Assembly: GCA_014896315.1 (NCBI GenBank)
Contig: JADBKP010000009.1
Location: 62,001-126,000, forward strand
Length of the DNA: 64,000 nucleotides
Direction of reading: 5' to 3'
Origin: Limnochordales bacterium
Lineage (GTDB): Bacteria; Bacillota; Limnochordia; Limnochordales; DUMU01
Shown: in pieces, positions 1 through 64,000 of the stretch
How the letters are laid out: the number at the start of each line of letters is the position of its first letter
Numbering within the stretch: position 1 is the stretch's first letter
The notes under the pieces: generated by a model
Databases searched by the model: none
Told to the model about the DNA's origin: nothing
Seen by the model: only the letters and a program-made list of their open reading frames with translations
Program-made: the position numbers and the translations under genes

Positions 1-637
1 GGTTTCGGGACTCAATGAACCGTCCGTACCGCGCTTTGGTCAGTTCGACCTTGCGCCCGTCTTCGTCCTCGATCACCGGGAACCGCAGGTCGGCATCGTT
101 CAGCATCGTGAAGATGTTGTCAGGTGCTTCGGCCAGCTGCCCGGCCAGAGCAAGAATCCTCTCCTCGGATGGCGAGAGCGTGTGCGGCTTGAGCCGCAAG
201 AGTTCGTCCAGATAATGCCGGTAGAGTTCCAGGTCCGGAGTCTCTGCCAGGTAGCGCTCGATCGTACCGTCGGGAAGCGCCAGGATTTCCGGAGCGATAA
301 ACGCCGTCGCCTCGGAAAGCTCGACGCCCAGGTGCTCCGCCCGGTCAACCAGCTCCTGGGAGCTGGCCCTGGTGCTGTCCTCGTCCCGCCGCATACGGGC
401 GTAAACAAACAACCTCTCGTGGATCTCCTCGGCCTTATCCCGCAGCCGCAGGCATTCGAGCAACACCTGGCCGCCTTCACCCAGCCGGCCGGCAAAGCGC
501 CGCAGCTCCGGCAGGATTTCCTTTACCTTTGCATAATCAGCCTCCCACTTATCCTGGTCGGGATAGATGTCCTCCAGACGCCAGCGATACTCCGCCGGGA
601 TCTCTTCACGCTTGGGCAGCGTTAGCGTCTCGGCCAT
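1..637 (-). CDS. pepF: Oligoendopeptidase F (M3 family), N-terminal part
   Basis: The reading frame runs off the left edge, so only about 212 N-terminal residues are visible. It begins with ATG at 637 behind an AAAGGAGTT ribosome site. The opening segment (RWRLEDIYP near residue 18) and the following long helical region match the N-terminal lobe of PepF-type M3 metallopeptidases, which hydrolyse short cytoplasmic oligopeptides. The zinc-binding HEXXH motif lies in the C-terminal half, outside the window, so catalytic competence cannot be judged. No downstream partner can be seen. The family assignment rests on recognising the N-terminal lobe; another M3 subgroup remains possible. Confidence 0.8.
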   Translation of the reverse strand, partial: MAETLTLPKREEIPAEYRWRLEDIYPDQDKWEADYAKVKEILPELRRFAGRLGEGGQVLLECLRLRDKAEEIHERLFVYARMRRDEDSTRASSQELVDRAEHLGVELSEATAFIAPEILALPDGTIERYLAETPDLELYRHYLDELLRLKPHTLSPSEERILALAGQLAEAPDNIFTMLNDADLRFPVIEDEDGRKVELTKARYGRFIESRN

Positions 638-770
638 TCACTACAACTCCTTTCTGTGCCGAATCCTCGCACACCTCCCCTGGAAGCGTCAACCGGCAAG
701 TCGGCAGGAGTTGGTGATCCGTGAGCGGAATGGACAATAAACTGTGCAAACTCTCCGGAGTTGAGACGCT

Positions 771-934
771 ATGGGCGATGCAAGGAGCCCGGGAAGCAGG
801 CAAGATTCGCTTCCCCCCTCCTGGAACACGAGGCCGGCCTGCGGCTGAAGGTCGGCCAGCTGCTCGCGCTGGCCGGCGTTCCGAAAGAGCTGCTTGCGGA
901 GGCAATCCGCCTGACCCGGCCAGCTGGAAGCTAA
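771..934 (+). pseudogene. Possible frameshifted small protein
   Basis: An ATG at 771, preceded by GGAG at 757-760, opens a frame that closes early. If one C is added to the C6 run at 813-818, the frame continues to TAA at 932-934 and gives a coherent peptide of about 54 residues with an amphipathic helical part (LLEHEAGLRLKVGQLLALAG) followed by KELLAEAIRL. I do not recognise a family. The case rests on the protein-like composition after correction; without the indel there is no gene here. It could be a sequencing error in a homopolymer, a real pseudogene, or chance. Confidence 0.3.
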
Positions 935-999
935 CAGAATACTGCGGGGCCGGCCGCCCGGCCTCTTGTGCCGCAGCCGGCCCGCTCTCTTGTCGCGTG

Positions 1000-1098
1000 C
1001 TACTGTTTTGCCTTCTTGCCACAGCAATCGCCGTACCGCTTACCCGACCCGCAGGGGCAGGGATCGTTGGGGCGCGGCCGGTTTTTTGTGCCAGCCAA
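1000..1098 (-). CDS. Minimal SEC-C zinc-binding peptide (32 aa)
   Basis: TTG start at 1098 with a strong GGAAGGAGG site 6-16 bases upstream, stop TAG at 1000-1002. The 32-residue product is almost only a SEC-C motif: PCPCGSGKRYGDCCG, with the CXCX8CC zinc ligands intact, followed by a lysine-rich tail. SEC-C motifs occur at the C-terminus of SecA, where they bind zinc and SecB or ribosomes, and on many small proteins. Here the motif stands alone. Whether the peptide has a role in secretion or ribosome contact is not shown by the sequence. The intact motif plus ribosome site make a real gene likely. Confidence 0.72.
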   Translation of the reverse strand: MAGTKNRPRPNDPCPCGSGKRYGDCCGKKAKQ

Positions 1099-1355
1099 AG
1101 CTTTCGCCTCCTTCCGGGTATTACCTTGCCCAGATTTGGGTAAACCATCCCTGGCTTCTGTTGAATACAGCTAGATCGGGCGGCTGACAGCCAAGAAGTT
1201 GGTTTGTACCATCATCTGTCCACCTTGCGCCCGCGCACTTCCCCGTACGCGCCATCACTCGCGTTGCCAGGTGATACCTGTCGCTTTATACTTCGTGATA
1301 GCCGATCGGGTCACAGCTTTACTGTGCAACCCGTCGTGCGCGGGAGGTGGCCAGA

Positions 1356-1448
1356 ATGGCCAACAAGGGCGAGAAGACCCAGAAGGGCCAGCAGGCTCCG
1401 CAGGGCGGCAAGTCCGGCACCAAGCAGGGCGCAGAACCCAAGAAGTGA
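1356..1448 (+). CDS. Tiny Lys/Gln/Gly-rich peptide (30 aa)
   Basis: ATG at 1356 follows GGGAGGTGG at 1342-1350 and the frame ends with TGA at 1446. The product has 30 residues, with seven Lys, five Gln and six Gly, and no hydrophobic segment, so it is a soluble, highly basic, probably disordered peptide. A textbook terminator lies 45 bases downstream, which supports an independent short transcript. I do not recognise a family. The composition is reminiscent of minor spore coat or acid-soluble spore peptides, but that is only a guess from amino-acid content. Confidence 0.55.
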   Translation: MANKGEKTQKGQQAPQGGKSGTKQGAEPKK

Positions 1449-1492
1449 CATCGGAAGTTTGGTTGTCGACCAGTGGACACGTCTCGGGTACG

Positions 1493-1522
1493 GAAGGGAC
1501 CAACCGGTCCCTTCTGTTTTTT
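1493..1522 (+). terminator. Rho-independent terminator after the 30-aa peptide
   Basis: A perfect 9-bp stem (GAAGGGACC at 1493-1501 with GGTCCCTTC at 1506-1514) closes a 4-base AACC loop and is followed by TGTTTTTT. It ends the transcript of the tiny gene at 1356-1448. Confidence 0.85.
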
Positions 1523-1651
1523 ACGCACCGCGACATGTTGCCCGCCGACTGTGTTTGCCTGTGCGACAGCTACGTTGACAGGATTGGCACAAAATGTACC
1601 GAATCAAATCAACGAAATTACCTCTACAATTAATCGCAGGAGGAGGATAGC

Positions 1652-3067
1652 ATGCGTGCTTGGTCGTGCCGTTACCTGTCCATGGTAACTCGCAAACCAA
1701 GGTTGGGGTGGTGGCCATCAACGGGGTTAGGGATAGCGTTGTTTCTGGCGGGACTCGGCGCGACGGCGCAACTGCAGGCCTTTCCAGCGGTCCTGGCGGC
1801 CTCTGTCAAGAGCCCGGCGACGATTACGGTCTACTTGTACCAGGGCGACCAGGAAACTGTTGATTGGATGCGGTCAATGATCACCAAGTTCGAGGAAGAA
1901 CATCCGGATATCAAAGTGAACGTTATCACCAGCGCTGGGGCCGACTATGTCACCAAGTTAACGACGCTTTGGGCGGCGGGCACTCCGCCCGACGTCTGGG
2001 GACAAGGAGGCCCTGTTCGCACCTACGTTGAAAGAGGCTGGCTGCTCGACTTAACCCCGTATGTAAAAAGAGATCTCAAAGAGCTTCAGCCGGACGAGTT
2101 CTTCCGAGCGGCCTGGCTTGCATACCAGTGGGATGGGAAGTTTTGGGGAATTCCCTTCATGAGCGTGGGATCGTTTTTGTTCTACAACGCCGAGCTCTTC
2201 GATCAGGGCGGGGTTTCCCCGCCACCCACGGAATGGAAGGATTCAGGTTGGACATGGGATGACATGGTAACCTTGGCCCGCAAGCTGACGGTCATAGATG
2301 GCTCCGGCACCATGAAACAGGCGGGGGTGGGAGCGATGACCGGTGTCTTCGGCAGTATTCTCTACTCGTACCTGGCTGGCGGGGACTGGTTTGACGCCAA
2401 CGCGTACCGCACGGGTACGCCCTCCCGGTCAACGCTTTTCACACCTGAGAATGTCAAGGCGTTCTCGTCGGTGGTAAACCTGATGTGGAAAGAACGGGTT
2501 GCTCCCCGTCCGGGGAGGGACTTTGATGCTTGGACCGGCTTTCAAAACGGAAAGGTAGCCATGTACGTTGGGGCCGGACCGTGGGCGGTCATGGGCAAGC
2601 GGAATATTCTCAAATTCGCCTGGGGCATGGCAGCCCTGCCCAAGATCACGCAGCGGGCGAGTATCGTCTATACCGACCCCTGGATGGTGAGCAGTGCCAC
2701 CAGGCATCCGGAAGCCGCCTGGGAGCTGGTTAAGTTCCTCACCAGTGACGAGGTGCTCCAAAGCTATGTCGGGATTGCTGCCTTCCCGCCGGCACGTACC
2801 AACTCCACCCTGGCTTATCTGCAGAGGATGGCTAAGTTCTCCAAACATCACACCGAAAAGGAGATTCTGCTGGCTCTGGCGGGGGCACAGGAGTATGGCC
2901 GGGAGTCCATCGACCATGTCATCAACGGTTGGCCGGACATTATGAATACGCTCACACCCATCTGGACGGAGATGTATGCTAACCGCAAAGGGGTAGGCGA
3001 ATCCCTGGCGACCGCTGACGAGAAGTTGAATGCTCTCTACCGGAAACTGGCCGCGGGCCGGCAGTAG
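1652..3067 (+). CDS. ABC transporter extracellular solute-binding protein (family 1)
   Basis: This 471-residue protein has a basic N-terminus and a hydrophobic signal segment ending near residue 50 (cleavage probably after VLAAS); no lipobox Cys is visible. The mature part shows family-1 carbohydrate-binding features: a FEEEHPDIKVNV strand-turn early on, then PPDVWGQGG and the central WGIPFMSVGSFLFYNAELFDQGG stretch split over the ligand cleft. It would capture a sugar or oligosaccharide outside the cell. ATG 1652 is chosen because AGGAGGAGG lies at 1638-1646. An exact TTGACA at 1575-1580 could be its -35 box, but no good -10 box follows. No permease or ATPase gene is adjacent, so the transport partner is elsewhere. 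Confidence 0.88.
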   Translation: MRAWSCRYLSMVTRKPRLGWWPSTGLGIALFLAGLGATAQLQAFPAVLAASVKSPATITVYLYQGDQETVDWMRSMITKFEEEHPDIKVNVITSAGADYVTKLTTLWAAGTPPDVWGQGGPVRTYVERGWLLDLTPYVKRDLKELQPDEFFRAAWLAYQWDGKFWGIPFMSVGSFLFYNAELFDQGGVSPPPTEWKDSGWTWDDMVTLARKLTVIDGSGTMKQAGVGAMTGVFGSILYSYLAGGDWFDANAYRTGTPSRSTLFTPENVKAFSSVVNLMWKERVAPRPGRDFDAWTGFQNGKVAMYVGAGPWAVMGKRNILKFAWGMAALPKITQRASIVYTDPWMVSSATRHPEAAWELVKFLTSDEVLQSYVGIAAFPPARTNSTLAYLQRMAKFSKHHTEKEILLALAGAQEYGRESIDHVINGWPDIMNTLTPIWTEMYANRKGVGESLATADEKLNALYRKLAAGRQ

Positions 3068-3135
3068 TTGAAAAGCCGTTACGCAGAGCGGTGAGTAACG
3101 TAGACAACATTAGTGACACTAGTAGCAAACAATCC

Positions 3136-3172
3136 ATGGCTATTGCCGTGCCGGCAGCACGGCAATAGCCAT
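3136..3172. terminator. Bidirectional intergenic stem-loop
   Basis: A perfect 16-bp inverted repeat (ATGGCTATTGCCGTGC at 3136-3151 and its complement at 3157-3172) with a 5-base loop sits between the stops of two convergent solute-binding genes. There is no long T run, so termination may rely on stem strength alone. Confidence 0.65.
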
Positions 3173-3198
3173 ATCCTGCGATGTGCTGGTCCTGTTGA

Positions 3199-4551
3199 CT
3201 ACTTTCCCGCGAAGATCTGGTCGAGCTGCTTCTGGGTCCGCTCAGCCGCTCTAGCCAGGGATTCGGCAACTGATCGCGTTCCCAATATGGCGGGTACCAC
3301 CTCGGTCTGGAAGATCTGCTGCAGCTCCAGGGCCTTTGGACCGATCGGATCGGGGAAGATGATATTCGCCTGGATTGCCGCAATGAAGCCCCTCATGAAC
3401 GGCTCCTTCACGATGGGGCTGTTTGCCAGATCCTGACGGGTGACCGGCATCGAACCCAGTTCATACATTACCTGACCCATACGAGTCATCTTTGTGGACT
3501 CTTTTACGTCGGTGGTGAGCCAGGTGATGAATTTCCAGGCCTCATCAGGGTGTTGGCAGGCCTGGGTTACGGCGAGTAACCAGCCGTAGGTGGGTGAAGC
3601 AGGTTTGCCGGTGCTGCCGGCCGGCAGCAGCCCGGTTATGACGCGATCATAGATGTTCTCGTTCGGGCGGGTGAACTCAGTCTTCCAGTACGGACCGGCA
3701 GCCATGGTCATGGCCACTTTCTCAGCCCGGGTGTCTACCACGATCCAGGACTTGGCCAGAGCGATGCCCTTTTTGACCAGCCCGGCGAGATATTCGATGG
3801 TCTCCGCCATCTCCCGCGAATCGAAGAGGACCTTCCGGTAATCTGGCGAGATATACTGCGCGCCGTTAGAACGGGCGAAAGCGAAGATAGTGGCCCAGAC
3901 CAGTTGGGCGGAGGCTCCCGTGTCGATGCCGAAACCGGCCTGCTTCAGCGTTCCATCTGCAGCCCTCTGCGTCAGTTTGGCCGCCCAGGACTCCAGTTCA
4001 GCAAAGGTAGTGGGGGTCCGGGCGGGGAGTCCTGCCGCCTCTAACATGCGGACGTTGGCCACCATCGCCCGGGGCATGAATTCAGTGGGGAAGCCGTAGA
4101 CCTTACCCCTGTAGGTGGCAAAGACCGAGAGTCCCGGCAGGTAAGCCTTCTCCATAGCTTGACGGACGTTTTCGGGGACTTCCCGGAGTATACCGGCATG
4201 GCTGAGATCGCCCATCATGTAACCGGCAATGTTGACGATGTCCGGTGCCACCCCGGCACTCTGGGCCACCAGAATCTTGGTGAGTAAGGTGTGGGCATCG
4301 GCAAACTGAACCTCGATGTCAATATCAGGATGCAGCTTCTCGTATTCCTTGATGGCGTTATCCAGGACCTTGCCAAAAGGTAAACTGAGATTGTAATGGG
4401 TCATGAAGGTGAGTTTGGTCTTCTGGGCCGCGATCCCCACCAGGGGCCGGAAGACGGCGAGAGCAGAGAAGATAGTGAGGCTGCCGACGGCCGCGGCCAA
4501 AGTCACGGCGAGAGCCCTTGCATGGAACTGGCGCCGACCGCACTTGGACAT
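3199..4551 (-). CDS. ABC transporter extracellular solute-binding protein (family 1)
   Basis: The 450-residue product starts MSKCGRRQFHARALAV and has a long hydrophobic signal up to about residue 40. It then follows the family-1 sugar-binding pattern: EKLHPDIDIEVQF, APDIVNIAGYMMGDL, and a YGFPTEFMPRAMVANV stretch at the ligand site. ATG 4551 is preferred over an in-frame TTG two codons earlier because GGGGTAGG lies at suitable spacing. It is convergent with the binding protein at 1652-3067 and shares the stem-loop between them, yet the two sequences are clearly diverged rather than a recent duplicate. No membrane component of the transporter is adjacent. Confidence 0.87.
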   Translation of the reverse strand: MSKCGRRQFHARALAVTLAAAVGSLTIFSALAVFRPLVGIAAQKTKLTFMTHYNLSLPFGKVLDNAIKEYEKLHPDIDIEVQFADAHTLLTKILVAQSAGVAPDIVNIAGYMMGDLSHAGILREVPENVRQAMEKAYLPGLSVFATYRGKVYGFPTEFMPRAMVANVRMLEAAGLPARTPTTFAELESWAAKLTQRAADGTLKQAGFGIDTGASAQLVWATIFAFARSNGAQYISPDYRKVLFDSREMAETIEYLAGLVKKGIALAKSWIVVDTRAEKVAMTMAAGPYWKTEFTRPNENIYDRVITGLLPAGSTGKPASPTYGWLLAVTQACQHPDEAWKFITWLTTDVKESTKMTRMGQVMYELGSMPVTRQDLANSPIVKEPFMRGFIAAIQANIIFPDPIGPKALELQQIFQTEVVPAILGTRSVAESLARAAERTQKQLDQIFAGK

Positions 4552-4697
4552 TACCAATACCTACCCCGCTTTCGTCAATGATGTTAATGGAATTACTTCG
4601 ACACTAACCCGGGATTTACCTCGTGGTCTGATCCGGCCTTCACGGGGTAAGATCCCGGCATTGCATGGTCCGGCCCCGGGGCGACGGGGGCTTGAGC

Positions 4698-6107
4698 CTA
4701 GTTACGCCCTGATTTGTCCGGGAGCAAGAAGACAGGCGTGGAGAAGGTGGCCTCCCGGCCGCCGACCTGGACGGTTATCTGGCCCAACACGCCCACCCAC
4801 GACCCGGGCAGGCGTCGCACTTTCTGGACGTAGGGGGGCGCCGTCGCACTTTGCACCATGGTCCAACGGGCAGTGCGGAAGTCGGCCGATCCGGAAATAG
4901 CGAGCCAGAACTCCACCCTGGCTATTCCTGGTGCTTCCCTCACTCGCAATTCGGCTCCATCCTCGTTTTCCGTGTAGGTCCAGCTGATCTCCGGCAGCTG
5001 GAGCTTGCCGGCGACGTCAAGGAAGAACGCGGCAATGGAGGCAAGGAGCTGCTCATAGTTGCCAAGCCCATGTCCGGCGTTGGGAAGGGCGAGGATGTAG
5101 TTTCGGCCTTTCAGATCTGAGTAGTAGATGTTGAGGGCATCGCTGGGCCAGTACGGGTCGTTGGTGCCGATAATGATCAGCTTGGGAAGGAGCAACCGGT
5201 CGCGGAAAGTGTATGGATCAACGAGCTCCATCAACGCAGCCCCGATCGGGGAACTCGCAAGGTCTGTTAGCCCCAGAGCCGTGTAGTCACCAATCTGGGC
5301 GCTGTAGCTGCCAAAAGCCTCTAGCTGCCGCTGCATCTGCTTGGCCAGGTTAAGATTGTTGTAGACCATCGGGGCGATACCTCGGACCCGCTGGTCTACT
5401 GCGCCCACGAGCCACGTCGTCCAGCCCCGCTTGGAGGCGCCAAAGACCACGAATCCCTTCACCGGACTGCCGAGCTGCTTCGCGGCAAACTCCTGTATCG
5501 CGTCCATGGCGCGCACGGCAGACTTGGTCATGGGCAGAAGGAGAGGCCATGTTGGGTCCTGAGTCTCGATGAACCGTTTAAACGTGTAGGCTATAGCCGC
5601 ATCCTCATAGAGCCCGCCGAAAATCGGCTGGTTCGGGACGTCGTAAAGGATGCCGACCGCGGCCTGGGTGGCGTTGGCCAGTACTGCCAGATACAGCTGT
5701 TCCGTTGGGTCTTCCGTACTTCCCGTGATGTAGAGGAGTGCCAGGTCCTTGTTTTCCCAGCGGGCGGGGACGAAGAGCTTGAGCCGGTGTTTCCAGACAA
5801 GATCATGCCAGGTCTGCGAGGTAAGCGAAAGGGAGTAGAGTGTTCCCTGGCCCGGGACGGGCATGCTTTGCTCCACTTTCCAACTGAACGTCGGGTCACC
5901 ATTGTTGATGTACGCTTCGAGAGTGCCGTGGAGTGCGGCGAGCTCAGCCGTAGTCAGCTGCGCCGGGAGCTGGCCCGCGGCCACCTCTGCTGGATTGCCT
6001 GCTCCGATCACCTCCCGGACGGGGCTGACAACGAGGAAGCAGATCAGTCCCAGGACCACCAGAGTTGCGCTCCGGATGCGGGCAGAATGCTCCGTCTTGC
6101 TCGTCAT
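4698..6107 (-). CDS. PhoPQ-activated pathogenicity-related (PqaA-like) secreted hydrolase
   Basis: Begins with ATG 6107 after GGAGGCGATCGGT, giving 469 residues. Residues 13-36 form an export signal or anchor. The rest is an alpha/beta hydrolase of the PqaA family: GASKRGWT with candidate nucleophile Ser225, IIIGTNDPYW with Asp317, and NAGHGLGNYE with His346 would complete the triad. The C-terminal 110 residues resemble the beta-sandwich tail of this family. The name comes from a Salmonella gene; the substrate in other bacteria is unknown. A longer upstream frame exists but lacks a ribosome site. It lies downstream of nothing obvious and is divergent from the activase gene at 6319. Confidence 0.8.
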   Translation of the reverse strand: MTSKTEHSARIRSATLVVLGLICFLVVSPVREVIGAGNPAEVAAGQLPAQLTTAELAALHGTLEAYINNGDPTFSWKVEQSMPVPGQGTLYSLSLTSQTWHDLVWKHRLKLFVPARWENKDLALLYITGSTEDPTEQLYLAVLANATQAAVGILYDVPNQPIFGGLYEDAAIAYTFKRFIETQDPTWPLLLPMTKSAVRAMDAIQEFAAKQLGSPVKGFVVFGASKRGWTTWLVGAVDQRVRGIAPMVYNNLNLAKQMQRQLEAFGSYSAQIGDYTALGLTDLASSPIGAALMELVDPYTFRDRLLLPKLIIIGTNDPYWPSDALNIYYSDLKGRNYILALPNAGHGLGNYEQLLASIAAFFLDVAGKLQLPEISWTYTENEDGAELRVREAPGIARVEFWLAISGSADFRTARWTMVQSATAPPYVQKVRRLPGSWVGVLGQITVQVGGREATFSTPVFLLPDKSGRN

Positions 6108-6318
6108 ACCGATCGCCTCCCAACTCCGGTAATGCAAAGCCGCGAGATACAGGCACCGTAAACCTTGTTCTGCTTTGGGCGACTCTTTCCTGCGATGGTG
6201 GTTGCCACTCCCACAGGTTACGTGACCCACATGCAGTGCCTGGGAATGATTGACGATGGGAAAGAGCAAGGTAAGAAATAGTAGGTGGATGGCCGGAAGT
6301 GACAGGGGAGGCGGGCGG

Positions 6319-8559
6319 ATGCCTGCGGTCTTCTTGGGTCTGGACATCGGCTCGGCCACCGTTAAGGTGGCAGGAATTGACGAAGAAGCGCGCCTCTTGG
6401 GAACTCCTGTCTACCTGCGCCACGACCAGTTTTCCTCCCAGGTGGAGGCGCTCAAGTTCGCCCTGAGACAGTACCTCGACTCCCTCGGTCAGCCGGTCAA
6501 AGTGGCCGGAGTGGGATCGACCGGAAGCGACCGCGAGCTGACGCGAAGCCTTCTTGGGGCAGATCTTTCTCGCACTGAGATCTTCGCCCATGCAGTGGGA
6601 GCGCTGCATCTGACGGGGGGAGCTGTACGTTCGATCATCGAGATCGGCGGTCAGGATGCGAAAGTCATCATCTTTGACGACCAGGGTGTGCCACAGTATT
6701 TCAACATGAACACCATCTGTTCGGCGGGGACCGGCGAGTTTTTGAAGCAACTGGCTGACGAGGCGGGTATCACGCTAGATGAGTTCGGGAAGATCGCGCT
6801 GCAAAGTACCCAGCCGGCCCTGATCGACGCCACCTGTACCGTCTTCTCCCGCCGCGACTTCCGCCATCTCACGCAGAAGGGTGTCCCGCTGGCCGACCGA
6901 CTGATGGGTGTCTGCCATGCTCTGGTCCGCAACTACCTGGTAAACGTGGTGCGGGATGCACCTTTGCGTCCGCCCGTGTACTTCCAGGGCGGTGTTGCCT
7001 TCAACCCTGCCGTGCGCCAGGCCTTTGCCAGCAGCCTCGGGATGCCGCTTCTGGTTACGCCTCACAACGATGTGGTAGGGGCATTGGGCATGGCCCTCAT
7101 CGTCCGCGAGGAAGCGCTGGACGAGCCGGGATTTGCCAGCCGGTTTCGGGAAGACTTCTTCGGAAAGCGTTTCTCCAGCCGGTTGCGTTACTGCCATGGC
7201 TGCCAGAATGCTTGTGAACTGGCGCAGGAATACGAAGAGCGGGACGGTCAGATCGTCGTTCTCGATACCCTGGGGGGACGTTGCGAGGGCTCGCTCAACC
7301 CGCGCAACGTAAAAGAGTTCCCGCAGAACCTGCGACAGTTGCGGGTGCCCGTCGACCGCCGGCACAGATCTGGCGAGAATGCCCGTCCTCGCATCGACCT
7401 GATCAACCCATCGGGGAAGCAAGTGAGGGACGCGGGCGGCCGCTACTTTGCCGGTATCGATGGAGGTTCACGCGGGACCAAGTATGCGCTGCTGCGCGGT
7501 CTTGGAGGGCATCGGGTTGAGATCGTAGCAGCAGGCGCGGTGGAGACGGGCGGAGACGTCATCCTGGCCTGTCGCAAGGCAGTGCGGCAGCTACAGGAGG
7601 CGCTCCCAGCCGGAGCGCAGCTTTCCGCACTCGGGATCACAGGCAGTGCCGGTGACATCATCCGGGACATATGTGTGGCACCGCCTGCCGACGGGAGCGC
7701 ACCCGGAGGGTGGGTGGGAGCGGATGAGGGGGCCGACGTCCGTTCTACCGAGATTCTCGCCCACTACGCGTGGGCGAGCTACTGGGTACCAGACGTGGGC
7801 ACGGTCATGGACATCGGCGGGAATGATACCAAGCTGATTCTGGCCGAAGCCGGCAAGCTTGACTTTGCCATGAACGACAAGTGTGCGGCAGGGACGGGGG
7901 CTTTCCTCGAGGCCGTGGCCCGCCGGTTTCACGTTCCCATCGAAGAGTTTGGCCGGGTTGCCTTGCAGTCGACCAATCCCGCCCGGATTGCAGGCCGCTG
8001 TGCGGTCTTTGGTGAGTCAGATGTGATCCACAAAGCCCGTTCCGGTTTTGCCACGCCCGACCTTTTCCTCGGAGTCGCTTTTGCCGTCTGCCGCACCTAC
8101 CTTTCGGACGTAGCACGTGGCCGGCCCCTTCCGCTGCCCATCGTGGCGCAGGGCGGTGGTTTTCTGAACGAAGCACTGCGGTATGCCTTCCGCCAGCTGC
8201 TTGCGGTAGAAGAAGACGAGTTTCTCGTGGCTGACGACCCCCGCCAGGTCCTTTGCGCGGGGGCGCTGGGGGCGGCCTTGCTTGCCCTGGGACGTTGGGA
8301 GCAAGGTTACGAAAGCCGGTTTAAGGGGTTTGAGCGGGTGTTGGGGAGCGAACAGAGAACGGTCTCGGTAGTCTGTGCCGCCCCGGGGTGCGGCCGCAGG
8401 TGCCAGGGCCTGGTGGTGCTGCTGGAAAACGGTCTGCCCATTGCCGGCTATCGGTCCATTGACTGCGAACGAGGGTATTTCTCCGGACCGATTACCGATA
8501 GTGAGCAAAGGGAGTACGTGTGGCGCCTTGTCAGTGGCAGGGAACTGCCGGGAAGCTGA
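6319..8559 (+). CDS. Tandem-domain CoA-dehydratase activase (BcrAD/BadFG/HgdC type)
   Basis: A 746-residue ATPase with two ASKHA-fold activase domains, roughly residues 3-260 and 374-640. Each carries a phosphate loop (GLDIGSAT, GIDGGSRGTK) and the cysteines that bridge a [4Fe-4S] cluster in HgdC: Cys134 in NTICSAGTGEF with Cys173, and Cys522 in DKCAAGTGAF with Cys561. A linker CHGCQNAC near residue 292 and a C-terminal PGCGRRCQG may bind further metal. Such proteins use ATP to push low-potential electrons into a double-cubane partner. ATG 6319 fits GGGGAGG at 6304-6310; a longer frame from 6250 has no such site. The predicted partner is the gene starting at 8652. Confidence 0.85.
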   Translation: MPAVFLGLDIGSATVKVAGIDEEARLLGTPVYLRHDQFSSQVEALKFALRQYLDSLGQPVKVAGVGSTGSDRELTRSLLGADLSRTEIFAHAVGALHLTGGAVRSIIEIGGQDAKVIIFDDQGVPQYFNMNTICSAGTGEFLKQLADEAGITLDEFGKIALQSTQPALIDATCTVFSRRDFRHLTQKGVPLADRLMGVCHALVRNYLVNVVRDAPLRPPVYFQGGVAFNPAVRQAFASSLGMPLLVTPHNDVVGALGMALIVREEALDEPGFASRFREDFFGKRFSSRLRYCHGCQNACELAQEYEERDGQIVVLDTLGGRCEGSLNPRNVKEFPQNLRQLRVPVDRRHRSGENARPRIDLINPSGKQVRDAGGRYFAGIDGGSRGTKYALLRGLGGHRVEIVAAGAVETGGDVILACRKAVRQLQEALPAGAQLSALGITGSAGDIIRDICVAPPADGSAPGGWVGADEGADVRSTEILAHYAWASYWVPDVGTVMDIGGNDTKLILAEAGKLDFAMNDKCAAGTGAFLEAVARRFHVPIEEFGRVALQSTNPARIAGRCAVFGESDVIHKARSGFATPDLFLGVAFAVCRTYLSDVARGRPLPLPIVAQGGGFLNEALRYAFRQLLAVEEDEFLVADDPRQVLCAGALGAALLALGRWEQGYESRFKGFERVLGSEQRTVSVVCAAPGCGRRCQGLVVLLENGLPIAGYRSIDCERGYFSGPITDSEQREYVWRLVSGRELPGS

Positions 8560-8651
8560 AGCCTGATCGAAGGCCGGCCGGCAGGCGTCGTCGCCGGCGC
8601 CCGTGCCGCCGGTCCGCGCGACGACGGCAACGGTGCAGGGGTGTCCTGTGG

Positions 8652-11372
8652 ATGGCAGCGGAGCTTGGGGTGCGTGAGAGTGCAAGAGGTGATCGGGTTG
8701 TTAAGGCAGGGATTGTGCTTGCCTTCACCGGCCGGTATACGTCCGTCCGCTTGCTTGCCCGTTTTCTGGAACTGGCCGGTATCAAGCTCGTCAAAAGCCT
8801 GCTTACCACTCCCGAGATCTTGCAGGCCGGTACTACTCTGGCCAGCGCCGATTTCTGCTTGCCCCTGCGGGCATTCGTAGGCCACGTATACCACCTCCTG
8901 ACCGAGAATCCTGATCTGACAGCTATCATCGCTCCAAATGTGCTGAGCGAGGACGGCAAGAGTGCCACCTGTTCCAAGTACCGCGACCTGGGCGGGGTTC
9001 TGATCCGGTCACTGGGTGATACGGTCGGCTATCTTCTGCACCACCTTGATGCCGGCACTCGCCGCCGGTTCCAGGAGAGGTTGGAGAGACTTGCCGGCAC
9101 AGAGATCATTCGGTCCTGCATGGAACGGGCGGCCGGTCTGCCGACCGTTATCATGCCGAGTATCCGTTCACTGGATTGGGTGGAGATGCGGAATCTCTGC
9201 TTCCGCCTCTACGCTGACCTAATGGGTTGGAAGAGGGTGCGGCGGGCTGCCTTGCTGTTGCCGGAAGGCGTGCGGCGTATATCTGACGGTATAAGACGGG
9301 TCGAGGAGGCTTTCTGCCGGGCCTGGGCGGAGGTTGTGGAGCAAAGAAAGGCAGGGTTCGAGAGGCTGCTTGCCGACGCACACAAGCCCCGGCTGGCGCT
9401 GGTCGGGCGCTCCTACCTTATAGACGACCCGCTCCTGACCGCCGGTCTGAAGCGATGGTTTGAGAGGCGGGGTGTGGCAGTCTTCACCGCCCGCGACCTG
9501 CCGGCGGAGTTGCTTGCTCCTGGATTGCGGGCGGCAGAAGGATTCTATGACACCTATAAGGAAGCCCGGGCCTTTGTGGAGTGGGCGCTGGATAAGGTGG
9601 ATGGTTTTATCTGCGCGGGCAGCTTCGGCTGCCATCCCGATGCCTTCCAGGTGGATTATCTGGCAGAGTACATCCGCGCTCGGGGAGTTCCGTGCTGGAT
9701 TTTCCGCTTTGATGAAGCAGCGGGGAGCGCCGGCTTCCAGACCCGGTTCGAAACCATTCTGACTTTTCTGCAAGAGTGCCGTGACCGGAGGTTGAGGGCT
9801 GGCACGATCCTGAGTAGGCCGGCCGGCGTTGGCGAAGCCGGCGCCGCGGCGCAGTCCCTTTCGAAAAGCTCGGGGGACTTACGCCGGCGGCCGCTGATCA
9901 TCTGGCCCTACATGGGTGAGATCCTCAACCTGCTGGTCGAGGAACTCGGGTACCAGACTGGTTTGGAGCAGTACATGGTATCGCCACCGCCGCTGGACGA
10001 GGAGGCCATGCTCCTTGGGAACGATCGGTATACGGAATCCTGTTCACCCTATGCGTGCAGCACCGGATCGTTGAAGCTGACACTGCGGCGGGTGCTGGAC
10101 GCTCTGGACGCTGAAGCGGCCGCGGCGCGCCGGGAGGGTAGGGATGGCGAGCCCCGGCGTATCCTCATCCTCATGGCTCGCGGTGAGGGGCCGTGCACCT
10201 TTGGCTGGTATGCCATAGTTCAGAACAAGCACCTGCCGCAGGAGTTTGCGGAAAGGCTGGCTGCCGGGGGTCACACCCTGGAGATGGCCACCATGGGTTT
10301 GAGCGGCGTGGTCGACTTTGTCCGGGAGCTTTGCCAGCTGGGCGACAGCCGCCGCCTGCGTCCCATACTGGAGTATCTGGAGGCCACCCAGCCGGAGGAG
10401 TCATCGACTGCCGGGCGGAATCCGGCACCGGCATGGCCTCTGCACCGATGGCGGAGGAGTTGGTTGCGCCTGCGGTTCTATCTGAATGCGGGCCGGATTG
10501 CGCTTCCGCTCTGGGTCAAGCTGCGAGCCGCCGAAGGGCTACGGGCGCGGGCCATGATCCTGCGAGCGCACGAGCTGCACGTGGGGGATGTGAGCAGGGC
10601 CTATCGTCAGGCCCTGGAGATACTGCGGCAGGCGCACTCGCTGCGCGCGATGGTGGCCGCTTATCGGCGTGGGATGCAGCTTCTGGCCTCCGTACCCCGG
10701 GATGACCGGCCGCGACCGAGGGTGGTGGCCGTCGGGGAGATCTACGTTGCCCTGACCAGCTTTGCCAACCGGGGTACGCTGGAGAACCTCCTGGGACGGG
10801 CCGGTATCGAGGTGGTCGAAGGTACTACCCTCAGTGGCTTCCTTGTAAACAGCCTCCGGGAGATGCTTCGCCGGTCGCTCCGTCGCAGCTGGCCTGCGCG
10901 GCCGCTTGCCGAGTGGCTGCGCCGCCACGGTATCTACATCGGTCGGCTGGAACAGCAGATTCGTGACAGGATGGCAATGCCGTTCATGGTGCACGAGGTG
11001 GGGGGCGAGGGATTGCCCACAGTCGGCCATGCCCGGCGGCATGTGGAAGCCGGGTGTGATGGGATCGTGCACGTTCAGCCTCTCAAGTGCATGCCGGAGA
11101 GCATCGCCAAGGATGCCGTCAAAGAACTGGCCGCTCTCTACAACGTCCTCTATTTGAGCCTTTCTTTTGACAAAGAGACGGATATCGAAAGGCTGAAAAC
11201 GGAGGTGGCTACCTTCGCCGCCCTGCTGCATGCACGCGTGGAGCAGGAGGGGGCGGGAGATCTGACTCGTTACCGGAAGGTAAGGCGGCAGGAGGTCGCC
11301 CGCCGGCGCAGGCTTGGCTGCCTCATCTCCAAGCTCTGGAGGACCTACTGCAGTCGGGGGGTTGGGGTCTGA
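8652..11372 (+). CDS. DUF2229/HgdB-like double-cubane cluster partner of the activase
   Basis: About 906 residues. The N-terminal half matches the DUF2229-type region that accompanies activases (GKSATCSKYRDLGG holds one Cys), and the centre and C-terminal part resemble 2-hydroxyacyl-CoA dehydratase beta subunits, with TESCSPYACSTGS and VQPLKCMPES supplying candidate cluster cysteines. In many Firmicutes the activase pair and this part form one chain of about 1,400 residues; here they are separate genes 92 bases apart. Double-cubane proteins of this type can reduce small molecules at very low potential, but the physiological substrate is unknown. The start is uncertain: ATG 8652 has only a weak ribosome site, and open frame extends up to 8520. 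Confidence 0.78.
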   Translation: MAAELGVRESARGDRVVKAGIVLAFTGRYTSVRLLARFLELAGIKLVKSLLTTPEILQAGTTLASADFCLPLRAFVGHVYHLLTENPDLTAIIAPNVLSEDGKSATCSKYRDLGGVLIRSLGDTVGYLLHHLDAGTRRRFQERLERLAGTEIIRSCMERAAGLPTVIMPSIRSLDWVEMRNLCFRLYADLMGWKRVRRAALLLPEGVRRISDGIRRVEEAFCRAWAEVVEQRKAGFERLLADAHKPRLALVGRSYLIDDPLLTAGLKRWFERRGVAVFTARDLPAELLAPGLRAAEGFYDTYKEARAFVEWALDKVDGFICAGSFGCHPDAFQVDYLAEYIRARGVPCWIFRFDEAAGSAGFQTRFETILTFLQECRDRRLRAGTILSRPAGVGEAGAAAQSLSKSSGDLRRRPLIIWPYMGEILNLLVEELGYQTGLEQYMVSPPPLDEEAMLLGNDRYTESCSPYACSTGSLKLTLRRVLDALDAEAAAARREGRDGEPRRILILMARGEGPCTFGWYAIVQNKHLPQEFAERLAAGGHTLEMATMGLSGVVDFVRELCQLGDSRRLRPILEYLEATQPEESSTAGRNPAPAWPLHRWRRSWLRLRFYLNAGRIALPLWVKLRAAEGLRARAMILRAHELHVGDVSRAYRQALEILRQAHSLRAMVAAYRRGMQLLASVPRDDRPRPRVVAVGEIYVALTSFANRGTLENLLGRAGIEVVEGTTLSGFLVNSLREMLRRSLRRSWPARPLAEWLRRHGIYIGRLEQQIRDRMAMPFMVHEVGGEGLPTVGHARRHVEAGCDGIVHVQPLKCMPESIAKDAVKELAALYNVLYLSLSFDKETDIERLKTEVATFAALLHARVEQEGAGDLTRYRKVRRQEVARRRRLGCLISKLWRTYCSRGVGV

Positions 11373-11536
11373 GATAGGTTGTGCTTGTAACCAGGCAGCT
11401 CCCGCGGACTTCTTGCAGAGAGTACTGGCAGGCAATGGCAAGAGTAGACGGTTTCGGTCAACCGTGGATAATATATTGGCGACGGTATCTACTTGATATA
11501 ACTCGTCCTGAGTCCTGAGTGATAAGGAGGAGCGCG

Positions 11537-12034
11537 ATGGACGCTCTGGAGTGCCTGCGCACGCGCCGGGCGATCCGCAAGTACAGCCAGGAACCAATCG
11601 CACGAGAGATCCTGGAAGAGATTATCGATGTGGCCCGGCTTGCACCCAGTGCCAATAACCGCCAGGCATGGGACTTCATCGTGGTCACAAACAAAGAGAA
11701 GCTCAAAGCGCTGGCAGAGGCGGCCGACTGGGGGCGGCATATCGCTGATGCTGCTGCCTGTGTTGCTGTGATCGTCCAGCCGAGCACGTTTGCCCGGGAA
11801 GATGGTGCCACCGCAGCTACCTACGTGATGCTGGCCGCCCGGGCCCACGGTGTTGGTAGCTGCTGGGTGGCCGGTGACCCGAGTCCCTTTGCGAACAGGG
11901 TAAAGGAGATCCTGGGGGTTCCTGCCAGTCTGCACCTGAGTGCACTGATTCCTCTTGGTTACCCGGCGGAAGAGCCGCACCCTGACAAGCGTCCGCTGCG
12001 GTCCGTGCTTCACTGGGAGAGATATCACGCGTAG
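11537..12034 (+). CDS. Nitroreductase-family flavoprotein
   Basis: The 165-residue product starts at ATG 11537 behind AAGGAGG. Early residues RTRRAIRKYS and LAPSANNRQAWDFIVV form the typical FMN-binding start of the family, and the glycine-rich HGVGSCWVAGD and ALIPLGYPAEEP stretches complete the fold. It is at the short end of the family's usual 170-220 residues. Members are dimeric FMN enzymes using NAD(P)H to reduce nitro compounds, quinones or flavins. It stands alone, 164 bases after the activase partner, and no substrate is indicated by its neighbours. Confidence 0.85.
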   Translation: MDALECLRTRRAIRKYSQEPIAREILEEIIDVARLAPSANNRQAWDFIVVTNKEKLKALAEAADWGRHIADAAACVAVIVQPSTFAREDGATAATYVMLAARAHGVGSCWVAGDPSPFANRVKEILGVPASLHLSALIPLGYPAEEPHPDKRPLRSVLHWERYHA

Positions 12035-12079
12035 CCGCTACGCCCAGGCGGAAGTGGGCCACGCCGCCACCCGGGCAGG

Positions 12080-12796
12080 GTGGGTGTGGCTCTTAGTGTC
12101 CTCCTCACGGCCAGAGAGATCTCTGCCGCGCACATAGTCCAGGGAAAGGCGTTGGTCGCTGTGCTTGGAAACTTAATCGACGCACTTGTACATTTCGACA
12201 AGTACCTTGGAGGAATAGTGGAATCATACGGCACGGCAACATACGCACTGCTGTTTGCAATTATCTTCCTCGAGACCGGATTAGTTATCACTCCGTTTCT
12301 GCCGGGTGATTCGTTATTGTTTGCTGCCGGTGCCTTCGCGGGAATAGGATCTCTGAATGTGATTATTCTTTTGGTGCTTTTGTCAGCCGCAGCGATAATT
12401 GGCGATGCAGTTAACTATCATATCGGTAAAGCGATCGGCGAAAGGCTGTACAAATCTGAACAACGTCTTATTAAGAAAGAGTACATTGACGAAGCGCGCG
12501 TCTTCTACGAACGCTACGGGCCCATGGCAATCGTCCTTGGTCGTTTTGTTCCGATAATAAGGACATTTGTCCCGTTTGTTGCAGGAATCGGCCAGATGCG
12601 TTATTCGCGGTTTCTGGTGTACAATGCGCTGGGCGGCATTTGCTGGGTAGCCTTATTTACCCTGGGCGGTTACTACTTCGGTGGCCTGCAAATAGTGAAG
12701 GAGAATTTCGGTCTTGTAGCAGCGGCAATCATTGCTATCTCAGTAATGCCGGCTGTCATTACGTTTATCAGAACCAGGCGGGCCGCTTGCCGCTAG
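12080..12796 (+). CDS. DedA/SNARE-associated family membrane protein
   Basis: An integral membrane protein with the DedA signature: ETGLVITPFLPGDSLLF, then a helix pair around GDAVNYHIGKAIG, and GRFVPIIRTFVPFVAGIGQM, which carries the conserved FXRXXPXXR-like arginines. DedA proteins act in lipid transport or membrane proton-motive-force upkeep. The start is open: GTG 12080 is the longest choice, but the first 24-27 residues look unlike the family and a TTG or GTG near 12152-12164 behind AGGGAAAGG is plausible. Unlike its neighbours the gene uses many A- and T-ending codons (ATA, TTA, AAT), a composition shift that could mean recent acquisition. Confidence 0.85.
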   Translation: MGVALSVLLTAREISAAHIVQGKALVAVLGNLIDALVHFDKYLGGIVESYGTATYALLFAIIFLETGLVITPFLPGDSLLFAAGAFAGIGSLNVIILLVLLSAAAIIGDAVNYHIGKAIGERLYKSEQRLIKKEYIDEARVFYERYGPMAIVLGRFVPIIRTFVPFVAGIGQMRYSRFLVYNALGGICWVALFTLGGYYFGGLQIVKENFGLVAAAIIAISVMPAVITFIRTRRAACR

Positions 12797-12960
12797 AAGG
12801 CAGGCCGGCCGTTTCCCCTTTTGGACGGCCCTGTGACCTGACCCGCTTACCACCTCAAGTCCTGCCCGGTCCCCCTCGTTGATGTGGAATATTGTGCCAT
12901 TTGTGGGCGTGGGAAGTTCCACTGCAATAAATTGTCAGATACGCAGTACGAGTGGAAGTA

Positions 12961-12989
12961 TTGACAGGCTTGTACTATATACATAAAAT
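12961..12989 (+). promoter_or_regulatory. Sigma-A type promoter for the barrel-protein genes
   Basis: TTGACA at 12961-12966 and TAAAAT at 12984-12989 are 17 bases apart in an AT-rich island within GC-rich DNA. It lies about 70 bases before the first beta-barrel gene, with no other gene between. Confidence 0.7.
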
Positions 12990-13062
12990 ACAGACAAAAC
13001 TGACAGTGTTTTGCTGCCGTGGCTGATCGGACGGTGCTGACCAGCAGCAGGGGGTGAGCGGC

Positions 13063-14304
13063 GTGGACTTCTCGGGCGTCCTTCGGGTGCTGATCTACTC
13101 GTCTTTGGTCTTTCTGCCCCCGGCATTACTCCTACCTCCGACTGCAGGCGCCGCTTTTGAGCTGGCCTCTTCCACCCGGGATACCCGCGAGCAGTACGCA
13201 GGGAGCGGGTGGAGCGGCGAGCTGCGCCTGAGAGTGGATGGTTATGCTGGGAGATTACCGATTCCAGACGACGGTGTCAGCGATGCCATCCAGGATATCA
13301 GGCGGCGGGAGCTGCCGGCGGACGGTACGCAGATCGGTATCCGGCAGATGACACGGCTCCGGTGGGAGGTGGCTCCTACAAGCCTGTCCCGGCTACGCCT
13401 CACCTTGCGGAATTACGGTTACTGGGGGGTCGGCTATTACACGTCCGGAAGTTACGGCATCCGTTCCTTCACGGCCGACCCGTTTTCCATCGAGGAGTTG
13501 GCAGTTCAATTCCCGGTGGGGCGGGGGATGGTTTCGCTTGGTTCACAGTATTTCCAGCTGGGGTCGGTCGGACTTCTGGCCGCTACTCCCTTAAGTGAGG
13601 CCGAGGGGGTTGCCGTCCCCCTGACCCTGGGCATCTGGGAAGAAGCGGTCGACAGGCGGGTGCTCGCACTCCTTCTGGGGCGGGTGAAGACGGAATTTGA
13701 CGAGGAGTCCGGCCTCGTCGTGGCGGCGGATGATTACGCAGCCGTGCGGGTCGGGATTGCCGCAGACCAGTCCTTTTCGGGTCTGAACCTTCTTCTCAGC
13801 GGGAGGGGCGGCGAGCAGGGCATCTCCTGGGACCGGATCGACGCCGGCGGGTCGCGCCTGGAGATTGCTGTAGGGCGGGCCGGACCGGCCTCAGCCTGGC
13901 GGCTGGCCGGTTACGGGGAATGGCCCATACGGCGATGGCCGGGTTGGACGGTGCAGGTGGGGTACGTACAGGCGGGCTATCCCATCGGGTACGCTCAGCT
14001 GGCAGACCTTGGCGGCTCGCTGCCGCTTGCCTCGGGAGAGGCCATGGTGGGAGTCTCCGCGACCTTGCCCTCCGGATCATCCGCGGTCGGGCATGCGGCG
14101 GCTGCGGGGAGTGTGAGGAACGCGGCATGGATAGGAGCCTTGCGGGTTTACAGCGCTGGGGCAGGCGGACTCTCAGGCCAAGCGCGGCTGGGTTGGGAGG
14201 GAAGGGTGTGGCCCGGGGTGATGCTGCGAGCCGAATGGATCCAGTGGGCACTCGCGGCCGGTGGCTACGGCAGGGGACGGATTGACCTGGCATATCAGTT
14301 CTAG
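13063..14304 (+). CDS. Predicted outer-membrane beta-barrel protein 1
   Basis: GTG 13063 sits after GGGGGTGA; an in-frame GTG at 13054 is a second option. The product of about 413 residues has a hydrophobic export signal (to about residue 33) and then almost only short alternating strands with frequent Gly, Tyr, Trp and Arg, without any helix-rich domain. It ends in GRIDLAYQF: alternating hydrophobic residues with a terminal Phe, as in the signal read by BamA. I do not recognise a named family. A porin-like or structural barrel in an outer membrane is the simplest reading, and the following gene has the same architecture. Confidence 0.6.
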   Translation: MDFSGVLRVLIYSSLVFLPPALLLPPTAGAAFELASSTRDTREQYAGSGWSGELRLRVDGYAGRLPIPDDGVSDAIQDIRRRELPADGTQIGIRQMTRLRWEVAPTSLSRLRLTLRNYGYWGVGYYTSGSYGIRSFTADPFSIEELAVQFPVGRGMVSLGSQYFQLGSVGLLAATPLSEAEGVAVPLTLGIWEEAVDRRVLALLLGRVKTEFDEESGLVVAADDYAAVRVGIAADQSFSGLNLLLSGRGGEQGISWDRIDAGGSRLEIAVGRAGPASAWRLAGYGEWPIRRWPGWTVQVGYVQAGYPIGYAQLADLGGSLPLASGEAMVGVSATLPSGSSAVGHAAAAGSVRNAAWIGALRVYSAGAGGLSGQARLGWEGRVWPGVMLRAEWIQWALAAGGYGRGRIDLAYQF

Positions 14305-14330
14305 CCATGGCAGGAGGCAGGGGATGAGCG

Positions 14331-15506
14331 ATGAAGCGAGTCTCTTCCCATTTGCCGGCGTCGAGCTTGGGGGTGGTGATGTTGGGGGCGTTGACATTGC
14401 TGGCATCAGCCTTCTGCCATGCTGCACCTGCTGCACCTGCCCCCGGCAGGGCGGAAACAGAAGCGTCTCTGCCCGCCCTGACTCTCCGGCCGAGCGGCTG
14501 GTGGGAATGGGAGTATGCGTTTCGAACCGGCGAAGCTCCGTCGGTTACCCAGAAGCTGCACCTCGAGATGGCAGGGGCGGTAGCCCCGCAAATCCAGGGG
14601 AAGATCGTTTTTGAACACAAAGGAGTGTGGGGTGCGGGCGGGACGGGTCGAGTTGGGGGAACGGGACTGGTCGGGTCGCCCGTCTCCAGTCCTTTGCTGC
14701 GAACGAGCGAGGCGTATGTCGAGCTTCACCCCGGACAGCTCGAGGGGTGGGGCAGCTGGCGGCTGGGGAGGCTTCGATTTCAACTGGGCCCGGTAGGTTT
14801 GCTGAGCGCTAATCCCTTTGACGCCCTGGAGGGAGTGCACTGGCAGAAGAGCCGGAGCGATTGGTTGATTGAGGCCGTCTGGGCCCGTCTGGATACGAGT
14901 TACGTCACTTACCTGAACTACGTATACGACACGGACGAGTACGTGGCCATCCATGCCGGACGGGTGCTGGGCGGGGGGCAGACAGCGCAGGCGGGCATCA
15001 CGTGGTTGGCCGACGGCCTGGCGGGAGAGCGCGGGGTGGCGCTGGACTTTGCGGGGACGCTGACCGGCGGCCGGCGTCTGGTGATCGAGTTGGCCGGTTA
15101 TGAGGCCAGCCGGACTTCCTACGACTACCAGGGATGGGTGGGTGCGGCGGCGGCCAGCATCGATCTTTGGGTGGACGAGCGCCAGACGTTGAGCTTGACG
15201 GCGGCCTCAGTTCACCCGGGATTTACGCCAATGGCAAGCAACCTGCGCTCTGCGGGAGGCAGTATCCCCTTCTTCAACGGCAGTACGGGGGTGGAGCTTT
15301 ATGCCTCTCGTCTCATAAGGGTGGGTGCGGTCGGAGAGATAGAAGTGCGCCACCAGGTTCGCTGGGGGGAGCCCCTTTCGGAGCTGAGGCTTGGAGTTAC
15401 GGTGGCCGGGCCGGGGCCGGGGGTTTCCACCGGCAGATTGCAGTGGACGAGAAAGGGAGAAGTGACATCCATCAGCGGTTCAGCCGGTTTCCAGATGGCC
15501 TTCTGA
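14331..15506 (+). CDS. Predicted outer-membrane beta-barrel protein 2
   Basis: A 391-residue protein, ATG 14331 after a GGCAGGGGATGAGCG ribosome site, 26 bases behind the first barrel gene and so probably co-transcribed. A signal peptide runs to about residue 31 (cut near FCHAAPA). The mature part is strand-rich with aromatic girdle-like residues (WWEWEYAF, SYVTYLNYVYD) and glycine-rich turns, and the last residues are SGSAGFQMAF with terminal Phe. Both proteins contain a matching LGPVGLLSANPF or LGSVGLLAATPL segment about 150 residues in, which shows that they are paralogues. The function is unknown; a porin is possible. Confidence 0.6.
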   Translation: MKRVSSHLPASSLGVVMLGALTLLASAFCHAAPAAPAPGRAETEASLPALTLRPSGWWEWEYAFRTGEAPSVTQKLHLEMAGAVAPQIQGKIVFEHKGVWGAGGTGRVGGTGLVGSPVSSPLLRTSEAYVELHPGQLEGWGSWRLGRLRFQLGPVGLLSANPFDALEGVHWQKSRSDWLIEAVWARLDTSYVTYLNYVYDTDEYVAIHAGRVLGGGQTAQAGITWLADGLAGERGVALDFAGTLTGGRRLVIELAGYEASRTSYDYQGWVGAAAASIDLWVDERQTLSLTAASVHPGFTPMASNLRSAGGSIPFFNGSTGVELYASRLIRVGAVGEIEVRHQVRWGEPLSELRLGVTVAGPGPGVSTGRLQWTRKGEVTSISGSAGFQMAF

Positions 15507-15607
15507 TGACTTGACTCTGCTTTCAACCCTTGGGGTGCGGGAGCTCCGTGGCAAGGACGAGGTGCGGACAGTTACCGATACATAAGCCCGACAAGGAGGG
15601 GATCTCT

Positions 15608-16255
15608 GTGAAGCATCGGATTCGCACTGCCGTTTGGAGTCTGGCAGTTGGTGTCGTTGCCGTCCTGGCGTTTTCTGCTGGCGCGCTGGCCGGCCCGCTG
15701 ACCGGGGTCAAGATCACCGTTGATCCGGGGCATGGCGGCAGCGACCCCGGAGCGATCGGGCCGACCGGACTGCGGGAAGCCGATGTCAACCTTCGGGTGG
15801 GCACCGTGCTCCGCAACTGCCTGGTGGAGTATGGCGGGGCGACGGTGCAGATGACCCGGACCAGCGACGTCTACGTCAGCCTGGCGGACCGGGTGAACAT
15901 GGCCAACTCCTGGGGGGCTCATCGGTTCATCTCCGTGCACCACAACTCCTCCAGCGATCCCACCGTCAACGGTACAGAAACCTACGCCTACACCTACGGC
16001 AGCTCTTTGAGCTTTGACCTGCGCAACAAGGTCCATGCCCAACTGTTGGCCTGGGGAGGACTTCCCGACCGGGGCGCCCGGACGGCCAATTTCTACGTGC
16101 TCAGGTACACCAATATGCCGGCCATCCTCACCGAGGCGTCATTTATCTCCAACCCCTACGAAGAAGCCCGCCTCCGGGACGCCGGCTATACCTGGCGAGA
16201 GGGTTACTACATCTACAAGGGTATCGCCGATCATTTCGGCGTTCCGTATCAGTGA
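15608..16255 (+). CDS. N-acetylmuramoyl-L-alanine amidase (Amidase_3), secreted
   Basis: GTG 15608 follows ACAAGGAGGGG. A signal peptide of 29 residues (cut near ALAGP) precedes one Amidase_3 domain that fills the rest of the 215 residues. The zinc ligands His42 (DPGHGG), Glu57 (GLREADVN) and His111 or 112 (SVHHN) and the catalytic Glu176 (AILTEASF) are all present, so the enzyme should cut the amide bond between muramic acid and stem peptide. No wall-binding repeat is attached. Similar enzymes act in cell separation, spore cortex turnover or germination; which applies here cannot be told from the sequence. Confidence 0.9.
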   Translation: MKHRIRTAVWSLAVGVVAVLAFSAGALAGPLTGVKITVDPGHGGSDPGAIGPTGLREADVNLRVGTVLRNCLVEYGGATVQMTRTSDVYVSLADRVNMANSWGAHRFISVHHNSSSDPTVNGTETYAYTYGSSLSFDLRNKVHAQLLAWGGLPDRGARTANFYVLRYTNMPAILTEASFISNPYEEARLRDAGYTWREGYYIYKGIADHFGVPYQ

Positions 16256-16322
16256 ACGGACGGCCGCACGACCCGGCGCACGACCCGGCGACCGATAGCC
16301 GCCTGATAGCTGACTAGATGCA

Positions 16323-16349
16323 GTGAGGGGCTCCCGCACCCCTCATTTA
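16323..16349. terminator. Stem-loop between convergent amidase and SplB genes
   Basis: TGAGGGG (16324-16330) pairs with CCCCTCA (16339-16345) around an 8-base loop, followed by TTTAA. It lies between the two stop codons and may serve both directions. Confidence 0.5.
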
Positions 16350-16352
16350 AGG

Positions 16353-17564
16353 CTATACGATGTAGTCGAGAGTGGCCTCCGGAAATAGCCGGCGGAGGTG
16401 CTCGGTAAAGAACCGGGTGATCTCCTTGTAGGTTTCCCCGCCGTACACGTACTTGCCATAGCCAAACTGACCCCATTTCCACTTCCGCTGGCTTTCGTTC
16501 ATCTCGAGGGCGGTGGTTGGGTAGACTTCCAGGATCGTCTGCTTTGCCCTGGGCGTGAACCGGTGAGCCACGATCTCGAAGCGCAGGTCATTCTCAGGAG
16601 TAGTTCGGGGCAGCCTTGCCCTGATCTTTTCCAGTAGATCCGCATATTCCTTCTTCCAGCCGTCGTAGATGATCACAGGTGAGATGTGAAAACCAAGGGG
16701 ATACCCGGCCAGGGCTACCCTGGCTGCGGCATCCAGGCGTGCACTTACTGGTGGAACTGCTTTCTCAAACTGCCTCGCTACGGTCCTGGTGTTGACGGAG
16801 AACCGGATCCGAGTGTGGCCGTTGTGTGCCAGGCCGAGCAAGGGGTCAACGGCCGCAAACTTGGTGACAAAACGAAAACGGCCAAACTCGGAGCGGGCAA
16901 AGTGTTCAATAGCCGTACGCAGAGCATGACTCCAGTGTTCCACCGCTACCGGGTCGGAAGTGCACGAGCCGTCGAAGTAAGTTAACCGGGGGGCTCGTTC
17001 CCGGGCGTACCTGTCGGCAATGTCCAGGATCTCCGCAAGGTTCACGTAAATTCGGACGTATGGTCTGGTGCTCAGGTTGGTGTTGAGGTAACAGTAATGG
17101 CAATGGCCGGGACATCCAGTGGCGAGAGGTAGCGCGTAATCCGCTGAGGGCCTGGAGGTCTGGAAGGTTGTGCCCCGGCGCACCCCGACCACCAGCGTCC
17201 GCTTGGCTTCGAGGAACCGGCGGCGCGGCGTGCTGCCGGGCAGGCCCGTAATCCGATTGTGCGACCCTGCCATAAGGATAGGTAGCCCGGCGCTGAGTGC
17301 TTGTTCGTAAATCTTCTTGCCCAGCGGGTATTCCAGCGCCCGCGGTTCAAAGTAGACCCGGGAGGGGTTGAAGACGAAGGTAGCGGCGGTCCTGGTCTCT
17401 GCCACGGCCGTAGTCCTAGCCTCCGCCTCGGCCTCCACCTCAGCGTCCACCTCAGTCTCAGTCTCTGCCTGGGCTTCAGGCACCGCTTTTGCCTTAGTTC
17501 GCGCACCGGTCTCAATCCCGGTCTTAGCCTGGGTCTCGGTTGAAGAGTTGATCGATGATTCCAT
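16353..17564 (-). CDS. splB: Spore photoproduct lyase (radical SAM)
   Basis: SplB reverses the UV-induced thymine dimer of spore DNA during germination. The radical-SAM cluster motif CPGHCHYC has Cys151, Cys155 and Cys158, and the hydrogen-donor Cys201 lies in the family motif GSCTSDPVAVEH. HISPVIIYDGWKKEY and FTPRAKQTILEVYP are further hallmarks. The catalytic part begins near residue 62. Before it is an unusual tail of about 55 residues built from Glu, Ala, Thr and Lys (for example EAEAEARTTAVAETRTA), absent in typical members of about 340 residues; a later start cannot be excluded but no better ribosome site was seen. The gene implies a spore former. Confidence 0.92.
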   Translation of the reverse strand: MESSINSSTETQAKTGIETGARTKAKAVPEAQAETETEVDAEVEAEAEARTTAVAETRTAATFVFNPSRVYFEPRALEYPLGKKIYEQALSAGLPILMAGSHNRITGLPGSTPRRRFLEAKRTLVVGVRRGTTFQTSRPSADYALPLATGCPGHCHYCYLNTNLSTRPYVRIYVNLAEILDIADRYARERAPRLTYFDGSCTSDPVAVEHWSHALRTAIEHFARSEFGRFRFVTKFAAVDPLLGLAHNGHTRIRFSVNTRTVARQFEKAVPPVSARLDAAARVALAGYPLGFHISPVIIYDGWKKEYADLLEKIRARLPRTTPENDLRFEIVAHRFTPRAKQTILEVYPTTALEMNESQRKWKWGQFGYGKYVYGGETYKEITRFFTEHLRRLFPEATLDYIV

Positions 17565-17704
17565 GCACGTCCCCCTACGGGTTAGGCTGACCGTGTTGCG
17601 TCCGGTGCATGCAGAGTCGTTCTGGTTGACCGGGAAGGCGTTGCTTGTGAGAATTGTTCAGCATGGCACGGGTGCTCCTCTCACTGCCCGGGGCGGCGGG
17701 ATAC

Positions 17705-17740
17705 AAAAAACTCGTCCCTTAAAAAGGACGAGTTTTCTCA
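17705..17740 (-). terminator. Terminator downstream of bpsA
   Basis: On the minus strand AAAACTCGTCC pairs with GGACGAGTTTT (17726-17736 with 17707-17717) around 8 bases and runs into TTTTTT. Three copies of TTAACGTCTTC-like sequence lie between it and the bpsA stop. Confidence 0.85.
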
Positions 17741-17772
17741 ACGGGTCTCCTTAACGTCTTCTTAACGTCTTC

Positions 17773-18849
17773 TTAACGCTGGTTCCCTAAGTATACCAAC
17801 GCCTCCCTGTCGACGTAAAGCTCGCAAGGGATGGATCTGTTTTCCACTCCCTTGAAACCACTCAGGGTCTCTATACGGTACATGGCAGACCGGTACCAGT
17901 TGAGCCTGGGTTTTACCTGTACAAAAGAGTAGTCGTTTCTGATGCTGTTCAGTAGATAGTCCCAGTTGACGTAATGGTTAAAGTTGTCAATTATGTCAGT
18001 GATGACCACCTTGAATTTCTCCACCAGCAGCTGCTGGAACAGGTTCCATTTCTTCAAGGAAGCCTCTGCCCGGGTCAACCCGAAGTAACCGGCACATCCC
18101 TCACCGGAAAGACCTGTAAGTCCTCTACCTATGGTAAGCTCCAGGGCCTCCAACGTCTCCGGCGGATCGGTATGGAAAGTGTCAAAGTAACCCACGTATT
18201 CTTCGGGCAGTTTATCTCTGAAATCATACCTTACCGCTTTCACAGGTAGGCCATATTCTGCAGCGGTGTTATTGATATATTCAACCAGCCTGTCGTCGAT
18301 TTCCAAAACAACGACTTCCCGCGGCATCCCCGAAAGGCCGGCGGCTATGCTCACGAGGTCATCGTCCCCCAGAAGCAACAGCTTTTTGCCTTGGAGATCT
18401 CCCCTGTCCGCCATGAGGAGTATCCTGCTGACTACAGTGGGAGTTGTTACAAACCCCTGGTCGTAATCAATTATGGCCTTGGGTCGGTCGGCGGTTACTT
18501 CGTCAAATTTTTGTATTAGTTCTTGCGGTTTTGCCAGGTCGATTCCCCGTCCCTCGCAAGCCGGACAAGTGTAATCTTTTCTTGCGGTTATTCCCTGCAC
18601 ATTCAAAAAGTCCCAACCCTCGGGGGTGATGTGTAAATCCCCTTTGTCGTCTACCTTAACCAGTCTCTTCCGTTCCAGAATTGCTACTATCTCAGCGACG
18701 ACGCTGAACGGTTTCCGAGCGGCGCAGACTATACCCCAGAAGTGAGAGCTGCCGGCCAGTCCCGACAGTACCTTCTCCACATCATGTACTGTAGTTTCGA
18801 CTCCTGTCCGTTGATAAACCTCCTGTGCTATTTCCCTGAGATCGTCCAT
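17773..18849 (-). CDS. bpsA: N4-bis(aminopropyl)spermidine synthase (BpsA-type)
   Basis: BpsA adds aminopropyl groups from decarboxylated SAM to the inner nitrogen of spermidine and makes branched polyamines that stabilise nucleic acids at high temperature. The 358-residue chain has an N-terminal winged-helix-like part (1-90), a CPAC pair near residue 95, then the methyltransferase-fold core with the family's GDDD (161-164) and DPPET (228-232) motifs that hold the substrate amine. ATG 18849 is set by GGAGGTGAAGCC; the frame extends further upstream but without such a site. It stands alone with its own terminator. The enzyme is typical of thermophiles, which is the main hint to growth temperature. 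Confidence 0.85.
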   Translation of the reverse strand: MDDLREIAQEVYQRTGVETTVHDVEKVLSGLAGSSHFWGIVCAARKPFSVVAEIVAILERKRLVKVDDKGDLHITPEGWDFLNVQGITARKDYTCPACEGRGIDLAKPQELIQKFDEVTADRPKAIIDYDQGFVTTPTVVSRILLMADRGDLQGKKLLLLGDDDLVSIAAGLSGMPREVVVLEIDDRLVEYINNTAAEYGLPVKAVRYDFRDKLPEEYVGYFDTFHTDPPETLEALELTIGRGLTGLSGEGCAGYFGLTRAEASLKKWNLFQQLLVEKFKVVITDIIDNFNHYVNWDYLLNSIRNDYSFVQVKPRLNWYRSAMYRIETLSGFKGVENRSIPCELYVDREALVYLGNQR

Positions 18850-18994
18850 GGCTTCACCTCCAAACAACGATTTGTTTTCACCAACGGATCCCGTTTGGAG
18901 ATCCCAGGCAGTACTGTCAATGAGCTGGAATAACAGTGTGCACAAGCGTGCAAAAGTATAGAGGGTTTAAGGGCACCCTCAAGCAGGAAAGACC

Positions 18995-19126
18995 ATGCAG
19001 CCTTTAGTAGGTGAATGGGTGATTACTCCGACGCCACCAGCAGACCCAACAACGGCCGACTACCAGGTTACCACAGACTGTGAGATTCTGCAGCAGTTGA
19101 TTGTTCAGAACGGCGGAATGAAGTGA
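18995..19126 (+). CDS. Candidate small protein (43 aa)
   Basis: ATG 18995 with AGGAAAG just upstream and TGA at 19124-19126. The 43 residues read like a folded protein (VGEWVITPTPPADPTTADYQ then CEILQQLIVQNG), with acidic and aromatic residues and a helix at the end rather than the Arg/Pro/Gly bias of random frames in this genome. It lies between the divergent bpsA and the GntR operon. I do not recognise a family. The ribosome site is only moderate, so the call rests on composition. Confidence 0.4.
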   Translation: MQPLVGEWVITPTPPADPTTADYQVTTDCEILQQLIVQNGGMK

Positions 19127-19426
19127 CTTGTGGGCAGGTGGTGGCACGGAGTGCGGTTCGGTGGCGGTCCGGCAGCGGTTCGAGAGTTGCCCGGGTTGGG
19201 ATCTGCCGATTGGCCGACCGGGTGGTGGTGATCCAGGTGTTCGGGATCGCCATCGCAAGTGGAACTTGACGACAGGCTGCTTGGTGTGGTGCGTTTGTCC
19301 GTGGCGGACACCGCCTAAGCACATTTCCACGCCTTTTGCGGGCAGCTCTCGTTGGCCGGAACCTGACGCGTGGTTTCCCCCTCGTTTACAGGCTTTTGGA
19401 TCTGAGAAGAACCACCCAGAGGGGTA
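19127..19426. other. Intergenic tract without a recognised gene
   Basis: About 300 bases between the 43-aa candidate and the GntR promoter. Open frames exist on both strands but their products are Trp/Pro/Arg-rich and match nothing I know. No repeat or RNA fold stands out. Confidence 0.4.
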
Positions 19427-19456
19427 TTGACACTCTGGCACAAGGAGGCACATACT
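19427..19456 (+). promoter_or_regulatory. Promoter of the GntR-ABC operon
   Basis: Exact TTGACA at 19427-19432 and CATACT at 19451-19456, 18 bases apart, directly before the operator palindrome. Confidence 0.55.
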
Positions 19457-19460
19457 CATA

Positions 19461-19482
19461 GTGCACTAGCAAGCTAGTGCAC
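19461..19482. promoter_or_regulatory. Palindromic operator, probably for the adjacent GntR protein
   Basis: GTGCACTAGC, two bases AA, then its exact complement GCTAGTGCAC. The 22-base dyad sits right after the promoter and just before the GntR gene, where YtrA-type repressors bind to control their own operon. Confidence 0.65.
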
Positions 19483-19544
19483 CAGTGCAATATGGCAATA
19501 TGGCGGCATGGTGCTGTTGCTGGTGCGGCGGGGGTGAAGAAAGA

Positions 19545-20216
19545 GTGGTAGCCGGGAATGCGGCAGCGGCCGGCCTCAGTTTCAAACTCGACTTCGGTTC
19601 GACCCGCCCGATCTATCTGCAGATCATCGACGAGGTGAAGCGGGCGGTGGCCCGCGGTGACCTGCAGCCCGGGGACAGGCTTCCGTCACAGCGAGAATTG
19701 GCAGAGCTGGCTCGAGTCAATCCGAACACGGTTCAGCGGGCCTTCCGGGAGATGGAGGTGACGGGGTTGGTCGAGACAGTGCGAGGGCAGGGCACGTTTC
19801 TACGTAATGATCCGGGATTGGTACAGGAAGTGCGGCTGGAGATGGCTCAGATGGCGGTGGTGCAGTTTGTGAAGGAGATGCAGCGGCTGGGGCTGGGCCT
19901 TGCCGAGGCGATAGGCCTGGTACGGCGCATGTGGGATGGGCAGGGCCAGGGACAGGACCAGGTGCGGGAGGAGCAGGTGCAGGCCGAGGCACAGATCCAG
20001 GCCCAGGCACAAGAAAAGGCACAGGGCCAGGCACAAGACCAGGCGCAGGCCCAGGTACAGGCCCAGGCACAGAGCCAGGCACGGAGCCAGGTGCAGAGCC
20101 AGGTGCAGAGCCGGATACACGGCCAGATCCAGAGCCAGGTGCCGGGCCAGGTGCAGGACCAGACCGGCGCCGATGCTTCCGGTACTGGTACACGTCCGGG
20201 AGAGCAGGACAGCTAA
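19545..20216 (+). CDS. GntR-family (YtrA subfamily) transcriptional regulator
   Basis: The winged helix-turn-helix covers about residues 10-85: RPIYLQIIDEVKRAVARGDL, GDRLPSQRELA, VNPNTVQRAFREME and the wing TVRGQGTFL. A short helical dimer part to about residue 130 is typical of YtrA proteins, which repress neighbouring ABC transporters; here an ATPase and permease follow. GTG 19545 fits GGGGGTGAAG; an open frame extends to 19485. The odd part is a tail of about 70 residues (138-210) made of Gln-Ala, Gln-Val and Gln-Ser pairs, encoded by a CAGGCN hexanucleotide repeat, which YtrA regulators do not normally have. Confidence 0.85.
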   Translation: MVAGNAAAAGLSFKLDFGSTRPIYLQIIDEVKRAVARGDLQPGDRLPSQRELAELARVNPNTVQRAFREMEVTGLVETVRGQGTFLRNDPGLVQEVRLEMAQMAVVQFVKEMQRLGLGLAEAIGLVRRMWDGQGQGQDQVREEQVQAEAQIQAQAQEKAQGQAQDQAQAQVQAQAQSQARSQVQSQVQSRIHGQIQSQVPGQVQDQTGADASGTGTRPGEQDS

Positions 20217-20279
20217 GGCCCCTGGAGCGAACAAGCGATCGGAGAACTGGCAAATCGTGGGTGGTAAGGGGGCTTACAC

Positions 20280-21125
20280 ATGCAGAGAGCCCGGGAAGAG
20301 CGTAAGCAAGAGCAGGGCGCTCAGGACGAGGTGAGGATGAAGATGGAAAGCACGACGTCAGGGACGCCGGCAACGGAGGCCGGGACGCCCGCAACGACGG
20401 CCGAAGCGGCCAACCCGGAGAGCATTCCTCTGGTTGTCGCCCGTGACCTGGCCAAGCGCTTCGGCCGGGTGGACGCCGTTAACGGTATAACCGTGGAAAT
20501 ACCCCGGGGTCAGATCGTCGGCCTGGTTGGGCCAAACGGCAGCGGCAAATCGACCTTCCTCAAGCTGATCACCGGCCTCTTGCAGCCAGACCGGGGCGAG
20601 ATCCTGGTCGCCGGCCGACGACCGGGCCTGGCCACCAAGCGCCTGGTAGCCTACGAACCGGAGGGTGACTGCCTGTACGACTGGATGACCGTTCAGCAGA
20701 TAATGGAGTTTGTGGCCGTGCAAGTGCCGGACTGGGACAGCGACAAAGCCCGCTCCCTGCTGTCCTTTCTCAACCTACGGGAGCAGCTTGCCACCCGCAT
20801 CCGCAACCTCTCCAAGGGAATGCGCGCCCGGGTGAAGCTGCTGATCACTCTTTCCCGCAATGCACCGCTGACTCTTCTCGATGAACCGCTTTCGGGCATC
20901 GACCCGACTTCCCGCCTGCGGATCATCCAAAGTCTCGTGAGCGAGTTTCGCCTCGGTGAACAGACTATCATTCTCTCCACTCACGAGGTGGCGGAGACAG
21001 AGGGGATCTTCGACCGGGTCATTTTCCTGGAAAAAGGGCAAATCAAGATCGATGGCGACGCTCAGGAGCTGCGTGCTCGTTATGGCTGCTCGATTCAGCG
21101 CATCTTTGAAGAAGTTTACGCCTGA
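20280..21125 (+). CDS. ABC transporter ATP-binding protein (YtrB-like)
   Basis: A single nucleotide-binding domain: Walker A GPNGSGKST, Q-loop region YEPEGDCLYDWMT, signature LSKGMRARV, Walker B LTLLDEPLSGID and switch His in LSTHEVAE. About 50 N-terminal residues are Thr/Ala/Glu-rich filler. ATG 20280 has AAGGGGG before it; ATG 20337 is an alternative that removes 19 residues. The gene is 63 bases behind the GntR regulator and precedes a membrane protein, the layout of GntR-controlled ABC exporters that respond to cell-envelope stress. The transported compound is not known. Confidence 0.88.
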   Translation: MQRAREERKQEQGAQDEVRMKMESTTSGTPATEAGTPATTAEAANPESIPLVVARDLAKRFGRVDAVNGITVEIPRGQIVGLVGPNGSGKSTFLKLITGLLQPDRGEILVAGRRPGLATKRLVAYEPEGDCLYDWMTVQQIMEFVAVQVPDWDSDKARSLLSFLNLREQLATRIRNLSKGMRARVKLLITLSRNAPLTLLDEPLSGIDPTSRLRIIQSLVSEFRLGEQTIILSTHEVAETEGIFDRVIFLEKGQIKIDGDAQELRARYGCSIQRIFEEVYA

Positions 21126-21267
21126 AAACCAAAACCAAAACCAAACCGCAACAATATCTCTTGCGATGTGCCTATGCTAAGTACGTCAACGAAATCTACG
21201 CAGTAGCTACGAAGTTATGCCCTTGAAAGGCGTTCCATCAACCTTTAAAAGGAGGCTGAACCTCGAG

Positions 21268-22041
21268 ATGAAGGCCTTCTGGCGATTGTACCGTAAGGAT
21301 CTGCAAGCACTGCAGTTTACGATGCTGCTTTTCAGCGTCATAACCGTGGCGTGGGACGTCTTCCTCTTCACCCGGGTGGGCAAGTGGCAGGAGGGGCTGC
21401 CCTTCGGCTTGAGCTTCATCCCGCTGGCCTTTCTTCCGCTCTGGGTGGTCTGGGACGCGATCCAATCCTACCGGTCCGAGTGGAATAGCGGCAGCATCTA
21501 CCTGATGCTCTCGCTGCCCACGAGCGGGTGGAAGCTGGCCCTCTCCAAGCTGGCAGCGGTTTGGACCAGCTTTACACTGCTTTCGCTTCTCTCGCTTTCC
21601 GGTGCGTGGTTCATCGCGATGCGGGAGACTGGGCTGGCGCACGAGATCATGAACGTGCTGCAACAGGTTCCCCGGGGCTTCCTACTTTCCTGGGCGTTCC
21701 GCTTGGGCCTTGCCTACTGGCTCTCCGGGCTGGCCACCGCCCTGGTCGTGCAGGCCGCCTACGTCACGAGCCGCCTGGTCTCCCGCGGCCAATTCTTCGT
21801 GCTGCTTGGTGCCTTCTGGGCCTCCGCCTATGGCCTGCTCCGGCTGGGGGGCCTCGGCCACTACCTCTTCGGATGGGTGCCGGACCTGGAGTTCACAGCT
21901 CTCGAGGTCGGGCCCGAGCACGTGCGCGTGGCGGAGACTTTCCTCGTGGTTGACAGCGGGATTTTGCTGGGTTGGGCCCTCGGCCTCGGGTTGCTCTACA
22001 TCCTGACCGCCCGGCTGCTGCAGCAGGTAGTGGAGGTGTGA
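21268..22041 (+). CDS. ABC transporter permease of the GntR operon
   Basis: A 257-residue membrane protein with about six hydrophobic segments (for example FTMLLFSVITVAWDVFLF, FIPLAFLPLWVVWDAI, and a last one SGILLGWALGLGLLYILTA). The order resembles ABC-2 type permeases. ATG 21268 follows AAAAGGAGG, 12 bases away, which is a little long; the frame is open to 21217. With the preceding ATPase it should form an exporter. The gene ends 4 bases before the next start, so translation is probably coupled. Confidence 0.75.
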   Translation: MKAFWRLYRKDLQALQFTMLLFSVITVAWDVFLFTRVGKWQEGLPFGLSFIPLAFLPLWVVWDAIQSYRSEWNSGSIYLMLSLPTSGWKLALSKLAAVWTSFTLLSLLSLSGAWFIAMRETGLAHEIMNVLQQVPRGFLLSWAFRLGLAYWLSGLATALVVQAAYVTSRLVSRGQFFVLLGAFWASAYGLLRLGGLGHYLFGWVPDLEFTALEVGPEHVRVAETFLVVDSGILLGWALGLGLLYILTARLLQQVVEV

Positions 22042-22045
22042 CCGC

Positions 22046-23278
22046 ATGAAGGAGAAACAATTGGTGCTGCTCGGACTCGCGTTGGTGATCCTTGTTAGTT
22101 TTCTAGATTCCTTTGCCGGAGTAATGTCGGGCTATGAGGAGGCCGTGCAGATCAGGGATGAGGCCGGCAACCTGGTACGAGTAGGAGAGGACGGGTCGCT
22201 GCCGCTGCAGGCAGTTCAAAAGGGTGAACTGACAGGGAGTCTCGCGGCCGGTCAGGTACTGAAAGTGTCGCTGCCCATGGGGGAGATCGATCTCAGCGGT
22301 GTTAAAGAAGGTGAGGAGGGTGAGGAAGGTGAGCAAGGTGAGCAAGGTGTAGGTGCAGCGGATGCCGCCCAGCTGCAGTACGAAGTGAGGGTGTACGGGC
22401 GGAACAAGGAAGTGGCGCAAGAGTATGCCGGTCGTGTGAAGGTGTCGCTTCGGCCATTGTCCGGGACCCCGGGAGCGTCCGGGGTGGCCGGGACGGCTGG
22501 AGAGGCTGGAGGTGGGCTGGAGCTCGTGGTGGATGAGCCACCCCGCCCGGCTGAACTGAAGGTCAAAGTGGTGGTACGCGGTACGCTGCCTGCCGCCGCC
22601 CGGGTGGATCTGGAAAACGGGTACGGGCTGGTGAGGGTGACGGATCTGAGCGGCCCGTCCACGGTGCGGAACGGATATGGACCTACCGAGCTGGGCCGTC
22701 TGGCGGGGGACTGGAGCGTGGAGGCGGACTACTCTGCCCTGCTGGTCGATGGGATAGCGGGGGATCTGGAGATGCGGGGCGACTATAGTGAAGCCAACAT
22801 CAGTCATGTAGGCGGTGACCTCACTATCCGTTCAGACTACAAGGATATCCGGGTTGCGGACGTGCGAGGTGACCTGGATGTCAAGGGCGATTACGGTTCA
22901 CTGCAGTTTGAGGATGTGGCCGGCAGCGTCACGCTGGACGTGGGCTACAAGGACGTGCGGGGTGACGGCATCGGCGGCGATGTCAGAGCCAGCTCCTCGT
23001 ATGGAGATCTGCGACTTGCGGGGCTGCGGCGGAACGTGGAGATCGAAGCCGAGTTCGCGAAGGTGGACCTCGGGTTCGCCGCTCCCCCGGACCATCGCTT
23101 CCACCTGCGCAGCCGCTATGGGTCGATCGCCGACGACCTGTCGGTGACAGAGGAGCGGAGTGCCGGGAGCTTTGAGAAGTTGCGGGAAGGGGTAGCTGGC
23201 CGGGGGCAGTATCGGGTAAGCGTCGAGACGGACTACGGCGACATTCATGTATGGGAGGCGGCCGCCCGCAACAGATAG
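22046..23278 (+). CDS. DUF4097-like membrane-anchored repeat protein
   Basis: One N-terminal hydrophobic segment (LVLLGLALVILVSFLDSFAG) is followed by an extracytoplasmic part whose second half (about residues 190-400) repeats a 20-residue strand-turn unit of the type DYGSLQFEDVAGSVTLD, the DUF4097 solenoid. Such proteins accompany envelope-stress regulators and ABC exporters in Firmicutes, consistent with its place as last gene of the GntR operon. Between residues 88 and 102 it has a Glu-Gly-Gln run and around 150-165 a Gly/Ala/Thr-rich insert, both low-complexity. The biochemical role is not known. Confidence 0.7.
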   Translation: MKEKQLVLLGLALVILVSFLDSFAGVMSGYEEAVQIRDEAGNLVRVGEDGSLPLQAVQKGELTGSLAAGQVLKVSLPMGEIDLSGVKEGEEGEEGEQGEQGVGAADAAQLQYEVRVYGRNKEVAQEYAGRVKVSLRPLSGTPGASGVAGTAGEAGGGLELVVDEPPRPAELKVKVVVRGTLPAAARVDLENGYGLVRVTDLSGPSTVRNGYGPTELGRLAGDWSVEADYSALLVDGIAGDLEMRGDYSEANISHVGGDLTIRSDYKDIRVADVRGDLDVKGDYGSLQFEDVAGSVTLDVGYKDVRGDGIGGDVRASSSYGDLRLAGLRRNVEIEAEFAKVDLGFAAPPDHRFHLRSRYGSIADDLSVTEERSAGSFEKLREGVAGRGQYRVSVETDYGDIHVWEAAARNR

Positions 23279-23321
23279 CAGGTAGCAGGTAGTGCAGGGG
23301 GGGTGCAGAAGCAGGAAATCC

Positions 23322-23361
23322 TGAGGTAATGCTGAGGTAATGCTGAGATAATGCTGAGGTA
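23322..23361. repeat. 11-base tandem repeat
   Basis: Units TGAGGTAATGC, TGAGGTAATGC, TGAGATAATGC and a diverged fourth stand head to tail just after the DUF4097 gene. Confidence 0.8.
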
Positions 23362-23693
23362 GGCTGTAGGCCTAGGGTCACATCACAAGCCACAGGCCCG
23401 CGGCGGCAGGCCTGGGCAGTGGGCCGTGGGCGCCGGGTCGTATTCCTGGGCACAGGCCGCAGGCCCCGGAGATCCCAGGCGGCATGCGCAAAGGACCAGG
23501 CCGCATGCCACACAGGTCCCGGGCGGCCTGTGCAAAGGGCTAGGTCAGAGGCCTGCAGCCCCTGCCGAGGCCTTTGGCGAATTGGCCAGGCGAAGGTGCG
23601 TACTACCGTACTACCGCAGCGACCACTCCCCGGTCGCTGATTGGATCTACCCTGCCTGAGCCGATCTCCCAGCCTTTTGGGGTAGGTTGAGGG

Positions 23694-23961
23694 GTGGGTA
23701 ACAAAACTACCCGGCCCCGGCGAAGGACTGGGTAAAATCATTACCCACTGGCCGTCGGCGAGTGTCGGCTGGCTGCCTCCCGGGGTGCAGCCGGCCCCGG
23801 CCAAGGCACTCGACCTGTGCATTTGTCCGCCCACTGGCCCGGGCGTCCAGGCCGGGGTCACGCCGGCTCGGCCTCTGCAAGGCGTGGGAACGTTCCCATC
23901 AGCGGGGCGGGTAGTTTCTTCACCCACTCCAGCGCACAGAGTGGGTGAAAAAACTACCCGC
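23694..23961 (+). repeat. Structured dispersed repeat, copy A
   Basis: The 5' part pairs GTGGGTAA (23694-23701) with TTACCCAC (23741-23748) around an inner ACCC/GGGT stem and A-rich internal loops. The palindrome TGGGAACGTTCCCA lies at 23885-23898. The 3' part is a hairpin with 23-base arms (23907-23929 and 23939-23961), one mismatch and a 9-base loop. Copies B and C share the order, spacing and conserved blocks. It is intergenic and no open frame explains it. Confidence 0.8.
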
Positions 23962-23981
23962 AGTCTTGGTGGAGTTGGTGC

Positions 23982-24054
23982 GGTTGATGTAGTTGATAGA
24001 GTTGGTGCGGTTGGCATGGTTGGTGGGGTTGGCGTGGTTGCTTTGGTTGGTGTT
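23982..24054. repeat. 9-base GTTGGTGNG tandem repeat
   Basis: About eight or nine diverged 9-base units beginning GTTG follow copy A directly. A frame through them would give a Val/Gly-rich peptide, which is more likely repeat-derived than a gene. Confidence 0.7.
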
Positions 24055-24145
24055 ACTGAGATAATTGCAGTTCCGGGGTAAGGACACCACTGCTTCGGGG
24101 TTCGGCAGACCAAGCCGCGGCGCTGGATTTTAGGTAATTCAGATA

Positions 24146-24829
24146 CTAGATAACCGTAGCTCCGGCTTTTGCCATCTCGTCGATAGCCCTGTCCCCGTCT
24201 CCTTTGTTCACGTTCACTGCCCGCACGGCGTCTCGTATCACGACCACTTCCAAGCCTTCTTTGAGCCCGTCCAGGACTGTGGCCTTCACACAGTAATCGG
24301 TGGCCAGCCCGCCTACGTAGATGCGCTTTACACCCTGCTGGCGAAGCCATTCCGCAAGGGGCGGGCCAAAGGTTTCCTCCGGCGCGCTTGCCTTGTTCTT
24401 CCCGGCCACTTGGCCGGCCACTTGGCTTGTCACCTTGCTTTCTGCTGCCTGAAGTCTTGAGTCAAATCCGGAATAGGCCTCCCGGTTCGCCACAAAGCCC
24501 TTCACAAAAACTGGTCCTTCCACGAGAAGGTCCGGATGGAAGTCAGACCCATAGGTATGCTGCAGGCAGTGGGGCGGCCATATGCCACCGTTAGGCTTAA
24601 AGGAAGAGTGATCGGCCGGATGCCAATCCTTCGTATAAACTACTGGTAATCCCCGCTCACGGAACTTCTTGATCCAGGCATTCAGGACGGGCACGACCTG
24701 ATTGCCCTCTGGTACCGCAAGCGCTCCTCCCGGACAAAAGTCGTTCTGGACGTCGACCACGACCAGACAAGAATAGTCGGGGACATCGGTTTGGTTAGGA
24801 TCGGGAGGGACGTTAAGGGTCATCGACAT
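24146..24829 (-). CDS. pncA: Nicotinamidase (isochorismatase-fold)
   Basis: PncA deamidates nicotinamide to nicotinate for NAD salvage. The catalytic triad is visible as Asp26 (DVQNDF), Lys110 (FVKGF) and Cys180 (TDYCV), and the metal ligands as Asp68, His70 and His74 (DWHPADH). The 227 residues are slightly longer than usual because of an insert around residues 130-152 (TSQVAGQVAGKNKASAPEE), a short-period low-complexity stretch. ATG 24829 follows GGAGGTGGTGGCTCG. It stands next to a deacetylase gene on the same strand without obvious functional link. Confidence 0.9.
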   Translation of the reverse strand: MSMTLNVPPDPNQTDVPDYSCLVVVDVQNDFCPGGALAVPEGNQVVPVLNAWIKKFRERGLPVVYTKDWHPADHSSFKPNGGIWPPHCLQHTYGSDFHPDLLVEGPVFVKGFVANREAYSGFDSRLQAAESKVTSQVAGQVAGKNKASAPEETFGPPLAEWLRQQGVKRIYVGGLATDYCVKATVLDGLKEGLEVVVIRDAVRAVNVNKGDGDRAIDEMAKAGATVI

Positions 24830-24898
24830 CGAGCCACCACCTCCGGGAAGTCTTGCTCTTATCCCGTGCTGCTCAAGGTATTTCAGACCGTCCAGTTA

Positions 24899-25804
24899 CT
24901 ACGCTCGAGCAGTCTCCTCTCTCCAGGTAGTAAGACGGACGCCGAGGTCATCTATCATCCGATAGGTTTCCGGGTCGAGGAAAGCCTGCAGGTCCCAGAC
25001 CCGCTGTTGCCAGCCGGGGAAGATGGCCCGGAGCTCAGGTGTGTCCGCGGCGGGGTGGATGATTACCTGGCTCAGACCGGCAGGGAGTCCCGCGAAGATT
25101 CGCCGTATTGCTTCCTTCTTGGCAGCGTAATTGGGAGTGGCCGGCACCTGCACAAGGTAGTCGAGTTTCACCCCGGGATAAGCCTCGCTGAAGCGGGCGA
25201 GCGCCTCCACCGGATAGCCGGCCCGGGCGTACTCTTCTCGAACGAGCGGCGAAAGGCGCAGAAGCATGGGGGTCAGGCGATGCTCGGCCGCCGCGGCCAT
25301 ATAGGCTTCCAGGAAGGCGGGGGTGGCGTAGACCGTGCCCATGTGCGTGTCCAGGTGGGTGGGGGAGAGGCCCCAGGCCCTAGCCCGCTCGATCTGGGCC
25401 GTGAGTTCCTGGCGAACCTCTGCCGCCGAGGCGTGGGTGGCTACCGATTTTACGTCCCGCCAGAGGAAGCCGTCAGGGTCAACCAGCCCAGAAACGGTTG
25501 CCGACGGGGAAACTGGCCTCCAACGATAGGTAGCCCACTCGCTGGTCAGGGTCGCATGGATGCCGATGTCGGCCGTGCCGGTGCCGGCCCTGGCGCTGTC
25601 GGCCGCTGCCTTTTCATCTGTCAACCAGCGGACAAAGTCGTACGCCCACGGGCACGGGACCATGACGCTACCGGACCGCACCGGCGAGGACGTAATTAGT
25701 TCCTTGACAGCCAGGTTGGCCGCATGGCACATCCCGATGTCGTCACAGTGGATGATTACCCGGCGCTCGCCCCTTGAGGACTCCGATGAGGACTCCGAGG
25801 TCAC
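24899..25804 (-). CDS. ChbG/HpnK (YdjC-like) carbohydrate deacetylase
   Basis: A 301-residue member of the YdjC family, metal-dependent enzymes that remove acetyl groups from N-acetylated sugars. The metal and catalytic residues are in HCDDIGMCHAAN (Asp21, Asp22), GIHATLT and THLDTHMG, all conserved. The start is GTG at 25804; the next upstream region holds four tandem GCAGGTGA octamers rather than a standard ribosome site. The gene is 69 bases upstream of pncA on the same strand. The exact sugar cannot be named; chitooligosaccharide or hopanoid precursors are the known substrates in relatives. Confidence 0.85.
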   Translation of the reverse strand: MTSESSSESSRGERRVIIHCDDIGMCHAANLAVKELITSSPVRSGSVMVPCPWAYDFVRWLTDEKAAADSARAGTGTADIGIHATLTSEWATYRWRPVSPSATVSGLVDPDGFLWRDVKSVATHASAAEVRQELTAQIERARAWGLSPTHLDTHMGTVYATPAFLEAYMAAAAEHRLTPMLLRLSPLVREEYARAGYPVEALARFSEAYPGVKLDYLVQVPATPNYAAKKEAIRRIFAGLPAGLSQVIIHPAADTPELRAIFPGWQQRVWDLQAFLDPETYRMIDDLGVRLTTWREETARA

Positions 25805-25840
25805 GGGACACTCCCCCGTTTCTTGCGATGTGCGTCTTTC

Positions 25841-25872
25841 TCACCTGCTCACCTGTTCACCTGCTCACCTGC
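25841..25872. repeat. Four tandem 8-base units upstream of the deacetylase
   Basis: TCACCTGC, TCACCTGT, TCACCTGC, TCACCTGC in direct succession. Read on the minus strand this is GCAGGTGA four times, 37-68 bases before the deacetylase start, so several ribosome-site-like AGGTGA words lie in its leader. Confidence 0.85.
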
Positions 25873-25956
25873 TAACGTCTCGTTCTTCCCGCGAAACGCA
25901 TTTCCTGCGTTTGGGGTTGCAGGCAGTTCACCAGTAGTGCCGGCAGAGCGAGGCGA

Positions 25957-27360
25957 TCACTGGCTTTCGCCGGGAGGCAACGCCGCGAAAGCTTGCCGGG
26001 CGGCAGCAAGGGTATACTCGATGTCCGCTTCGGTGTGGGGCGTCTGCACGAACCAGGCCTCGTACTTGGACGGCGGCAGCAGTATGCCCCGGTGGAGCAT
26101 CTCCTGGAAGAAAAGGCCAAAGAGGCGGCTGTCGGACGCTTCGGTATCGGCGAAATTGCGGACCGGCCGTTCACTGAAGAAGAGGGTGAAGCCTCCCCCT
26201 ACCCGATTTACCTGAACCGGAATCCCGGCCTTCCGGGCGGCGTCGAGGAGCCCTTCTTCCAGTTGGGCGGCGAACTGGTCGAGCCGGGGGTAGGGGTTCT
26301 CCTCCCGCAGGGTGTCCAGGCAGGCTGCTGCGGCGGCGAGGGAGAGGGGGTTGCCGGCCCAGGTGCCGTTCTGGTAGACCGGGCCGAGGGGGGTTACCTG
26401 CTCCATCACCTCACGGCGGCCGCCATAGACGCCGATGGGAAGCCCACCGCCGATGATTTTGCCCAGCGTGATGAGGTCGGGGGCGGGGTTGATGTCAAAG
26501 AGAGGGTAGACCGCCCCGTAGCGGAAGCGGAAGGCGGTGATCACCTCGTCGGCGATGAGGAGTGCGCCGTGGCGACGGGCGGCCGCGGCAACGGCCGGCA
26601 GAAAGCCAGGAGCAGGGGGGACGATCCCGAAGTTGCCGACGATCGGTTCGAAGAGGATGGCGGCGACCTGGTCTCCGTGCGCGGCCATGGTGGCTTCGAG
26701 GGTGGCGAAGTCGTTCCAGGGGATGGCGATGACCTCGGCTTTGAGCGAGGGCGGAAGGCCGGCGCTGTCCTCCAGGCCGAAGGTGGACGAGCCCGAGCCG
26801 GCGGCCACGAGGACCAGGTCCGAATGGCCGTGGTATGAACCGATGAACTTCACGATCTTGCTGCGCCCCGTGTAGCCCCGGGCCACCCGGATGGCGCTCA
26901 TCACGGCCTCCGTGCCCGAGGCGGTAAAGCGCATGAGCTCAAGGCCGGGGATGGCTTGCTTCAGGCGCTCGGCGACTTCAGCCTCAAGCGGCTGGCAGGT
27001 GCCAAAGACCGTGCCCCGGCTGGCCTGAGCGGCGACGGCGGCGGCGATGCGGGGATGGCCGTGGCCGAGGATCAGGGCGCCGAAGGCGGCCAGGTAGTCG
27101 ATGTAGCGGTTGCCGTCCACGTCGTAGAGGTAACCGCCCCGGCCGTACTCCATGAAAAGGGGGGCGCTCCCGCCTACCGGTGTGTAGGAGCGGCTCGGGC
27201 TGTTGACCCCGCCCACGATGGCGCGGCTCGCCCGGGCAAAGAGCGCCTCAGAGCGCGGGAATGAACTTGGCCCGCGCGCGCAGTTGAAAGATCGCGAAGA
27301 GCTCAACCCATTCTTCCTCCTGATCCGGATCCAGACCTGTTTTCCAAGCACTGTGTTCAC
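25957..27360 (-). CDS. hemL: Glutamate-1-semialdehyde 2,1-aminomutase
   Basis: This PLP enzyme turns glutamate-1-semialdehyde into 5-aminolevulinate in C5 haem synthesis. PLP lysine is Lys301 (TLGKIIGGGLPIG); other markers are GGVNSPSRSY at 50-59, ASGTEAVMSAIRVAR, SYHGHSD and IADEVITAFR. Length 467 residues is longer than the usual 425-435 owing to about 30 extra N-terminal residues before FPRSEALFARA; GTG 27360 has only a fair ribosome site and the true start may lie inside. No other haem gene is near, and the gene is divergent from the CRISPR operon. Confidence 0.9.
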   Translation of the reverse strand: MNTVLGKQVWIRIRRKNGLSSSRSFNCARGPSSFPRSEALFARASRAIVGGVNSPSRSYTPVGGSAPLFMEYGRGGYLYDVDGNRYIDYLAAFGALILGHGHPRIAAAVAAQASRGTVFGTCQPLEAEVAERLKQAIPGLELMRFTASGTEAVMSAIRVARGYTGRSKIVKFIGSYHGHSDLVLVAAGSGSSTFGLEDSAGLPPSLKAEVIAIPWNDFATLEATMAAHGDQVAAILFEPIVGNFGIVPPAPGFLPAVAAAARRHGALLIADEVITAFRFRYGAVYPLFDINPAPDLITLGKIIGGGLPIGVYGGRREVMEQVTPLGPVYQNGTWAGNPLSLAAAAACLDTLREENPYPRLDQFAAQLEEGLLDAARKAGIPVQVNRVGGGFTLFFSERPVRNFADTEASDSRLFGLFFQEMLHRGILLPPSKYEAWFVQTPHTEADIEYTLAAARQAFAALPPGESQ

Positions 27361-27564
27361 ATTATAACTTCCGCAGTTCTGCTAAGCGATGGCAGGATTT
27401 CCTTGGCGTTCCGTAGAATCCCTGCCCATCCTCGTGTGGTGCTTTACTGCCATAAGTGCGCGACAGGACCACCGGGCCTTCTGCCCGGTATGCCGGTTGA
27501 TGTCCGCGGCGCGGAAGCGCGCTTGCTTTGCTGGAGAGCTTCAGGCAAGGAAAGGTGGCCGCAG

Positions 27565-30339
27565 ATGCCGGAGTGGGTCGACTATCTAACGGGTTTTTGT
27601 ATCAATTGCACCGATGCTTGGCTGTCACAGGTTAGGCGCCATCTGGCAGGCATGCTTGCCAGGGAGCTGCGGAGAATCGGCCCATCGGCAGACAGTGCTG
27701 ATCCGACCGCTTGGATCAAGGGCCGGGCGGATGTTGCTATCCGTTTTTGGACGCAGGAGTATTACCGATTGGTTTACCCCTTGCGTTTTGGCATCGACCG
27801 CGAAGCAGCCGGTTACGGGTCTTCGGGCCAGAATAGATCGAGTGGCCACGTTGGAGCTCTGTTACGCTGGCCCGCTCAAGACGCCCGAAGTGAGGAGGGC
27901 GGCTCAGGATACGAAACCTTGCGGCTGCGCGAGCGATTTCTGGATGAAATGAAGCTTCCTCCCATCCTGCCGGCAGCCTTCTGGGGGCCCTCATCCACGA
28001 CTGGGGACGGCACCGCGCCAGTCCGGACCAGTGCTCTTGCTGCCGACCAGGTGGGCGACATCGCGGCAACTTTGTATCTGGCCCTATACGACGCTGCCCA
28101 GGCCTCGGGCCGGTTTGACTGGCTACATGCCTTGCGGTTGGGTGTAGCCGTTTCTCCCGTCTGGCCCGAGATAGAGCCTGATATACCGAGCCTGCTCAAG
28201 CCTCCGGCGGTTTCCGGGGCGGCTCCGCTCGTCGAATTGGCCCGGGCGGTGGCCGGCTTCTTCCAGCCCGGCGTCCCCGGAGCACCCGGTACGGGGAGTC
28301 CGGCGGAGAAAGCGGCGCCTGGCACACCCGACCCGGATTGCTCGCTAGTTGCCTCAGTTGCCTCGCTCATCGAAAAGCTGGCTGCGCATCCGCCGACGGA
28401 AGAAGTGGTAGAAGTGCTGCGGGCCTGCCGCAGCACGCCTTTGGGGCGGAATCACCAGGCCAGTCTCAACGTGGAGTTAGCTGTCGTAGTGGGTGGGGCG
28501 CAACGCATCAAACAGTATGTATTTGAGTCGCCCGGATTGAACGAGATCCGGGGTGCTTCCACCCTGCTGGATGAGGCTACGCGGGAAATCAGGAAGAAGG
28601 TCGAGGAGTGCCTCGGTCCTGAGCTCGTGCTACGGGCCGCCGCGTCGACCGTTGTTTTTCTCTGTCCGGCCGCGCAGGCCGAGAAGTGGCGGGAGACTAT
28701 TCGACGGCTGCTGCTAAGCCGCTGTCAGGTGGCGCGAGTCACCACCGGAGTGGCGAAGGCAAAGCTGGCCGACTTCCTTGCCGAACCGGGGGCCTTCATC
28801 GGGCAGGCCTACCGCGATCAGGAGAGGGAACGCTTTTCGCGCCAGGGACCGCATTGGGAGCCGTTACCGTTTGAAGCACGCTGCACTTTGTGTCGGCAGC
28901 GGCCGGCTTCTGAGCTGTATCTCTTTCCCGGCGATGAGCAAGCACAACCGGTCTGTGAGCCCTGCCGGAGAAAGCGGGAAAAAGGCAGAAGGGAACGCAC
29001 CGGCAAGTCCGCCGCCATATTGAACTGGGTGCAAGTTTCCGCCCGGGATCTGCTGGCCGGGCGGCTCGGGCCGGGAGGCAAGGGGTGGCCGGAGACGGCG
29101 GTGGCCCAGAGCGGCCAATCCCGGGAAGGGGCGGCGCCAGGTCTGGACAACCAGGCCGATGGTCGCACCGTCCCTGAATCGGAGTTCAAGTTCTTCCCCA
29201 ATGAGATCAGTGAGATCGTGGGGCTGGACGCCGAACAAGGGGGAAGGCACCGGGAGGGCGAGGAGCGCCGGCGGCTGCTGGCTGTTTTGTACGCAGACGG
29301 AAACAATTTTGGCCGAATCGTTCAGAGGTTAAAGACGCTGGGGCAGCAGCGTCAGTGGTCGCATCGGGTGGAGGCGGTCACTCAGGCTGCGGTGAGTTTG
29401 GCGCTGGCCGACGCAATAGTACAGGCAAGGAAGCGGTCGGGCCGCTCTTTCTCACATCTCCCCGTCGAGGTGCTGGCGCTGGGAGGCGATGACGTCAGTC
29501 TTCTCCTGGCCAGCAGCATCGCCTTGCCGGTGGCGGCCGAGTTCACGCGCCTCACCGACGCGGAGTTCGGGCGGGCAACAGCTGAGGCGGGGGAAGTGAC
29601 CGCCAGCTTCTCCACCGGTGTCGCCGTTTCCCATCCCTCGTCTCCCGTGCGCCGTTTGGTGGAGTTGGTAGAAGACGAAGACGGGCTTCTGCACTGGGCC
29701 AAGCGTGCTAAGGTCGCAGGAGGGTCTGCAGGCTCGGCCGACGCGGATGGAGGGCGGATCGCCTTCTGGTTCACCACTTCATCAGAGCAGCTGCCGGAGT
29801 CCATATCTGATCATCTGTCCCGTCACTTCCGTAAAGAGTCGTTGCACGGGCCGGTTTACCTTACACTACAGCCGTTCACCAGCAGGGAGCTGGAGTTCCT
29901 GCTGGACAAAGCCAGGCAACTCCTGAGCGCAACTTCTACGGCACAAAGCGGCGAAGGGGTTAGCGACGAGGAAGGCACGGGTAACGTTACGGAGAAACCG
30001 GGACGGGCAGCCAGTGTCACAGGAGCGCTCACGCGGCTTGTCACGCCGTTCGTGAAAGAGACTCCGCCCATTGCGGCGCTGCACTACAGCTACCGTGCCG
30101 CGCGGGAACAGTCCGCGGGAATCCCGTTGCGCCTGTGCAGCCTGCTGGAGCAGCCCGTGGCAGACGGCAGCAGCTGGCAGTCGGTCTTTAATGCCAGGGG
30201 CTGGTTCCCAGTGCTAACGATACCCGGTCGTCCGCCGTTCGGCGGCATTGTGAATGATTCCGGGACCACGCCGGCATCGGCCGCACCCATGTTCACACCC
30301 CTGGTGGATCTGTGGCAGATCGTCAAGCTGCTGGATTAG
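27565..30339 (+). CDS. cas10: Type III-D CRISPR Cas10 (HD-less, GGDD present)
   Basis: The large subunit of a type III effector. After an N-terminal part of about 300 residues without an HD nuclease motif comes a first palm-like region (IKQYVFESPGLNEIRGAS), a zinc knuckle with two CXXC pairs near 440 and 464, and the cyclase palm: YADGNNFG near 576 and GGDD at 640-643. The intact GGDD predicts synthesis of cyclic oligoadenylate from ATP when target RNA is bound. Lack of HD together with the neighbouring Csx10 points to subtype III-D. ATG 27565 is preferred because AAGGAAAGGTGG precedes it; the frame is open from 27403. It is the first gene of the operon. Confidence 0.88.
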   Translation: MPEWVDYLTGFCINCTDAWLSQVRRHLAGMLARELRRIGPSADSADPTAWIKGRADVAIRFWTQEYYRLVYPLRFGIDREAAGYGSSGQNRSSGHVGALLRWPAQDARSEEGGSGYETLRLRERFLDEMKLPPILPAAFWGPSSTTGDGTAPVRTSALAADQVGDIAATLYLALYDAAQASGRFDWLHALRLGVAVSPVWPEIEPDIPSLLKPPAVSGAAPLVELARAVAGFFQPGVPGAPGTGSPAEKAAPGTPDPDCSLVASVASLIEKLAAHPPTEEVVEVLRACRSTPLGRNHQASLNVELAVVVGGAQRIKQYVFESPGLNEIRGASTLLDEATREIRKKVEECLGPELVLRAAASTVVFLCPAAQAEKWRETIRRLLLSRCQVARVTTGVAKAKLADFLAEPGAFIGQAYRDQERERFSRQGPHWEPLPFEARCTLCRQRPASELYLFPGDEQAQPVCEPCRRKREKGRRERTGKSAAILNWVQVSARDLLAGRLGPGGKGWPETAVAQSGQSREGAAPGLDNQADGRTVPESEFKFFPNEISEIVGLDAEQGGRHREGEERRRLLAVLYADGNNFGRIVQRLKTLGQQRQWSHRVEAVTQAAVSLALADAIVQARKRSGRSFSHLPVEVLALGGDDVSLLLASSIALPVAAEFTRLTDAEFGRATAEAGEVTASFSTGVAVSHPSSPVRRLVELVEDEDGLLHWAKRAKVAGGSAGSADADGGRIAFWFTTSSEQLPESISDHLSRHFRKESLHGPVYLTLQPFTSRELEFLLDKARQLLSATSTAQSGEGVSDEEGTGNVTEKPGRAASVTGALTRLVTPFVKETPPIAALHYSYRAAREQSAGIPLRLCSLLEQPVADGSSWQSVFNARGWFPVLTIPGRPPFGGIVNDSGTTPASAAPMFTPLVDLWQIVKLLD

Positions 30340-30413
30340 CTCGGAAGGGCATAAGTGCCGTGGCTTTCGCCATTGGTCCGTGAGTCCAATGGGGACGGAA
30401 GGGAGAATGATCC

Positions 30414-31223
30414 GTGCTCACTTTCAACTGGAGAGTAACCTACCGGTCAGAGGGCCCGCTCGACGTTCACGGTGCGGGGCTGGGTGTCGTACTCGCCGAC
30501 CGCAGCGTGGAGGTGGGCGGCGAAGACCTGCCGGTCATCCCCGGATCGAGTTTGCGGGGCGTAGCCCGGACGGAGCTGGAGCGATTGCTGCGGTCGGTCG
30601 GGAGGTTTGTATGCCAACCGCCGCATCCCGACCGGATGTGTCCCCATGTGCGCTCGGGGACGGCCAGGCCAGGTGAATCCGGGTCCCAGGGCAAGCCCGT
30701 GAGCGAGGCCGAGAAGCAAAACTTTGCAGGGTTGACGGCGATCGGGCGCGAGCAGCTGGTATTCTGTGACGCTTGCCGGATCTTTGGCAGCCCTTGGCTT
30801 TCGTCCGCCGTCTGGTTCAGCGAGCTGGTGACGGCGGAGCCGGTGAAGGTGGCCACCCGCACCAGCGTGAGTGTGAGCCGGTGGACCGGGAGTGCCGAAA
30901 GCGAGAGGCTCTACTCTTTCGAGTTCGTACCCGCAGGCGCCGACAGGTCGACGCTGTTGTGGGTTGGGAACGTTGAAGGGCGGCTCGAGGAGCCCTTGGC
31001 AGGACTTTTGCTCATCGCCTTACGGATGGTGTCTCATCTCGGCGGGCAAAAAGCCCGGGGGTTCGGGCGCGTGAGCCTCGTTAGGATTGAAGGGCACGTC
31101 GGCCCGTCCCGGCCTGACGAACCCCTGACAGAAGATGTCAGCAACAAGTTGATGGAGTTGGGTTGGGCCCGCCTGGAGAGGGCTTCCGCACCGGACGCCA
31201 AAGGAGGGTCCGCCCATGACTGA
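30414..31223 (+). CDS. Csm3-like RAMP (Cas7 group), first copy
   Basis: A 269-residue RAMP protein with the family's VIPGSSLRGVAR (41-52), the CDACRIFGS zinc segment (Cys118, Cys121) and the glycine-rich loop GGQKARGFGRV near 210. Cas7-type subunits form the backbone that grips crRNA and cut target RNA with a loop aspartate; Asp29 and Asp38 lie in the corresponding loop and are candidates. GTG 30414 starts 74 bases after cas10, and the end overlaps the Csx10 gene by 8 bases. Confidence 0.85.
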   Translation: MLTFNWRVTYRSEGPLDVHGAGLGVVLADRSVEVGGEDLPVIPGSSLRGVARTELERLLRSVGRFVCQPPHPDRMCPHVRSGTARPGESGSQGKPVSEAEKQNFAGLTAIGREQLVFCDACRIFGSPWLSSAVWFSELVTAEPVKVATRTSVSVSRWTGSAESERLYSFEFVPAGADRSTLLWVGNVEGRLEEPLAGLLLIALRMVSHLGGQKARGFGRVSLVRIEGHVGPSRPDEPLTEDVSNKLMELGWARLERASAPDAKGGSAHD

Positions 31224-32631
31224 ATCCGGACTGATCTGGATTGAAGCAACTTTTTACCCCGACAGCCCGTTCATGATCGGTGGGGGGTTTGAAAGTCAGA
31301 ACTTGCGGGAGAGCCAAACCTTTATTCCCGGTAGCGTAATCCGTGGTGCTCTAGCCGCTCTGATCCTTGAGGCCCGGGGATGGCTGTGGCCTGCGGGTGA
31401 GCTACCCGAGGCGGGATCAGACCCGCTAGCAGACCGGTTCTGCCGGACCTTCCTGGATCAACGACGGGCGGTGCGCATGACTGCCCTTTTCCCGGTTCCG
31501 CAAGGGAGTCCCCGCACGAAGGAGGAGAAAGAGCCAGGTGAACGGTGGGATCGGTGGATTGGGTTCCCGATGCCGCTAACGGCCCGTCAATGCAAAGCCA
31601 ACCCCGAACACGGGATTTTTGACACCGCGCTGCCCATACCGGGACACACCGGGGGGATCGGCTGCCCGCGCTGTCGGGAACGGGTGGCAAGGGCGCGAGG
31701 CTGGCTGGCGTATGCCGCCCCGGCCACAGAGGAGACGCCGGAAAATGCCGCGGTCGATAGGGAGCGTCATTACCGGAAGGTTGCTCCCGCACGGCGTACG
31801 GTTACGAGGGTTGGCATCAACCGGTTCACCGAAACGGCAGAAAAGGGGATGCTCTACTCGCTGCGCGTCGTAGACGACCGACATGTGGTTTACCGTGGCT
31901 TCTGGCCTGCTTCTGAGGCTGCCTGGGAGGAGCTCGAAAGTCTGCTAAACGAGACGGGATGGCCTGCGGTTGCCGGTCAGAACGAGCGGGGTTGGGCGGT
32001 TAAGGTAGGCGGCAACCGTGCCCGGGGCTTTGGTCGGGGCATTCTGGTTTTGCGCCGCCTCCCGGGAGCTGATCGCCCGGGCCTTCCCGGCCTGATGCAA
32101 AGGGTGCAGATGGGGCAGCAAGAGCAGATCTTCCTTCTTACTCTCCAGTCGCCTTTGATACTGGGCGACATGCTCTTGGGCCGGGAATCAGAGAGCAGTA
32201 TCAGACGGTGGTGGTCGCAGGAGATTTTTGCACAGGCCGGCCTAACCCCACCGCCGGGGTGGGAGTGGGTGCCAGAGCTAAGTGTTCTGGAGTGGAGTAC
32301 TGTCTCGGGCTGGTCACAGGCCTGGCGGCTGCCCAAGGCAGTCCAGCCGGCTCTGGCTGCCGGGTCCGTGCTGGCTTACCGGCTGGCGGGGACGCCTTCG
32401 GCTGCGGCGACGGCTGCGGCTGAGGCTACGGCTACGGCTGCGGAGGTGGGGCAGCAGCTCACAGCGTTCCTGGCTCAAGTGGAACGAAACGGGCTAGGAT
32501 TGGAGCGATTGGCCGGATTTGGAGATGTCGTCGTCTGTCATCCATTCCATTGGGATGCGAATCCGGGCCGGGCCCGAAACCAGCGACCGGCCACGGCTAC
32601 GGCGAAAGGTGGAAGGAGTGAAGTGAGTTGA
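31216..32631 (+). CDS. csx10: Csx10 (Cas5-like RAMP of type III-D)
   Basis: The hallmark gene of subtype III-D. FIPGSVIRGALA (36-47), RMTALFPVP, a CPRC pair, TRVGINRFTETAEKGMLYSL and GGNRARGFGRG are the usual Csx10 blocks, and GWSQAWRLPKA with SVLAYRL mark the C-terminal RAMP domain. It would hold the crRNA 5' handle next to Cas10. Residues about 395-412 are an Ala/Thr/Glu run coded by a short-period repeat, and the last 25 residues are also simple in composition. Overlaps of 8 and 4 bases with its neighbours show tight operon coupling. Confidence 0.87.
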   Translation: MTESGLIWIEATFYPDSPFMIGGGFESQNLRESQTFIPGSVIRGALAALILEARGWLWPAGELPEAGSDPLADRFCRTFLDQRRAVRMTALFPVPQGSPRTKEEKEPGERWDRWIGFPMPLTARQCKANPEHGIFDTALPIPGHTGGIGCPRCRERVARARGWLAYAAPATEETPENAAVDRERHYRKVAPARRTVTRVGINRFTETAEKGMLYSLRVVDDRHVVYRGFWPASEAAWEELESLLNETGWPAVAGQNERGWAVKVGGNRARGFGRGILVLRRLPGADRPGLPGLMQRVQMGQQEQIFLLTLQSPLILGDMLLGRESESSIRRWWSQEIFAQAGLTPPPGWEWVPELSVLEWSTVSGWSQAWRLPKAVQPALAAGSVLAYRLAGTPSAAATAAAEATATAAEVGQQLTAFLAQVERNGLGLERLAGFGDVVVCHPFHWDANPGRARNQRPATATAKGGRSEVS

Positions 32632-33053
32632 ACGTGCAGGCTGCAACCAACGTCAACCGCGTTCCCATAGACGACTGGATGGTAGAGCAAGCAAACGCCA
32701 TAGCGCGAGAAACAGTGTGGGACAAGAACGGCGATCAATCCGCCTCCCAGCTGAGCCGGGCGATGAAGGTGGCACTGGCCGCACCTACTCGCCGCGTTCT
32801 CGAACACTGGATCCGCTACCAGTGGGCTCGGGAAACCTCGCAAGACTTGTGGCAGAAGCGGTCGGGCAACAGCACGATAGCCCAGCGTGTGATCTCCGTC
32901 CTCAACCAGCTTCCGCAAAAGCTGCAAAGCGACCCGCGGGCTACGACGGTCACGGAAGCCGAAGTGATGCAGGCGGCCGCTCGCTTCTTCGGGTACCTGC
33001 GCCGCTCGATCATCGCAGCCGCCAAGGGCAAGCTGGCGCCGGGGGAGGTGTGA
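32628..33053 (+). CDS. Putative small helical subunit (Cas11/Csm2-like)
   Basis: TTG 32628 overlaps the Csx10 stop by 4 bases. The 141 residues are almost entirely predicted helix with many Arg, Gln and Ala (EHWIRYQWARETSQDLWQKR, AAARFFGYLRRSIIAAAKGK). Size, helical content and place between RAMP genes suit the Cas11 filament subunit of type III complexes, but I see no diagnostic motif. The 148-aa gene at the operon end is a second candidate for this role. Confidence 0.55.
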   Translation: MNVQAATNVNRVPIDDWMVEQANAIARETVWDKNGDQSASQLSRAMKVALAAPTRRVLEHWIRYQWARETSQDLWQKRSGNSTIAQRVISVLNQLPQKLQSDPRATTVTEAEVMQAAARFFGYLRRSIIAAAKGKLAPGEV

Positions 33054-33056
33054 GCC

Positions 33057-33920
33057 GTGCGTGATTATACGGATGTCTGGGGCAGATTCCAGCGCCGCGT
33101 CATCATCAAAGCAGAGCTGGTTACCGTCACCGGCCTGCGCATCGGAGCCGGGGGCGAGAGTTATCTTCCCAGTGCTACTGACCTGCCGATTCTCAAGCAA
33201 AACGGCGTGCCCTACATCCCGGGCTCATCGCTGCGCGGCCCGTTGCGGGCCGAAGTCGAACGGTTGGTTCGTACTGTCGAACCCGGGCCGACGGGTGGCG
33301 GATACGGAGCGTGCGATCCTCTGTATGATCGTGCTTGTGGCGGTCGCGATGCGGCGAAGGCTGCCGGGCAGTCTCTCGATCCGGAGTCGGTTTGGAATAG
33401 CAGCTGCAGGGTGTGCCGCATATTCGGGTCACAACGGCTCGCCTCTCGCCTGCGCGTACGCGACCTTCCTCTCATCGACCGGACGGGCGGCAAGGGGCCT
33501 TGGTTTGACCTGCGGGACGGTGTGGCTATCGATCGGGAAAAGGAGACGGCGGCTAGCGGCCTCAAGTTTGATTTCGAAGTCGTCGTTCCGGGTCAGGCTT
33601 TTGCGCTGGAGATGGTGGGCGAAAATCTAGCCGATGATGAACTGGGCCTGGTTGCCTATGCTCTCAAGGAGCTTCACGAGCAGCGCTTGCCCATCGGGGG
33701 CTTCAAGGGGCGCGGTTTGGGCCGGGTACGCCTCGACAGCTTGTCGGTACAGGTCATCGATGGGATACGGGACCTGAAGCAATTCTCCCGAACGAACGGG
33801 GCAAGTCCGGCTCCGCTTCGGGATGATCAGGCCTGGGCGATGCTGGAGCGCTGGATTAACTCTTTCTGGGAGCAAGTCGGAGAGCCGGCCGGTAAGGCTG
33901 CGGGAGGAGCGATGCAGTAA
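33057..33920 (+). CDS. Csm3-like RAMP, second copy
   Basis: The 287 residues carry the classic Csm3 layout: GLRIGAGGESYLPSATDLPI, in which Asp42 fits the RNA-cutting aspartate, then YIPGSSLRGPLRAEVERLV, the zinc segment SSCRVCRIFGS and the loop GGFKGRGLGRV. GTG 33057 lies 3 bases after the previous stop, and its own end overlaps the next ATG by one base (TAATG). It should form part of the backbone that cuts target RNA at 6-base steps. Confidence 0.87.
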   Translation: MRDYTDVWGRFQRRVIIKAELVTVTGLRIGAGGESYLPSATDLPILKQNGVPYIPGSSLRGPLRAEVERLVRTVEPGPTGGGYGACDPLYDRACGGRDAAKAAGQSLDPESVWNSSCRVCRIFGSQRLASRLRVRDLPLIDRTGGKGPWFDLRDGVAIDREKETAASGLKFDFEVVVPGQAFALEMVGENLADDELGLVAYALKELHEQRLPIGGFKGRGLGRVRLDSLSVQVIDGIRDLKQFSRTNGASPAPLRDDQAWAMLERWINSFWEQVGEPAGKAAGGAMQ

Positions 33921-34933
33921 TGCATGGACGGCTGTATAACCAGGCGACATTTCACATCGCGCTGCGGCCCCGTACCCCCTTGCTGATCAAGGCCGGACAG
34001 GGTCAGGAGGCGCTCGATCCAACCCTGCCGGATATGTCCTTTGTCCGTACGCTGCGCGGGGGCACAGGGGAGCCGAGGGAAGAGATCTTTATTCCCGGTT
34101 CGAGCTTGCGGGGGGTCGTTCGCGCCCATGCTGAGCGCCTGCTGCGCACGGTCAAGCCGGGTGCAGCCTGCAATCCTCTGGTCCGCGACCCGCAGAAGAG
34201 CGGTACGTTGCGTCCCGCCTGCTCGCCGGAGGGGAGAAACGAGGACGAGGATGACGAGGGCCGGCAGAGCCGCGCCGGTGCCCCCCAGGCTTACCAGCAG
34301 TCATGCTACGCCTGCCGGCTTTTCGGCAACACCAGCATCGCCAGCCGTGTCCGGTTTTCCGACTTCTTCCTGGCGGGAGCTGGGGAGGCCGCGGCGGCTG
34401 GCGTTCCGGCGCCGCTTACGGAGACTCGCTACGGCGTGGCCATCGACCGGGTGACAGGTGCTGTCGCTCACGGGCCCTTCGAACTGGAGACGGTCACAGA
34501 CGCGCTCTTTACCGGCCTGGTTGAGGTGCGCAACTTCACCGTCGGCCAGTTCGGTTTGCTGGCGGCTGCGCTGCTCGACTTGAGCGACGGGTACGTGGCC
34601 ATGGGTTACGGAAAGTCACGGGGGCTTGGCCTCGTCGAGCTCATCTTCCTGAACCTGAAGCTTCGTTACGGGCCCCGTACCCCGCTTGAGCCGAGAAGGT
34701 TGTGGGGGGTGGGAGATCTGGCTCCGGCGGAGGTTCTGGAGGCCTACGGGCTGCGGAAACTGGCTCAGCACGACCACCTGGAGATAGACGCGCCTGCCGG
34801 CGACAGCCAGACGGCAAGCTCCGGAGAGCTAACCACCGCTCCCCGTTTTCTGGCGACCATCGAGTTGAAGGGCGAGCAGGTACGGTCGCTTCTCGAAAAG
34901 GCGACCAGCCGCTGGGTGGAGGAAGTACAATGA
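33920..34933 (+). CDS. Csm3-like RAMP, third copy
   Basis: A 337-residue RAMP with FIPGSSLRGVVRAHAERLL, the zinc segment SCYACRLFGNTS and the loop MGYGKSRGLGLVE. Asp33 and Asp38 in DPTLPDMSF lie where the cutting aspartate is expected. An acidic, charged insert (EGRNEDEDDEGRQSRAG, about 110-126) and a C-terminal extension of about 70 residues distinguish it from the second copy. Both ends overlap neighbours (1 and 4 bases). Confidence 0.83.
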   Translation: MHGRLYNQATFHIALRPRTPLLIKAGQGQEALDPTLPDMSFVRTLRGGTGEPREEIFIPGSSLRGVVRAHAERLLRTVKPGAACNPLVRDPQKSGTLRPACSPEGRNEDEDDEGRQSRAGAPQAYQQSCYACRLFGNTSIASRVRFSDFFLAGAGEAAAAGVPAPLTETRYGVAIDRVTGAVAHGPFELETVTDALFTGLVEVRNFTVGQFGLLAAALLDLSDGYVAMGYGKSRGLGLVELIFLNLKLRYGPRTPLEPRRLWGVGDLAPAEVLEAYGLRKLAQHDHLEIDAPAGDSQTASSGELTTAPRFLATIELKGEQVRSLLEKATSRWVEEVQ

Positions 34934-35544
34934 CAGGTCAGGCAGCTGGCTTTCTGATTCGGCATACGTTCACCGGCGAAAACGCAGCCCGGTCTGGTTT
35001 GAACCGCCTTACTCAGATCTGCGAGACGGTGCTGTCCGGTCAAGACAAGTGGTGGTACGCGTGGAACGAAGTAGAGCTTGCCCTGCCTGACATACTGACA
35101 GACCCTGCGCAGTTCTACCACGAGCCGGCCTGGGAGCGGATCGTGGTCTTTTCAAGGCTTCTAGAGGTACGTTTGCAGCGGTTATCAGATATGTGGGCGG
35201 AAGTCGTGATCCTGACGGAAGATCCTGCTTTGAGGCAACAACTGGCCGGCCCGCAGGCTGAGGTGACGGATTTCCGTGTGATTCGCGACTCGACACGCTT
35301 TTTGGCCTTCAGCAGACTTTCGTTGCGGACCGGTGAGAAACAGGTCAGAGTTGCGTGGGGGGCAGTGCGATTTCCCCGCGTGGTTCAGACCGGTTTGTCT
35401 CCAGATCCCAGTAAGACGAGTGAACTGCCTTCAATTCAAGTAAAGCAGTACTACAACGATTCAGGAGAGCTGGTCGTCACCCGATACGTTGCCTGGGGTG
35501 ATCGGGGTGGCAGCGGTGAACACCAGCAGGGGGTGTCCCGATGA
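34930..35544 (+). CDS. Type III-D accessory protein, Csx19-like
   Basis: ATG 34930 overlaps the preceding stop as ATGA. The 204 residues contain WWYAWNEVELALPDIL and SRLLEVRLQRLSDMWAEVVILTED, a Trp-rich start followed by a strand pair that reminds me of the Csx19 family found only with III-D complexes. There is no RAMP glycine loop and no nuclease motif. The name rests mainly on operon place and size, so a different III-D accessory is possible. Its stop overlaps the next ATG. Confidence 0.5.
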   Translation: MTGQAAGFLIRHTFTGENAARSGLNRLTQICETVLSGQDKWWYAWNEVELALPDILTDPAQFYHEPAWERIVVFSRLLEVRLQRLSDMWAEVVILTEDPALRQQLAGPQAEVTDFRVIRDSTRFLAFSRLSLRTGEKQVRVAWGAVRFPRVVQTGLSPDPSKTSELPSIQVKQYYNDSGELVVTRYVAWGDRGGSGEHQQGVSR

Positions 35545-36647
35545 TGCGCAGTCAAAACGGCATACCGGACGGCATACCGGTCCAGAAGCCTTACGATTTC
35601 GTGCCGTGGGGAGTACAGGAGCCCCACCGGACCCCACCCACCCGTGACGGCCACTCGGTGCTGGCCGATGGAAATGGTGGCCGGGCAGGGAGAGTTGATT
35701 TTACCATCATCACGAAAGAGGTTGTGCACGTCGGCAACGGCAGGTACGGGTTCGTGACGGTGAATAAAGACGAGTGGCTGGTGGGGATGGCGGTGGGGGC
35801 ACGCCGCTGGGTTATCGTTCAGGGCAACAGCGGCGGGGAGGCGAGAGAGGTTTCGCTGCCCGTGATTCCTGGTTCGACCCTGAAGGGGGTCATCAGGTCC
35901 GTTGCCGAGGCGTTGAGCGGTTCGTGCGCGGTGGCGTTGGGGCCGAACACGCGCCCGTCGGCGGGCCGATTCCGACCCTGCCGGCGTGTTGACCAGCTGT
36001 GCCCTTGCTGCCGGCTCTTTGGGACGACTGCGTATGCCGGGCACTTCCAGGTACAGGACGTAACGGCGGCGGACCGCAGCGCTATGGGAGTGTACCGCAT
36101 GCCGTTGTTGTGGAAGCCGGGCGGGGGTCGCGGGTTGCCGGAACGCTACCGGGCTGTCGGCACACCGGGGCTGGTTGGCCGGAAATTCTACTTCCACCGT
36201 CGTCATGCAAAAGGAGGAAGCGATCCCCGGCTGGTGATCAAGCCGAATGTGCAGCTGTCCGGGCGTATCCTCTTCGACAACGTGGAATTGGCCGAGCTTG
36301 GCTTGTTGGTGGCTGCTATGGGGTGTGCGCCCGGCCGGTCGTTCCCGATTAAGCTGGGCGCGGGCAAACCCGTGGGCATGGGGAGTGTCGAGTGCCGGAT
36401 AGATCGCGTGGTCTTGTTTGGCGGAGCGCGGGGTGCTGATGCGTCCGTTTCGCCATTCGCCGGACGCCTCGGGGGAGAGCGGCACCAAGTATTTGAAGGA
36501 GAGGCATTGGGTGAACTGTTGCAGCGGGCGGTTCAGGAGGCAATGGAGCAGAACCCTCCGCTCGTAATACCGTCTCAGCTGGAACGGCTTCGCCAAATCT
36601 GGTCGCCCGAGGGGCTGGAGAAAGAAGCTTCGGCCGGCCCGTATTGA
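35541..36647 (+). CDS. RAMP protein of the III-D complex (Csm5-like position)
   Basis: The 368-residue product has an N-terminal extension of about 50 residues, then VIPGSTLKGVIRSVAEAL, the zinc segment LCPCCRLFGTTAYAG and the loop LGAGKPVGMGSVE, so it is another Cas7-type RAMP. Its larger size and last place among the RAMP genes fit the subunit that caps the crRNA 3' end in III-A/D complexes. The loop aspartate of Csm3 is not obvious, which agrees with a non-cutting cap. It overlaps the Csx19-like gene by 4 bases and is followed by a gap with 14-base repeats. Confidence 0.75.
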   Translation: MMRSQNGIPDGIPVQKPYDFVPWGVQEPHRTPPTRDGHSVLADGNGGRAGRVDFTIITKEVVHVGNGRYGFVTVNKDEWLVGMAVGARRWVIVQGNSGGEAREVSLPVIPGSTLKGVIRSVAEALSGSCAVALGPNTRPSAGRFRPCRRVDQLCPCCRLFGTTAYAGHFQVQDVTAADRSAMGVYRMPLLWKPGGGRGLPERYRAVGTPGLVGRKFYFHRRHAKGGSDPRLVIKPNVQLSGRILFDNVELAELGLLVAAMGCAPGRSFPIKLGAGKPVGMGSVECRIDRVVLFGGARGADASVSPFAGRLGGERHQVFEGEALGELLQRAVQEAMEQNPPLVIPSQLERLRQIWSPEGLEKEASAGPY

Positions 36648-36722
36648 TGAGAGGTTCGAGAGGCTCAGTTCGCGAGGTTCAGTCGGAGAGGTTCAGTGCG
36701 AGAGGTTCGGTCGGAGAGTTTC
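36646..36722. repeat. 14-base tandem repeat between the last RAMP and the 148-aa gene
   Basis: GAGGCTC, GAGGTTC, GAGGTTC, GAGGTTC and GAGTTTC recur at exact 14-base steps (36660, 36674, 36688, 36702, 36716) with similar flanks. It occupies the only sizeable gap in the second half of the operon. Confidence 0.7.
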
Positions 36723-36759
36723 ACTCTACCCGATGAACTAGCGGAGGGAGCGACGTTTC

Positions 36760-37206
36760 ATGCTGAATGGCCAGGATCGTCAAGGCAGTTCGGGCGGCGC
36801 TGGCGCGCACGGCGCGGCCACGGGAGTTTCGGCGCAGTCTCGAGGAGCCGAACCGGGGGTAGGTGAATGGGAAGCCATCGTGCGGGAAGCCGAAAGGCTT
36901 GCGCCCAGGCTGATGCCGGCAGACAAGACCTGGGATGTAGTCGGTGAGGCAAAGAGAATACCCGACGTCCTCAAATCGTTCGGCTATGACGAGGATAAAC
37001 TGGCGAAGTATCTGCACATCATGGCCACCAACGCCCCGCCGCGCAGCAAAAAGACGGAGAAGCAGTATCAAGAGATTGAACGGATCTGGCGTTCGTGGGC
37101 CGGTACTTGCCCTCTGACACCGCAGGCGAAGGCGAAAGCGTGGGCATGGGCGGTGCGTATCGCGACGTACACCAACGTCTTCGGGCGCGGCTCACAGGTT
37201 AGATGA
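36760..37206 (+). CDS. Small protein at the end of the III-D operon (148 aa)
   Basis: ATG 36760 follows GGAGGGAGCGACG. About 30 residues of Gly/Ala/Ser filler precede a helical domain (ERLAPRLMPADKTWDVVGEAKRIP is split over two helices; KLAKYLHIMATNAP and KAKAWAWAVRIATYTNVFGRG follow). I do not recognise the family. It could be the Cas11-type small subunit, or a III-D accessory such as the uncharacterised all1473-type gene, although it seems too short for the latter. Same strand and distance suggest it belongs to the operon. Confidence 0.6.
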   Translation: MLNGQDRQGSSGGAGAHGAATGVSAQSRGAEPGVGEWEAIVREAERLAPRLMPADKTWDVVGEAKRIPDVLKSFGYDEDKLAKYLHIMATNAPPRSKKTEKQYQEIERIWRSWAGTCPLTPQAKAKAWAWAVRIATYTNVFGRGSQVR

Positions 37207-37340
37207 GGCGAGTGAGGCGGTGCATACGCCGTTGAAGGAGGGGAAGGAGCGTTGGGCACGGTGTCCGCGACGCCGGAAACCGTGTGGCGGCTGCCCTGTC
37301 CAGCGCCGAAAAGGCTGTGGGACTGGGCTGTGTCCCGTTT

Positions 37341-38261
37341 CTAGTGCCTCGCTCGCTTGCCGGTCGCCCGGTAGATGTAGCGCTCGCTGGCGTCAACGAG
37401 GTAGTGCAGAACGGGGTCGTCTAGGTACACCGTGCGCAAGGGCAACTGCGGCGCTTCCTTGATCTTGGCGAGCATTCCCGTGAGCGTCAAATCTTCTGGG
37501 TGGATCGTGATCAAAGTCACGCCGTGGTCGTGGCTGATCGCCTTCTTAATGTAATCCCGGGCCCTTGTTTGGCCGACCTGCTCGGAATGGGGGAAATGGT
37601 CGGTCACCCGATAGTGCTGCGGGCCGTTGAACTCGAAGGCTACGCTCCCCCCTTCGCATGTGGCATACCATCGGTCGTACTCCAGGTGTTCACCGGTCGC
37701 CGGGTTGCACAGAAACCCGGGTCGAGCGTTGTCGTCGTATTCGGATAGATCGACGAGCAAAGTCAGCCACTCTTTCATCAGCGCTTCGCCGATGTGGGGC
37801 GCACGGTCGAGGCGCTTTTGCACTTGCTCGAGTTCACGCCAGCGTTCTGCCAGGGCAGGGTAGCACAGGGTGAACCGCGTGCTGTGTGCGCCATCCGGCT
37901 CGACGCTCAACCACCCGTGTCTTACCAGTTCACGGGTATACCGGTAGAAAGTGTGGCGCTCAATGCCCAGTTCACGGGCGAGTTTTGCCTGGCTGATGGT
38001 GATTGTCTTGACTTGCACTGGCGTGCGAGTCCGCCCCTGACCGGGCGTGACCACTTGAGTCTGCTCCTGGCAGCGCGAGAGAAGTGCCAGGTAAATCAGT
38101 TTGGCGATGGGGGCGATCCCGGCAGTGATCAGGTCGACTGGTGCGGGGATCTCGAACCATCGGTAACTGAGCCCCCTGTTTTTCCGCGGGCTCTGGCCTG
38201 CGGCCTGTCGCTGCGGTTTCTTGACCGAACCGTCCATGGCAACCTTCTTCACCGTCCTCAC
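37341..38261 (-). CDS. Winged-helix protein fused to a PD-(D/E)XK-like nuclease domain
   Basis: About residues 30-120 form a winged helix as in plasmid replication initiators (PIAKLIYLALLSRC, then ISQAKLARELGIERHTFYRY and ELVRHGWLSVE). The C-terminal half resembles small PD-(D/E)XK nucleases: EYDRWYATCE, VAFEFNGPQHY and RARDYIKKAI supply possible metal-binding Glu residues and the catalytic Lys. GTG 38261 or the ATG nine codons in could be the start. It is convergent with the III-D operon. It has no CARF domain that I can see, so a cyclic-oligoadenylate effector role is only a possibility; a mobile-element protein is the other. Confidence 0.6.
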   Translation of the reverse strand: MRTVKKVAMDGSVKKPQRQAAGQSPRKNRGLSYRWFEIPAPVDLITAGIAPIAKLIYLALLSRCQEQTQVVTPGQGRTRTPVQVKTITISQAKLARELGIERHTFYRYTRELVRHGWLSVEPDGAHSTRFTLCYPALAERWRELEQVQKRLDRAPHIGEALMKEWLTLLVDLSEYDDNARPGFLCNPATGEHLEYDRWYATCEGGSVAFEFNGPQHYRVTDHFPHSEQVGQTRARDYIKKAISHDHGVTLITIHPEDLTLTGMLAKIKEAPQLPLRTVYLDDPVLHYLVDASERYIYRATGKRARH

Positions 38262-38999
38262 CGGCTGGGTGCGCCGTGGCTCAAGCCGTCACTCAAGACG
38301 GGCGCTAAGCGCTATATGGCCCGCAAACAGTTCCCCGAGAACATGAGCCATACCTAGGAGGGCGTCCACAATATGTATAATATGGCATACATTGGCAGAC
38401 ACGTCCAGGGGGGAGGGTGAGGCAGGTACAAAAACTACCCGGCCCCGGCAAACGACCGGGTGAAAAAAGTACCTGCTGGCCGGAAAGGAGTGCCAGCCGG
38501 TTGACTCCCGGGGTGCGGTCGCAACCGGTGCAAGCGCTCAAGCTGGGCGTTTGTAGGCGCTCCCACCCGACCTCCCCGAACCGGAGTCGCCCCGGCTTAA
38601 CCTCGGCGGGTGGTGGGAACGTTCCCACCAACGGGCCGGGTAGTTTTTCTACCTACCCCAGTGCGAAGGCCGGGTATAAATATCACCTGTCGGCCAAGTG
38701 ACCAGTGCACAGACCGCCAAGTGACTGGTGAACAGCCTGCGAGAGGACTGGTTGAGTGCCTGCCAGGTAACTGCAACTGGTCACTGGCTAACAGCAAACC
38801 CTCGGGCTCGGCCAATGGGGCAGGTCAGGAAGCGAGCTCGGCGGCCCTGCGCTGTAGCCTAGCGCCTGCGCCCGCTGATTCCACCTTGCCAAGTGTCCCG
38901 GCCGGGGAGTTGCGGGGTCACAATGCAGGGATCGCCCCCAGTTCGACGGAACAAAGGCGTGGTGCAGGCCAACGGTAGGTAAGCGGCGCGACAACCGGC
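38262..38999. other. Non-coding tract with structured repeat copy B
   Basis: Between the nuclease gene and the ABC remnants. It holds copy B (38422-38694) and then short AGTGACYGGTG-like words (38695-38790). No gene is supported. A TATAAT at 38376-38381 has no -35 partner. Confidence 0.6.
38422..38694 (+). repeat. Structured dispersed repeat, copy B
   Basis: GCAGGTAC (38422-38429) pairs with GTACCTGC (38469-38476), a different sequence from copies A and C but the same stem. A 20-base perfect palindrome TGGTGGGAACGTTCCCACCA lies at 38611-38630. The middle block TCGCAACCGGTGCAAGCGCT (from 38519) is shared with copy C. The 3' hairpin is less regular than in copy A. Confidence 0.8.
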
Positions 39000-39358
39000 G
39001 TGGAGGCAAACGGCGAGATCAGATACGACGGTGTGGATCTAAGAGACTATGACGACAGGAGTGTGTACCAACGAGCGTCGGCTGTATTCCAGGACTACGT
39101 GAAGTATCACTTGACCCTTAGGGAGAACATTGGCTTCGGTGGCGTGGGCGAAATCCATGATGATGGCCGTATCATGCAGGCCATAGAAGAAGTAGAGCTG
39201 GCAAACGTGGTGGCCAAGGTCCCGCAGGGTCTCGATTCACAGCTTGGCAGGGAATTCGGGGGAGCCGAGCTCTCCGGAGGAGAATGGCAAAAAGTGGCCA
39301 TAGCCAGAGACATCATCAACAAAGGTGACGTGGTGGTGTTGGATGAACCCACCGCCTC
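39000..39358 (+). pseudogene. ABC exporter remnant 1 (5'- and 3'-truncated ATPase domain)
   Basis: The frame begins inside a nucleotide-binding domain after the missing Walker A: RYDGVDLRDYDDRSVYQRAS, then FQDYVKYHLTLRENIGFGG, the signature AELSGGEWQKVAIARD and Walker B VVVLDEPTAS, where the homology stops abruptly. The transmembrane part and the first third of the ATPase are absent. Its closest relatives in the window are the two complete exporters at 40937-44811, which share DYxKYxLTxRENIGFG-like and LSGGEWQ blocks. The broken end joins directly to remnant 2, so a deletion fused two transporters. Confidence 0.8.
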
Positions 39359-40288
39359 ACCGGCGACCTTATTGCCTTCGTGGGCTACCTGCCGCGCGCA
39401 TACGCCTCGCTCCGCCTGGTCCTCAGTACCCACGTCGAATTCGAGAGAATAAAAGCAGCCGTGCAAACCATAGATGAACTGCTTTCCTTGCCACAGGAAG
39501 CCCTGTGGTTTGGGAACCTCCCGGTGCCGGCCACGGCCAACAAGCAGACGCGGACACCGGCCGTGGAATTCCGCCACGTCTCCTTTGGCTACGGGAGGGA
39601 TGGTTTCCACCTGGACGACGTCACGTTCACCGTTGAACGGGGGGAATTCCTCGGTATTGTTGGGCCGAGTGGTGCCGGGAAGAGTACGATCTTTGATCTT
39701 CTCCTCGGCTTCTACGTTCCTGCTTCCGGCAGTATCCTGGTGGGCGGGGTGGATATCCGCTCACTATCCCTGGAGGAGTTGCAGCAACAGTTTGCGTTCA
39801 TACCGCAAGACCATCACATCTGGCGAAACTCGCTGGCCTTCAACCTAACCTACCCGCAGCAGGATGTTCACGAGGAGCGAGTATGGCAAGCAGTCAAGAA
39901 TGCCCAGCTGGAAGAGCTGGTGGCATCACTTCCCCGGGGTTTATATACCGAATTGGGTGAACGGGGTGCGAACCTGTCGGGTGGCGAGTGCCAAAGGATT
40001 GCTAGCGCCCGGGCGCTGATACGGCAAGCGCCGATCCTGCTAATGGATGAGGCCACGGCCTCTCTCGACGCCTTGACCGAGCTCCGGCTGCGGAAAGCCC
40101 TAAAAGCTGCAGCGGCCGGCCGGACTTTGATCGTTATAGCCCATCGCCTGGCGACCGTGATGGACGCCGACAGGATTCTTGTGCTGCAGGCGGGACGTGT
40201 GGTCGAATACGGTTCACCGGCTGAACTCTTGCGCCGGTAGGGCCTTTTCTACCAGCTGTATCAGGCTCAGAAGCTGAAAGAGGCGTGA
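39359..40288 (+). pseudogene. ABC exporter remnant 2 (truncated, with premature stop)
   Basis: Starts within the last membrane helix of an exporter (DLIAFVGYLPRAYASLRLV) and continues through a full ATPase domain: Walker A GPSGAGKST, signature NLSGGECQRIASARAL, Walker B ILLMDEATASLD. A TAG at 40238-40240 ends the frame, but the usual C-terminal tail GLFYQLYQAQKLKEA continues in the same frame to TGA at 40286-40288, so the TAG is a nonsense change. Without its membrane domain the product cannot transport. It is of a different exporter subtype from remnant 1. Confidence 0.8.
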
Positions 40289-40936
40289 TCGGGACGTGAA
40301 AGTAAAGCCGGCTTGTGCTATGAGGCGCGAACCAGCTCCGCCAGACCGGAACTCCTACCGCCGGGCCGTGCCATAGCTATGCCCAGGGGGTGAGTAAGGT
40401 GGGTGAAAAAACTACCCGGCCCAGCCGGATGATTGGGTGAAAAAACTACCCACCTACCGTGGATGACAGTTGGGCTTGAGGTCTATCGGAGAGCATCGCA
40501 ACCCGTGCAAGCGCTGTAGCTGGGCGTTAGCATGCAGCCTTGCCGCACCGCCCCGACGACGGTTCACCTCGAACCCGCTTCAGCATGCGTGGGAACGTTC
40601 CCACCACTGGGGTGGGTAACTTTTCGACCCAGCCAACGCCACCGGGTGGGTGAAAAAAACACCTACCCCCGCACCGTCCGCCTGCCCGCCAGCCAGTGTT
40701 AACCAGGCCCGGCCGCGACAGTCGGGCGAGGGAAGAAGGGGAGGCATTGTTGCCTGGATCGATGGTGCCGTACAGGCAGCGTTTTCCCCACGCTTCTAGC
40801 CCATGCATGGAGGAATCCGGCGCGCAAGAGCGAAGAGGCAGACAAGGCGAAAGTGACGCTGGCTCCTCTTGATACTCATAATGCTCACAACCCGGTTGCC
40901 CCCAGTTCTCTGCTGTGCTGATGGGAGTGAAGGCTC
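40289..40936. other. Non-coding tract with structured repeat copy C
   Basis: About 650 bases between the ABC remnants and the intact ABC pair. Copy C fills 40397-40670. The remainder holds nothing I can name; the promoter of the exporter pair must lie in its last part but no clear boxes were found. Confidence 0.6.
40397..40670 (+). repeat. Structured dispersed repeat, copy C
   Basis: AGGTGGGT (40397-40404) pairs with ACCCACCT (40448-40455). GTGGGAACGTTCCCAC lies at 40589-40604, the middle block TCGCAACCCGTGCAAGCGCT starts at 40496, and the 3' arm GGGTGGGTGAAAAAAACACC near 40644 repeats the A-rich hairpin theme. With copy B it flanks the ABC remnants as direct repeats about 2 kb apart. Confidence 0.8.
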
Positions 40937-42838
40937 ATGCAGCCGGCCGGCCGCCGGCCATTCGTGGACCTTCTCTGGTTCGTGGGTGTAGCAATCCGAG
41001 CTGCACCGCTCCCCACCACATTGTGGGCTGCCGCCGCACTGGCCATGGGAGGATTTGTGCCCATCCAGCTCTTCCTGACGAAAAGGCTGGTGGACGAGCT
41101 GGCAGTTAGGGTAAGTGGGCGAGGGGAGGCAACTCCCTGGCTCTGGTTATCTCTCCTTGTAGCGATTCTGGTTCTGCAAGAATTGGTTTCGGCATTTTCA
41201 CAATTGGTCCAGGTGTTGGCCCGCGAACAGATCGGACCCAAGCTGCAAGAACAGGTAATGGCGACTACCGCCGGTCTCGACCTGGCTACTTTCGAAAACC
41301 AGGCGTATTACGACCAGATTAACCGTGTCCTTTCCGATACCGAAAGCCGCGCCCCGGCCACGATAGCCAATGTGGTTCAATTGATTAGGACGTTACCGGC
41401 CCTGGGCGGTTACACTGTGGTGCTGGCCACGTTGTCCCCGGCGCTCTTTGCTATCATCCTTGCCGGCATGGTGCCCACCCTCCTCGATGCTGTGGCCAGC
41501 GGGCAGAGGGCATGGAGTCTCTTCTCCGAGCAGACCCGGGATCGTCGCCTTGCCGAGTTCTATGCGGAGATGCTGACGGATCGCCGGTACGCCAAAGAGG
41601 TACGTATCTACGGACTCGCCCCTTACGCCTTGGGCAAGTGGTCCACCCTTTTCTGGAAAAACAGCAATGCCCAAAGGAGACTGGCTCTGCGGCTACTCTT
41701 GCGCCAGCGGGTCACCATCCTGGTGGACGCTGCTGCCAGCATGCTGGGGTTGTGGTGGGTGGTAACGGCGGGATTGGCCAAAGCCACGGCAGGATCGTAC
41801 GCCGTGCTCTTTCAGTCTGTCACCGGACTGTCGGGCGCGGCGCTCGGGCTTGTGTATGCCGTGAAGAACCTGAGCACTCAAGCAGGATTCGCAGCCGAAT
41901 TCAGGTCTTTCCTGCGGCAGCCACTCCTCTACGACAGCATGCCCGTCTCCACTAGCAACGTCTCAATCGTCTCAACTCCCAAAGACTCCCTCCCCGAGGT
42001 TGCGCGCTTCCCGGGGCGGGGCAGCGACGACGCAAGCGGTTGGTACGGGCAGCGCAACTCGCACGGGCGCAGCTTCCCCACGCCGCTGACGCAGGAGATC
42101 CGCGCCGAAGACCTCTGGTTCACCTATCCGGGGGCCGACCGCCCGGCCATCGCAGGAGTCAGCTTCACTATCAGAGCCGGGGAGACCGTGGCGCTGGTAG
42201 GCGAGAACGGGGCCGGCAAAACCACCCTGGTCAAGCTGCTCCTTGGCCTCTACCGGCCGGACCGCGGCCGTATCCTCTTTGACGGTGTTCCGGCAGATGA
42301 GATCGATCCCCGGTCCCGTTTTGCCGCCATGTCCGCGATCTTCCAGGACTTCTTGCGCTACGCTCTCACTTTCCGCGAAAACCTCGCCGCCAGCAACCTT
42401 GGGGCGCTGCGGGACGACGCCCGCTTGCAGGGGGCGGTCAGTGCTGCCGGTCTTGATGATCTGCTCGCCCGGCTGCCGCAGGGGCTCGACACGCTGCTTG
42501 GGCCGGAGGTGGGCGGAGTAGATCTCTCCGGCGGAGAATGGCAGCGGGTGGCCCTGGCCCGTTCCCTCTTGCGTGAGGCCCAGGTGCTCATCCTCGACGA
42601 ACCGACGGCGGCGCTCGATCCCTTGGCGGAACTCGCGCTCTTCGAACGCTTTGCGGAGCTCGCTCGCGGCCGGGCTACCTTACTCATCTCCCACCGGCTC
42701 GGCATGGCCCGGCTGGCGAACCGCATTCTGGTCCTGGAGGGCGGCCGTCTTGTAGAGGAAGGTTCCCACTCCGACCTGGTCCGCCGGGGCGGCCGCTATG
42801 CTCAACTCTTTGCTGCGCAGGCGAGGTGGTACGTATGA
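40937..42838 (+). CDS. ABC exporter, first half-transporter
   Basis: A 633-residue fusion of an exporter membrane domain (about residues 15-330, several hydrophobic helices) and an ATPase domain: Walker A GENGAGKTT near 422, FQDFLRYALTFRENLA, signature VDLSGGEWQRVALARS and Walker B VLILDEPTAALD with switch His in SHRLG. A linker of about 60 residues (335-395) is rich in Ser, Gly and Pro. The ATG of the next gene overlaps its stop, so the two chains probably pair as a heterodimer. Such pairs often export peptides, and the following two genes are broken, so the substrate is not known. Confidence 0.87.
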   Translation: MQPAGRRPFVDLLWFVGVAIRAAPLPTTLWAAAALAMGGFVPIQLFLTKRLVDELAVRVSGRGEATPWLWLSLLVAILVLQELVSAFSQLVQVLAREQIGPKLQEQVMATTAGLDLATFENQAYYDQINRVLSDTESRAPATIANVVQLIRTLPALGGYTVVLATLSPALFAIILAGMVPTLLDAVASGQRAWSLFSEQTRDRRLAEFYAEMLTDRRYAKEVRIYGLAPYALGKWSTLFWKNSNAQRRLALRLLLRQRVTILVDAAASMLGLWWVVTAGLAKATAGSYAVLFQSVTGLSGAALGLVYAVKNLSTQAGFAAEFRSFLRQPLLYDSMPVSTSNVSIVSTPKDSLPEVARFPGRGSDDASGWYGQRNSHGRSFPTPLTQEIRAEDLWFTYPGADRPAIAGVSFTIRAGETVALVGENGAGKTTLVKLLLGLYRPDRGRILFDGVPADEIDPRSRFAAMSAIFQDFLRYALTFRENLAASNLGALRDDARLQGAVSAAGLDDLLARLPQGLDTLLGPEVGGVDLSGGEWQRVALARSLLREAQVLILDEPTAALDPLAELALFERFAELARGRATLLISHRLGMARLANRILVLEGGRLVEEGSHSDLVRRGGRYAQLFAAQARWYV

Positions 42839-44811
42839 GTTCACAGCCGACCGCCCTGGGCCGGGCGCCGGTCGTTCCCGCCAGGCGCTCCCAGCTTGCC
42901 TTGTGGCGAGACATTCTGGGCTTGCTGAAAGAGTTCTGGCTGGCCCACCCCATAGCATCCACGACGCTAGTCCTGCTCGAGCTGGTAGGTAACGCCCGCA
43001 CCGGCATTTACGTGATCTCCACGGGCCGCCTCGTGGATGCGCTCACCAGCCCTGCAGGAATGGCGGATGGCCGACCGGTGCTCTTTTGGCTGCTCCTCTT
43101 TCTTCTGGCCCGGGCTGTGGAAGAGTTCTACTGGGTACTGCATCCGACTCTTTTTGCCTATCTACGCGACCACGGTACTTACCGTATCCAAGAGAAAGTG
43201 TTGCGTCGGGCGGCATCCGCACCCCTCGTTCGCTTCGACGATTCGACGTTCTTTGATGGGCTGCAGCGAGCCAATGCCGGAATGGGCGAGCGACTCGTGG
43301 GCCTTGTCGACAGCATTCTGGGGAACTTGCAGGGCTTTCTCATGCTTGCGTCGGTCAGCGTCTCGCTGTATGTGGTTCACCCGCTGCTCCTTCCGCTCCT
43401 GATGGCCGGGATCCTCCCGGGGATCTGGCTGCACGCCCGGGTAGCTACGGCCCTGTACGAGTTCCAGCGGTCTCAGACAACCAGTGACCGCATTCGCAGC
43501 TACTTGCAGCGGCTGCTCACCGGGAGGACTGCGGCGTCCGAGTTGCGCCTCTTTGGGCTTCACAACTACTTTCTCGGCTACTGGCGAGAACTCCGAGCTG
43601 CCCGCCGGCGGGGGCTCCTGGCCGCCGAGACCCGGCGGGCTGTGCACAACAGCGCGGCTGGGCTTTTCTCCACCGCGGCCTACGGCGGCGGACTCCTCCT
43701 TGTGGCTTTCCTCATCCTGCGCGGCCGGCTTTCGGTGGGGGATTACGTCGCGGTGACGACGGGGGCGCTCTGGTTCCAGGGAATGCTGAGGGGCTCCATA
43801 GTCGCCGTCCGGTCGCTGGCTGAAGAAGCCCAGTTCCTCGGCGATCTTTTCGAGTTTCTGCGGATGGCCGGGGTGGATGGGGCGCCGGCCACGGGTGTCG
43901 CTGCGGATGTGGCGTCGGGCGCGCTTGTAGGTGCGCCTACAGGTACGCCTGCGGATGTGCCGGCGGGTGTGGCTGTCGACGGGCCGGAAGAGTGGTGGCG
44001 CTGGACAACGGGCGGTCAAGCGGCAGCCGTCGCTGCGTCTCCGGGCGGCAGTGCCCGCGGGTTCAGCATCGCGGCCGAACGAATCTCTTTCAGCTACCCC
44101 GGAAGTGAAGTGCCGGTAATCCGTGATGTGACGCTGCACATCAATGCTGGTGAACGGATAGCCATCGTGGGCGAAAACGGCGCCGGAAAGACAACCCTGG
44201 TGAAGCTGCTTATTGGGCTCTATCAGCCGCAGGCCGGTCGGGTGATCGTGAACGGTTCAGAACTCACCCCGGAGTACGCGGCCGGGGTGGTCCAGCCGCG
44301 GGTGGCAGTGGTCTTTCAAGATTATGCTACCTATCCGCTGACGGCACGGGAGAACATCGGCTTTGGCGATCTCTCCCGGCTGTGGGATGAGACGGCTCTC
44401 GCTGCGGCTGCGGAGCGGGCCGGAATCAAGGAGTTCATAGAACGTCTGCCACAGCGATACGACACCTACCTGGGCCGCCAGTTTGGCGACACGGACCTGT
44501 CAGGCGGCCAGTGGCAGAAGATTGCGCTCGCCCGGGCGTTCCTGCGTGATGCTGACCTGGTCGTACTCGACGAGCCAACCGCAGCCATGGATCCTCTGGC
44601 CGAACTCGCCCTCTTTGAACGGTTCATTGAGCTTGTTCAGGGTCGCACGGCGATCATGATCTCCCACCGGTTGGGTGCGGCGCGGCTCGCCGACCGTATC
44701 TTCGTCATGCGGGACGGCAGGGTTGTCGAAGAGGGCACTCACCATGCCCTGATGGCGCGAGACGGCGAGTACGCGAGGCTCTTCCGAGCCCAGGCGCAGT
44801 GGTATCAGTGA
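42835..44811 (+). CDS. ABC exporter, second half-transporter
   Basis: Begins at ATG 42835, overlapping the previous stop as ATGA, and gives 658 residues with the same plan: membrane helices to about 340, then Walker A GENGAGKTT near 445, FQDYATYPLTARENIGFGD, signature TDLSGGQWQKIALARA and Walker B LVVLDEPTAAMD. Between the domains lies a stretch of about 60 residues of Ala/Val/Asp/Gly/Pro repeats (VAADVASGALVGAPTGTPAD), coded by a short-period sequence. Both ATPase sites look complete. It should work with the first half-transporter. Confidence 0.87.
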   Translation: MSSQPTALGRAPVVPARRSQLALWRDILGLLKEFWLAHPIASTTLVLLELVGNARTGIYVISTGRLVDALTSPAGMADGRPVLFWLLLFLLARAVEEFYWVLHPTLFAYLRDHGTYRIQEKVLRRAASAPLVRFDDSTFFDGLQRANAGMGERLVGLVDSILGNLQGFLMLASVSVSLYVVHPLLLPLLMAGILPGIWLHARVATALYEFQRSQTTSDRIRSYLQRLLTGRTAASELRLFGLHNYFLGYWRELRAARRRGLLAAETRRAVHNSAAGLFSTAAYGGGLLLVAFLILRGRLSVGDYVAVTTGALWFQGMLRGSIVAVRSLAEEAQFLGDLFEFLRMAGVDGAPATGVAADVASGALVGAPTGTPADVPAGVAVDGPEEWWRWTTGGQAAAVAASPGGSARGFSIAAERISFSYPGSEVPVIRDVTLHINAGERIAIVGENGAGKTTLVKLLIGLYQPQAGRVIVNGSELTPEYAAGVVQPRVAVVFQDYATYPLTARENIGFGDLSRLWDETALAAAAERAGIKEFIERLPQRYDTYLGRQFGDTDLSGGQWQKIALARAFLRDADLVVLDEPTAAMDPLAELALFERFIELVQGRTAIMISHRLGAARLADRIFVMRDGRVVEEGTHHALMARDGEYARLFRAQAQWYQ

Positions 44812-44840
44812 TGGGGACACGGTAAGGGGGAGCGCCTCCG

Positions 44841-45829
44841 ATGCAGAACTCGCTTCGCCAATGGCTGGAAGAGCTCGGTCGTCACCAGTACCGCAACCCG
44901 GCGGGCCGCTTCAAGACCTATGGTGAACTGCTTGCTGCCTTCCCCTCCGAACCCGCCTACCTCAGCGAATACTGCCGGGCAGCGTATCAGTGCGGGCGGC
45001 TCGAGGAGCTGGACAATACCGTTGGACGCTACCTGCCGACCCCCCAGCTCAGATCAGTGGCGATGGTGCCCGTGCCGGCGTAATCCTCTATCTGCACCCA
45101 AGCTTGATGCAGACACTCACGGACCAGCAGGTTGAGAGCCTTCTGGAGCGCCTTGTTGCTGCCCGTCGCCGCTTTGAACACGTGGTAGGGCAGCCGTTCA
45201 CTGCTGCCAGCCGCATCTACCTGTATCCCGAGCGCCAGAGCGGCGAAGAGACGGTGGGCAGAAGCCGGTTTGGCTGTGCCAACACTGAACTCGGCGAAAT
45301 CCATGATACCCCTGACGGTGAACTCCTTCCTGAGATTCTCTTCACCGTCGACGGAGGATGGCCCGATTACCACCCGGAGCTGTACGCGGGTCTTTGCTGT
45401 TGGGCCAAGGCCGACGCCGGTGCTTTGCGGACAAGCCGTGAGCATCCGCAACATGGCCCGGCGTGCCTTGCCACACGGCTGCCCGACCTGCTCGTAGGGT
45501 GGCATGCGGGTGGAAGGTACAGCGAGCAGTTCAGCTGGGAGATCGCCTCGCTGCTGCAGTTTCTAATCGAGACGAAAGGCTGGTCAGCCATCATTGATTG
45601 GATGCGAGAAAAGGAGTTGATCGATTCCTTCGAGCGCCACTTCGGCCTGACCTGGTCACAAGCGGAGACCGCCTGGCGGAAGTGGCGTGCCTTGCGAGAA
45701 CGGCAGGCGCGGCGGGGTGAGGAGGCGCAGCCGAGTGGGATTCCGGCAGCTCGCGAGGCGGCGGCCTTCTGGGAGGCAGTTCGCACCTTGTCCCGCAGGC
45801 AGTTGCGAGGGTGGGCAACAATCTGGTGA
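44841..45829 (+). pseudogene. Frameshifted gene of unknown function behind the ABC pair
   Basis: ATG 44841 lies 30 bases after the exporter stop. The first frame stops at 45083; adding one G near CCGGCGTAAT (45077-45086) joins it to a second frame that runs to 45829, giving about 329 residues. The joined product has a helical start, a middle part with RFGCANTELGEIHDTPDGELLPEIL (in two pieces) and a C-terminal helix pair FLIETKGWSAIIDWMREKEL. It vaguely resembles gluzincin-like peptidase MA domains, but no HEXXH is present. Either a real pseudogene or an indel error in the sequence. Confidence 0.6.
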
Positions 45830-46695
45830 CACAGCATTACGTCCTGAAGGCACAGGAGACACCCGAGACCCCCTGGGGTATCTGCCGACTCAGGTGGGTG
45901 AGGACGCCGGCAGGTGGGCGCATTGCCGGGCTTACCTGCTACGCTACCGACCCGAGCGCCTGGAGGCGGCGAACGGCGGCCTGGTATTCCCCCAACCGTC
46001 CCTGGCCGGGGGCTAAGTTCCGCCGCCACGTCCTCGAATTGGCTGCCGACCGTGGCCTCACCAGTCCGGTCATCTGCGAACTGGGCATCGGTTCAGGCCG
46101 CGTCGTCCGCAGCTTTATCGAGGCTGGCGATCGGTACATAGGCATTGATAATGACCCCGTCATGATCGATGAACTGATCTCCTCATTGGGCGGCCAGTGT
46201 CCACCCAATCTTCAGCTGGTCAAAAGCGATATCAAGCAAGGCATCCCGCTGCCCGACAACTCGGTGGACATCATTATCGAGATCCAGGTGTTCTCGTCGT
46301 TTGACCCGGACATTGCCCGGGAATGTGCCCGGATTCTGCGCCCGGGGGGTTCGTCCTTGCCCGGTTCAGCGGTAATCAGGAAAGGCATGTGGGGGACGGC
46401 GACCCACCTTCGTGGCAGCAAGTTTACGACTATGATGCCTGGATTCACCGCAAATTCAATGTCTACATGACTCGTGGCAGAGAGACCTGGCCGAAAGAGC
46501 CCGCGTTCCAAAACCCGCGGCCCGCCGCCCTGGTGGTCCGAGCGCGCCCGCCTGCTCGACGCGGAGGCGGAACGCCTCGGCATCACGCTCACCGACAGTG
46601 TATTACGGGAGCGGTGGGTCACCGGTGAACTATGGGAGGCCAGCACCCTCAAACGCTGGGCCGCACTGGCAGGTGGTAGCTGTCCTCAGTCATAG
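45811..46695 (+). pseudogene. Class I SAM-dependent methyltransferase, two frameshifts
   Basis: The N-terminal two thirds is a clear methyltransferase: ICELGIGSGRVVRSFIEAG (motif I), YIGIDNDPVMI, SDIKQGIPLPDNSVDII and ECARILRPGG. Then the frame shifts near 46350; the other frame continues with FVLARFSGN and a tail DYDAWIHRKFNVYMTRG, and near 46510 it shifts back to WSERARLLDAEAERLGI and ends at 46695. Two compensating indels suggest decay or sequence error. It overlaps the preceding broken gene by 19 bases, so both were once one operon with the exporter pair and might have modified an exported product. Confidence 0.65.
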
Positions 46696-47040
46696 GGCAG
46701 CCTCTCCACCGGCATCGCCTTCACGGTCCTTGGCGATCATCCTGGCCTCTTCGAGCACGGTCAGATGGTGGTATAGTTGGCCGCCGACGAGGCCGGTGCG
46801 AAGGGTGAGCTCGCTGCTAGACAGAGGTGCCTTGAACAATTCCTTCAGAATCTTGATGCGCTTGGGGCTGACGAAGGGCTCCAGTGTTGTGGCGACCTGT
46901 TCTTCGGAAATCGCTGCGGCTGCGGCTCCCGGGTTTCCGCTGTTGTCCACAACCTGGAAGTCGCTCATCCAGGGGAGGGACTTACCGTTGGGCAGCCGAA
47001 AACGCCCGATAGCGGTGGATTGAACTGGATAGTTGTTCAT
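46690..47040 (-). CDS. Winged-helix (ArsR-like) regulator
   Basis: A 116-residue protein with a winged helix in its second half: VSPKRIKILKELFKAPLS, SSELTLRTGLVGGQLYHH and LTVLEEARMI, the pattern of ArsR-like DNA-binding domains. The first half has an Ala/Ser-rich piece and no metal-binding Cys pair, so the sensed signal is unknown. It is divergent from the solute-binding gene at 47212, and the 170 bases between hold an imperfect palindrome TGGGAGCGTTCCCA at 47160-47173 that might be an operator. It overlaps the end of the broken methyltransferase by 6 bases on the other strand. Confidence 0.65.
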   Translation of the reverse strand: MNNYPVQSTAIGRFRLPNGKSLPWMSDFQVVDNSGNPGAAAAAISEEQVATTLEPFVSPKRIKILKELFKAPLSSSELTLRTGLVGGQLYHHLTVLEEARMIAKDREGDAGGEAAL

Positions 47041-47211
47041 CCTGGCAACGAACTCCGCGTCGATCGCATTAAGTGGCTCTCATGCTGTCTGCATGAATTC
47101 CTCTTAACCGACAGGAAAATTCACAAAGGAAACCGCATCGCCGTGGCGAATGATCTTAGTTGGGAGCGTTCCCACGACGTTCCACGATGGCGCATGGAGG
47201 TGCACGAAGCC

Positions 47212-48594
47212 ATGAGGAAGTGCGTCGGAAGGAAAGGCGCTGTCGCTGGCTTGTTCGGCTCGGGCCTGGGATTGGCCCTCTCGCCAATGCTTGTTGCCTT
47301 GTCTCTGGCTGCCTTGACCATCGCTGGTGTCGCGGGTACCGTGGCCGCGGCAGCAACTGCCGCCGGTAGTGCTACTGGTTCTGGGCCTGCGGCCGGGCAG
47401 ATTGTCATCCGCATGTATTCCGGAATGGACTCGAGCCACACCGTCTTCGAGCAGTATCTGCGGATGTATGAAAAGCTCCACCCCAACGTGAAAATCGAGA
47501 ACCTTGGGTATGAATGGGACGTCAACAAACTGACTACGCTTTTCGTTGCCGGCAACGCGCCGGACATCATCCAGCACGGCACAGGGTACATCATGGACCT
47601 CTACCGTGAGGGGTTTATCGCCCCCGTACCGGCTGATTTCGCTGCCAGGCTAAAGGAAGCGTGGTACCCTGTGTTCGGGCTTGGCCTCACCTACGAGGGC
47701 AGGTTGATCGGGGTTCCGGCGGAGAACACGGTTAGCGGGCTCTGGTATAACAACGAGGTGCTGGCTGAAGCCGGAATAGCTTCGCCGCCGCGCAACTTCG
47801 ACGAACTGGAGAAAGTCGGGGCCAAGCTTGCCAGGTTCGCCGCTGACGGGCGTCTCCAACGGGCGGCGCTAGTGGAGCAGGGCGAGTGGTGGAGTTTCAA
47901 CCACTTCGGGTGGGTAGTGTTCAAGGCGCTGGGAGGTCGAGTCTTTGACCCGCAAGGCAAGCTTGTGCTGGATAGCAAGCCGCTTCGCGATCTGCTTGCG
48001 ATAGTGCCGCGCTGGATCGGTCCCAAGGGCTTTATGGGACAGGGTTGGAACGACCAGCTCGTCCGCTTCTTCAAAGGCGAGATCGCTATGGGCTTCGGCT
48101 ACCTTTGGTGGGCCCGCCAGATCCAGAACCATTACAAGGGTGACTACCTGAAGGCATTCGGAGTTGGGCTTTTCCCGCAGGGGCCAGGAGGAGAGTATGG
48201 GGCTCTCCACTATGCCCATGCTTACGCCGTCAACAAGTTTAGCAAGCATCAGGACGAGGCATGGAAACTGCTCGAATGGCTCCTCCTGCAGCCGGTGGAG
48301 GGCATCACCCCACTTGGGCACGCTCTTTGTCCCAACTCGTTGCCCGTGATCCAGGCCGACTTCCGTTCCCCCGTTTACGATGTGTACCGGCCCTGGATGG
48401 CAGGGTTCATCAGCAACCTGCAGTATGCCTGGACGGGCTCGCAGTTCCGGGTTTATGGGATTGATGCTGACAATGTCGATTTTGCCACCGCCATCTGGCA
48501 GGTGCGGGATGGCACGGCCAGCCCTGCGCAGGCGATAGAGGGCCTTGTTCAGAAGGTACAGAACAAGATCAACGAGTTCCAAGCGTCTAAGTAG
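47212..48594 (+). CDS. ABC transporter extracellular solute-binding protein (family 1)
   Basis: ATG 47212 is selected because GGAGGTG at 47197-47203 is the right distance; an earlier in-frame ATG lies directly on that ribosome site. The 460-residue product has a long hydrophobic signal with an Ala/Gly/Thr-rich end (to about residue 58), then the family-1 pattern: EKLHPNVKIENLGYEWDV, GNAPDIIQHGTGY, GVPAENTVSGLWYNNEVL, and the WWARQIQNHYKG region. It should bind a carbohydrate outside the cell. A divergent winged-helix gene is the only regulatory partner, and no transporter membrane gene is adjacent. Confidence 0.87.
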   Translation: MRKCVGRKGAVAGLFGSGLGLALSPMLVALSLAALTIAGVAGTVAAAATAAGSATGSGPAAGQIVIRMYSGMDSSHTVFEQYLRMYEKLHPNVKIENLGYEWDVNKLTTLFVAGNAPDIIQHGTGYIMDLYREGFIAPVPADFAARLKEAWYPVFGLGLTYEGRLIGVPAENTVSGLWYNNEVLAEAGIASPPRNFDELEKVGAKLARFAADGRLQRAALVEQGEWWSFNHFGWVVFKALGGRVFDPQGKLVLDSKPLRDLLAIVPRWIGPKGFMGQGWNDQLVRFFKGEIAMGFGYLWWARQIQNHYKGDYLKAFGVGLFPQGPGGEYGALHYAHAYAVNKFSKHQDEAWKLLEWLLLQPVEGITPLGHALCPNSLPVIQADFRSPVYDVYRPWMAGFISNLQYAWTGSQFRVYGIDADNVDFATAIWQVRDGTASPAQAIEGLVQKVQNKINEFQASK

Positions 48595-48830
48595 CCCTTT
48601 CGTAACCGGATTACGTTTGGCCGGCCTCTGCTCCGGCCTGCGATGCGGCAAGCATTTCGCCCTGCCTCAACGCTGCCAGAACTGTGGCACGACAGGAACC
48701 AGGATCGATTGGGACTTGGCGTCCGCCCCCGTTCCAACCGGCGGCCGGAACAAAATCCGCCTGTCTGGCGAACGGTGGGCGGACGCTGCTCTAGACCGAT
48801 GAGTTCGATGAGCCGCAGATCCAGGTAGTC

Positions 48831-50111
48831 TCAACTCTTCAGGTACGTGCACTCTAGCCGGAGACATTCGTCCTCGGCTACGTACCTCTCCGAGAAGGCG
48901 AACTTGTACGCCCCTGCGTCGATCACGCCATTGCCTCGTCTAATACGGATGTTCTTTGCCCCGGCGGGGATGGCGAGGTACAAGCCGGATTTTGCGTTGA
49001 CGCCCAGGTAGTTCTGCATCTTTCCAACAACAAGGTTAGGATCCTCGATCGTGGTGGTGACATACTTATCTTTGCTCAGGGCCACGGAAGCCATGAGGTG
49101 TTCAGGATACACTTTCACCATCTTACGGTAAACCACCATCACCTTGCTTGGGTCGCTCGGCTTGGGAACCAATTCAAACTCTATTCTGTGACCTTCGTTG
49201 TCGAACTCCGCCAAATGCTCCAGGTTTGCATCATGACTGGTGAATGACCAGCTTTCCTTTTGCGGGATGGCGCCACCGTTCGCCTGGAGAACGGCATTCA
49301 TATGGTCGCGCTGGTGATCGTCAATGGGGTAGGTGACACCGGAATAGAGGAGGTTTGTTCCATCGCTCAACGGCATGGCTATCATGTAATGCCGGATCTC
49401 GCCGTCCTGTGCTGGTGTCATGCTGGCTGCCAAAATACGAAGGGACTCCGCCAGATCGTTGCAGTCCTTGCAGGCGTCAAGGTGACCTTCGACCTTTTCC
49501 CGATCCTCGCGCATGATCTGGCCCTTGGCATACTGGAACAAGAACACGTACGCTTCTTTGCAGTTCACAACATACTCCCCCTCGATCATGTAGTCAGACA
49601 AGAGTCTGCGGAGCTTTTGCAGCCCGTAATGGCACTTCGACTTGACAGAGCCCACAGGTTGGTTGGTCAGATACGCCACCTGGTGGACACTGACGTTCAT
49701 AACGAAACGGTAGTAGACTACGGTGCGCTGGGCTTCCGGAAGCTTGCTGATGGCGTCTATGATGCGGCGTGTCAGCTCGTTAGCCAGCGCTACTTCCTCG
49801 GCGGACGGTACGGGGTCCAGCGCCGTTTCTACAAAGTCGACGATGCTCTCGTCGCTGGTGCAGAGGTTCACCTCCCGTTTGGCGGCCGGATCGCCCAGGT
49901 AACGAAGGGCAACATTGCGGGCTATGGTGCGCAGCCACTGCCGCTCCCGGCCGGTCTCCTGGTAGCCGTTGTAGGCCTTGTACGCCCGTATGAACGTCTC
50001 CTGGACGATATCCTCCGCCGCCTCCTGGCTACCGACGATTTTCCTGACATACCGGAGAAGCCATCCCTGGTTCCTGGCAACTAACTGCTCAAATCCGCGA
50101 TCGTGCTCCAG
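48831..50111 (-). CDS. ECF sigma factor with zinc-finger and sensor-like C-terminal extension
   Basis: Region 2 is coded upstream of the first GTG (49871): GFEQLVARNQGWLLRYVRKI, EAAEDIVQETFIRAY and ERQWLRTIARNVALRYL are all in frame, so the gene must begin earlier. The only plausible start is CTG 50111, 11 bases after GGAGGT, since the in-frame TGA at 50115-50117 blocks any longer protein. Region 4 is at about 112-172 (LPEAQRTVVYYRF, VSVHQVAYLTNQPVGSVKSK). A zinc-finger like that of anti-sigma factors follows (His210, Cys214, Cys217), then about 200 residues of an unknown, mostly strand-rich domain. Fusion of sigma and anti-sigma parts suggests self-contained control. Confidence 0.75.
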   Translation of the reverse strand: MEHDRGFEQLVARNQGWLLRYVRKIVGSQEAAEDIVQETFIRAYKAYNGYQETGRERQWLRTIARNVALRYLGDPAAKREVNLCTSDESIVDFVETALDPVPSAEEVALANELTRRIIDAISKLPEAQRTVVYYRFVMNVSVHQVAYLTNQPVGSVKSKCHYGLQKLRRLLSDYMIEGEYVVNCKEAYVFLFQYAKGQIMREDREKVEGHLDACKDCNDLAESLRILAASMTPAQDGEIRHYMIAMPLSDGTNLLYSGVTYPIDDHQRDHMNAVLQANGGAIPQKESWSFTSHDANLEHLAEFDNEGHRIEFELVPKPSDPSKVMVVYRKMVKVYPEHLMASVALSKDKYVTTTIEDPNLVVGKMQNYLGVNAKSGLYLAIPAGAKNIRIRRGNGVIDAGAYKFAFSERYVAEDECLRLECTYLKS

Positions 50112-50467
50112 GATTCACCACCACCTCCGCGTCGGTATTTTCGGCGCCTCAGATGCCATCCACCAAAACAAATCACGTGAGCCGGGTAATGGTTCAAACG
50201 GGACGAGAACCTAAGCCTCGATAACACTGCGGCGATTCCGCCCATGGCCTGAGTCCATCCACCCTTCTCGGGTTCGGGGCGGTGGGCGAGCATCCTTGTT
50301 GGCCTGACGGTTGACTGAACGAGACGGAGATGATACGGTTAGGATAGTTAGATGGTTTGCTAACAATCTTGTTTGCGGCGGTTTGACTGGGCAGCAGTGG
50401 AACGGCCAAGACGGCCATACGGCCCACGGAAAGCGGGAGCGGGAGCTCAAGGGGGAGACGAACGAGA
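50112..50467. other. Divergent intergenic region between sigma factor and sdpR
   Basis: Contains the sigma-gene ribosome site (GGAGGTGG, minus strand, 50120-50127) and, for the plus strand, TTGACT at 50311-50316 with TACGGT at 50334-50339, 17 bases apart, a weak promoter candidate for sdpR. A short minus-strand frame ATG 50157 to TGA 50115 lies in frame with the sigma gene. Confidence 0.4.
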
Positions 50468-50761
50468 TTGGGGCTGGACCTGGTTTTCAAGGCTTTGTCA
50501 GATCCGACCCGGCGTCAGATCCTGCGTATGCTGTCGCAGGGCGATCTGTCTGCCGGGGAGATCGCGGCTGCTTTTGATATGGCCAAGCCCAGCATCAGCC
50601 ACCACCTCAATGTGCTCAAGCAGGCAGGACTGGTGCAGGACGAAAGGCGGGGGCAGCAGATCATCTACTCTCTTGACACTACGGTGTTCCAGGATGTACT
50701 CGCCTGGATTTTCGAAGTGGCCCAGCGTTCCGATCAGCCCCGCCGGCCCGCGGGCTCGTGA
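50468..50761 (+). CDS. sdpR: SdpR-type ArsR-family autorepressor
   Basis: The 97 residues are one winged helix: LVFKALSDPTRRQILRML, GEIAAAFDMAKPSISHHLNVLKQAGLV (in two helices) and RRGQQIIYSL for the wing. This is the pattern of SdpR, the ArsR-type repressor that controls its own gene and sdpI in Bacillus. TTG 50468 follows GGGGGAG at suitable spacing. The sdpI gene starts 36 bases after the stop, confirming the pair. No metal-binding Cys motif is present, as in SdpR. Confidence 0.85.
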   Translation: MGLDLVFKALSDPTRRQILRMLSQGDLSAGEIAAAFDMAKPSISHHLNVLKQAGLVQDERRGQQIIYSLDTTVFQDVLAWIFEVAQRSDQPRRPAGS

Positions 50762-50797
50762 GCTAGAACCTGCAAAAGGAGAAAGCGTTAAGGGGCG

Positions 50798-51508
50798 ATG
50801 GATATGGGTGAGTCGACACCGACACCGCAAGACGGGTATCGTCTGGACTGGCCGGAGGTGCGCCGGGATTGGCCCGTATGGATTCTGCTGCTCGGGTCGT
50901 TTATTGCCGGGCTGTGGGCATACCCGCACCTTCCTGAACGGGTTCCTATCCACTGGGACGTGCAGGGGCGGCCGGACGGGTGGGGTTCACCATTTTGGGC
51001 GGCCTTTGGCGTCCCGCTGCTCAACCTCGGAGTCTACGTTCTGATGCTTATCTCCCCTTTGATCGACCCTAAACGGGTGAACTACGCCCGATTTGCAGGC
51101 TTTTATCGCGGCCTGCGGTGGCTCATCGTTGCTTTTATGACCGCCGTTTACGCCGCGGCTTTGGCAGCCGGCCTGGGTTATTCGGTAGACATAGCACTGA
51201 TCGTGCCGCTGGCGGTCGGGTTGCTCTGGATATATATCGGTAACTCGTTGGGGCGGGTGCGGTTCAACTATTTCGTCGGGATTCGCACCCCCTGGACTCT
51301 AGCCGACGAGACCGTGTGGCAGCGGACGCACCGCCTCGGAGGCAAGTTGTTTGTGGTCACCGGGCTGTTGACCGTCGGGGCGTTGCCCTTCTCGCGGGCT
51401 GCCTCTTTCTGGTTCTTGCTTTGCGGTTCACTCGTCACTGTGATCGGTACTCTCGTGTACTCGGCGGTGCTATACCTGCGGCGGCCGCGGGAGGAAGGCG
51501 GCGAGTGA
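50798..51508 (+). CDS. sdpI: SdpI-family membrane protein
   Basis: About 236 residues with an N-terminal DUF1648 segment (YPHLPERVPIHWDVQGRPDGW) and six hydrophobic helices ending in the SdpI motif GIRTPWTLADETVWQRTHRLGG (split here as GIRTPWTLADE and TVWQRTHRLGG). In Bacillus subtilis SdpI gives immunity to the SdpC peptide and acts as its signal receptor. No sdpABC genes are in the window, so here the pair may respond to toxins of other strains or to an unrelated signal. Confidence 0.88.
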   Translation: MDMGESTPTPQDGYRLDWPEVRRDWPVWILLLGSFIAGLWAYPHLPERVPIHWDVQGRPDGWGSPFWAAFGVPLLNLGVYVLMLISPLIDPKRVNYARFAGFYRGLRWLIVAFMTAVYAAALAAGLGYSVDIALIVPLAVGLLWIYIGNSLGRVRFNYFVGIRTPWTLADETVWQRTHRLGGKLFVVTGLLTVGALPFSRAASFWFLLCGSLVTVIGTLVYSAVLYLRRPREEGGE

Positions 51509-51657
51509 GATGGCAAGTGAGTTGGCTAGTGGCTGCGTGGCGAGCGGCATGGCGAGCGGCATAACGAGGGATGCAGGTGGGGAAGGGAACCGTCGAGCGT
51601 TTTGAGCACCAAGCATGTGAGTAGGACCAGGCGTCAAGCAAGGAAGGGGCAAATCGT

Positions 51658-53129
51658 ATGTGGACGAAGCGGGGGTCCCGTTGGGAGCTGATCAAGCGCT
51701 GCGCAGCCGTCATGGTGGCGATCGCTGCGCCCATCGCCATCGCCATCGGCATCACCATCGGCATCACCATCACCATCCCGATCGTGGCTGGTGGTACAGG
51801 GGTGGCTTACGCAGAGGAGGCCGCCCAAGCAGTGCTTTCACCAACTGTGGCCGAGGCGGCAGCACGGGCGGCCGAGCTTTTTGCCGCAGGGAAATACCAG
51901 GAGCTCTGGGAGACGGGTGCTCCGGTCCTGCAAGCGGCGATCACCGCCGCCCAGCTGCAGGCCATCGGCGACCAGTTGGGGGAGGTGCAAGCGGTGGGCC
52001 AGCCGCAGGCAGTTCCGGGATACCCCCGGACTGCCGTCGTGGTCTTGACCTATCCAGCGTTCAAGGTTGATCTGGCTCTGACCGTTGACGAAGAGGGTAA
52101 GCTGATTGGCCTGTTTGTGAGGCCGCACGAGGAGCAGCTCCAGCCCGGCTCGGCGGCTTCACCCTCTGGTGATGCTGCTGATGCTGCTGATGCCGAGGAG
52201 AGCTGGGAGGCCCCATCCTACGTCATCCCCGGAACGTTTGCTGAGCACACGACCAAATTTGGTACACCCGGATGGGAGCTAGGAGGGACGTTTACCTATC
52301 CGACGGACCGGGCGGAGTATCCGGCCATTGTGCTGGTGCACGGCTCCGGACCTAACGATCGGGATGAGACGATCGGTCCCAACCGTATCTTCCGGGATCT
52401 GGCCTGGGGCCTGGCAAGCCGCGGGATCGCTGTCTTTCGCTACGACAAGCGGACGTACGTGCATGGCGGGAAGATGGCTCCGGCCGATGTCACGCCGTAT
52501 AGCGAAGTGATCGACGACGCGCGGGCGGCCATCGCCTGGGTCAAGCAGCAACCGGGTGTGAGCCGTGTTTACCTGGTTGGCCATAGCTTGGGTGCACAGC
52601 TCGCGCCGGCCATCGCTGATGGGCTGCCCGCTGGCACGCTGGCGGGATTGGTGCTGCTCGCCGCTCCCGCCCGACCCCTCGAGGAACTGTTCGTCTACCA
52701 GGTGCAATACCTCGCCCAGATCGACGGTACTGTGACCGACGACGAGAAGCAGGCGATTTCCCAGTTGGAGATGGCGGTGCAGGCGCTCACAGCCGGGCAA
52801 CTCCGGCAGATGCTGACTTTTTGGGCGCACCAGTTCACTACTGGTTAAAGTTGCGTGAACTCGCCCCGGTGCCGATTGCCCGCCGGTTGGAGCTTCCCCT
52901 GCTGCTCGTGCAGGGCGGGCGTGACTACCAGGTTCCGACCGCAGAGTTCGAAGAGTGGAAGAAGGAACTGGGCGGGAGAGACAACGTCGACTTCGAGTTG
53001 TTTCCCGATCTCAATCATCTCCTCATATCTGGCTCGGGACCTTCGACTCCGCAGGAGTATGAGAAGCCTGGACATGTTGCAGAAGAGGTGATCGAAGCTA
53101 TCGCCCGTTTCGTCGGGAAGTCGGAGTAG
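51658..53129 (+). pseudogene. Secreted alpha/beta hydrolase with DUF3887-like domain, one frameshift
   Basis: The frame from 51658 stops at 52848, but adding one T to the T5 run at 52818-52822 joins it to a frame ending at 53129, giving about 490 residues. A signal made of repeated Ile/Ala/Thr pairs (IAIAIGITIGITITIPI) precedes a DUF3887-like part (about 50-160) and then a hydrolase: VLVHGSGPNDRDE, YLVGHSLGAQ with the nucleophile Ser, and after the shift LLLVQGGRDYQV and DLNHLL with candidate Asp and His. The triad is complete only in the joined protein, so either the gene is broken or the sequence has an indel. Confidence 0.75.
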
Positions 53130-53130
53130 G

Positions 53131-53552
53131 GTGGGTCCGAACTGCGGCGCAGACCAGTACACGACACTACAAGAGATGGGGGTGGCCAGATCGCAAAGCC
53201 TGGGGAGTCAGGGGCGTCCGGCGAGATTGTCGGGTTCGCGGTCGGAGGGCCGGAGCGGGACGGTGACCCGGTCTACAAGGGGGAACTCTATGCGATCTAC
53301 CTGTTGCAAGGTTACCAGCGCCAGGGGTTGGGTCGACGCCTGGTCGCGGCCGTTGCGCAAGAACTCGTCCGCCGCGATCTCTGCTCCATGCTCGTCTGGG
53401 TCCTGGTCGACAACCCCGCCTGCGGTTTTTACGAGGCGCTTGGTGGCCGCCGGCTGCGTTCCCGGCCCATCACCATCGGTCCGGCGACCCTCGAGGAAGT
53501 GGCCTATGGTTGGCCCGATCTGCGGGCGGTGCGCTTCGCCGATTGGCCCTGA
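53131..53552 (+). pseudogene. 5'-truncated GNAT acetyltransferase
   Basis: A frame open from the stop of the hydrolase to 53552 encodes the C-terminal two thirds of a GNAT domain: EIVGFAVGGPERDG, GELYAIYLLQGYQRQGLGRRL (the acetyl-CoA loop QGLGRR is intact) and NPACGFYEALGG. The usual first strand and helix are missing and there is no ATG, GTG or TTG with a ribosome site before the acetyl-CoA loop, so this looks like a decayed gene. The 3' end overlaps the SASP gene on the other strand by 49 bases. Confidence 0.6.
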
Positions 53553-53848
53553 TCCTCTGCGATCACTTCCTTGCCCTGCTCGATCAGTTCTCTCACCATC
53601 TGGCCGCCGATTTTGCCGGCCTCCCGGACCGTGAGTTCATCGGGGTTTTGGAGATCGTCGTCGAGTCCGAGACGCTCGGCAACCTCCCATTTGAGTGCAT
53701 CCAGAGCGTCCTCTTGAGCGCTCGCACTGGCCCCGGCCTTGCGAACGCTCTCCCTCACCTTCCGTACTCCCGCCGCACCAGCAGCGGGCCCGTCGACACC
53801 AGGGTCGGGTGTGTTTCTGGTTGGCTCTTGATCGGCACCTGCCACCAT
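53504..53848 (-). CDS. Alpha/beta-type small acid-soluble spore protein
   Basis: Residues 48-95 match the alpha/beta SASP family that coats spore DNA and changes its UV chemistry: ALDALKWEVAERLGLD, including the GPR protease site region around Glu55, and ELTVREAGKIGGQMVRELIE. The N-terminal 45 residues (Pro/Gly/Ala-rich, then RKVRESVRKAG) and a basic tail make it longer (114 residues) than the usual 60-90. ATG 53848 follows GGAGGGGAGTT. The known partner of UV-altered DNA, SplB, is coded elsewhere in the window. I found no clear sigma-G promoter. Confidence 0.85.
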   Translation of the reverse strand: MVAGADQEPTRNTPDPGVDGPAAGAAGVRKVRESVRKAGASASAQEDALDALKWEVAERLGLDDDLQNPDELTVREAGKIGGQMVRELIEQGKEVIAEDQGQSAKRTARRSGQP

Positions 53849-54043
53849 AACTCCCCTCCAGGTGTGATGCTGTAAGCATATTGTCAGCATTAGTTTGACT
53901 GGCGTCCGGGGATGGGATTCCAGCAAATGGTGGATTGGCAGGGGAGATTTGCTCATAGTTGACAAGAGCTGGCCGGCATGGAGGAAGGTGCGCGGCTTTG
54001 GGCAAATAAACAGTAGAGACTCTCAAGGAAGGAGGTGGATCGG

Positions 54044-54229
54044 TTGGCCAAGTCCATCGACCCGGTCTGCAAGATGGAGGTAGATCCGGCGACAGCGCCG
54101 GCCAGGAGCGAATACAAAGGGCAAACCTACTACTTCTGCGCGCCCGGCTGCAAGCGGGAGTTCGACAAGAACCCCGAGAAGTATGTGGGAGCGGGCGCCG
54201 GTCAGGGCAGCCACGGTCAGGCTCACTGA
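54044..54229 (+). CDS. YHS-domain metal-binding protein
   Basis: TTG 54044 lies nine bases after AAGGAGG; GTG 54035 is within that site and less likely. The 61 residues are a complete YHS domain: DPVCKMEVDP with Cys9, YKGQTYYFCAPGCKREF with Cys32 and Cys36, and DKNPEKYV, followed by a Gly/His tail. YHS domains bind copper or other metals and often sit on metal ATPases or stand alone as here. No metal transporter of that type is adjacent. Confidence 0.8.
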   Translation: MAKSIDPVCKMEVDPATAPARSEYKGQTYYFCAPGCKREFDKNPEKYVGAGAGQGSHGQAH

Positions 54230-54375
54230 GAACAACCTGCTAGCTCGTACTACATGCCCGGTGCCGAACTGGTGCTGCCGGTCCGTGTGCTCACATATCA
54301 GCAGGTCTGGGCTCGGTCGTGCATTCCCTCGACAGCAGGTAGCGAGCTGTCCGGCTCCGACCGAGCCCTGCAGGC

Positions 54376-54684
54376 TTACTCCACATCGACCCAGACATAG
54401 CCGTCCTCCACCTTAGTGGGGAAGGTGGCGATGCCGGTGATGGCCGGCAGCGAGAGCGCCCGGCCGCTGGTAATGTCAAACCTTGCTCCATGGCGGGGGC
54501 AGACCACGACCTTGCCCTCGAGCCGTCCCTCTGCCAGCGATGCCTCGGCGTGAGAGCAGGTATCTTCCGTGGCATACACCTGGCCGTCCACCAGGAAAAG
54601 CGCAACCGGCAGGCCGTCCACCACGACCCGCCGTCCGCGCCCGTCCTGCAGTTCAGCAAAGGGAACTGTCTTGAACCATGCCAT
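54376..54684 (-). CDS. Rieske-type [2Fe-2S] ferredoxin
   Basis: ATG 54684 has GAGGAGG upstream. The 102-residue product is a single Rieske domain: Cys43 and His45 in TCSHAEASL, Cys62 and His65 in VCPRHGARFD, and the family's SGRALSLPA. Such small proteins are related to NirD and to ferredoxin components of dioxygenases and pass electrons to a partner oxygenase or reductase. No such partner is in the window. Confidence 0.85.
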   Translation of the reverse strand: MAWFKTVPFAELQDGRGRRVVVDGLPVALFLVDGQVYATEDTCSHAEASLAEGRLEGKVVVCPRHGARFDITSGRALSLPAITGIATFPTKVEDGYVWVDVE

Positions 54685-54710
54685 GCAAGTCCTCCTCACC
54701 CATCAAGCAC

Positions 54711-55205
54711 TCACTTGCGCCGGTGATGATCCAGCAAGAACTCGTAGACAGGCGCGGGAACAAACTGCCGTACAACCTCTTCCCAGCCTTCCGGCCCGAT
54801 CAGCCCCCGCACAAAGCTGGAACTGATCTCCGACATCTCCCGCGGGGGCATGAGAAAGACGGTCACCACCTCCGGGGCCAGGTCGGCGTTGATGTTGCGC
54901 ATCGCCCGTTCATAGGCGTAGTCGCCCTCGTTGCGGATGCCGCGCAGGATGTAGCGGGCGCCCACCTCGCGAGCGTAGTCGACCAGGAACCGGTTCTGAA
55001 AACTGCTCACTCTTACATTGGGGAATTTTGCCGTGCAACGGCGCAGCAGTTCGGCACGATCAGAGAGGCTGTAGTAGCCCCGCTTTTCTGGATTGGTTCC
55101 GATGGCTACGATCAGTTGATCAAACAGGGCTGCGCCCTGCTCGATCATCCACATATGCCCGTTGGTGACCGGGTCGAAACTCCCGGCATATACACAGATG
55201 CGCAC
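54711..55205 (-). CDS. coaD: Phosphopantetheine adenylyltransferase
   Basis: CoaD transfers AMP from ATP to 4'-phosphopantetheine, the step before the last in CoA synthesis. The 164-residue length and the motifs are standard: GSFDPVTNGH with the T/HXGH nucleotide site (14-17), GTNPEKRGYYS, ARYILRGIRNEGDYAYE and ISSSFVRGLI. GTG 55205 follows AAGGAGTAAGCGA. It is transcribed between the Rieske and DUF362 genes on the same strand. Confidence 0.94.
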   Translation of the reverse strand: MRICVYAGSFDPVTNGHMWMIEQGAALFDQLIVAIGTNPEKRGYYSLSDRAELLRRCTAKFPNVRVSSFQNRFLVDYAREVGARYILRGIRNEGDYAYERAMRNINADLAPEVVTVFLMPPREMSEISSSFVRGLIGPEGWEEVVRQFVPAPVYEFLLDHHRRK

Positions 55206-55258
55206 TCGCTTACTCCTTCTACGTGACAGTCTTGAACGGGCCGCCGGGCCGCATCCGG

Positions 55259-56434
55259 CTATGCGTTGCTTGCGGCGGCGGCCTCGACTCTTTCTTCGGC
55301 CGTGACGGTCTCTACATCTATTAACTCGTAGCGTCTTGTACCGATTCCCAGCTTCTCAGCCTCTATGACCTGCAAGTACGGGTCTTTGACCCGGCCGAGA
55401 ATCCGCTGGAAGGGATGCCCTTCCGGCTCCAGGACGAACTCTTCCGGAACCATGTCTTCCAGGATCTCCTCCCTAGCGATCAGGTCCAGGGAGGCGGTGT
55501 CGATGGCCACCGGATCACGGGAAACCAGCACGCCGATGTCTCGCAGAAAAGCCGGCATGGTGTAGGGATGGCAATCGCACCAGGGCGTGATGTGAAGAAG
55601 GAAGTTCACAAACAGCATGTTCTCCCGCGGGAAGGTGGACAACACCGCCCGGGCGGCGTGCGCCATGCCAACCTGGAAGACGCCGAACATCTCCTCCGGT
55701 TTGAGCTGGAGTGCCCCGTGGGGGCAGGCCGGCTCGCATTTCCTGCAGTAGGTGCAGGAGTGGACGTCGATATGGAGCTCATCTTTGTTCTGGCCGGACC
55801 AGTGGATTGCCTCCACCGGGCAGACGTCGAAACAGGCCTGGCAGGGCTGGTGCGGAAGGCAGCGCTCCTTATCCCAGTATTGCACCGTACTGATCAGGTG
55901 GTGGATCGCCGAGCGTGAACGGCCTGCCAGCATACCGATGCCAATGTTTTTCAAGGCGCCGCCCATGCCGGTGCTCCCGTGCCCTTTTACGTGGGAGAGG
56001 CAGACCAGCGCCTCGGCGTCTTCGATCTCTCCGGAGACCCAGACTTCCTTCAAGCGGGAATCATCCACCTCGTGGCGGTAGGCGTAACGTTCAAGCGAGC
56101 CACCAGAGGGCACGATCGGGCAGCCCAGCGTCTCCGGGGTGTATCCCCTTTTATACCCGTCGAGCGCGCCCCAGGAGTGGACGACAAAGGGGCGGCCGCC
56201 GGCAGCCTTAATCTTGTCGATCACCATTCGGACCAGAGCTGGATGGATGGTGGAGAAGTTCGTCTCTTGCCCCAGGTGAACTTTGACCGCTACCCGCTTA
56301 CCAGCAACCACATCTGCCAGACCCGCGCAGTCGAGGGCCTTCAGCATCTTGAGGGGGTAGCTGTCTTCTTTGCGCATCCGCTTCATTTTGACCGAAGCAA
56401 AGTAGACCCGTGCCACTTCCTTGGCCAAAGCCAC
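55259..56434 (-). CDS. DUF362 domain protein with two [4Fe-4S] ferredoxin motifs
   Basis: GTG 56434 is chosen from GAGGAGG seven bases upstream; the frame continues to 56497. The 391 residues have a DUF362 part (VAVKVHLGQETNFSTIHP, CLSHVKGHGSTGMGGALKNIGIGM in pieces) and, at about 200-250, the clusters CLPHQPCQACFDVCP and CTYCRKCEPACP, each typical of a 4Fe-4S ferredoxin. DUF362 proteins are found in anaerobes, and their reaction is not settled. It could act in electron transfer to a low-potential pathway like that of the activase pair, but no direct link is seen. Confidence 0.82.
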   Translation of the reverse strand: MALAKEVARVYFASVKMKRMRKEDSYPLKMLKALDCAGLADVVAGKRVAVKVHLGQETNFSTIHPALVRMVIDKIKAAGGRPFVVHSWGALDGYKRGYTPETLGCPIVPSGGSLERYAYRHEVDDSRLKEVWVSGEIEDAEALVCLSHVKGHGSTGMGGALKNIGIGMLAGRSRSAIHHLISTVQYWDKERCLPHQPCQACFDVCPVEAIHWSGQNKDELHIDVHSCTYCRKCEPACPHGALQLKPEEMFGVFQVGMAHAARAVLSTFPRENMLFVNFLLHITPWCDCHPYTMPAFLRDIGVLVSRDPVAIDTASLDLIAREEILEDMVPEEFVLEPEGHPFQRILGRVKDPYLQVIEAEKLGIGTRRYELIDVETVTAEERVEAAAASNA

Positions 56435-56553
56435 GGGCACACCTCCTCGAGGTCGCGAGCTGCTAGTGCCAGCCATTACTATATCATGATGGTCCACCCT
56501 CCGTCATTGACAGCCGCAAAATAGCTTTGCTAGCCTGAAAGCCGGGAACTGGG

Positions 56554-56571
56554 TGAGAATGAATATCATTC
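56554..56571. promoter_or_regulatory. Fur-box-like iron operator
   Basis: TGAGAATGAATATCA at 56554-56568 matches the 7-1-7 Fur consensus TGATAATNATTATCA at 12 of 14 fixed bases, and GAATGA-ATA-TCATTC is an exact dyad. It lies about 60 bases before the iron permease gene, between it and the divergent DUF362 gene. Confidence 0.7.
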
Positions 56572-56627
56572 GCGCCCGCATGCGGGCCTGCTGACGGCCA
56601 ACATGCCCGAATATCTGCAGAAAGGGT

Positions 56628-57464
56628 GTGCCCCACGTGGTTTATCCGCTAGTGGTTACTCTGCGCGAGGGTATCGAAGCCGCGCTTGTAATAGGAATCA
56701 TTATCGCTTGCCTCCGCCGCCTGGGAGCCGAGCGTCGGCTGCGGGCGGTCTGGATCGGCATTGTCGGGGGGATTGTGGCCAGTATCGTGGCCGGAGTTTC
56801 CGTCTACTACCTGGCCGGAGAGCTTGAGGGCGTGGCCGAGTATACGTTTGAGGGTATCGCGCTCTGGACGGCTGTGATCGTGCTTACGTACCTTGTTCAC
56901 TGGATGCGGGCAAACAGCCGGCGGATACAGGAGTTCCGTCAACAGGTGGCCGCGGCGGCGCAGGAGGCTTCGCCCTGGCCTCTGGCTCTACTCTCCTTCG
57001 TCGTGATCGTCCGGGAAGGGATTGAGACCGTCCTCTTCCTGGCCGCGGGCACCGTTTCCGGTACTGGCTCGGGTACGTTCTGGCTGGGGGCAGTCCTGGG
57101 ACTGGCGATCGCGGTGGCTCTGGGACTTGCCCTTTACCGGGGCACCGTCCGCCTTAATCTGCAGCTCTTTTTCAACGTCACCACTGCACTCATCATCCTC
57201 TTTGCCGCCGGGATGCTGGCGCACGGGATCAAGGAATTTCAGGAAGCCGGGCTTCTCCCCGGAGGAGGGGCGATTTGGGATCTGTCCGGGTTTCTCGCCG
57301 ACACGACCGGGGTGGGTAGCTTTCTCAGGGCCATTTTCGGGTACGACGACAACCCATCGCTCTTGCAGGCTCTGGCCTATGCTGCCTACATAGTCGTGGT
57401 GGGGCTATACTATTTCCGGTTTACCTTCCGGTTCACCGGAAGGAGTGAAAAATTGACCAGGTGA
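56628..57464 (+). CDS. FTR1-family iron permease
   Basis: A 278-residue membrane protein with seven or so helices and two REGIE iron motifs: REGIEAAL at 13-20 and REGIETVLF at 129-137. FTR1-type permeases carry ferric iron in yeast and ferrous or ferric iron in bacteria (EfeU relatives). The GTG at 56628 and a second GTG nine bases later are both possible behind AAAGGG. The upstream Fur box fits iron-dependent repression. No EfeO or EfeB gene is adjacent, and the SAM-hydrolase gene overlaps its end. Confidence 0.87.
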   Translation: MPHVVYPLVVTLREGIEAALVIGIIIACLRRLGAERRLRAVWIGIVGGIVASIVAGVSVYYLAGELEGVAEYTFEGIALWTAVIVLTYLVHWMRANSRRIQEFRQQVAAAAQEASPWPLALLSFVVIVREGIETVLFLAAGTVSGTGSGTFWLGAVLGLAIAVALGLALYRGTVRLNLQLFFNVTTALIILFAAGMLAHGIKEFQEAGLLPGGGAIWDLSGFLADTTGVGSFLRAIFGYDDNPSLLQALAYAAYIVVVGLYYFRFTFRFTGRSEKLTR

Positions 57465-58522
57465 AAGTGAAGGCGCGGGTGACCGGGATGGCTGGCAATT
57501 CTGGCAGCAGGGCCGGGTTTCAGTTCATCAGCTTCCTCACTGACTTTGGCCTGGAAGCAGAATCGGTGGCTATCTGCAAGGGGGTCATTGCCCGGATCAA
57601 CCCGAGCGCCCGCGTCATCGACATCACCCACGGAATTCCTGCCTTCGATGTGAGGGCCGGGGCGCTGGCCCTGGCCAGTGCGGTGACCTACCTGCCGGTG
57701 GCGGTCCACCTGGCAGTGGTCGACCCGGGGGTTGGCAGCGGGCGGCAGGCGGTAGCGCTCGTGGCTGGTCGGGGCGACGTACTGGTAGGGCCCGACAACG
57801 GCCTGCTCCGGCCCGCTGCTGACGCACTGGGAGGGATAGTTGAGGCCTACCGTGTGGAAAACCGGGAGTATATGCTGCATCCGGTTTCCGCCACCTTCCA
57901 CGCCCGGGACATCTTCGCACCGGCAGCGGCGCATATCAGCCGGGGAGTCGATCCGGCAAAGCTGGGAGCACCTGTGGAGATTGCAGAACTCGTCCCCGCT
58001 CCCTGGCAGGATCGCTGGTTGCCCAAAGAGCAGTGGTTGCCGGCATTGACCGGTACAGGAGGCGAAGGCGCCACTGCGAGCGGCTGCCGCGGTCTGTCGG
58101 AGAGCCCGTGGCAGCGACAGCGGCAGTGGCAGTGGGAAGGCACGATCATTGGTTTCGACCAGTACGGTTCTGCCCGCCTCGACTTGCGGTTGCGACCGGA
58201 GGAAGACCCATGGGGAGTAGTGCGGCAGCAACGCAATCTGTCTATCCGGATGGGCGGCTCAGAGGAGCGGCCTCCGATTGAGCTGCCCTGGGTTCGTACG
58301 TATAGCGACGTGCCGCCCGGCACGCCGTGCTTGCTTGTCGACTCCGACGGCCGCCTGCTGATCGCCGTCAACCAGGGTAGTGCCCGCGAGCAGCTTGGGC
58401 TGAGAGCCGGTCAGCGGCTGGTTATTACCGTTCCGCCTGTACCCCCGATGCTACGCGAGGACCAGAGCGCGACCAAGCACCGCTCCAGCGATGCCGAGTA
58501 CCGCGCCAAAAGCGACATCTAG
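57461..58522 (+). CDS. SAM hydroxide adenosyltransferase (DUF62 family)
   Basis: GTG 57461 overlaps the FTR1 stop as GTGA. The family blocks are FLTDFGLEAESVA near residue 23, RVIDITHGIPAFD, VVDPGVGSGR and GPDNGLL, and FHARDIFAPAAAH, the Asp-rich set that binds adenosyl groups; the enzyme splits SAM to adenosine and methionine with water. About residues 197-225 are an insert with Gln/Arg/Trp pairs (WQRQRQWQWEG) that relatives lack. The last 72 bases overlap the PAP2 gene on the other strand. The link to the iron permease is unexplained. Confidence 0.85.
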   Translation: MKVKARVTGMAGNSGSRAGFQFISFLTDFGLEAESVAICKGVIARINPSARVIDITHGIPAFDVRAGALALASAVTYLPVAVHLAVVDPGVGSGRQAVALVAGRGDVLVGPDNGLLRPAADALGGIVEAYRVENREYMLHPVSATFHARDIFAPAAAHISRGVDPAKLGAPVEIAELVPAPWQDRWLPKEQWLPALTGTGGEGATASGCRGLSESPWQRQRQWQWEGTIIGFDQYGSARLDLRLRPEEDPWGVVRQQRNLSIRMGGSEERPPIELPWVRTYSDVPPGTPCLLVDSDGRLLIAVNQGSAREQLGLRAGQRLVITVPPVPPMLREDQSATKHRSSDAEYRAKSDI

Positions 58523-58975
58523 CGGGTAGTGGTGTCCGAGATACATCCGGGAGATGCCGACAATTATGGCAAGCGACCAGGAAACCAGGGCGATGGGCAG
58601 TCCGCTGGTGCTCAGGATGCCCGCCATGGCAAAGGCAGCGGCGGTATGACCGGAGGGGAAGGAGTAGTCGGTGAGCGGCGCCACGAGCTTCCGGTATCCC
58701 TGAAGGGCGAAATAGGGCCGCGGCCGCTGTACGGTCCGCTTTAGCAGCTGAACCGGCAGATGACTGGTGACCACCGAGATGGCAGTAGCCACAGCCAGGG
58801 TCCGACTGGTGGGGAAAGCCCACAGAGCAGTGCTGATACCCATGCAGCTCCACCAGCTGCCCGCGTGGGTTAAAAGCCTCATCACCCGATCGAGCCACGC
58901 CCGTGCCCAGCGCCGGTGCACCCACCAGAAAAGCGCCTCTTCATGGCGACGAACCGCGACCTTCCACCGCTGCAT
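58451..58975 (-). CDS. PAP2-family membrane phosphatase
   Basis: A 174-residue membrane protein with the three acid-phosphatase motifs KRTVQRPRP, PSGHTAA and SRMYLGHHYPLDV in order and five to six hydrophobic helices. Such enzymes remove phosphate from undecaprenyl pyrophosphate (BcrC-like) or phosphatidic acid and phosphatidylglycerol phosphate. The start at ATG 58975 has no strong ribosome site. It converges with the SAM-hydrolase gene and overlaps it by 72 bases. Confidence 0.87.
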   Translation of the reverse strand: MQRWKVAVRRHEEALFWWVHRRWARAWLDRVMRLLTHAGSWWSCMGISTALWAFPTSRTLAVATAISVVTSHLPVQLLKRTVQRPRPYFALQGYRKLVAPLTDYSFPSGHTAAAFAMAGILSTSGLPIALVSWSLAIIVGISRMYLGHHYPLDVAFGAVLGIAGAVLGRALVLA

Positions 58976-59116
58976 CCCGCTGCAACCCTGCCTCAGAACT
59001 TAGGATGAGAAGACCCGTCCGGAATCATGATAACAGGCCGTTCGCGGTACGCCAATTCTCGTTCGGGCAGGGAATGCCCGGTCGGTGGTTAAGAAATGGT
59101 AAGGGAGGTGAAAGTC

Positions 59117-61300
59117 GTGCGAAAGGTAACCACAGCGGGGCGTTTCTGGAGTGCGGTGCTGGTTTCGTCGCTTGTCCTCGCGCTCGTGGCAGTGTCGGCG
59201 CTGATGCAGGGGTGGCCTGGAGGAGGCGGCCACCCGGTCTGTGCCGCGGAGTCGGGCTTACAACTCCCGTTTGCCGAAGCAGAAGGATACTTCCTCGTGC
59301 TGGCGGACCTGCACATTGGCAGCGGCACCGGAGACAGCAACACCCGCAAGATTGTTCAGGACGTGTTGGAGATAGGTCTGCAGCCGGATTTCATCTTGCT
59401 TTTGGGCGACATCACCGAGATGAACCGTGCCAGCGAATGGCGCAACGCCGTCACCATCCTTCGGCCGCTGGAGGATAAGTTTCCCGTCCATGCCGTTCCG
59501 GGAAATCACGACGCCCGCTGGGCCAGCCTCGGTGAGAGATTGGCCCTGGATGCATTTGGGCCTACCCGGTTTGCCCTGGACTGGCGCGGGATCAGGATGA
59601 TCGGGATCAATACTTCGGTGGAGCTGGAACAGCACGGCCATGTCGGTCCGGCCCAGAGAAGCTGGCTGGCGCAGCAACTGGCGTCCGCGCCTGGGCCGGT
59701 GATCGTAGGCGGGCACCACCCAATCGGCTGGGATAGCGATTTTGTCGACGACCAGGAAGAGACGATGGCCGTCTTTTCCAGGGCCAATGTCCCGCTGGTT
59801 CTTTCCGGACATGGACACTCCTTCGTGACCAAGCCTGTAGACGGGCGGATTAACCAGATGATCGGTGCGGCCATGGACGGCTGGTATGCTGTCGTGGCAC
59901 GCTTTGATGACCGGCTGGTAGTCTACCGGCGCAAGGCGGGTACGGCGCTTGGGCCGGGCGGCTTCGAAGAAGTGATGCCGATCGGGCTCGGCGGCCCTTC
60001 CCGGCCTGACTGTGAGTTGCAGGGACCGGTGGAAGAAGATGGTCTGCTCCGGTTCAGGGTGAAGGTAGGTGAAGGAGAGATCATCCCCGATTGGCTCGAA
60101 TACCGGGTGGATCAGGGCAGCTGGGATTCGGACGCGGAGCTGCAAGGCGGCGAATGGGTGTTCACCGTTGATCCTGAGCGGCTGCTTCCGGGAGTGCATC
60201 GGCTGGAAGTACGGGTCAGTGCGGGGATGCGCGAGTACCGCCTTACCAGTACGTTCACTACGCAGAATCGGCGCGGCAGGATTCTCTGGCAGCTGCCGAC
60301 GGGAGATTCCATAAACCTGCAGCCGTTCGTCGACGGGGAGTATGTCTTTGTGGGGAATGCTGCCGGGCGCTTCCTGGCGGCGAACCGCCGCACGGGAGAG
60401 ATTGTCTGGGAGTTTCAGACCGGCGGCGCCATCTACTCTTCGCCCACCAGCGACGGCGAGAAAGTGTATTTTGGGGCGAACGATGGTTTCCTGTATGCCC
60501 TTGACAGGAGAACGGGCAAGCAGGTCTGGCGCTATGATGCCGGAGCGCCCATCTACGGTGACCCGGTGGTGGATGCTGAGAACGGGACGGTTCTCGTGGC
60601 TTCAGGGGATGGGCGTTTCCATGCCGTCCGGATAGCCGATGGTGCGGGTGTATGGAAAGCGTCCATAGGCGGAACGGCTGAAGGAGCGGCCCTGCTCGTG
60701 GGCGATGAGGTGTGGGTGACGTCGTGGGTTGGCGCAATTTACCGCTTTGAACGGAGGACCGGACAGCTCAGGCAACGGATCACCAATGGCCGCACCTACT
60801 TCACGCCCGGGCCATGTACGCCCGCTCTCGAGCCAGGGAGCGGCGTCGTTGCCGTGACCAATACCGAAAGCAAGGTTTATGGATTCGACAAGGAGACCGG
60901 CAAGCAGCGGTGGGTGGTGGCCAGGGCGTCCGGCTATGCTTCTGCGGCGGTGGATGAGGCAAATCGACGGTTCGTTTTGTCGACACTACAAGGCGAAGTC
61001 TATGCTCTGGATGCGGCGAGCGGCGCGATCGCCTGGAGCACCCAGGTCGGCAGCCCGATCTACAACTCTTCCCCCGTGTTATGGCGGAATGCTGCGGGTG
61101 AGACGGAGGTCCTGGTCGGAACCACAAGCGGCCAGGTCTGGCGACTCGCGGTCGACAACGGACGGGTGCTCGGGGTGTTCCAGCTCGGGGATAACTTCCT
61201 GTTTGGAAGGGTGCGGCCGGCGGATGGGGAGAACGTTATCTACGCCGGGTCGATGGACGGGACGCTCTACGCTCTGGCAGTAGTGCCGGCCTCGGACTAG
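59117..61300 (+). CDS. Secreted metallophosphoesterase fused to a PQQ-type beta-propeller
   Basis: GTG 59117 follows AAGGGAGGTGA; the longer ATG frame at 59096 includes that site in its coding part. A signal anchor (to about residue 44) precedes a calcineurin-like phosphatase with all metal motifs: DLHIG (64-68), GDIT, GNHD (129-132), GGHHP and GHGHS. After a beta-sandwich linker (about 290-390), the rest is six or so PQQ-like repeats of about 40 residues (for example FLYALDRRTGKQVWRYDAG and VYGFDKETGKQRWVVARAS). The fusion suggests a surface phosphatase with a binding propeller; its substrate is unknown. Confidence 0.85.
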   Translation: MRKVTTAGRFWSAVLVSSLVLALVAVSALMQGWPGGGGHPVCAAESGLQLPFAEAEGYFLVLADLHIGSGTGDSNTRKIVQDVLEIGLQPDFILLLGDITEMNRASEWRNAVTILRPLEDKFPVHAVPGNHDARWASLGERLALDAFGPTRFALDWRGIRMIGINTSVELEQHGHVGPAQRSWLAQQLASAPGPVIVGGHHPIGWDSDFVDDQEETMAVFSRANVPLVLSGHGHSFVTKPVDGRINQMIGAAMDGWYAVVARFDDRLVVYRRKAGTALGPGGFEEVMPIGLGGPSRPDCELQGPVEEDGLLRFRVKVGEGEIIPDWLEYRVDQGSWDSDAELQGGEWVFTVDPERLLPGVHRLEVRVSAGMREYRLTSTFTTQNRRGRILWQLPTGDSINLQPFVDGEYVFVGNAAGRFLAANRRTGEIVWEFQTGGAIYSSPTSDGEKVYFGANDGFLYALDRRTGKQVWRYDAGAPIYGDPVVDAENGTVLVASGDGRFHAVRIADGAGVWKASIGGTAEGAALLVGDEVWVTSWVGAIYRFERRTGQLRQRITNGRTYFTPGPCTPALEPGSGVVAVTNTESKVYGFDKETGKQRWVVARASGYASAAVDEANRRFVLSTLQGEVYALDAASGAIAWSTQVGSPIYNSSPVLWRNAAGETEVLVGTTSGQVWRLAVDNGRVLGVFQLGDNFLFGRVRPADGENVIYAGSMDGTLYALAVVPASD

Positions 61301-62514
61301 GGGAGCTCACAGCCGGCAGCGGCGGCAACGAGTTTCGCAACGCGGCGGGCGGCATCGGGACGGGCAAGGTTCCGGGCCGCCCGCCGGAGCCGCAAACGGG
61401 TACCCTGCTGGTTCAAGAGTTCTTTGACAACCGCAGGAAGGCTCGACCTGGTGGCCGCCAGGGCAGCGCCTGCGGCCACAAGATACTCGGCGTTCTCTTC
61501 CTCCTGGCCAGGCACGGGGTCGATCAGCACCATAGGTACGCCCACTGCCAACCCTTCGGCGAGTGTCAGGCCGCCGGGTTTCGTGATAAGGAGGTCGGCC
61601 GCCGCCATCCAGTCGACCATGTTCTGCGTAAACTGTAGGATCTCAACCCGATGAGGTGAGGACCGGAGAGACTCGGCTACAAAGTACTGAAGCTCGCGGT
61701 AGAGCTTCTGATTCCGCCCGGCAAAAACCACCAGGTGCAAGGGCATTTCTACCCCGAGCAGGCGCTCCAGGATCTCCCTGTACCGGCCGACCCCCAGCCC
61801 TCCGCCCATAACCAGAACGAGCGGGGGATGGTCGACCGCACCTGCCGGCGTGGCCGGCCCGGCAGGTGCAACCAGGCCGATGCGGCTCCGGGCTGCCTCG
61901 CGGTCGGGTGGGTCTGCGAACTGTTCGCGCACCGGGATGCCGGTGACCCTGATCCGGTCCGCCGGGATACCCATCTGCAGCAAACGGTGGGCAAAAGCGG
62001 GGGTGGCGACGCAGTAACAGGTGACGGTTGGGTAACACCAGAAAGGGTGCGGGGCAAAGTCGGTAGTCACCACGAAGAACGGGAAACGCTCCTGATTTTC
62101 GTTTTCGTGTTCTCCCGTCTCTCGCCGGAGCATGAGCCAGGCATCCACCAGTGCGGCGGCGAATGGGTGCGTCGCCACTACTGCCCGGGGACTGTTTTCC
62201 TGCAGCCATTGCTCAACGATAGATCCGAGCACCAGCCATAGTCCCTGGCAGAGGATATTCTGCAGGGGGCCTCGTAACGGCGTCTCTCCGGTTCTTGTGT
62301 AGACAAGACGCCAGAGGTCCGGGGTATAGCGCAAGAGGTCGAGGTAAGCTTTGACCAGGTGCCGGCCCGCGCCTTTTGGCAGGCGGGCGAAGGGGTCGAA
62401 GATGCGAGCATCGCAGCTTGACTCGAGGGAGTGGCGCACGGCTTCGGCCGCCAGTTCGTGACCGGCCCCAAAAGGGGCGGTCAATATCGCTACTTTTGGT
62501 CGTACGAAGTTCAT
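61297..62514 (-). CDS. MGDG-synthase/UgtP-like glycosyltransferase
   Basis: A GT-B enzyme of about 405 residues. The N-terminal ILTAPFGAGHELAAEAV (acceptor-lipid side) and the C-terminal LLITKPGGLTLAEGLAVGVPMVL with PGQEEENAEYL form the nucleotide-sugar site seen in monogalactosyl- and diglucosyl-diacylglycerol synthases. It would transfer a sugar to a membrane lipid, or to peptidoglycan lipid in MurG-related forms. ATG 62514 is taken rather than the GTG directly before it. It converges with the phosphoesterase gene, with a 4-base overlap. Confidence 0.82.
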   Translation of the reverse strand: MNFVRPKVAILTAPFGAGHELAAEAVRHSLESSCDARIFDPFARLPKGAGRHLVKAYLDLLRYTPDLWRLVYTRTGETPLRGPLQNILCQGLWLVLGSIVEQWLQENSPRAVVATHPFAAALVDAWLMLRRETGEHENENQERFPFFVVTTDFAPHPFWCYPTVTCYCVATPAFAHRLLQMGIPADRIRVTGIPVREQFADPPDREAARSRIGLVAPAGPATPAGAVDHPPLVLVMGGGLGVGRYREILERLLGVEMPLHLVVFAGRNQKLYRELQYFVAESLRSSPHRVEILQFTQNMVDWMAAADLLITKPGGLTLAEGLAVGVPMVLIDPVPGQEEENAEYLVAAGAALAATRSSLPAVVKELLNQQGTRLRLRRAARNLARPDAARRVAKLVAAAAGCELP

Positions 62515-62733
62515 CACTTATATGGTAGCACTCGGACCGCGCAAGCCTTACAGGCACGGGCACGGCCACCGGCTTGCTGACCGGTTCGTGGGCCGTTCCG
62601 TCCGGGTTCGGATGACTTGCGGCCGGCCCCTCTTCTGATCGGGTTGTGGCGTACGTTATCCTTCCACGTGGAAGCAGACCGCACAAGTCCGGACGGGCAG
62701 GTACGGCGGTCAGACAGAAGGGCGGATCGGACA

Positions 62734-63672
62734 ATGAAAGTAGAATCACCCTGGTTTGAATGGGTCCCAGGAGATGCACTCAAGATCCTCTGGTCCTCTC
62801 TCTTGACATGGGCGGGTCGCCTGCTGCTCACAGTAGTGTACTTCCTGGTGGCGGCTCTCATTGTGCGGCTCTTGCTCGGTCTCTTGACGTTTGTCCGCAC
62901 TCGAACGCGGTGGAATCTCGGGCTAAACCTTCTCCGGCGAGAGGGAAGTGCTGTCCTTTTCTCTCTTTTCCAGGGCCTGATCACGTACGCGGGATATACC
63001 GTTGCTGCTTTGCTGGTACTCCGGAGGGTGTTTGGGGTTGACACGGCTGCCCTGATCACGGCTTCAGGGATCGTCGGCCTTGCCATCGGTTTCGGTACCC
63101 AGGGGTTGGTGAGGGACTTTGTAAGCGGCCTTCTGTTGGTGCTGGATGGCTCAATCCGGCCCGGTGACGTGGTGGAGATTGCCGGGCAAAGCGGAGTGGT
63201 GCAGGAGGTGAGTTTTCGTACTACCAGGTTGGTGGATGCTCAGGGCGAAGTCCGCCACATCCCCAACGGGAACATCGGTGCTATTGTCAACTACCGCGGC
63301 AGTGGTGTCGAGGCTGTTGTTAATGTCTTTTTGGCGGAGATGCCAGACGAGAAGAGGAATGAAATACTGCTTCACCTGAAGGAGACGCTGGGAGCACTCC
63401 TGCGTGAGGTGCCGATCTTCAAGGAACAATGGAAGGCCTGCTTCCATGAACTGCCGGGGACCGGCACTATTCTCCTCGAACTTAGCGTTTGCCTGCTCCC
63501 CTCCCGCAGGCAGCTGGTGGACCAGATGCTCGTCCCCGTGATCCGCGATAGCTTGGCACAAGCAGGGATTACGCCCCATCAGGACCGGATCGTGGTCTAT
63601 TACCGTCAGCCGGAGAGTAGTGCAGAGAACGAGCGGCCTGTCCCCATCATTGGACGCCGCTGGCGATCCTGA
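62734..63672 (+). CDS. Small-conductance mechanosensitive channel (MscS family)
   Basis: ATG 62734 gives 312 residues; the open frame reaches 62617 but its first part is unlike a protein start. Three hydrophobic helices lead into the pore helix and beta domain: ALITASGIVGLAIGFGTQGL, VSGLLLVLDGSIRPGDVVEI and RTTRLVDAQGEVRHIPNGN, all standard for MscS. The channel releases solutes upon sudden dilution. It lies next to an envelope-lipid glycosyltransferase on the other strand and is 118 bases before a solute-binding gene. Confidence 0.9.
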   Translation: MKVESPWFEWVPGDALKILWSSLLTWAGRLLLTVVYFLVAALIVRLLLGLLTFVRTRTRWNLGLNLLRREGSAVLFSLFQGLITYAGYTVAALLVLRRVFGVDTAALITASGIVGLAIGFGTQGLVRDFVSGLLLVLDGSIRPGDVVEIAGQSGVVQEVSFRTTRLVDAQGEVRHIPNGNIGAIVNYRGSGVEAVVNVFLAEMPDEKRNEILLHLKETLGALLREVPIFKEQWKACFHELPGTGTILLELSVCLLPSRRQLVDQMLVPVIRDSLAQAGITPHQDRIVVYYRQPESSAENERPVPIIGRRWRS

Positions 63673-63790
63673 GTTGGACGGCAGGCCGGGATCCTCCCCC
63701 AAGGGGCGCACGGACGGAAGCCAAAAGACACCTCGCAGGGAAGAAGCATCTCGCGCCGAAATAAAAATCCGAAAGAGGGGAGGGACTTCA

Positions 63791-64000
63791 GTGCTGAGCA
63801 CCACGAGTAGTGGCAGGTCGACGCTTCAAGCCGTTCTGGCCGTTGTTCTGATGATCGGGTTATCAGGGATACTGGCAGGGCAGGCTCTCGCCAAGACCGT
63901 GATCACAGTGGCTACTTACGGCGACATCATCACGCAGAAAAACACGTGGGAAGATATCAAGAAAACTTTCGAAGAACAAAACCCGGGATATGAGTTGTCT
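63791..64000 (+). CDS. ABC solute-binding protein, N-terminal part
   Basis: GTG 63791 follows GAAAGAGGGGAGGG. The visible 70 residues start with a signal peptide (AVLAVVLMIGLSGILAGQALA) and then TVITVATYGDIITQKNTWEDIKKTFEEQNPGYEL, here named in two parts: the first strand with the ligand entrance and the FEEQNPGYE turn typical of family-1 sugar-binding proteins. The rest lies beyond the window. It would be the fourth such gene in 64 kb. Confidence 0.75.
   Translation, partial: MLSTTSSGRSTLQAVLAVVLMIGLSGILAGQALAKTVITVATYGDIITQKNTWEDIKKTFEEQNPGYELS

Follow-up and report, generated by a model that had tools for sequence, protein, structure and literature searches.

We describe an unnamed family of predicted outer-membrane beta-barrels whose genes are mostly paired with the gene for a minimal secreted peptidoglycan amidase, and we lean toward the reading in which the barrel is the outer-membrane partner of that enzyme. 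Two members of the family, A and B, lie in tandem in the window, the 64,000-nucleotide stretch of a Limnochordales genome that was analyzed here.

A tandem pair of predicted barrels and an amidase gene in the window

Barrel A (13063..14304, plus strand; 413 aa, GTG start, with an alternative in-frame GTG at 13054) is followed after 26 bp by barrel B (14331..15506, plus strand; 391 aa, ATG start). Both proteins have a hydrophobic N-terminus that we judged by eye to be a signal peptide, both have about 18 predicted strands, and both end in Phe (...RIDLAYQF in A, ...SAGFQMAF in B). They also hold a segment in common, LGSVGLLAATP in A (13558..13590) and LGPVGLLSANP in B (14784..14816). An earlier sequence-only reading of this DNA had reported the two tandem ORFs, their ends DLAYQF and FQMAF and the common LGxVGLLxAxP segment, all of which we confirmed, and its claim of paralogy holds as well: BLASTP aligns 237 columns of A and B with 27% identity (E 7e-10), and a B-type profile reaches A at E 1.5e-10. 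Judged by these alignments, A and B are true paralogues and not a chance resemblance.

The third gene of the unit (15608..16255, plus strand; PF01520) encodes a minimal secreted N-acetylmuramoyl-L-alanine amidase made of an Amidase_3 domain alone, and AAGGAGGGG precedes its GTG start at 15608. This gene was missing from the sequence-only reading; it is part of the same conserved unit as A and B. Ahead of the operon lies a predicted promoter of the sigma-70/sigma-A-like type (TTGACA-17-TAAAAT; 12961..12989, plus strand), a consensus match that falls short of proof. It agrees with the consensus at 11 of 12 positions and is the sole such match in 12797-16400; among 2000 stretches of 266 nt drawn at random from the window, 5 reached an equal score. 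Promoter-like sites at other barrel loci are mostly weak and are not common to the loci.

The flanking genes provide context. Upstream, and outside the conserved unit, is a gene for a DedA-family membrane protein (12080..12796, plus strand; NF008102, 239 bits, cut-off 236). Convergent with the amidase gene is splB, for spore photoproduct lyase (16353..17564, minus strand; TIGR04070, 473 bits, cut-off 400). The presence of SplB and of a small acid-soluble spore protein (SASP) in the window had been noted before, and both stand, the SASP-like ORF being distant from the barrels (~53507-54022). An ORF at another barrel locus (L011:12525-13841) has no NCBIfam match and is not SplB by that test.

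A predicted diderm spore former as host

The sequence-only reading had placed this DNA in a diderm sporulating Firmicute and had named the absence of BamA as evidence to the contrary. The genome that carries the window (2.59 Mb, G+C ~0.60 to 0.63; the window lies on contig C20) encodes a BamA homologue with POTRA repeats (Omp85, PF01103, E 8.3e-56; TIGR03303, 293.7 bits, just below the cut-off of 297.15) and SpoIVA (E 9.7e-111). Contig C3 holds a cluster of BamA, OmpH, LpxD, LptF/G, LptC and LptA together with an LptD-like ORF. The genome thus combines an outer-membrane gene cluster with SpoIVA, the two marks of a diderm spore-forming Firmicute, and this gene content predicts a diderm spore former as host, here a member of the class Limnochordia. 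Such a host is to be expected, because cultivated members of the class Limnochordia have been described as diderm (PMC11456536); it is already known biology and not new. The earlier reading had proposed to look for two further genes. LptD is represented by the ORF in the outer-membrane cluster, which has weak matches only. For OmpM the result was mixed: proteins with SLH domains do exist, although the two found in the genome have no recognizable barrel domain.

Predicted fold of A and B

AlphaFold2 models of A and B were built with six sequences. The model of B has 18 strands with a mean pLDDT of 56.2 and a pTM of 0.55, residues ~200-390 lying mostly at 67 to 90, and that of A has ~18 strands with a mean pLDDT of 56.0 and a pTM of 0.51; the N-terminal half of these models is unreliable. 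Foldseek searches against the PDB gave best E values of 1.3e-3 for B and 1.6e-3 for A, and the best 50 matches of each were all membrane beta-barrels or complexes with one. The structural check proposed earlier is consistent with barrels, giving ~18-stranded meanders with membrane-barrel matches, at a mean pLDDT of only 56.

In VIA-align comparisons, B matched OccK3 at Z 14.7 (rmsd 4.5, 229 aligned residues), AlgE at 14.6, Wzi at 14.1 and OmpM1 at 12.6, while A matched OpdQ at Z 15.9 (rmsd 4.7, 275 aligned) and AlgE at 15.8. Many barrel families are tied in Z, so the models would speak for a large membrane barrel and nothing more specific, and the fold matches single out no transport class. 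Kinship with Wzi, MOMP, chitoporin or VDAC/Tom40 was not accepted, the Z scores being close to those of other families. Homology to a known barrel was likewise rejected, as PDB sequence searches with A- and B-profiles gave only chance-looking matches: a TOX HMG box at E 0.0014, an antibody chain, an amine oxidoreductase and CTC1. A strand-alternation statistic was weakly discriminating, with one lipoprotein control scoring like the barrels.

The closest comparison is with the 18-stranded porins of the OprD/Occ and AlgE types (3szv, 3t24, 5d5d, 7acg), which A and B resemble in their C-terminal Phe and in predicted strand number and predicted secretion, and with whose chains they align across 225 to 275 residues at Z between 14.6 and 15.9, Z scores tied with those for Wzi, MOMP, chitoporin and others. 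A and B nevertheless differ from these porins in having 7 to 12% identity to them, no Pfam match and other gene neighbors. OmpM (Veillonella OmpM1, 8bys; Z 12.6, Foldseek rank 27) is an outer-membrane barrel of diderm Firmicutes, as we propose for A and B, and SLH domains of OmpM are mentioned for Limnochordia (PMC10628300). Unlike OmpM, A and B have no SLH domain (Pfam, searched with A and B at E 1 and with 28 family members at E 0.01) and have an adjoining amidase.

Members and distribution of the barrel family

A and B themselves have no Pfam or NCBIfam match at E 1. Across the 28 aligned members of the family, none matches Pfam at E 0.01, which agrees with the earlier remark that the barrels match no porin family, and NCBIfam gives two weak matches only, TIGR03016 (E 0.006) and TafF (E 0.0094), to one member each. 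These members are down to ~20% identical, and all 28 end in Phe.

Of 398 phylum genomes, 29 matched at E 0.01 a profile (A5) made from four sequences each of the A and B types, and 27 of these also matched at E 0.001. The 28-member alignment (A6), built partly from profile matches with weak ones included, retrieves A at E 2.4e-99 and B at E 5.0e-101 and matches 37 of the 398 sampled genomes at E 0.001; the inclusion of its weak members was supported afterwards by their amidase neighbors. In both searches no more than four candidates were scored in any one genome, and absences are therefore not firm. Omp85/BamA is present in 102 of the 398 genomes, and all 37 carriers of the family are among these, as against none of the 296 genomes without Omp85 (Fisher 4e-25, a value that overstates independence, since the genomes are related). 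Weak A5 matches in two Omp85-free genomes (G125, E 0.0065; G389, E 0.0027) were set aside, as they lie above E 0.001 and are not retrieved by A6.

These distributions bear on whether A and B could instead be secreted beta-rich surface or S-layer-like proteins. The modest confidence of the models leaves some room for such a reading, yet the confinement of the family to Omp85 genomes, the invariant C-terminal Phe, the uniformity of the best 50 PDB matches and the lack of any Ig or S-layer domain match all speak against it, and we regard it as very improbable. A and B are very probably outer-membrane barrels.

The 37 carriers span 12 GTDB families, or 11 without the weak match in G357 (E 7e-5 over 129 columns of a frame 1676 aa long), which was left out of the comparison with SpoIVA. 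Among the 102 Omp85 genomes (G357 excluded), the family occurs in 35 of the 79 that have SpoIVA and in 1 of the 23 that do not, the single SpoIVA-negative carrier being a genome 72% complete (Fisher 3e-4 with kinship ignored; table read by hand). Of the 72 Limnochordia genomes, 7 have a match, which is clear in four and weak in three. Limnochorda, Geochorda and Carboxydochorda are like the host in class, outer-membrane gene cluster and spore genes, whereas the barrel family is clear in just four of the 72 genomes of this class, so neither diderm nor sporulating life depends on the unit.

A and B group respectively with the first and the second gene of tandem pairs in G237, a genome of another family (FastTree support 0.74 and 0.99), which probably dates the tandem duplication to before the split from that family. 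On its contig C14 the host genome carries another A-B-amidase unit; two complete barrel-barrel-amidase units are thus present in the host and two in G237.

The linked amidases

Residues 36-207 of the window's 215-aa amidase match PF01520 at E 4e-49 (167.4 bits, cut-off 27). The enzyme is a catalytic domain alone, with no recognized targeting domain and no AMIN domain, and it passes a strict pattern for the H...E...H...E zinc/catalytic motif. The same pattern is passed by 27 of 36 amidase-profile matches (35 linked to barrels and one unlinked), and the eight linked amidases that fail it have variants of the motif by eye.

We examined 43 barrel loci (the window, L010-L012, L096-L113 and L153-L173; L174, cut by a contig end, was dropped). 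An Amidase_3 ORF directly adjoins the barrel on the same strand in 34 of them, downstream in 29 and upstream in five, and the upstream amidase genes overlap the barrel gene by 4 nt in four cases and by 1 nt in one. The amidase-linked loci cover 11 GTDB families (f1, f10, f17, f23, f35, f47, f64, f97, f103, f117 and f127). The nine loci with no adjoining amidase comprise three in f109, three in genus g131 of f35, and three weak matches in f13 that are probably another barrel type; one of the last (L154) was confirmed to have MMPL and LolA-like genes as neighbors, and by eye the other two resemble it.

A tree of 71 amidase domains unites the 35 linked amidases with one unlinked amidase in a single clade (support 0.79, its halves 1.00 each) and places the remaining 35 unlinked amidases outside it. 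One linked-type amidase with no barrel upstream is on contig C4 of G001 (L029/L058). Beside further Limnochordales amidases, no barrel unit was recognized among the matches listed (18 stretches). The best NCBIfam match of the seven linked amidases tested is CwlD (TIGR02883), to which they score 86 to 123 bits, and the window's amidase 99.7 bits, against a cut-off of 221.55; by the cut-off rule, on their sequences, the tested linked amidases are not CwlD. The linked amidases have the same catalytic domain as CwlD and the other short Amidase_3 enzymes of Firmicutes and are similar in size, and they differ in these scores and in forming a clade separate from the other amidases of the same order.

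One could suppose that A and B are ordinary porins whose operon happens to include a housekeeping amidase unrelated to them, the synteny being inherited and implying no joint function. The nine loci lacking an amidase and the linked-type amidase lacking a barrel would suit this explanation. We consider it improbable, however, given that adjacency is kept in 11 families despite barrels down to ~20% identical, that it is kept where the gene order is flipped, and that two genomes each have two complete units. Adjacency is in part shared by descent, which, like the nine loci without an adjoining amidase, counts against coupling; even so, a functional link between the barrel and the amidase is highly likely.

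Gene neighborhoods and possible functions

In some lineages a SASP gene, ftsZ or a Mur ligase gene lies beside the barrel-amidase unit. A SASP gene adjoins the unit in 14 of the 43 loci, 12 times ahead of the barrel and in its orientation (f35, f109, f117) and twice convergent behind the amidase (L010 and L012, f1); of the two that were tested, one matches PF00269 at 1.5e-5 and the second, just below cut-off, at 2.2e-4. In f17 the order is ftsQ, DUF881, ftsZ, barrel, amidase (tested with Pfam in L101, alike by eye in L110), with murA further upstream in L110. A Mur ligase gene is found near the barrel in f109 and f35 (L104 and L109 by Pfam, others by eye).

How the two proteins might work together can be stated only tentatively, and recruitment or activation of the amidase by the barrel is, at clearly less than even chances, the mode that we favor, because the window's amidase has no targeting domain and because genes for division, wall synthesis and spore formation recur nearby. 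BamA would fold the barrel into the outer membrane, where the barrel would act as partner of the amidase at the interface between outer membrane and wall. It may there place or switch on the enzyme where outer membrane and peptidoglycan need joint remodeling, with the division septum, the sporulation septum or engulfment, and outgrowth as candidate sites. This working would be like that of NlpD and its amidase, with a porin-like barrel replacing the LytM lipoprotein, in cells with no recognizable TolB. TolB_N was found in one of 60 Omp85 genomes (39 that have a member of the family, clear or partial, and 21 that have none), and weakly (26.3 bits), in a search that did detect it in the controls E. 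coli, Caulobacter and Bacteroides.

Porin-like folds suit channels as well as scaffolds, which counts against recruitment or activation, and nearly as likely, if still a minority prospect, is that the barrel is a specific porin that passes the peptides or glycans released by the amidase out across the outer membrane or back in, the amidase being a turnover or scavenging enzyme. Substrate-specific channels (OccK/OprD, AlgE, chitoporin, Wzi) provide the nearest fold matches, but these are tied in Z and so point to no one transport class. A family-conserved G-P-x-G-L-L segment lies in the loop between strands 5 and 6 of the model of B, and porins have a constriction loop at a comparable position; the segment nonetheless falls in low-confidence regions of the model. 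Several relatives (e.g., L104, L106) have short heptad-like N-termini, which resemble the stalks of trimeric porins. Against a muropeptide channel, no uptake or recycling genes were seen to recur beside the unit, where genes for wall synthesis, division and spores do recur.

The neighbors also invite the thought that the unit is specific to sporulation, acting in forespore engulfment, in the opening of the mother-cell wall and outer membrane, or in outgrowth of a diderm spore. The bias toward SpoIVA-positive genomes, the SASP genes adjoining 14 of the loci and the splB gene adjoining the unit in the window would all agree with this, though a single barrel clade supplies most of the SASP cases. 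The operon of the window, moreover, has a sigma-A-like promoter, the barrel of f17 stands behind ftsZ, the tested linked amidases score well under the CwlD cut-off, and 44 of the 79 sampled diderm spore formers lack the family; we therefore think a sporulation-specific role unlikely. For the favored reading, in which the barrel recruits or activates the amidase, the ftsZ neighbor and the sigma-A-like promoter point toward vegetative cells, and SASP, SplB and the SpoIVA bias toward sporulation. The more specific proposal that the unit couples remodeling of outer membrane and peptidoglycan at the division or sporulation septum, in the place that NlpD and Tol-Pal hold in Proteobacteria, is a speculative one that we consider less likely than not.

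Relation to known systems and significance

In E. coli, NlpD is the outer-membrane partner of a periplasmic amidase (PMC5533458). Of the amidase-activating pairs NlpD-AmiC and EnvC-AmiA,B, the one with NlpD resembles the pair proposed here in that a periplasmic amidase has an outer-membrane partner. It differs in that NlpD is a LytM/LysM lipoprotein, whereas A and B are predicted barrels lacking those domains and the window's amidase lacks AMIN. Pfam found no LytM (Peptidase_M23) domain in A, B or their relatives, a result that bears on membership and not on likeness of working.

Literature on diderm Firmicutes, Limnochordia, porins and amidases, in a search mostly of open-access papers, gave no description of the barrel-amidase pair recognizable by title, opening of the abstract or counts of terms, and the main text of a paper on the outer-membrane gene cluster (PMC5007114) has no mention of 'amidase'. 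The barrel family is absent from the Pfam and NCBIfam copies searched, and it could serve as a marker for outer membranes in uncultured Bacillota. Outer membranes have been lost several times within the lineage of diderm Firmicutes, and how these bacteria coordinate outer membrane and wall in division and sporulation bears on the origin of monoderm (Gram-positive) cells by outer-membrane loss. A barrel-amidase unit confined to genomes with an outer membrane offers a concrete pair for experiments on this question.

As to other envelope genes near the units, an automatic search detected no recurring homologous lipoprotein; L010 and L102 each have a CarboxypepD_reg lipoprotein gene divergent from the barrels.

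Divergence and gene neighbourhoods of the barrels

In genome G002, a barrel pair on contig C23 is followed by two different amidases in tandem (L011:10552-12477), both of the clade that adjoins barrels. Identity between the second of these and the window's amidase is 79%, whereas between the barrels it is only about 34 to 38%, so sequence change is much faster in the barrels than in the amidase.

In two distant families, the gene divergent from the barrel operon encodes a large lipoprotein-like protein that carries a CarboxypepD_reg domain (L010:6534-8123, minus strand; L102:993-2585, minus strand), and smaller lipoprotein-like proteins lie at the corresponding place in loci L011 and L012. The barrel/amidase unit of family f35 has behind it a gene for a secreted protein with a lipobox-like motif (L109:4608-5639, minus; L159:5002-6024, minus; L161:8130-9197, plus), with DUF4493-like matches (E 0.003 to 0.007) in both of the two proteins tested. 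Where the amidase lies upstream, the barrel is followed by a second ORF, small, secreted and strand-rich in appearance (L111:7639-8460; L153:5185-6039). At three loci of the Limnochordia family f13 (L154, L155 and L156), a distantly matching barrel adjoins genes for a LolA-like protein and for a transporter of the MMPL/RND type; the three together look like a lipid-transport set.

Other envelope and sporulation genes

The window's own genome encodes, on contig C17 (L026:4042-5793), a 583-aa protein comprised of a signal peptide, one SLH domain, a very long coiled coil and a C-terminal hydrophobic segment, with no barrel. This layout resembles that of Thermotoga Omp-alpha, and the protein is possibly this genome's outer-membrane spacer or tether, in place of a classical OmpM. 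An ExbD/TolR-like gene lies nearby. Within the window, far from the barrels, a SASP-like ORF (53507-54022, minus strand) is probably the SASP named in the sequence-only reading.

Follow-up and report, generated by a model that had tools for sequence, protein, structure and literature searches.

The window, i.e., the whole 64,000-nucleotide stretch of Limnochordales bacterium DNA that was analysed, carries three copies of one element, all on the plus strand: e1 (positions 23696–23959; 264 bp from site 1 to site 4), e2 (38424–38688; 265 bp) and e3 (40401–40664; 264 bp). Each copy contains four 17-bp interrupted palindromes (M sites, RGGT-N9-ACCY, with an A/T-rich centre), which form two pairs, M1/M2 and M3/M4, with a step of exactly 34 bp from start to start within each pair. 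Between the two pairs lie a box, best written as TAGCTGGGCKTTTGC, which in all of e1–e3 follows M2 at 82 bp, and a near-invariant palindrome P (GTGGGAACGTTCCCAC; core TGGGAACGTTCCCA), located 25 bp before M3. The window holds 12 M sites with an A/T-rich centre, all of them in e1–e3 and 12/12 in exact 34-bp pairs. Their cores are invariant in sequence (fixed GG/CC core), and their A-tract has a polarity, the plus strand being A-rich at M1, M2 and M4 and T-rich at M3 in most copies.

Element e1 (model match E = 5.7e-43), whose sites start at 23696, 23730, 23909 and 23943, illustrates this layout. On the plus strand, M1 (GGGTAACAAAACTACCC, 23696–23712) is followed by M2 (GGGTAAAATCATTACCC, 23730–23746) at 34 bp and, 82 bp from M2 (the conserved distance), by a degenerate box (GACCTGTGCATTTGT, 23812–23826; 10/15 matches to TAGCTGGGCKTTTGC). 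Then come P (GTGGGAACGTTCCCAT, 23884–23899, plus strand), 25 bp before M3, M3 itself (GGGTAGTTTCTTCACCC, 23909–23925), which is on the minus strand (T-rich on the plus strand), and M4 (GGGTGAAAAAACTACCC, 23943–23959, plus strand). The sites of e2 start at 38424, 38458, 38638 and 38672, with the box at 38540–38554 and P at 38613–38628, while those of e3 start at 40401, 40435, 40614 and 40648, with the box (TAGCTGGGCGTTAGC) at 40517–40531 and P at 40589–40604. P and the box are degenerate or absent in some copies of the element. Short degenerate GTTGGTG-type repeats are also visible right after e1 (23965–24050).

A preliminary description of this DNA had placed the three copies correctly, and the order, spacing and orientation that it reported are indeed common to all three. 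The unit it delineated is a real repeat, well beyond what chance would give, albeit an incomplete one: its 3' half holds the second M pair, as well as the P palindrome, and both had been missed.

Distribution, site classes and constraint

A whole-genome census, which combined pattern searches and model searches, recovered seven copies in the genome of the window (G000; 2.59 Mb, 20 contigs): the three of the window, three others of their class on contig 1 (C1) and, on contig 18, a diverged copy. The recurrence expected from the preliminary description extends both to the rest of the genome and to its relatives. A congener (G001) has about 10 to 14 copies, of which three belong to the window class and several to a second one, and a second genus of the same family (G002) has 11 elements plus one half element. 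The copies matched in G000 are about 67–74% identical. Across G000, 17/18 strict M matches fall inside elements, while a reversed control pattern gave two matches. When 1.1 Mb was scanned for site pairs, these elements came up, plus one weak match and nothing else, and no other motif sharing the 34-bp architecture was found in 1.1 Mb. The exact P core (TGGGAACGTTCCCA) is restricted to six elements within 755 kb; a LacI-family operator would be expected upstream of regulated genes as well, but the exact core is nowhere outside elements in these 755 kb. The full element is absent from the 11 other genomes of the order, the 70 other genomes of the class Limnochordia yielded zero element matches at E 1e-6, and phage and plasmid collections zero matches as well. 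We found no description of such an element in the literature.

The copies are intergenic, often between convergent gene ends (e.g., e1 and the copies at 114 and 461 kb), and lie beside unrelated genes; no common neighbour gene or gene class was seen near them (simple gene caller, neighbours inspected by eye). These scattered neighbours and the frequent convergent gene ends argue against one regulated gene. Orientation relative to the replication strand is not fixed either, with four copies leading and five lagging according to GC skew.

Variant elements of the congener keep the box and the geometry, but their sites read TGGTGC-N5-GCACCA or TGGWGC-N6-GCACCA (6-bp centre). The 34-bp step is common to every four-site element measured, variants included, the sites being 17 to 18 bp long and dyad-symmetric, and within one element all four sites tend to be of one class. 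These site classes would fit recognition by a putative protein whose specificity differs among classes. The congener also has sets of TGGYGCAAAATGCGCCA sites without a box (L209 on C16, at ~19.8 kb; L210 on C23, at ~135 kb; L212 on C13, at ~31 kb), of which the first consists of four sites with an off-phase gap of 120 bp, and the other two of one pair only. Conversely, box-like sequences without recognisable M sites occur in the window's genome and elsewhere (G000:C1:258200, minus strand; 258959, plus strand; L036:10355, minus strand), near GTGAACGTTC-like motifs; those of G000 C1 and L036 are perhaps decayed or further variant elements. Finally, G002 harbours a separate repeat of ~115 bp, the ends of which are inverted (GAGAGCGCT/AGCGCTCTC) and which often sits where a contig ends (L041:3306–3425, L043:9689–9807, L040:9186–9295, ends of L042 and L044); it is likely a MITE (miniature inverted-repeat transposable element) without relation to the four-site element.

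Element e1 is kept in place in the congener, and its comparison with the orthologue shows 0/68 changes in site bases, 0/16 in P bases and 8/180 in the other bases of the element (8/264 overall), against 107/457 differing columns in the aligned flanks. Such counts show the element to be under constraint and support selection on it. At the position of e2 and e3, the congener has a single hybrid element (L035:13871–14135), of which the 5' part matches e2 and the 3' part e3, while the intervening ~2 kb are absent; homologous recombination between elements is the simple explanation. In the window (38560–40550 compared), these 2 kb include ABC-transporter gene fragments at 39000–40240.

Helical phasing and base pairing

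The distance separating the two M pairs varies among elements, though not freely. M2–M3 distances are 135, 148, 156–159, 166–170, 179–180, 221 and 241 bp, M2–box distances 70–71, 80–83, 92–93 and 104 bp, box–P distances about 40, 60–63, 72–73 and 82 bp, and P–M3 distances about 25 and 35 bp. For the M2–M3 length classes, the period peaks at 10.5 bp (R = 0.86; p ~0.006; simulation 0.003). Elements found afterwards and held out (M2–M3 of 138, 147, 159, 164, 166, 189 and 201 bp, the 164-bp member being a degenerate copy) keep the phase (V-test p = 0.03), and pooling all distinct M2–M3 lengths, which are not fully independent, gives p ~2e-4 at 10.5 bp, with the signal falling off on either side. 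These p-values are to be read as moderate, since there are few length classes and these are related by descent. Moreover, M2–box distances alone are fitted as well by a period of 11–12 bp as by 10.5 bp, and the boxless element of the congener with a 120-bp gap, which was excluded from the phase test for its lack of a box, counts against phasing, as does the 164 bp of the degenerate copy. Because the spacing moves by whole turns of B-DNA, a complex assembled on the DNA, all on the same face of the helix, is indicated, whereas RNA folding would not require spacing to be quantised at the helical repeat of B-DNA. Altogether, the DNA element is restricted to one family, conserved, strictly built and constrained, and it shows helical phasing.

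At face value, the same palindromes could be taken for RNA stems, in line with the structured non-coding RNA (or RNA repeat) that the preliminary description proposed. The inverted repeats that it named are present, RNAalifold redraws the same nested stems from 14 copies, and single copies fold better than shuffled sequences (z = -5.0, -4.5 and -3.6). However, this fold energy is explained by the four copies of a palindrome, and the arms of different sites can pair because one palindromic motif is repeated. The claim that both arms had changed together so as to keep pairing did not hold over 36 pair domains, in which the observed pairing does not exceed that obtained after shuffling the partners (p = 0.17 for outer and 0.22 for inner arms, 0.92 and 0.18 within sites); restricting the test to the genus of the window brings the outer arms to p = 0.024, a value that we take as weak. 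Predicted partner arms pair at 4.2–4.6 of 6 positions and non-partner arms at 3.9–4.8 of 6, so that no partner is favoured, and the covariation term of RNAalifold is -0.01 for the 14 copies. With more sequences, no significant covariation thus emerged, an outcome that the preliminary description had itself named as refuting its reading. Selection on RNA or cruciform pairing is left unsupported, and what differs among the three copies is the variation of a small sample about a single palindromic motif, the GG/CC core of which is fixed. In agreement with the earlier remark that no familiar RNA class has these features, Rfam searches gave no match above the gathering score, relaxed thresholds adding sub-threshold hairpin matches only. 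Considering also the invariant site cores and the spacing at the B-DNA repeat, an RNA is the least probable of the readings examined here. The case serves as an example of how repeated palindromes mimic RNA covariation when just three copies are compared.

The box at replication origins and comparison with known systems

Exact boxes also occur in two genomes (G013 and G011) of a sister family of the order, between DnaA boxes upstream of rpmH. The dnaA–rpmH stretch is the usual location of the replication origin (oriC). One of these genomes (G013, L178 1500–1620) has two exact boxes 106 bp apart, with a third, variant box midway, hence a spacing of 53 bp (about five helical turns). An alignment of five origins of the sister family shows the exact box in G013 and G011, close variants at the aligned column in G009 and G003, and a weak version in G006. 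No clear box was seen in the rpmH regions of G000 and G002, which belong to the element-bearing family, and the elements (n = 19) contain 0 matches to the DnaA box TTWTNCACA. Because of this lack of DnaA boxes, the link to the origin consists of a shared motif, not of DnaA. The oriC box is the only direct lead for the conjectured role in replication control or chromosome organisation.

Several known systems resemble the element in part. In E. coli, datA, DARS1 and DARS2 consist of clustered DnaA boxes accompanied by IHF/Fis sites, and they occupy a few fixed loci (PMC4585315, PMC4245941). Like them, the element is a short non-coding chromosomal site, here for putative protein complexes, which has a motif in common with oriC; unlike them, it has no DnaA box, it features four copies of an unrelated palindrome and it is present in 7–14 copies per genome. 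REP/BIME sequences, which usually exceed 100 copies in a genome and have RAYT transposases linked to them (PMC2817692), are likewise palindromic, intergenic and dispersed, and they too are arranged in composite sets with regular spacing, but the elements differ from them by their 7–14 copies per genome, their fixed 34-bp step and the fact that no transposase was recognised beside the copies (neighbours inspected by eye). RU/ERIC sequences, which are MITE-like small mobile sequences of 100–300 bp, intergenic and dispersed (PMC2759123, PMC2229807), are similar in size, position and dispersal, yet the elements show neither target duplication nor common termini. At the level of the site, there is a likeness to phage S24/CI-type operator pairs: IMG/VR contigs L047–L052 bear pairs of 17-bp RGGTA..TACCY palindromes with a 17-bp spacer, and some of these pairs lie next to an S24-type repressor gene, with a -35-like TTGAC between their sites. 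The phage pairs, though, comprise just two sites, placed on either side of a promoter and adjacent to a repressor gene, with no box, P or second phased pair, while an adjacent repressor gene and an overlapping promoter, by which CI/S24 operators are recognised, were not found for the elements, whose spacers are GC-rich.

Nature of the element

We consider it probable that the palindromes, the box and P form a nucleoprotein element acting at the level of the DNA. The best explanation overall, to which we would give about even chances, is that the repeat, dispersed between the genes of one family of the class Limnochordia, is a nucleoprotein element at the level of the DNA. Briefly, a putative dimeric protein would bind the four M sites, other putative factors would bind the box and P, and, all these parts facing one side of the helix, the two site pairs could bridge into a single complex. 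More speculatively, this complex might serve a chromosomal task, such as the control of replication initiation or the organisation of the chromosome. Such a task is suggested because the box is found in oriC of the sister family, because M sites occur almost only in elements and because the copies are tied to no gene class, but this role remains a tentative assignment, against which weigh the lack of DnaA boxes in the elements, the lack of a clear box at oriC in the element-bearing family itself and an orientation that does not follow the replication strand.

The other DNA-level readings are, in order of probability, a mobile element, an operator and a recombination site. A non-autonomous, MITE-like mobile element, with sites bound by a transposase acting in trans and copies that arose by insertion, would account for the dispersal of the copies, for their variable number across genomes and for the presence of M sites at both ends, as expected of transposase sites. 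Moreover, for the copies at 114, 274 and 461 kb on C1, the flanking genes matched in the congener are not accompanied by an element (flanking synteny is broken at these copies), and two pairs of copies in G002 are close duplicates that take in 60–100 bp of flank. What makes mobility unlikely is that target-site duplication is not above chance over 19 copies (flank repeats of 2.8 bp on average vs. 2.3 in shuffles), that there is no common terminal sequence beyond the sites, that no copy encloses a gene, and that the copies matched in G000 are old yet exact in their site spacing, e1 being kept in place under strong constraint.

Helical phasing is also expected from looped repression, so that the element could be a transcription-control module, in which a repressor pair at each end loops the DNA and controls a neighbour gene in the manner of lac or phage operators. 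The like motif and identical 17-17-17 bp geometry of the phage pairs beside S24-type repressor genes favour this possibility, as does P, which we take to resemble a LacI-family operator. Nevertheless, the copies often lie between convergent gene ends with unrelated genes nearby, no single-pair operator of the M motif exists elsewhere in 1.1 Mb and, unlike in the phage pairs, no promoter-like sequence was seen by eye between the sites; we regard such a module as rather improbable. The general layout is, moreover, reminiscent of attP- or res-like sites, in which pairs of accessory sites surround a central palindrome with helical phasing. The element would then be a recombinase attachment or resolution site, with M as accessory sites and P as core, and the hybrid found in place of e2 and e3 in the congener, without the intervening DNA, would be in keeping with it. 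Yet no recombinase gene was recognised beside the copies, P and the box are degenerate or missing in some of them, and homologous recombination between e2 and e3 accounts for the hybrid, all of which makes this reading very improbable, if somewhat less so than an RNA.

Returning to the nucleoprotein element, its most far-reaching version, which we advance as a rather doubtful proposal, would be a new class of chromosome-control site, i.e., a helically phased platform of four operators, with at least three site specificities in one family, a core box shared with related oriC and a putative, as yet undescribed DNA-binding protein, controlling replication initiation or chromosome folding. The host group consists of little-known compost bacteria. 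If confirmed, the element would represent a strictly built and seemingly undescribed protein-docking element from a part of Bacillota in which cultured members are very few, and its fixed geometry means that the putative binding protein should be directly findable by pull-down. It would also suggest that dispersed chromosomal sites and oriC may be linked in bacteria other than E. coli.
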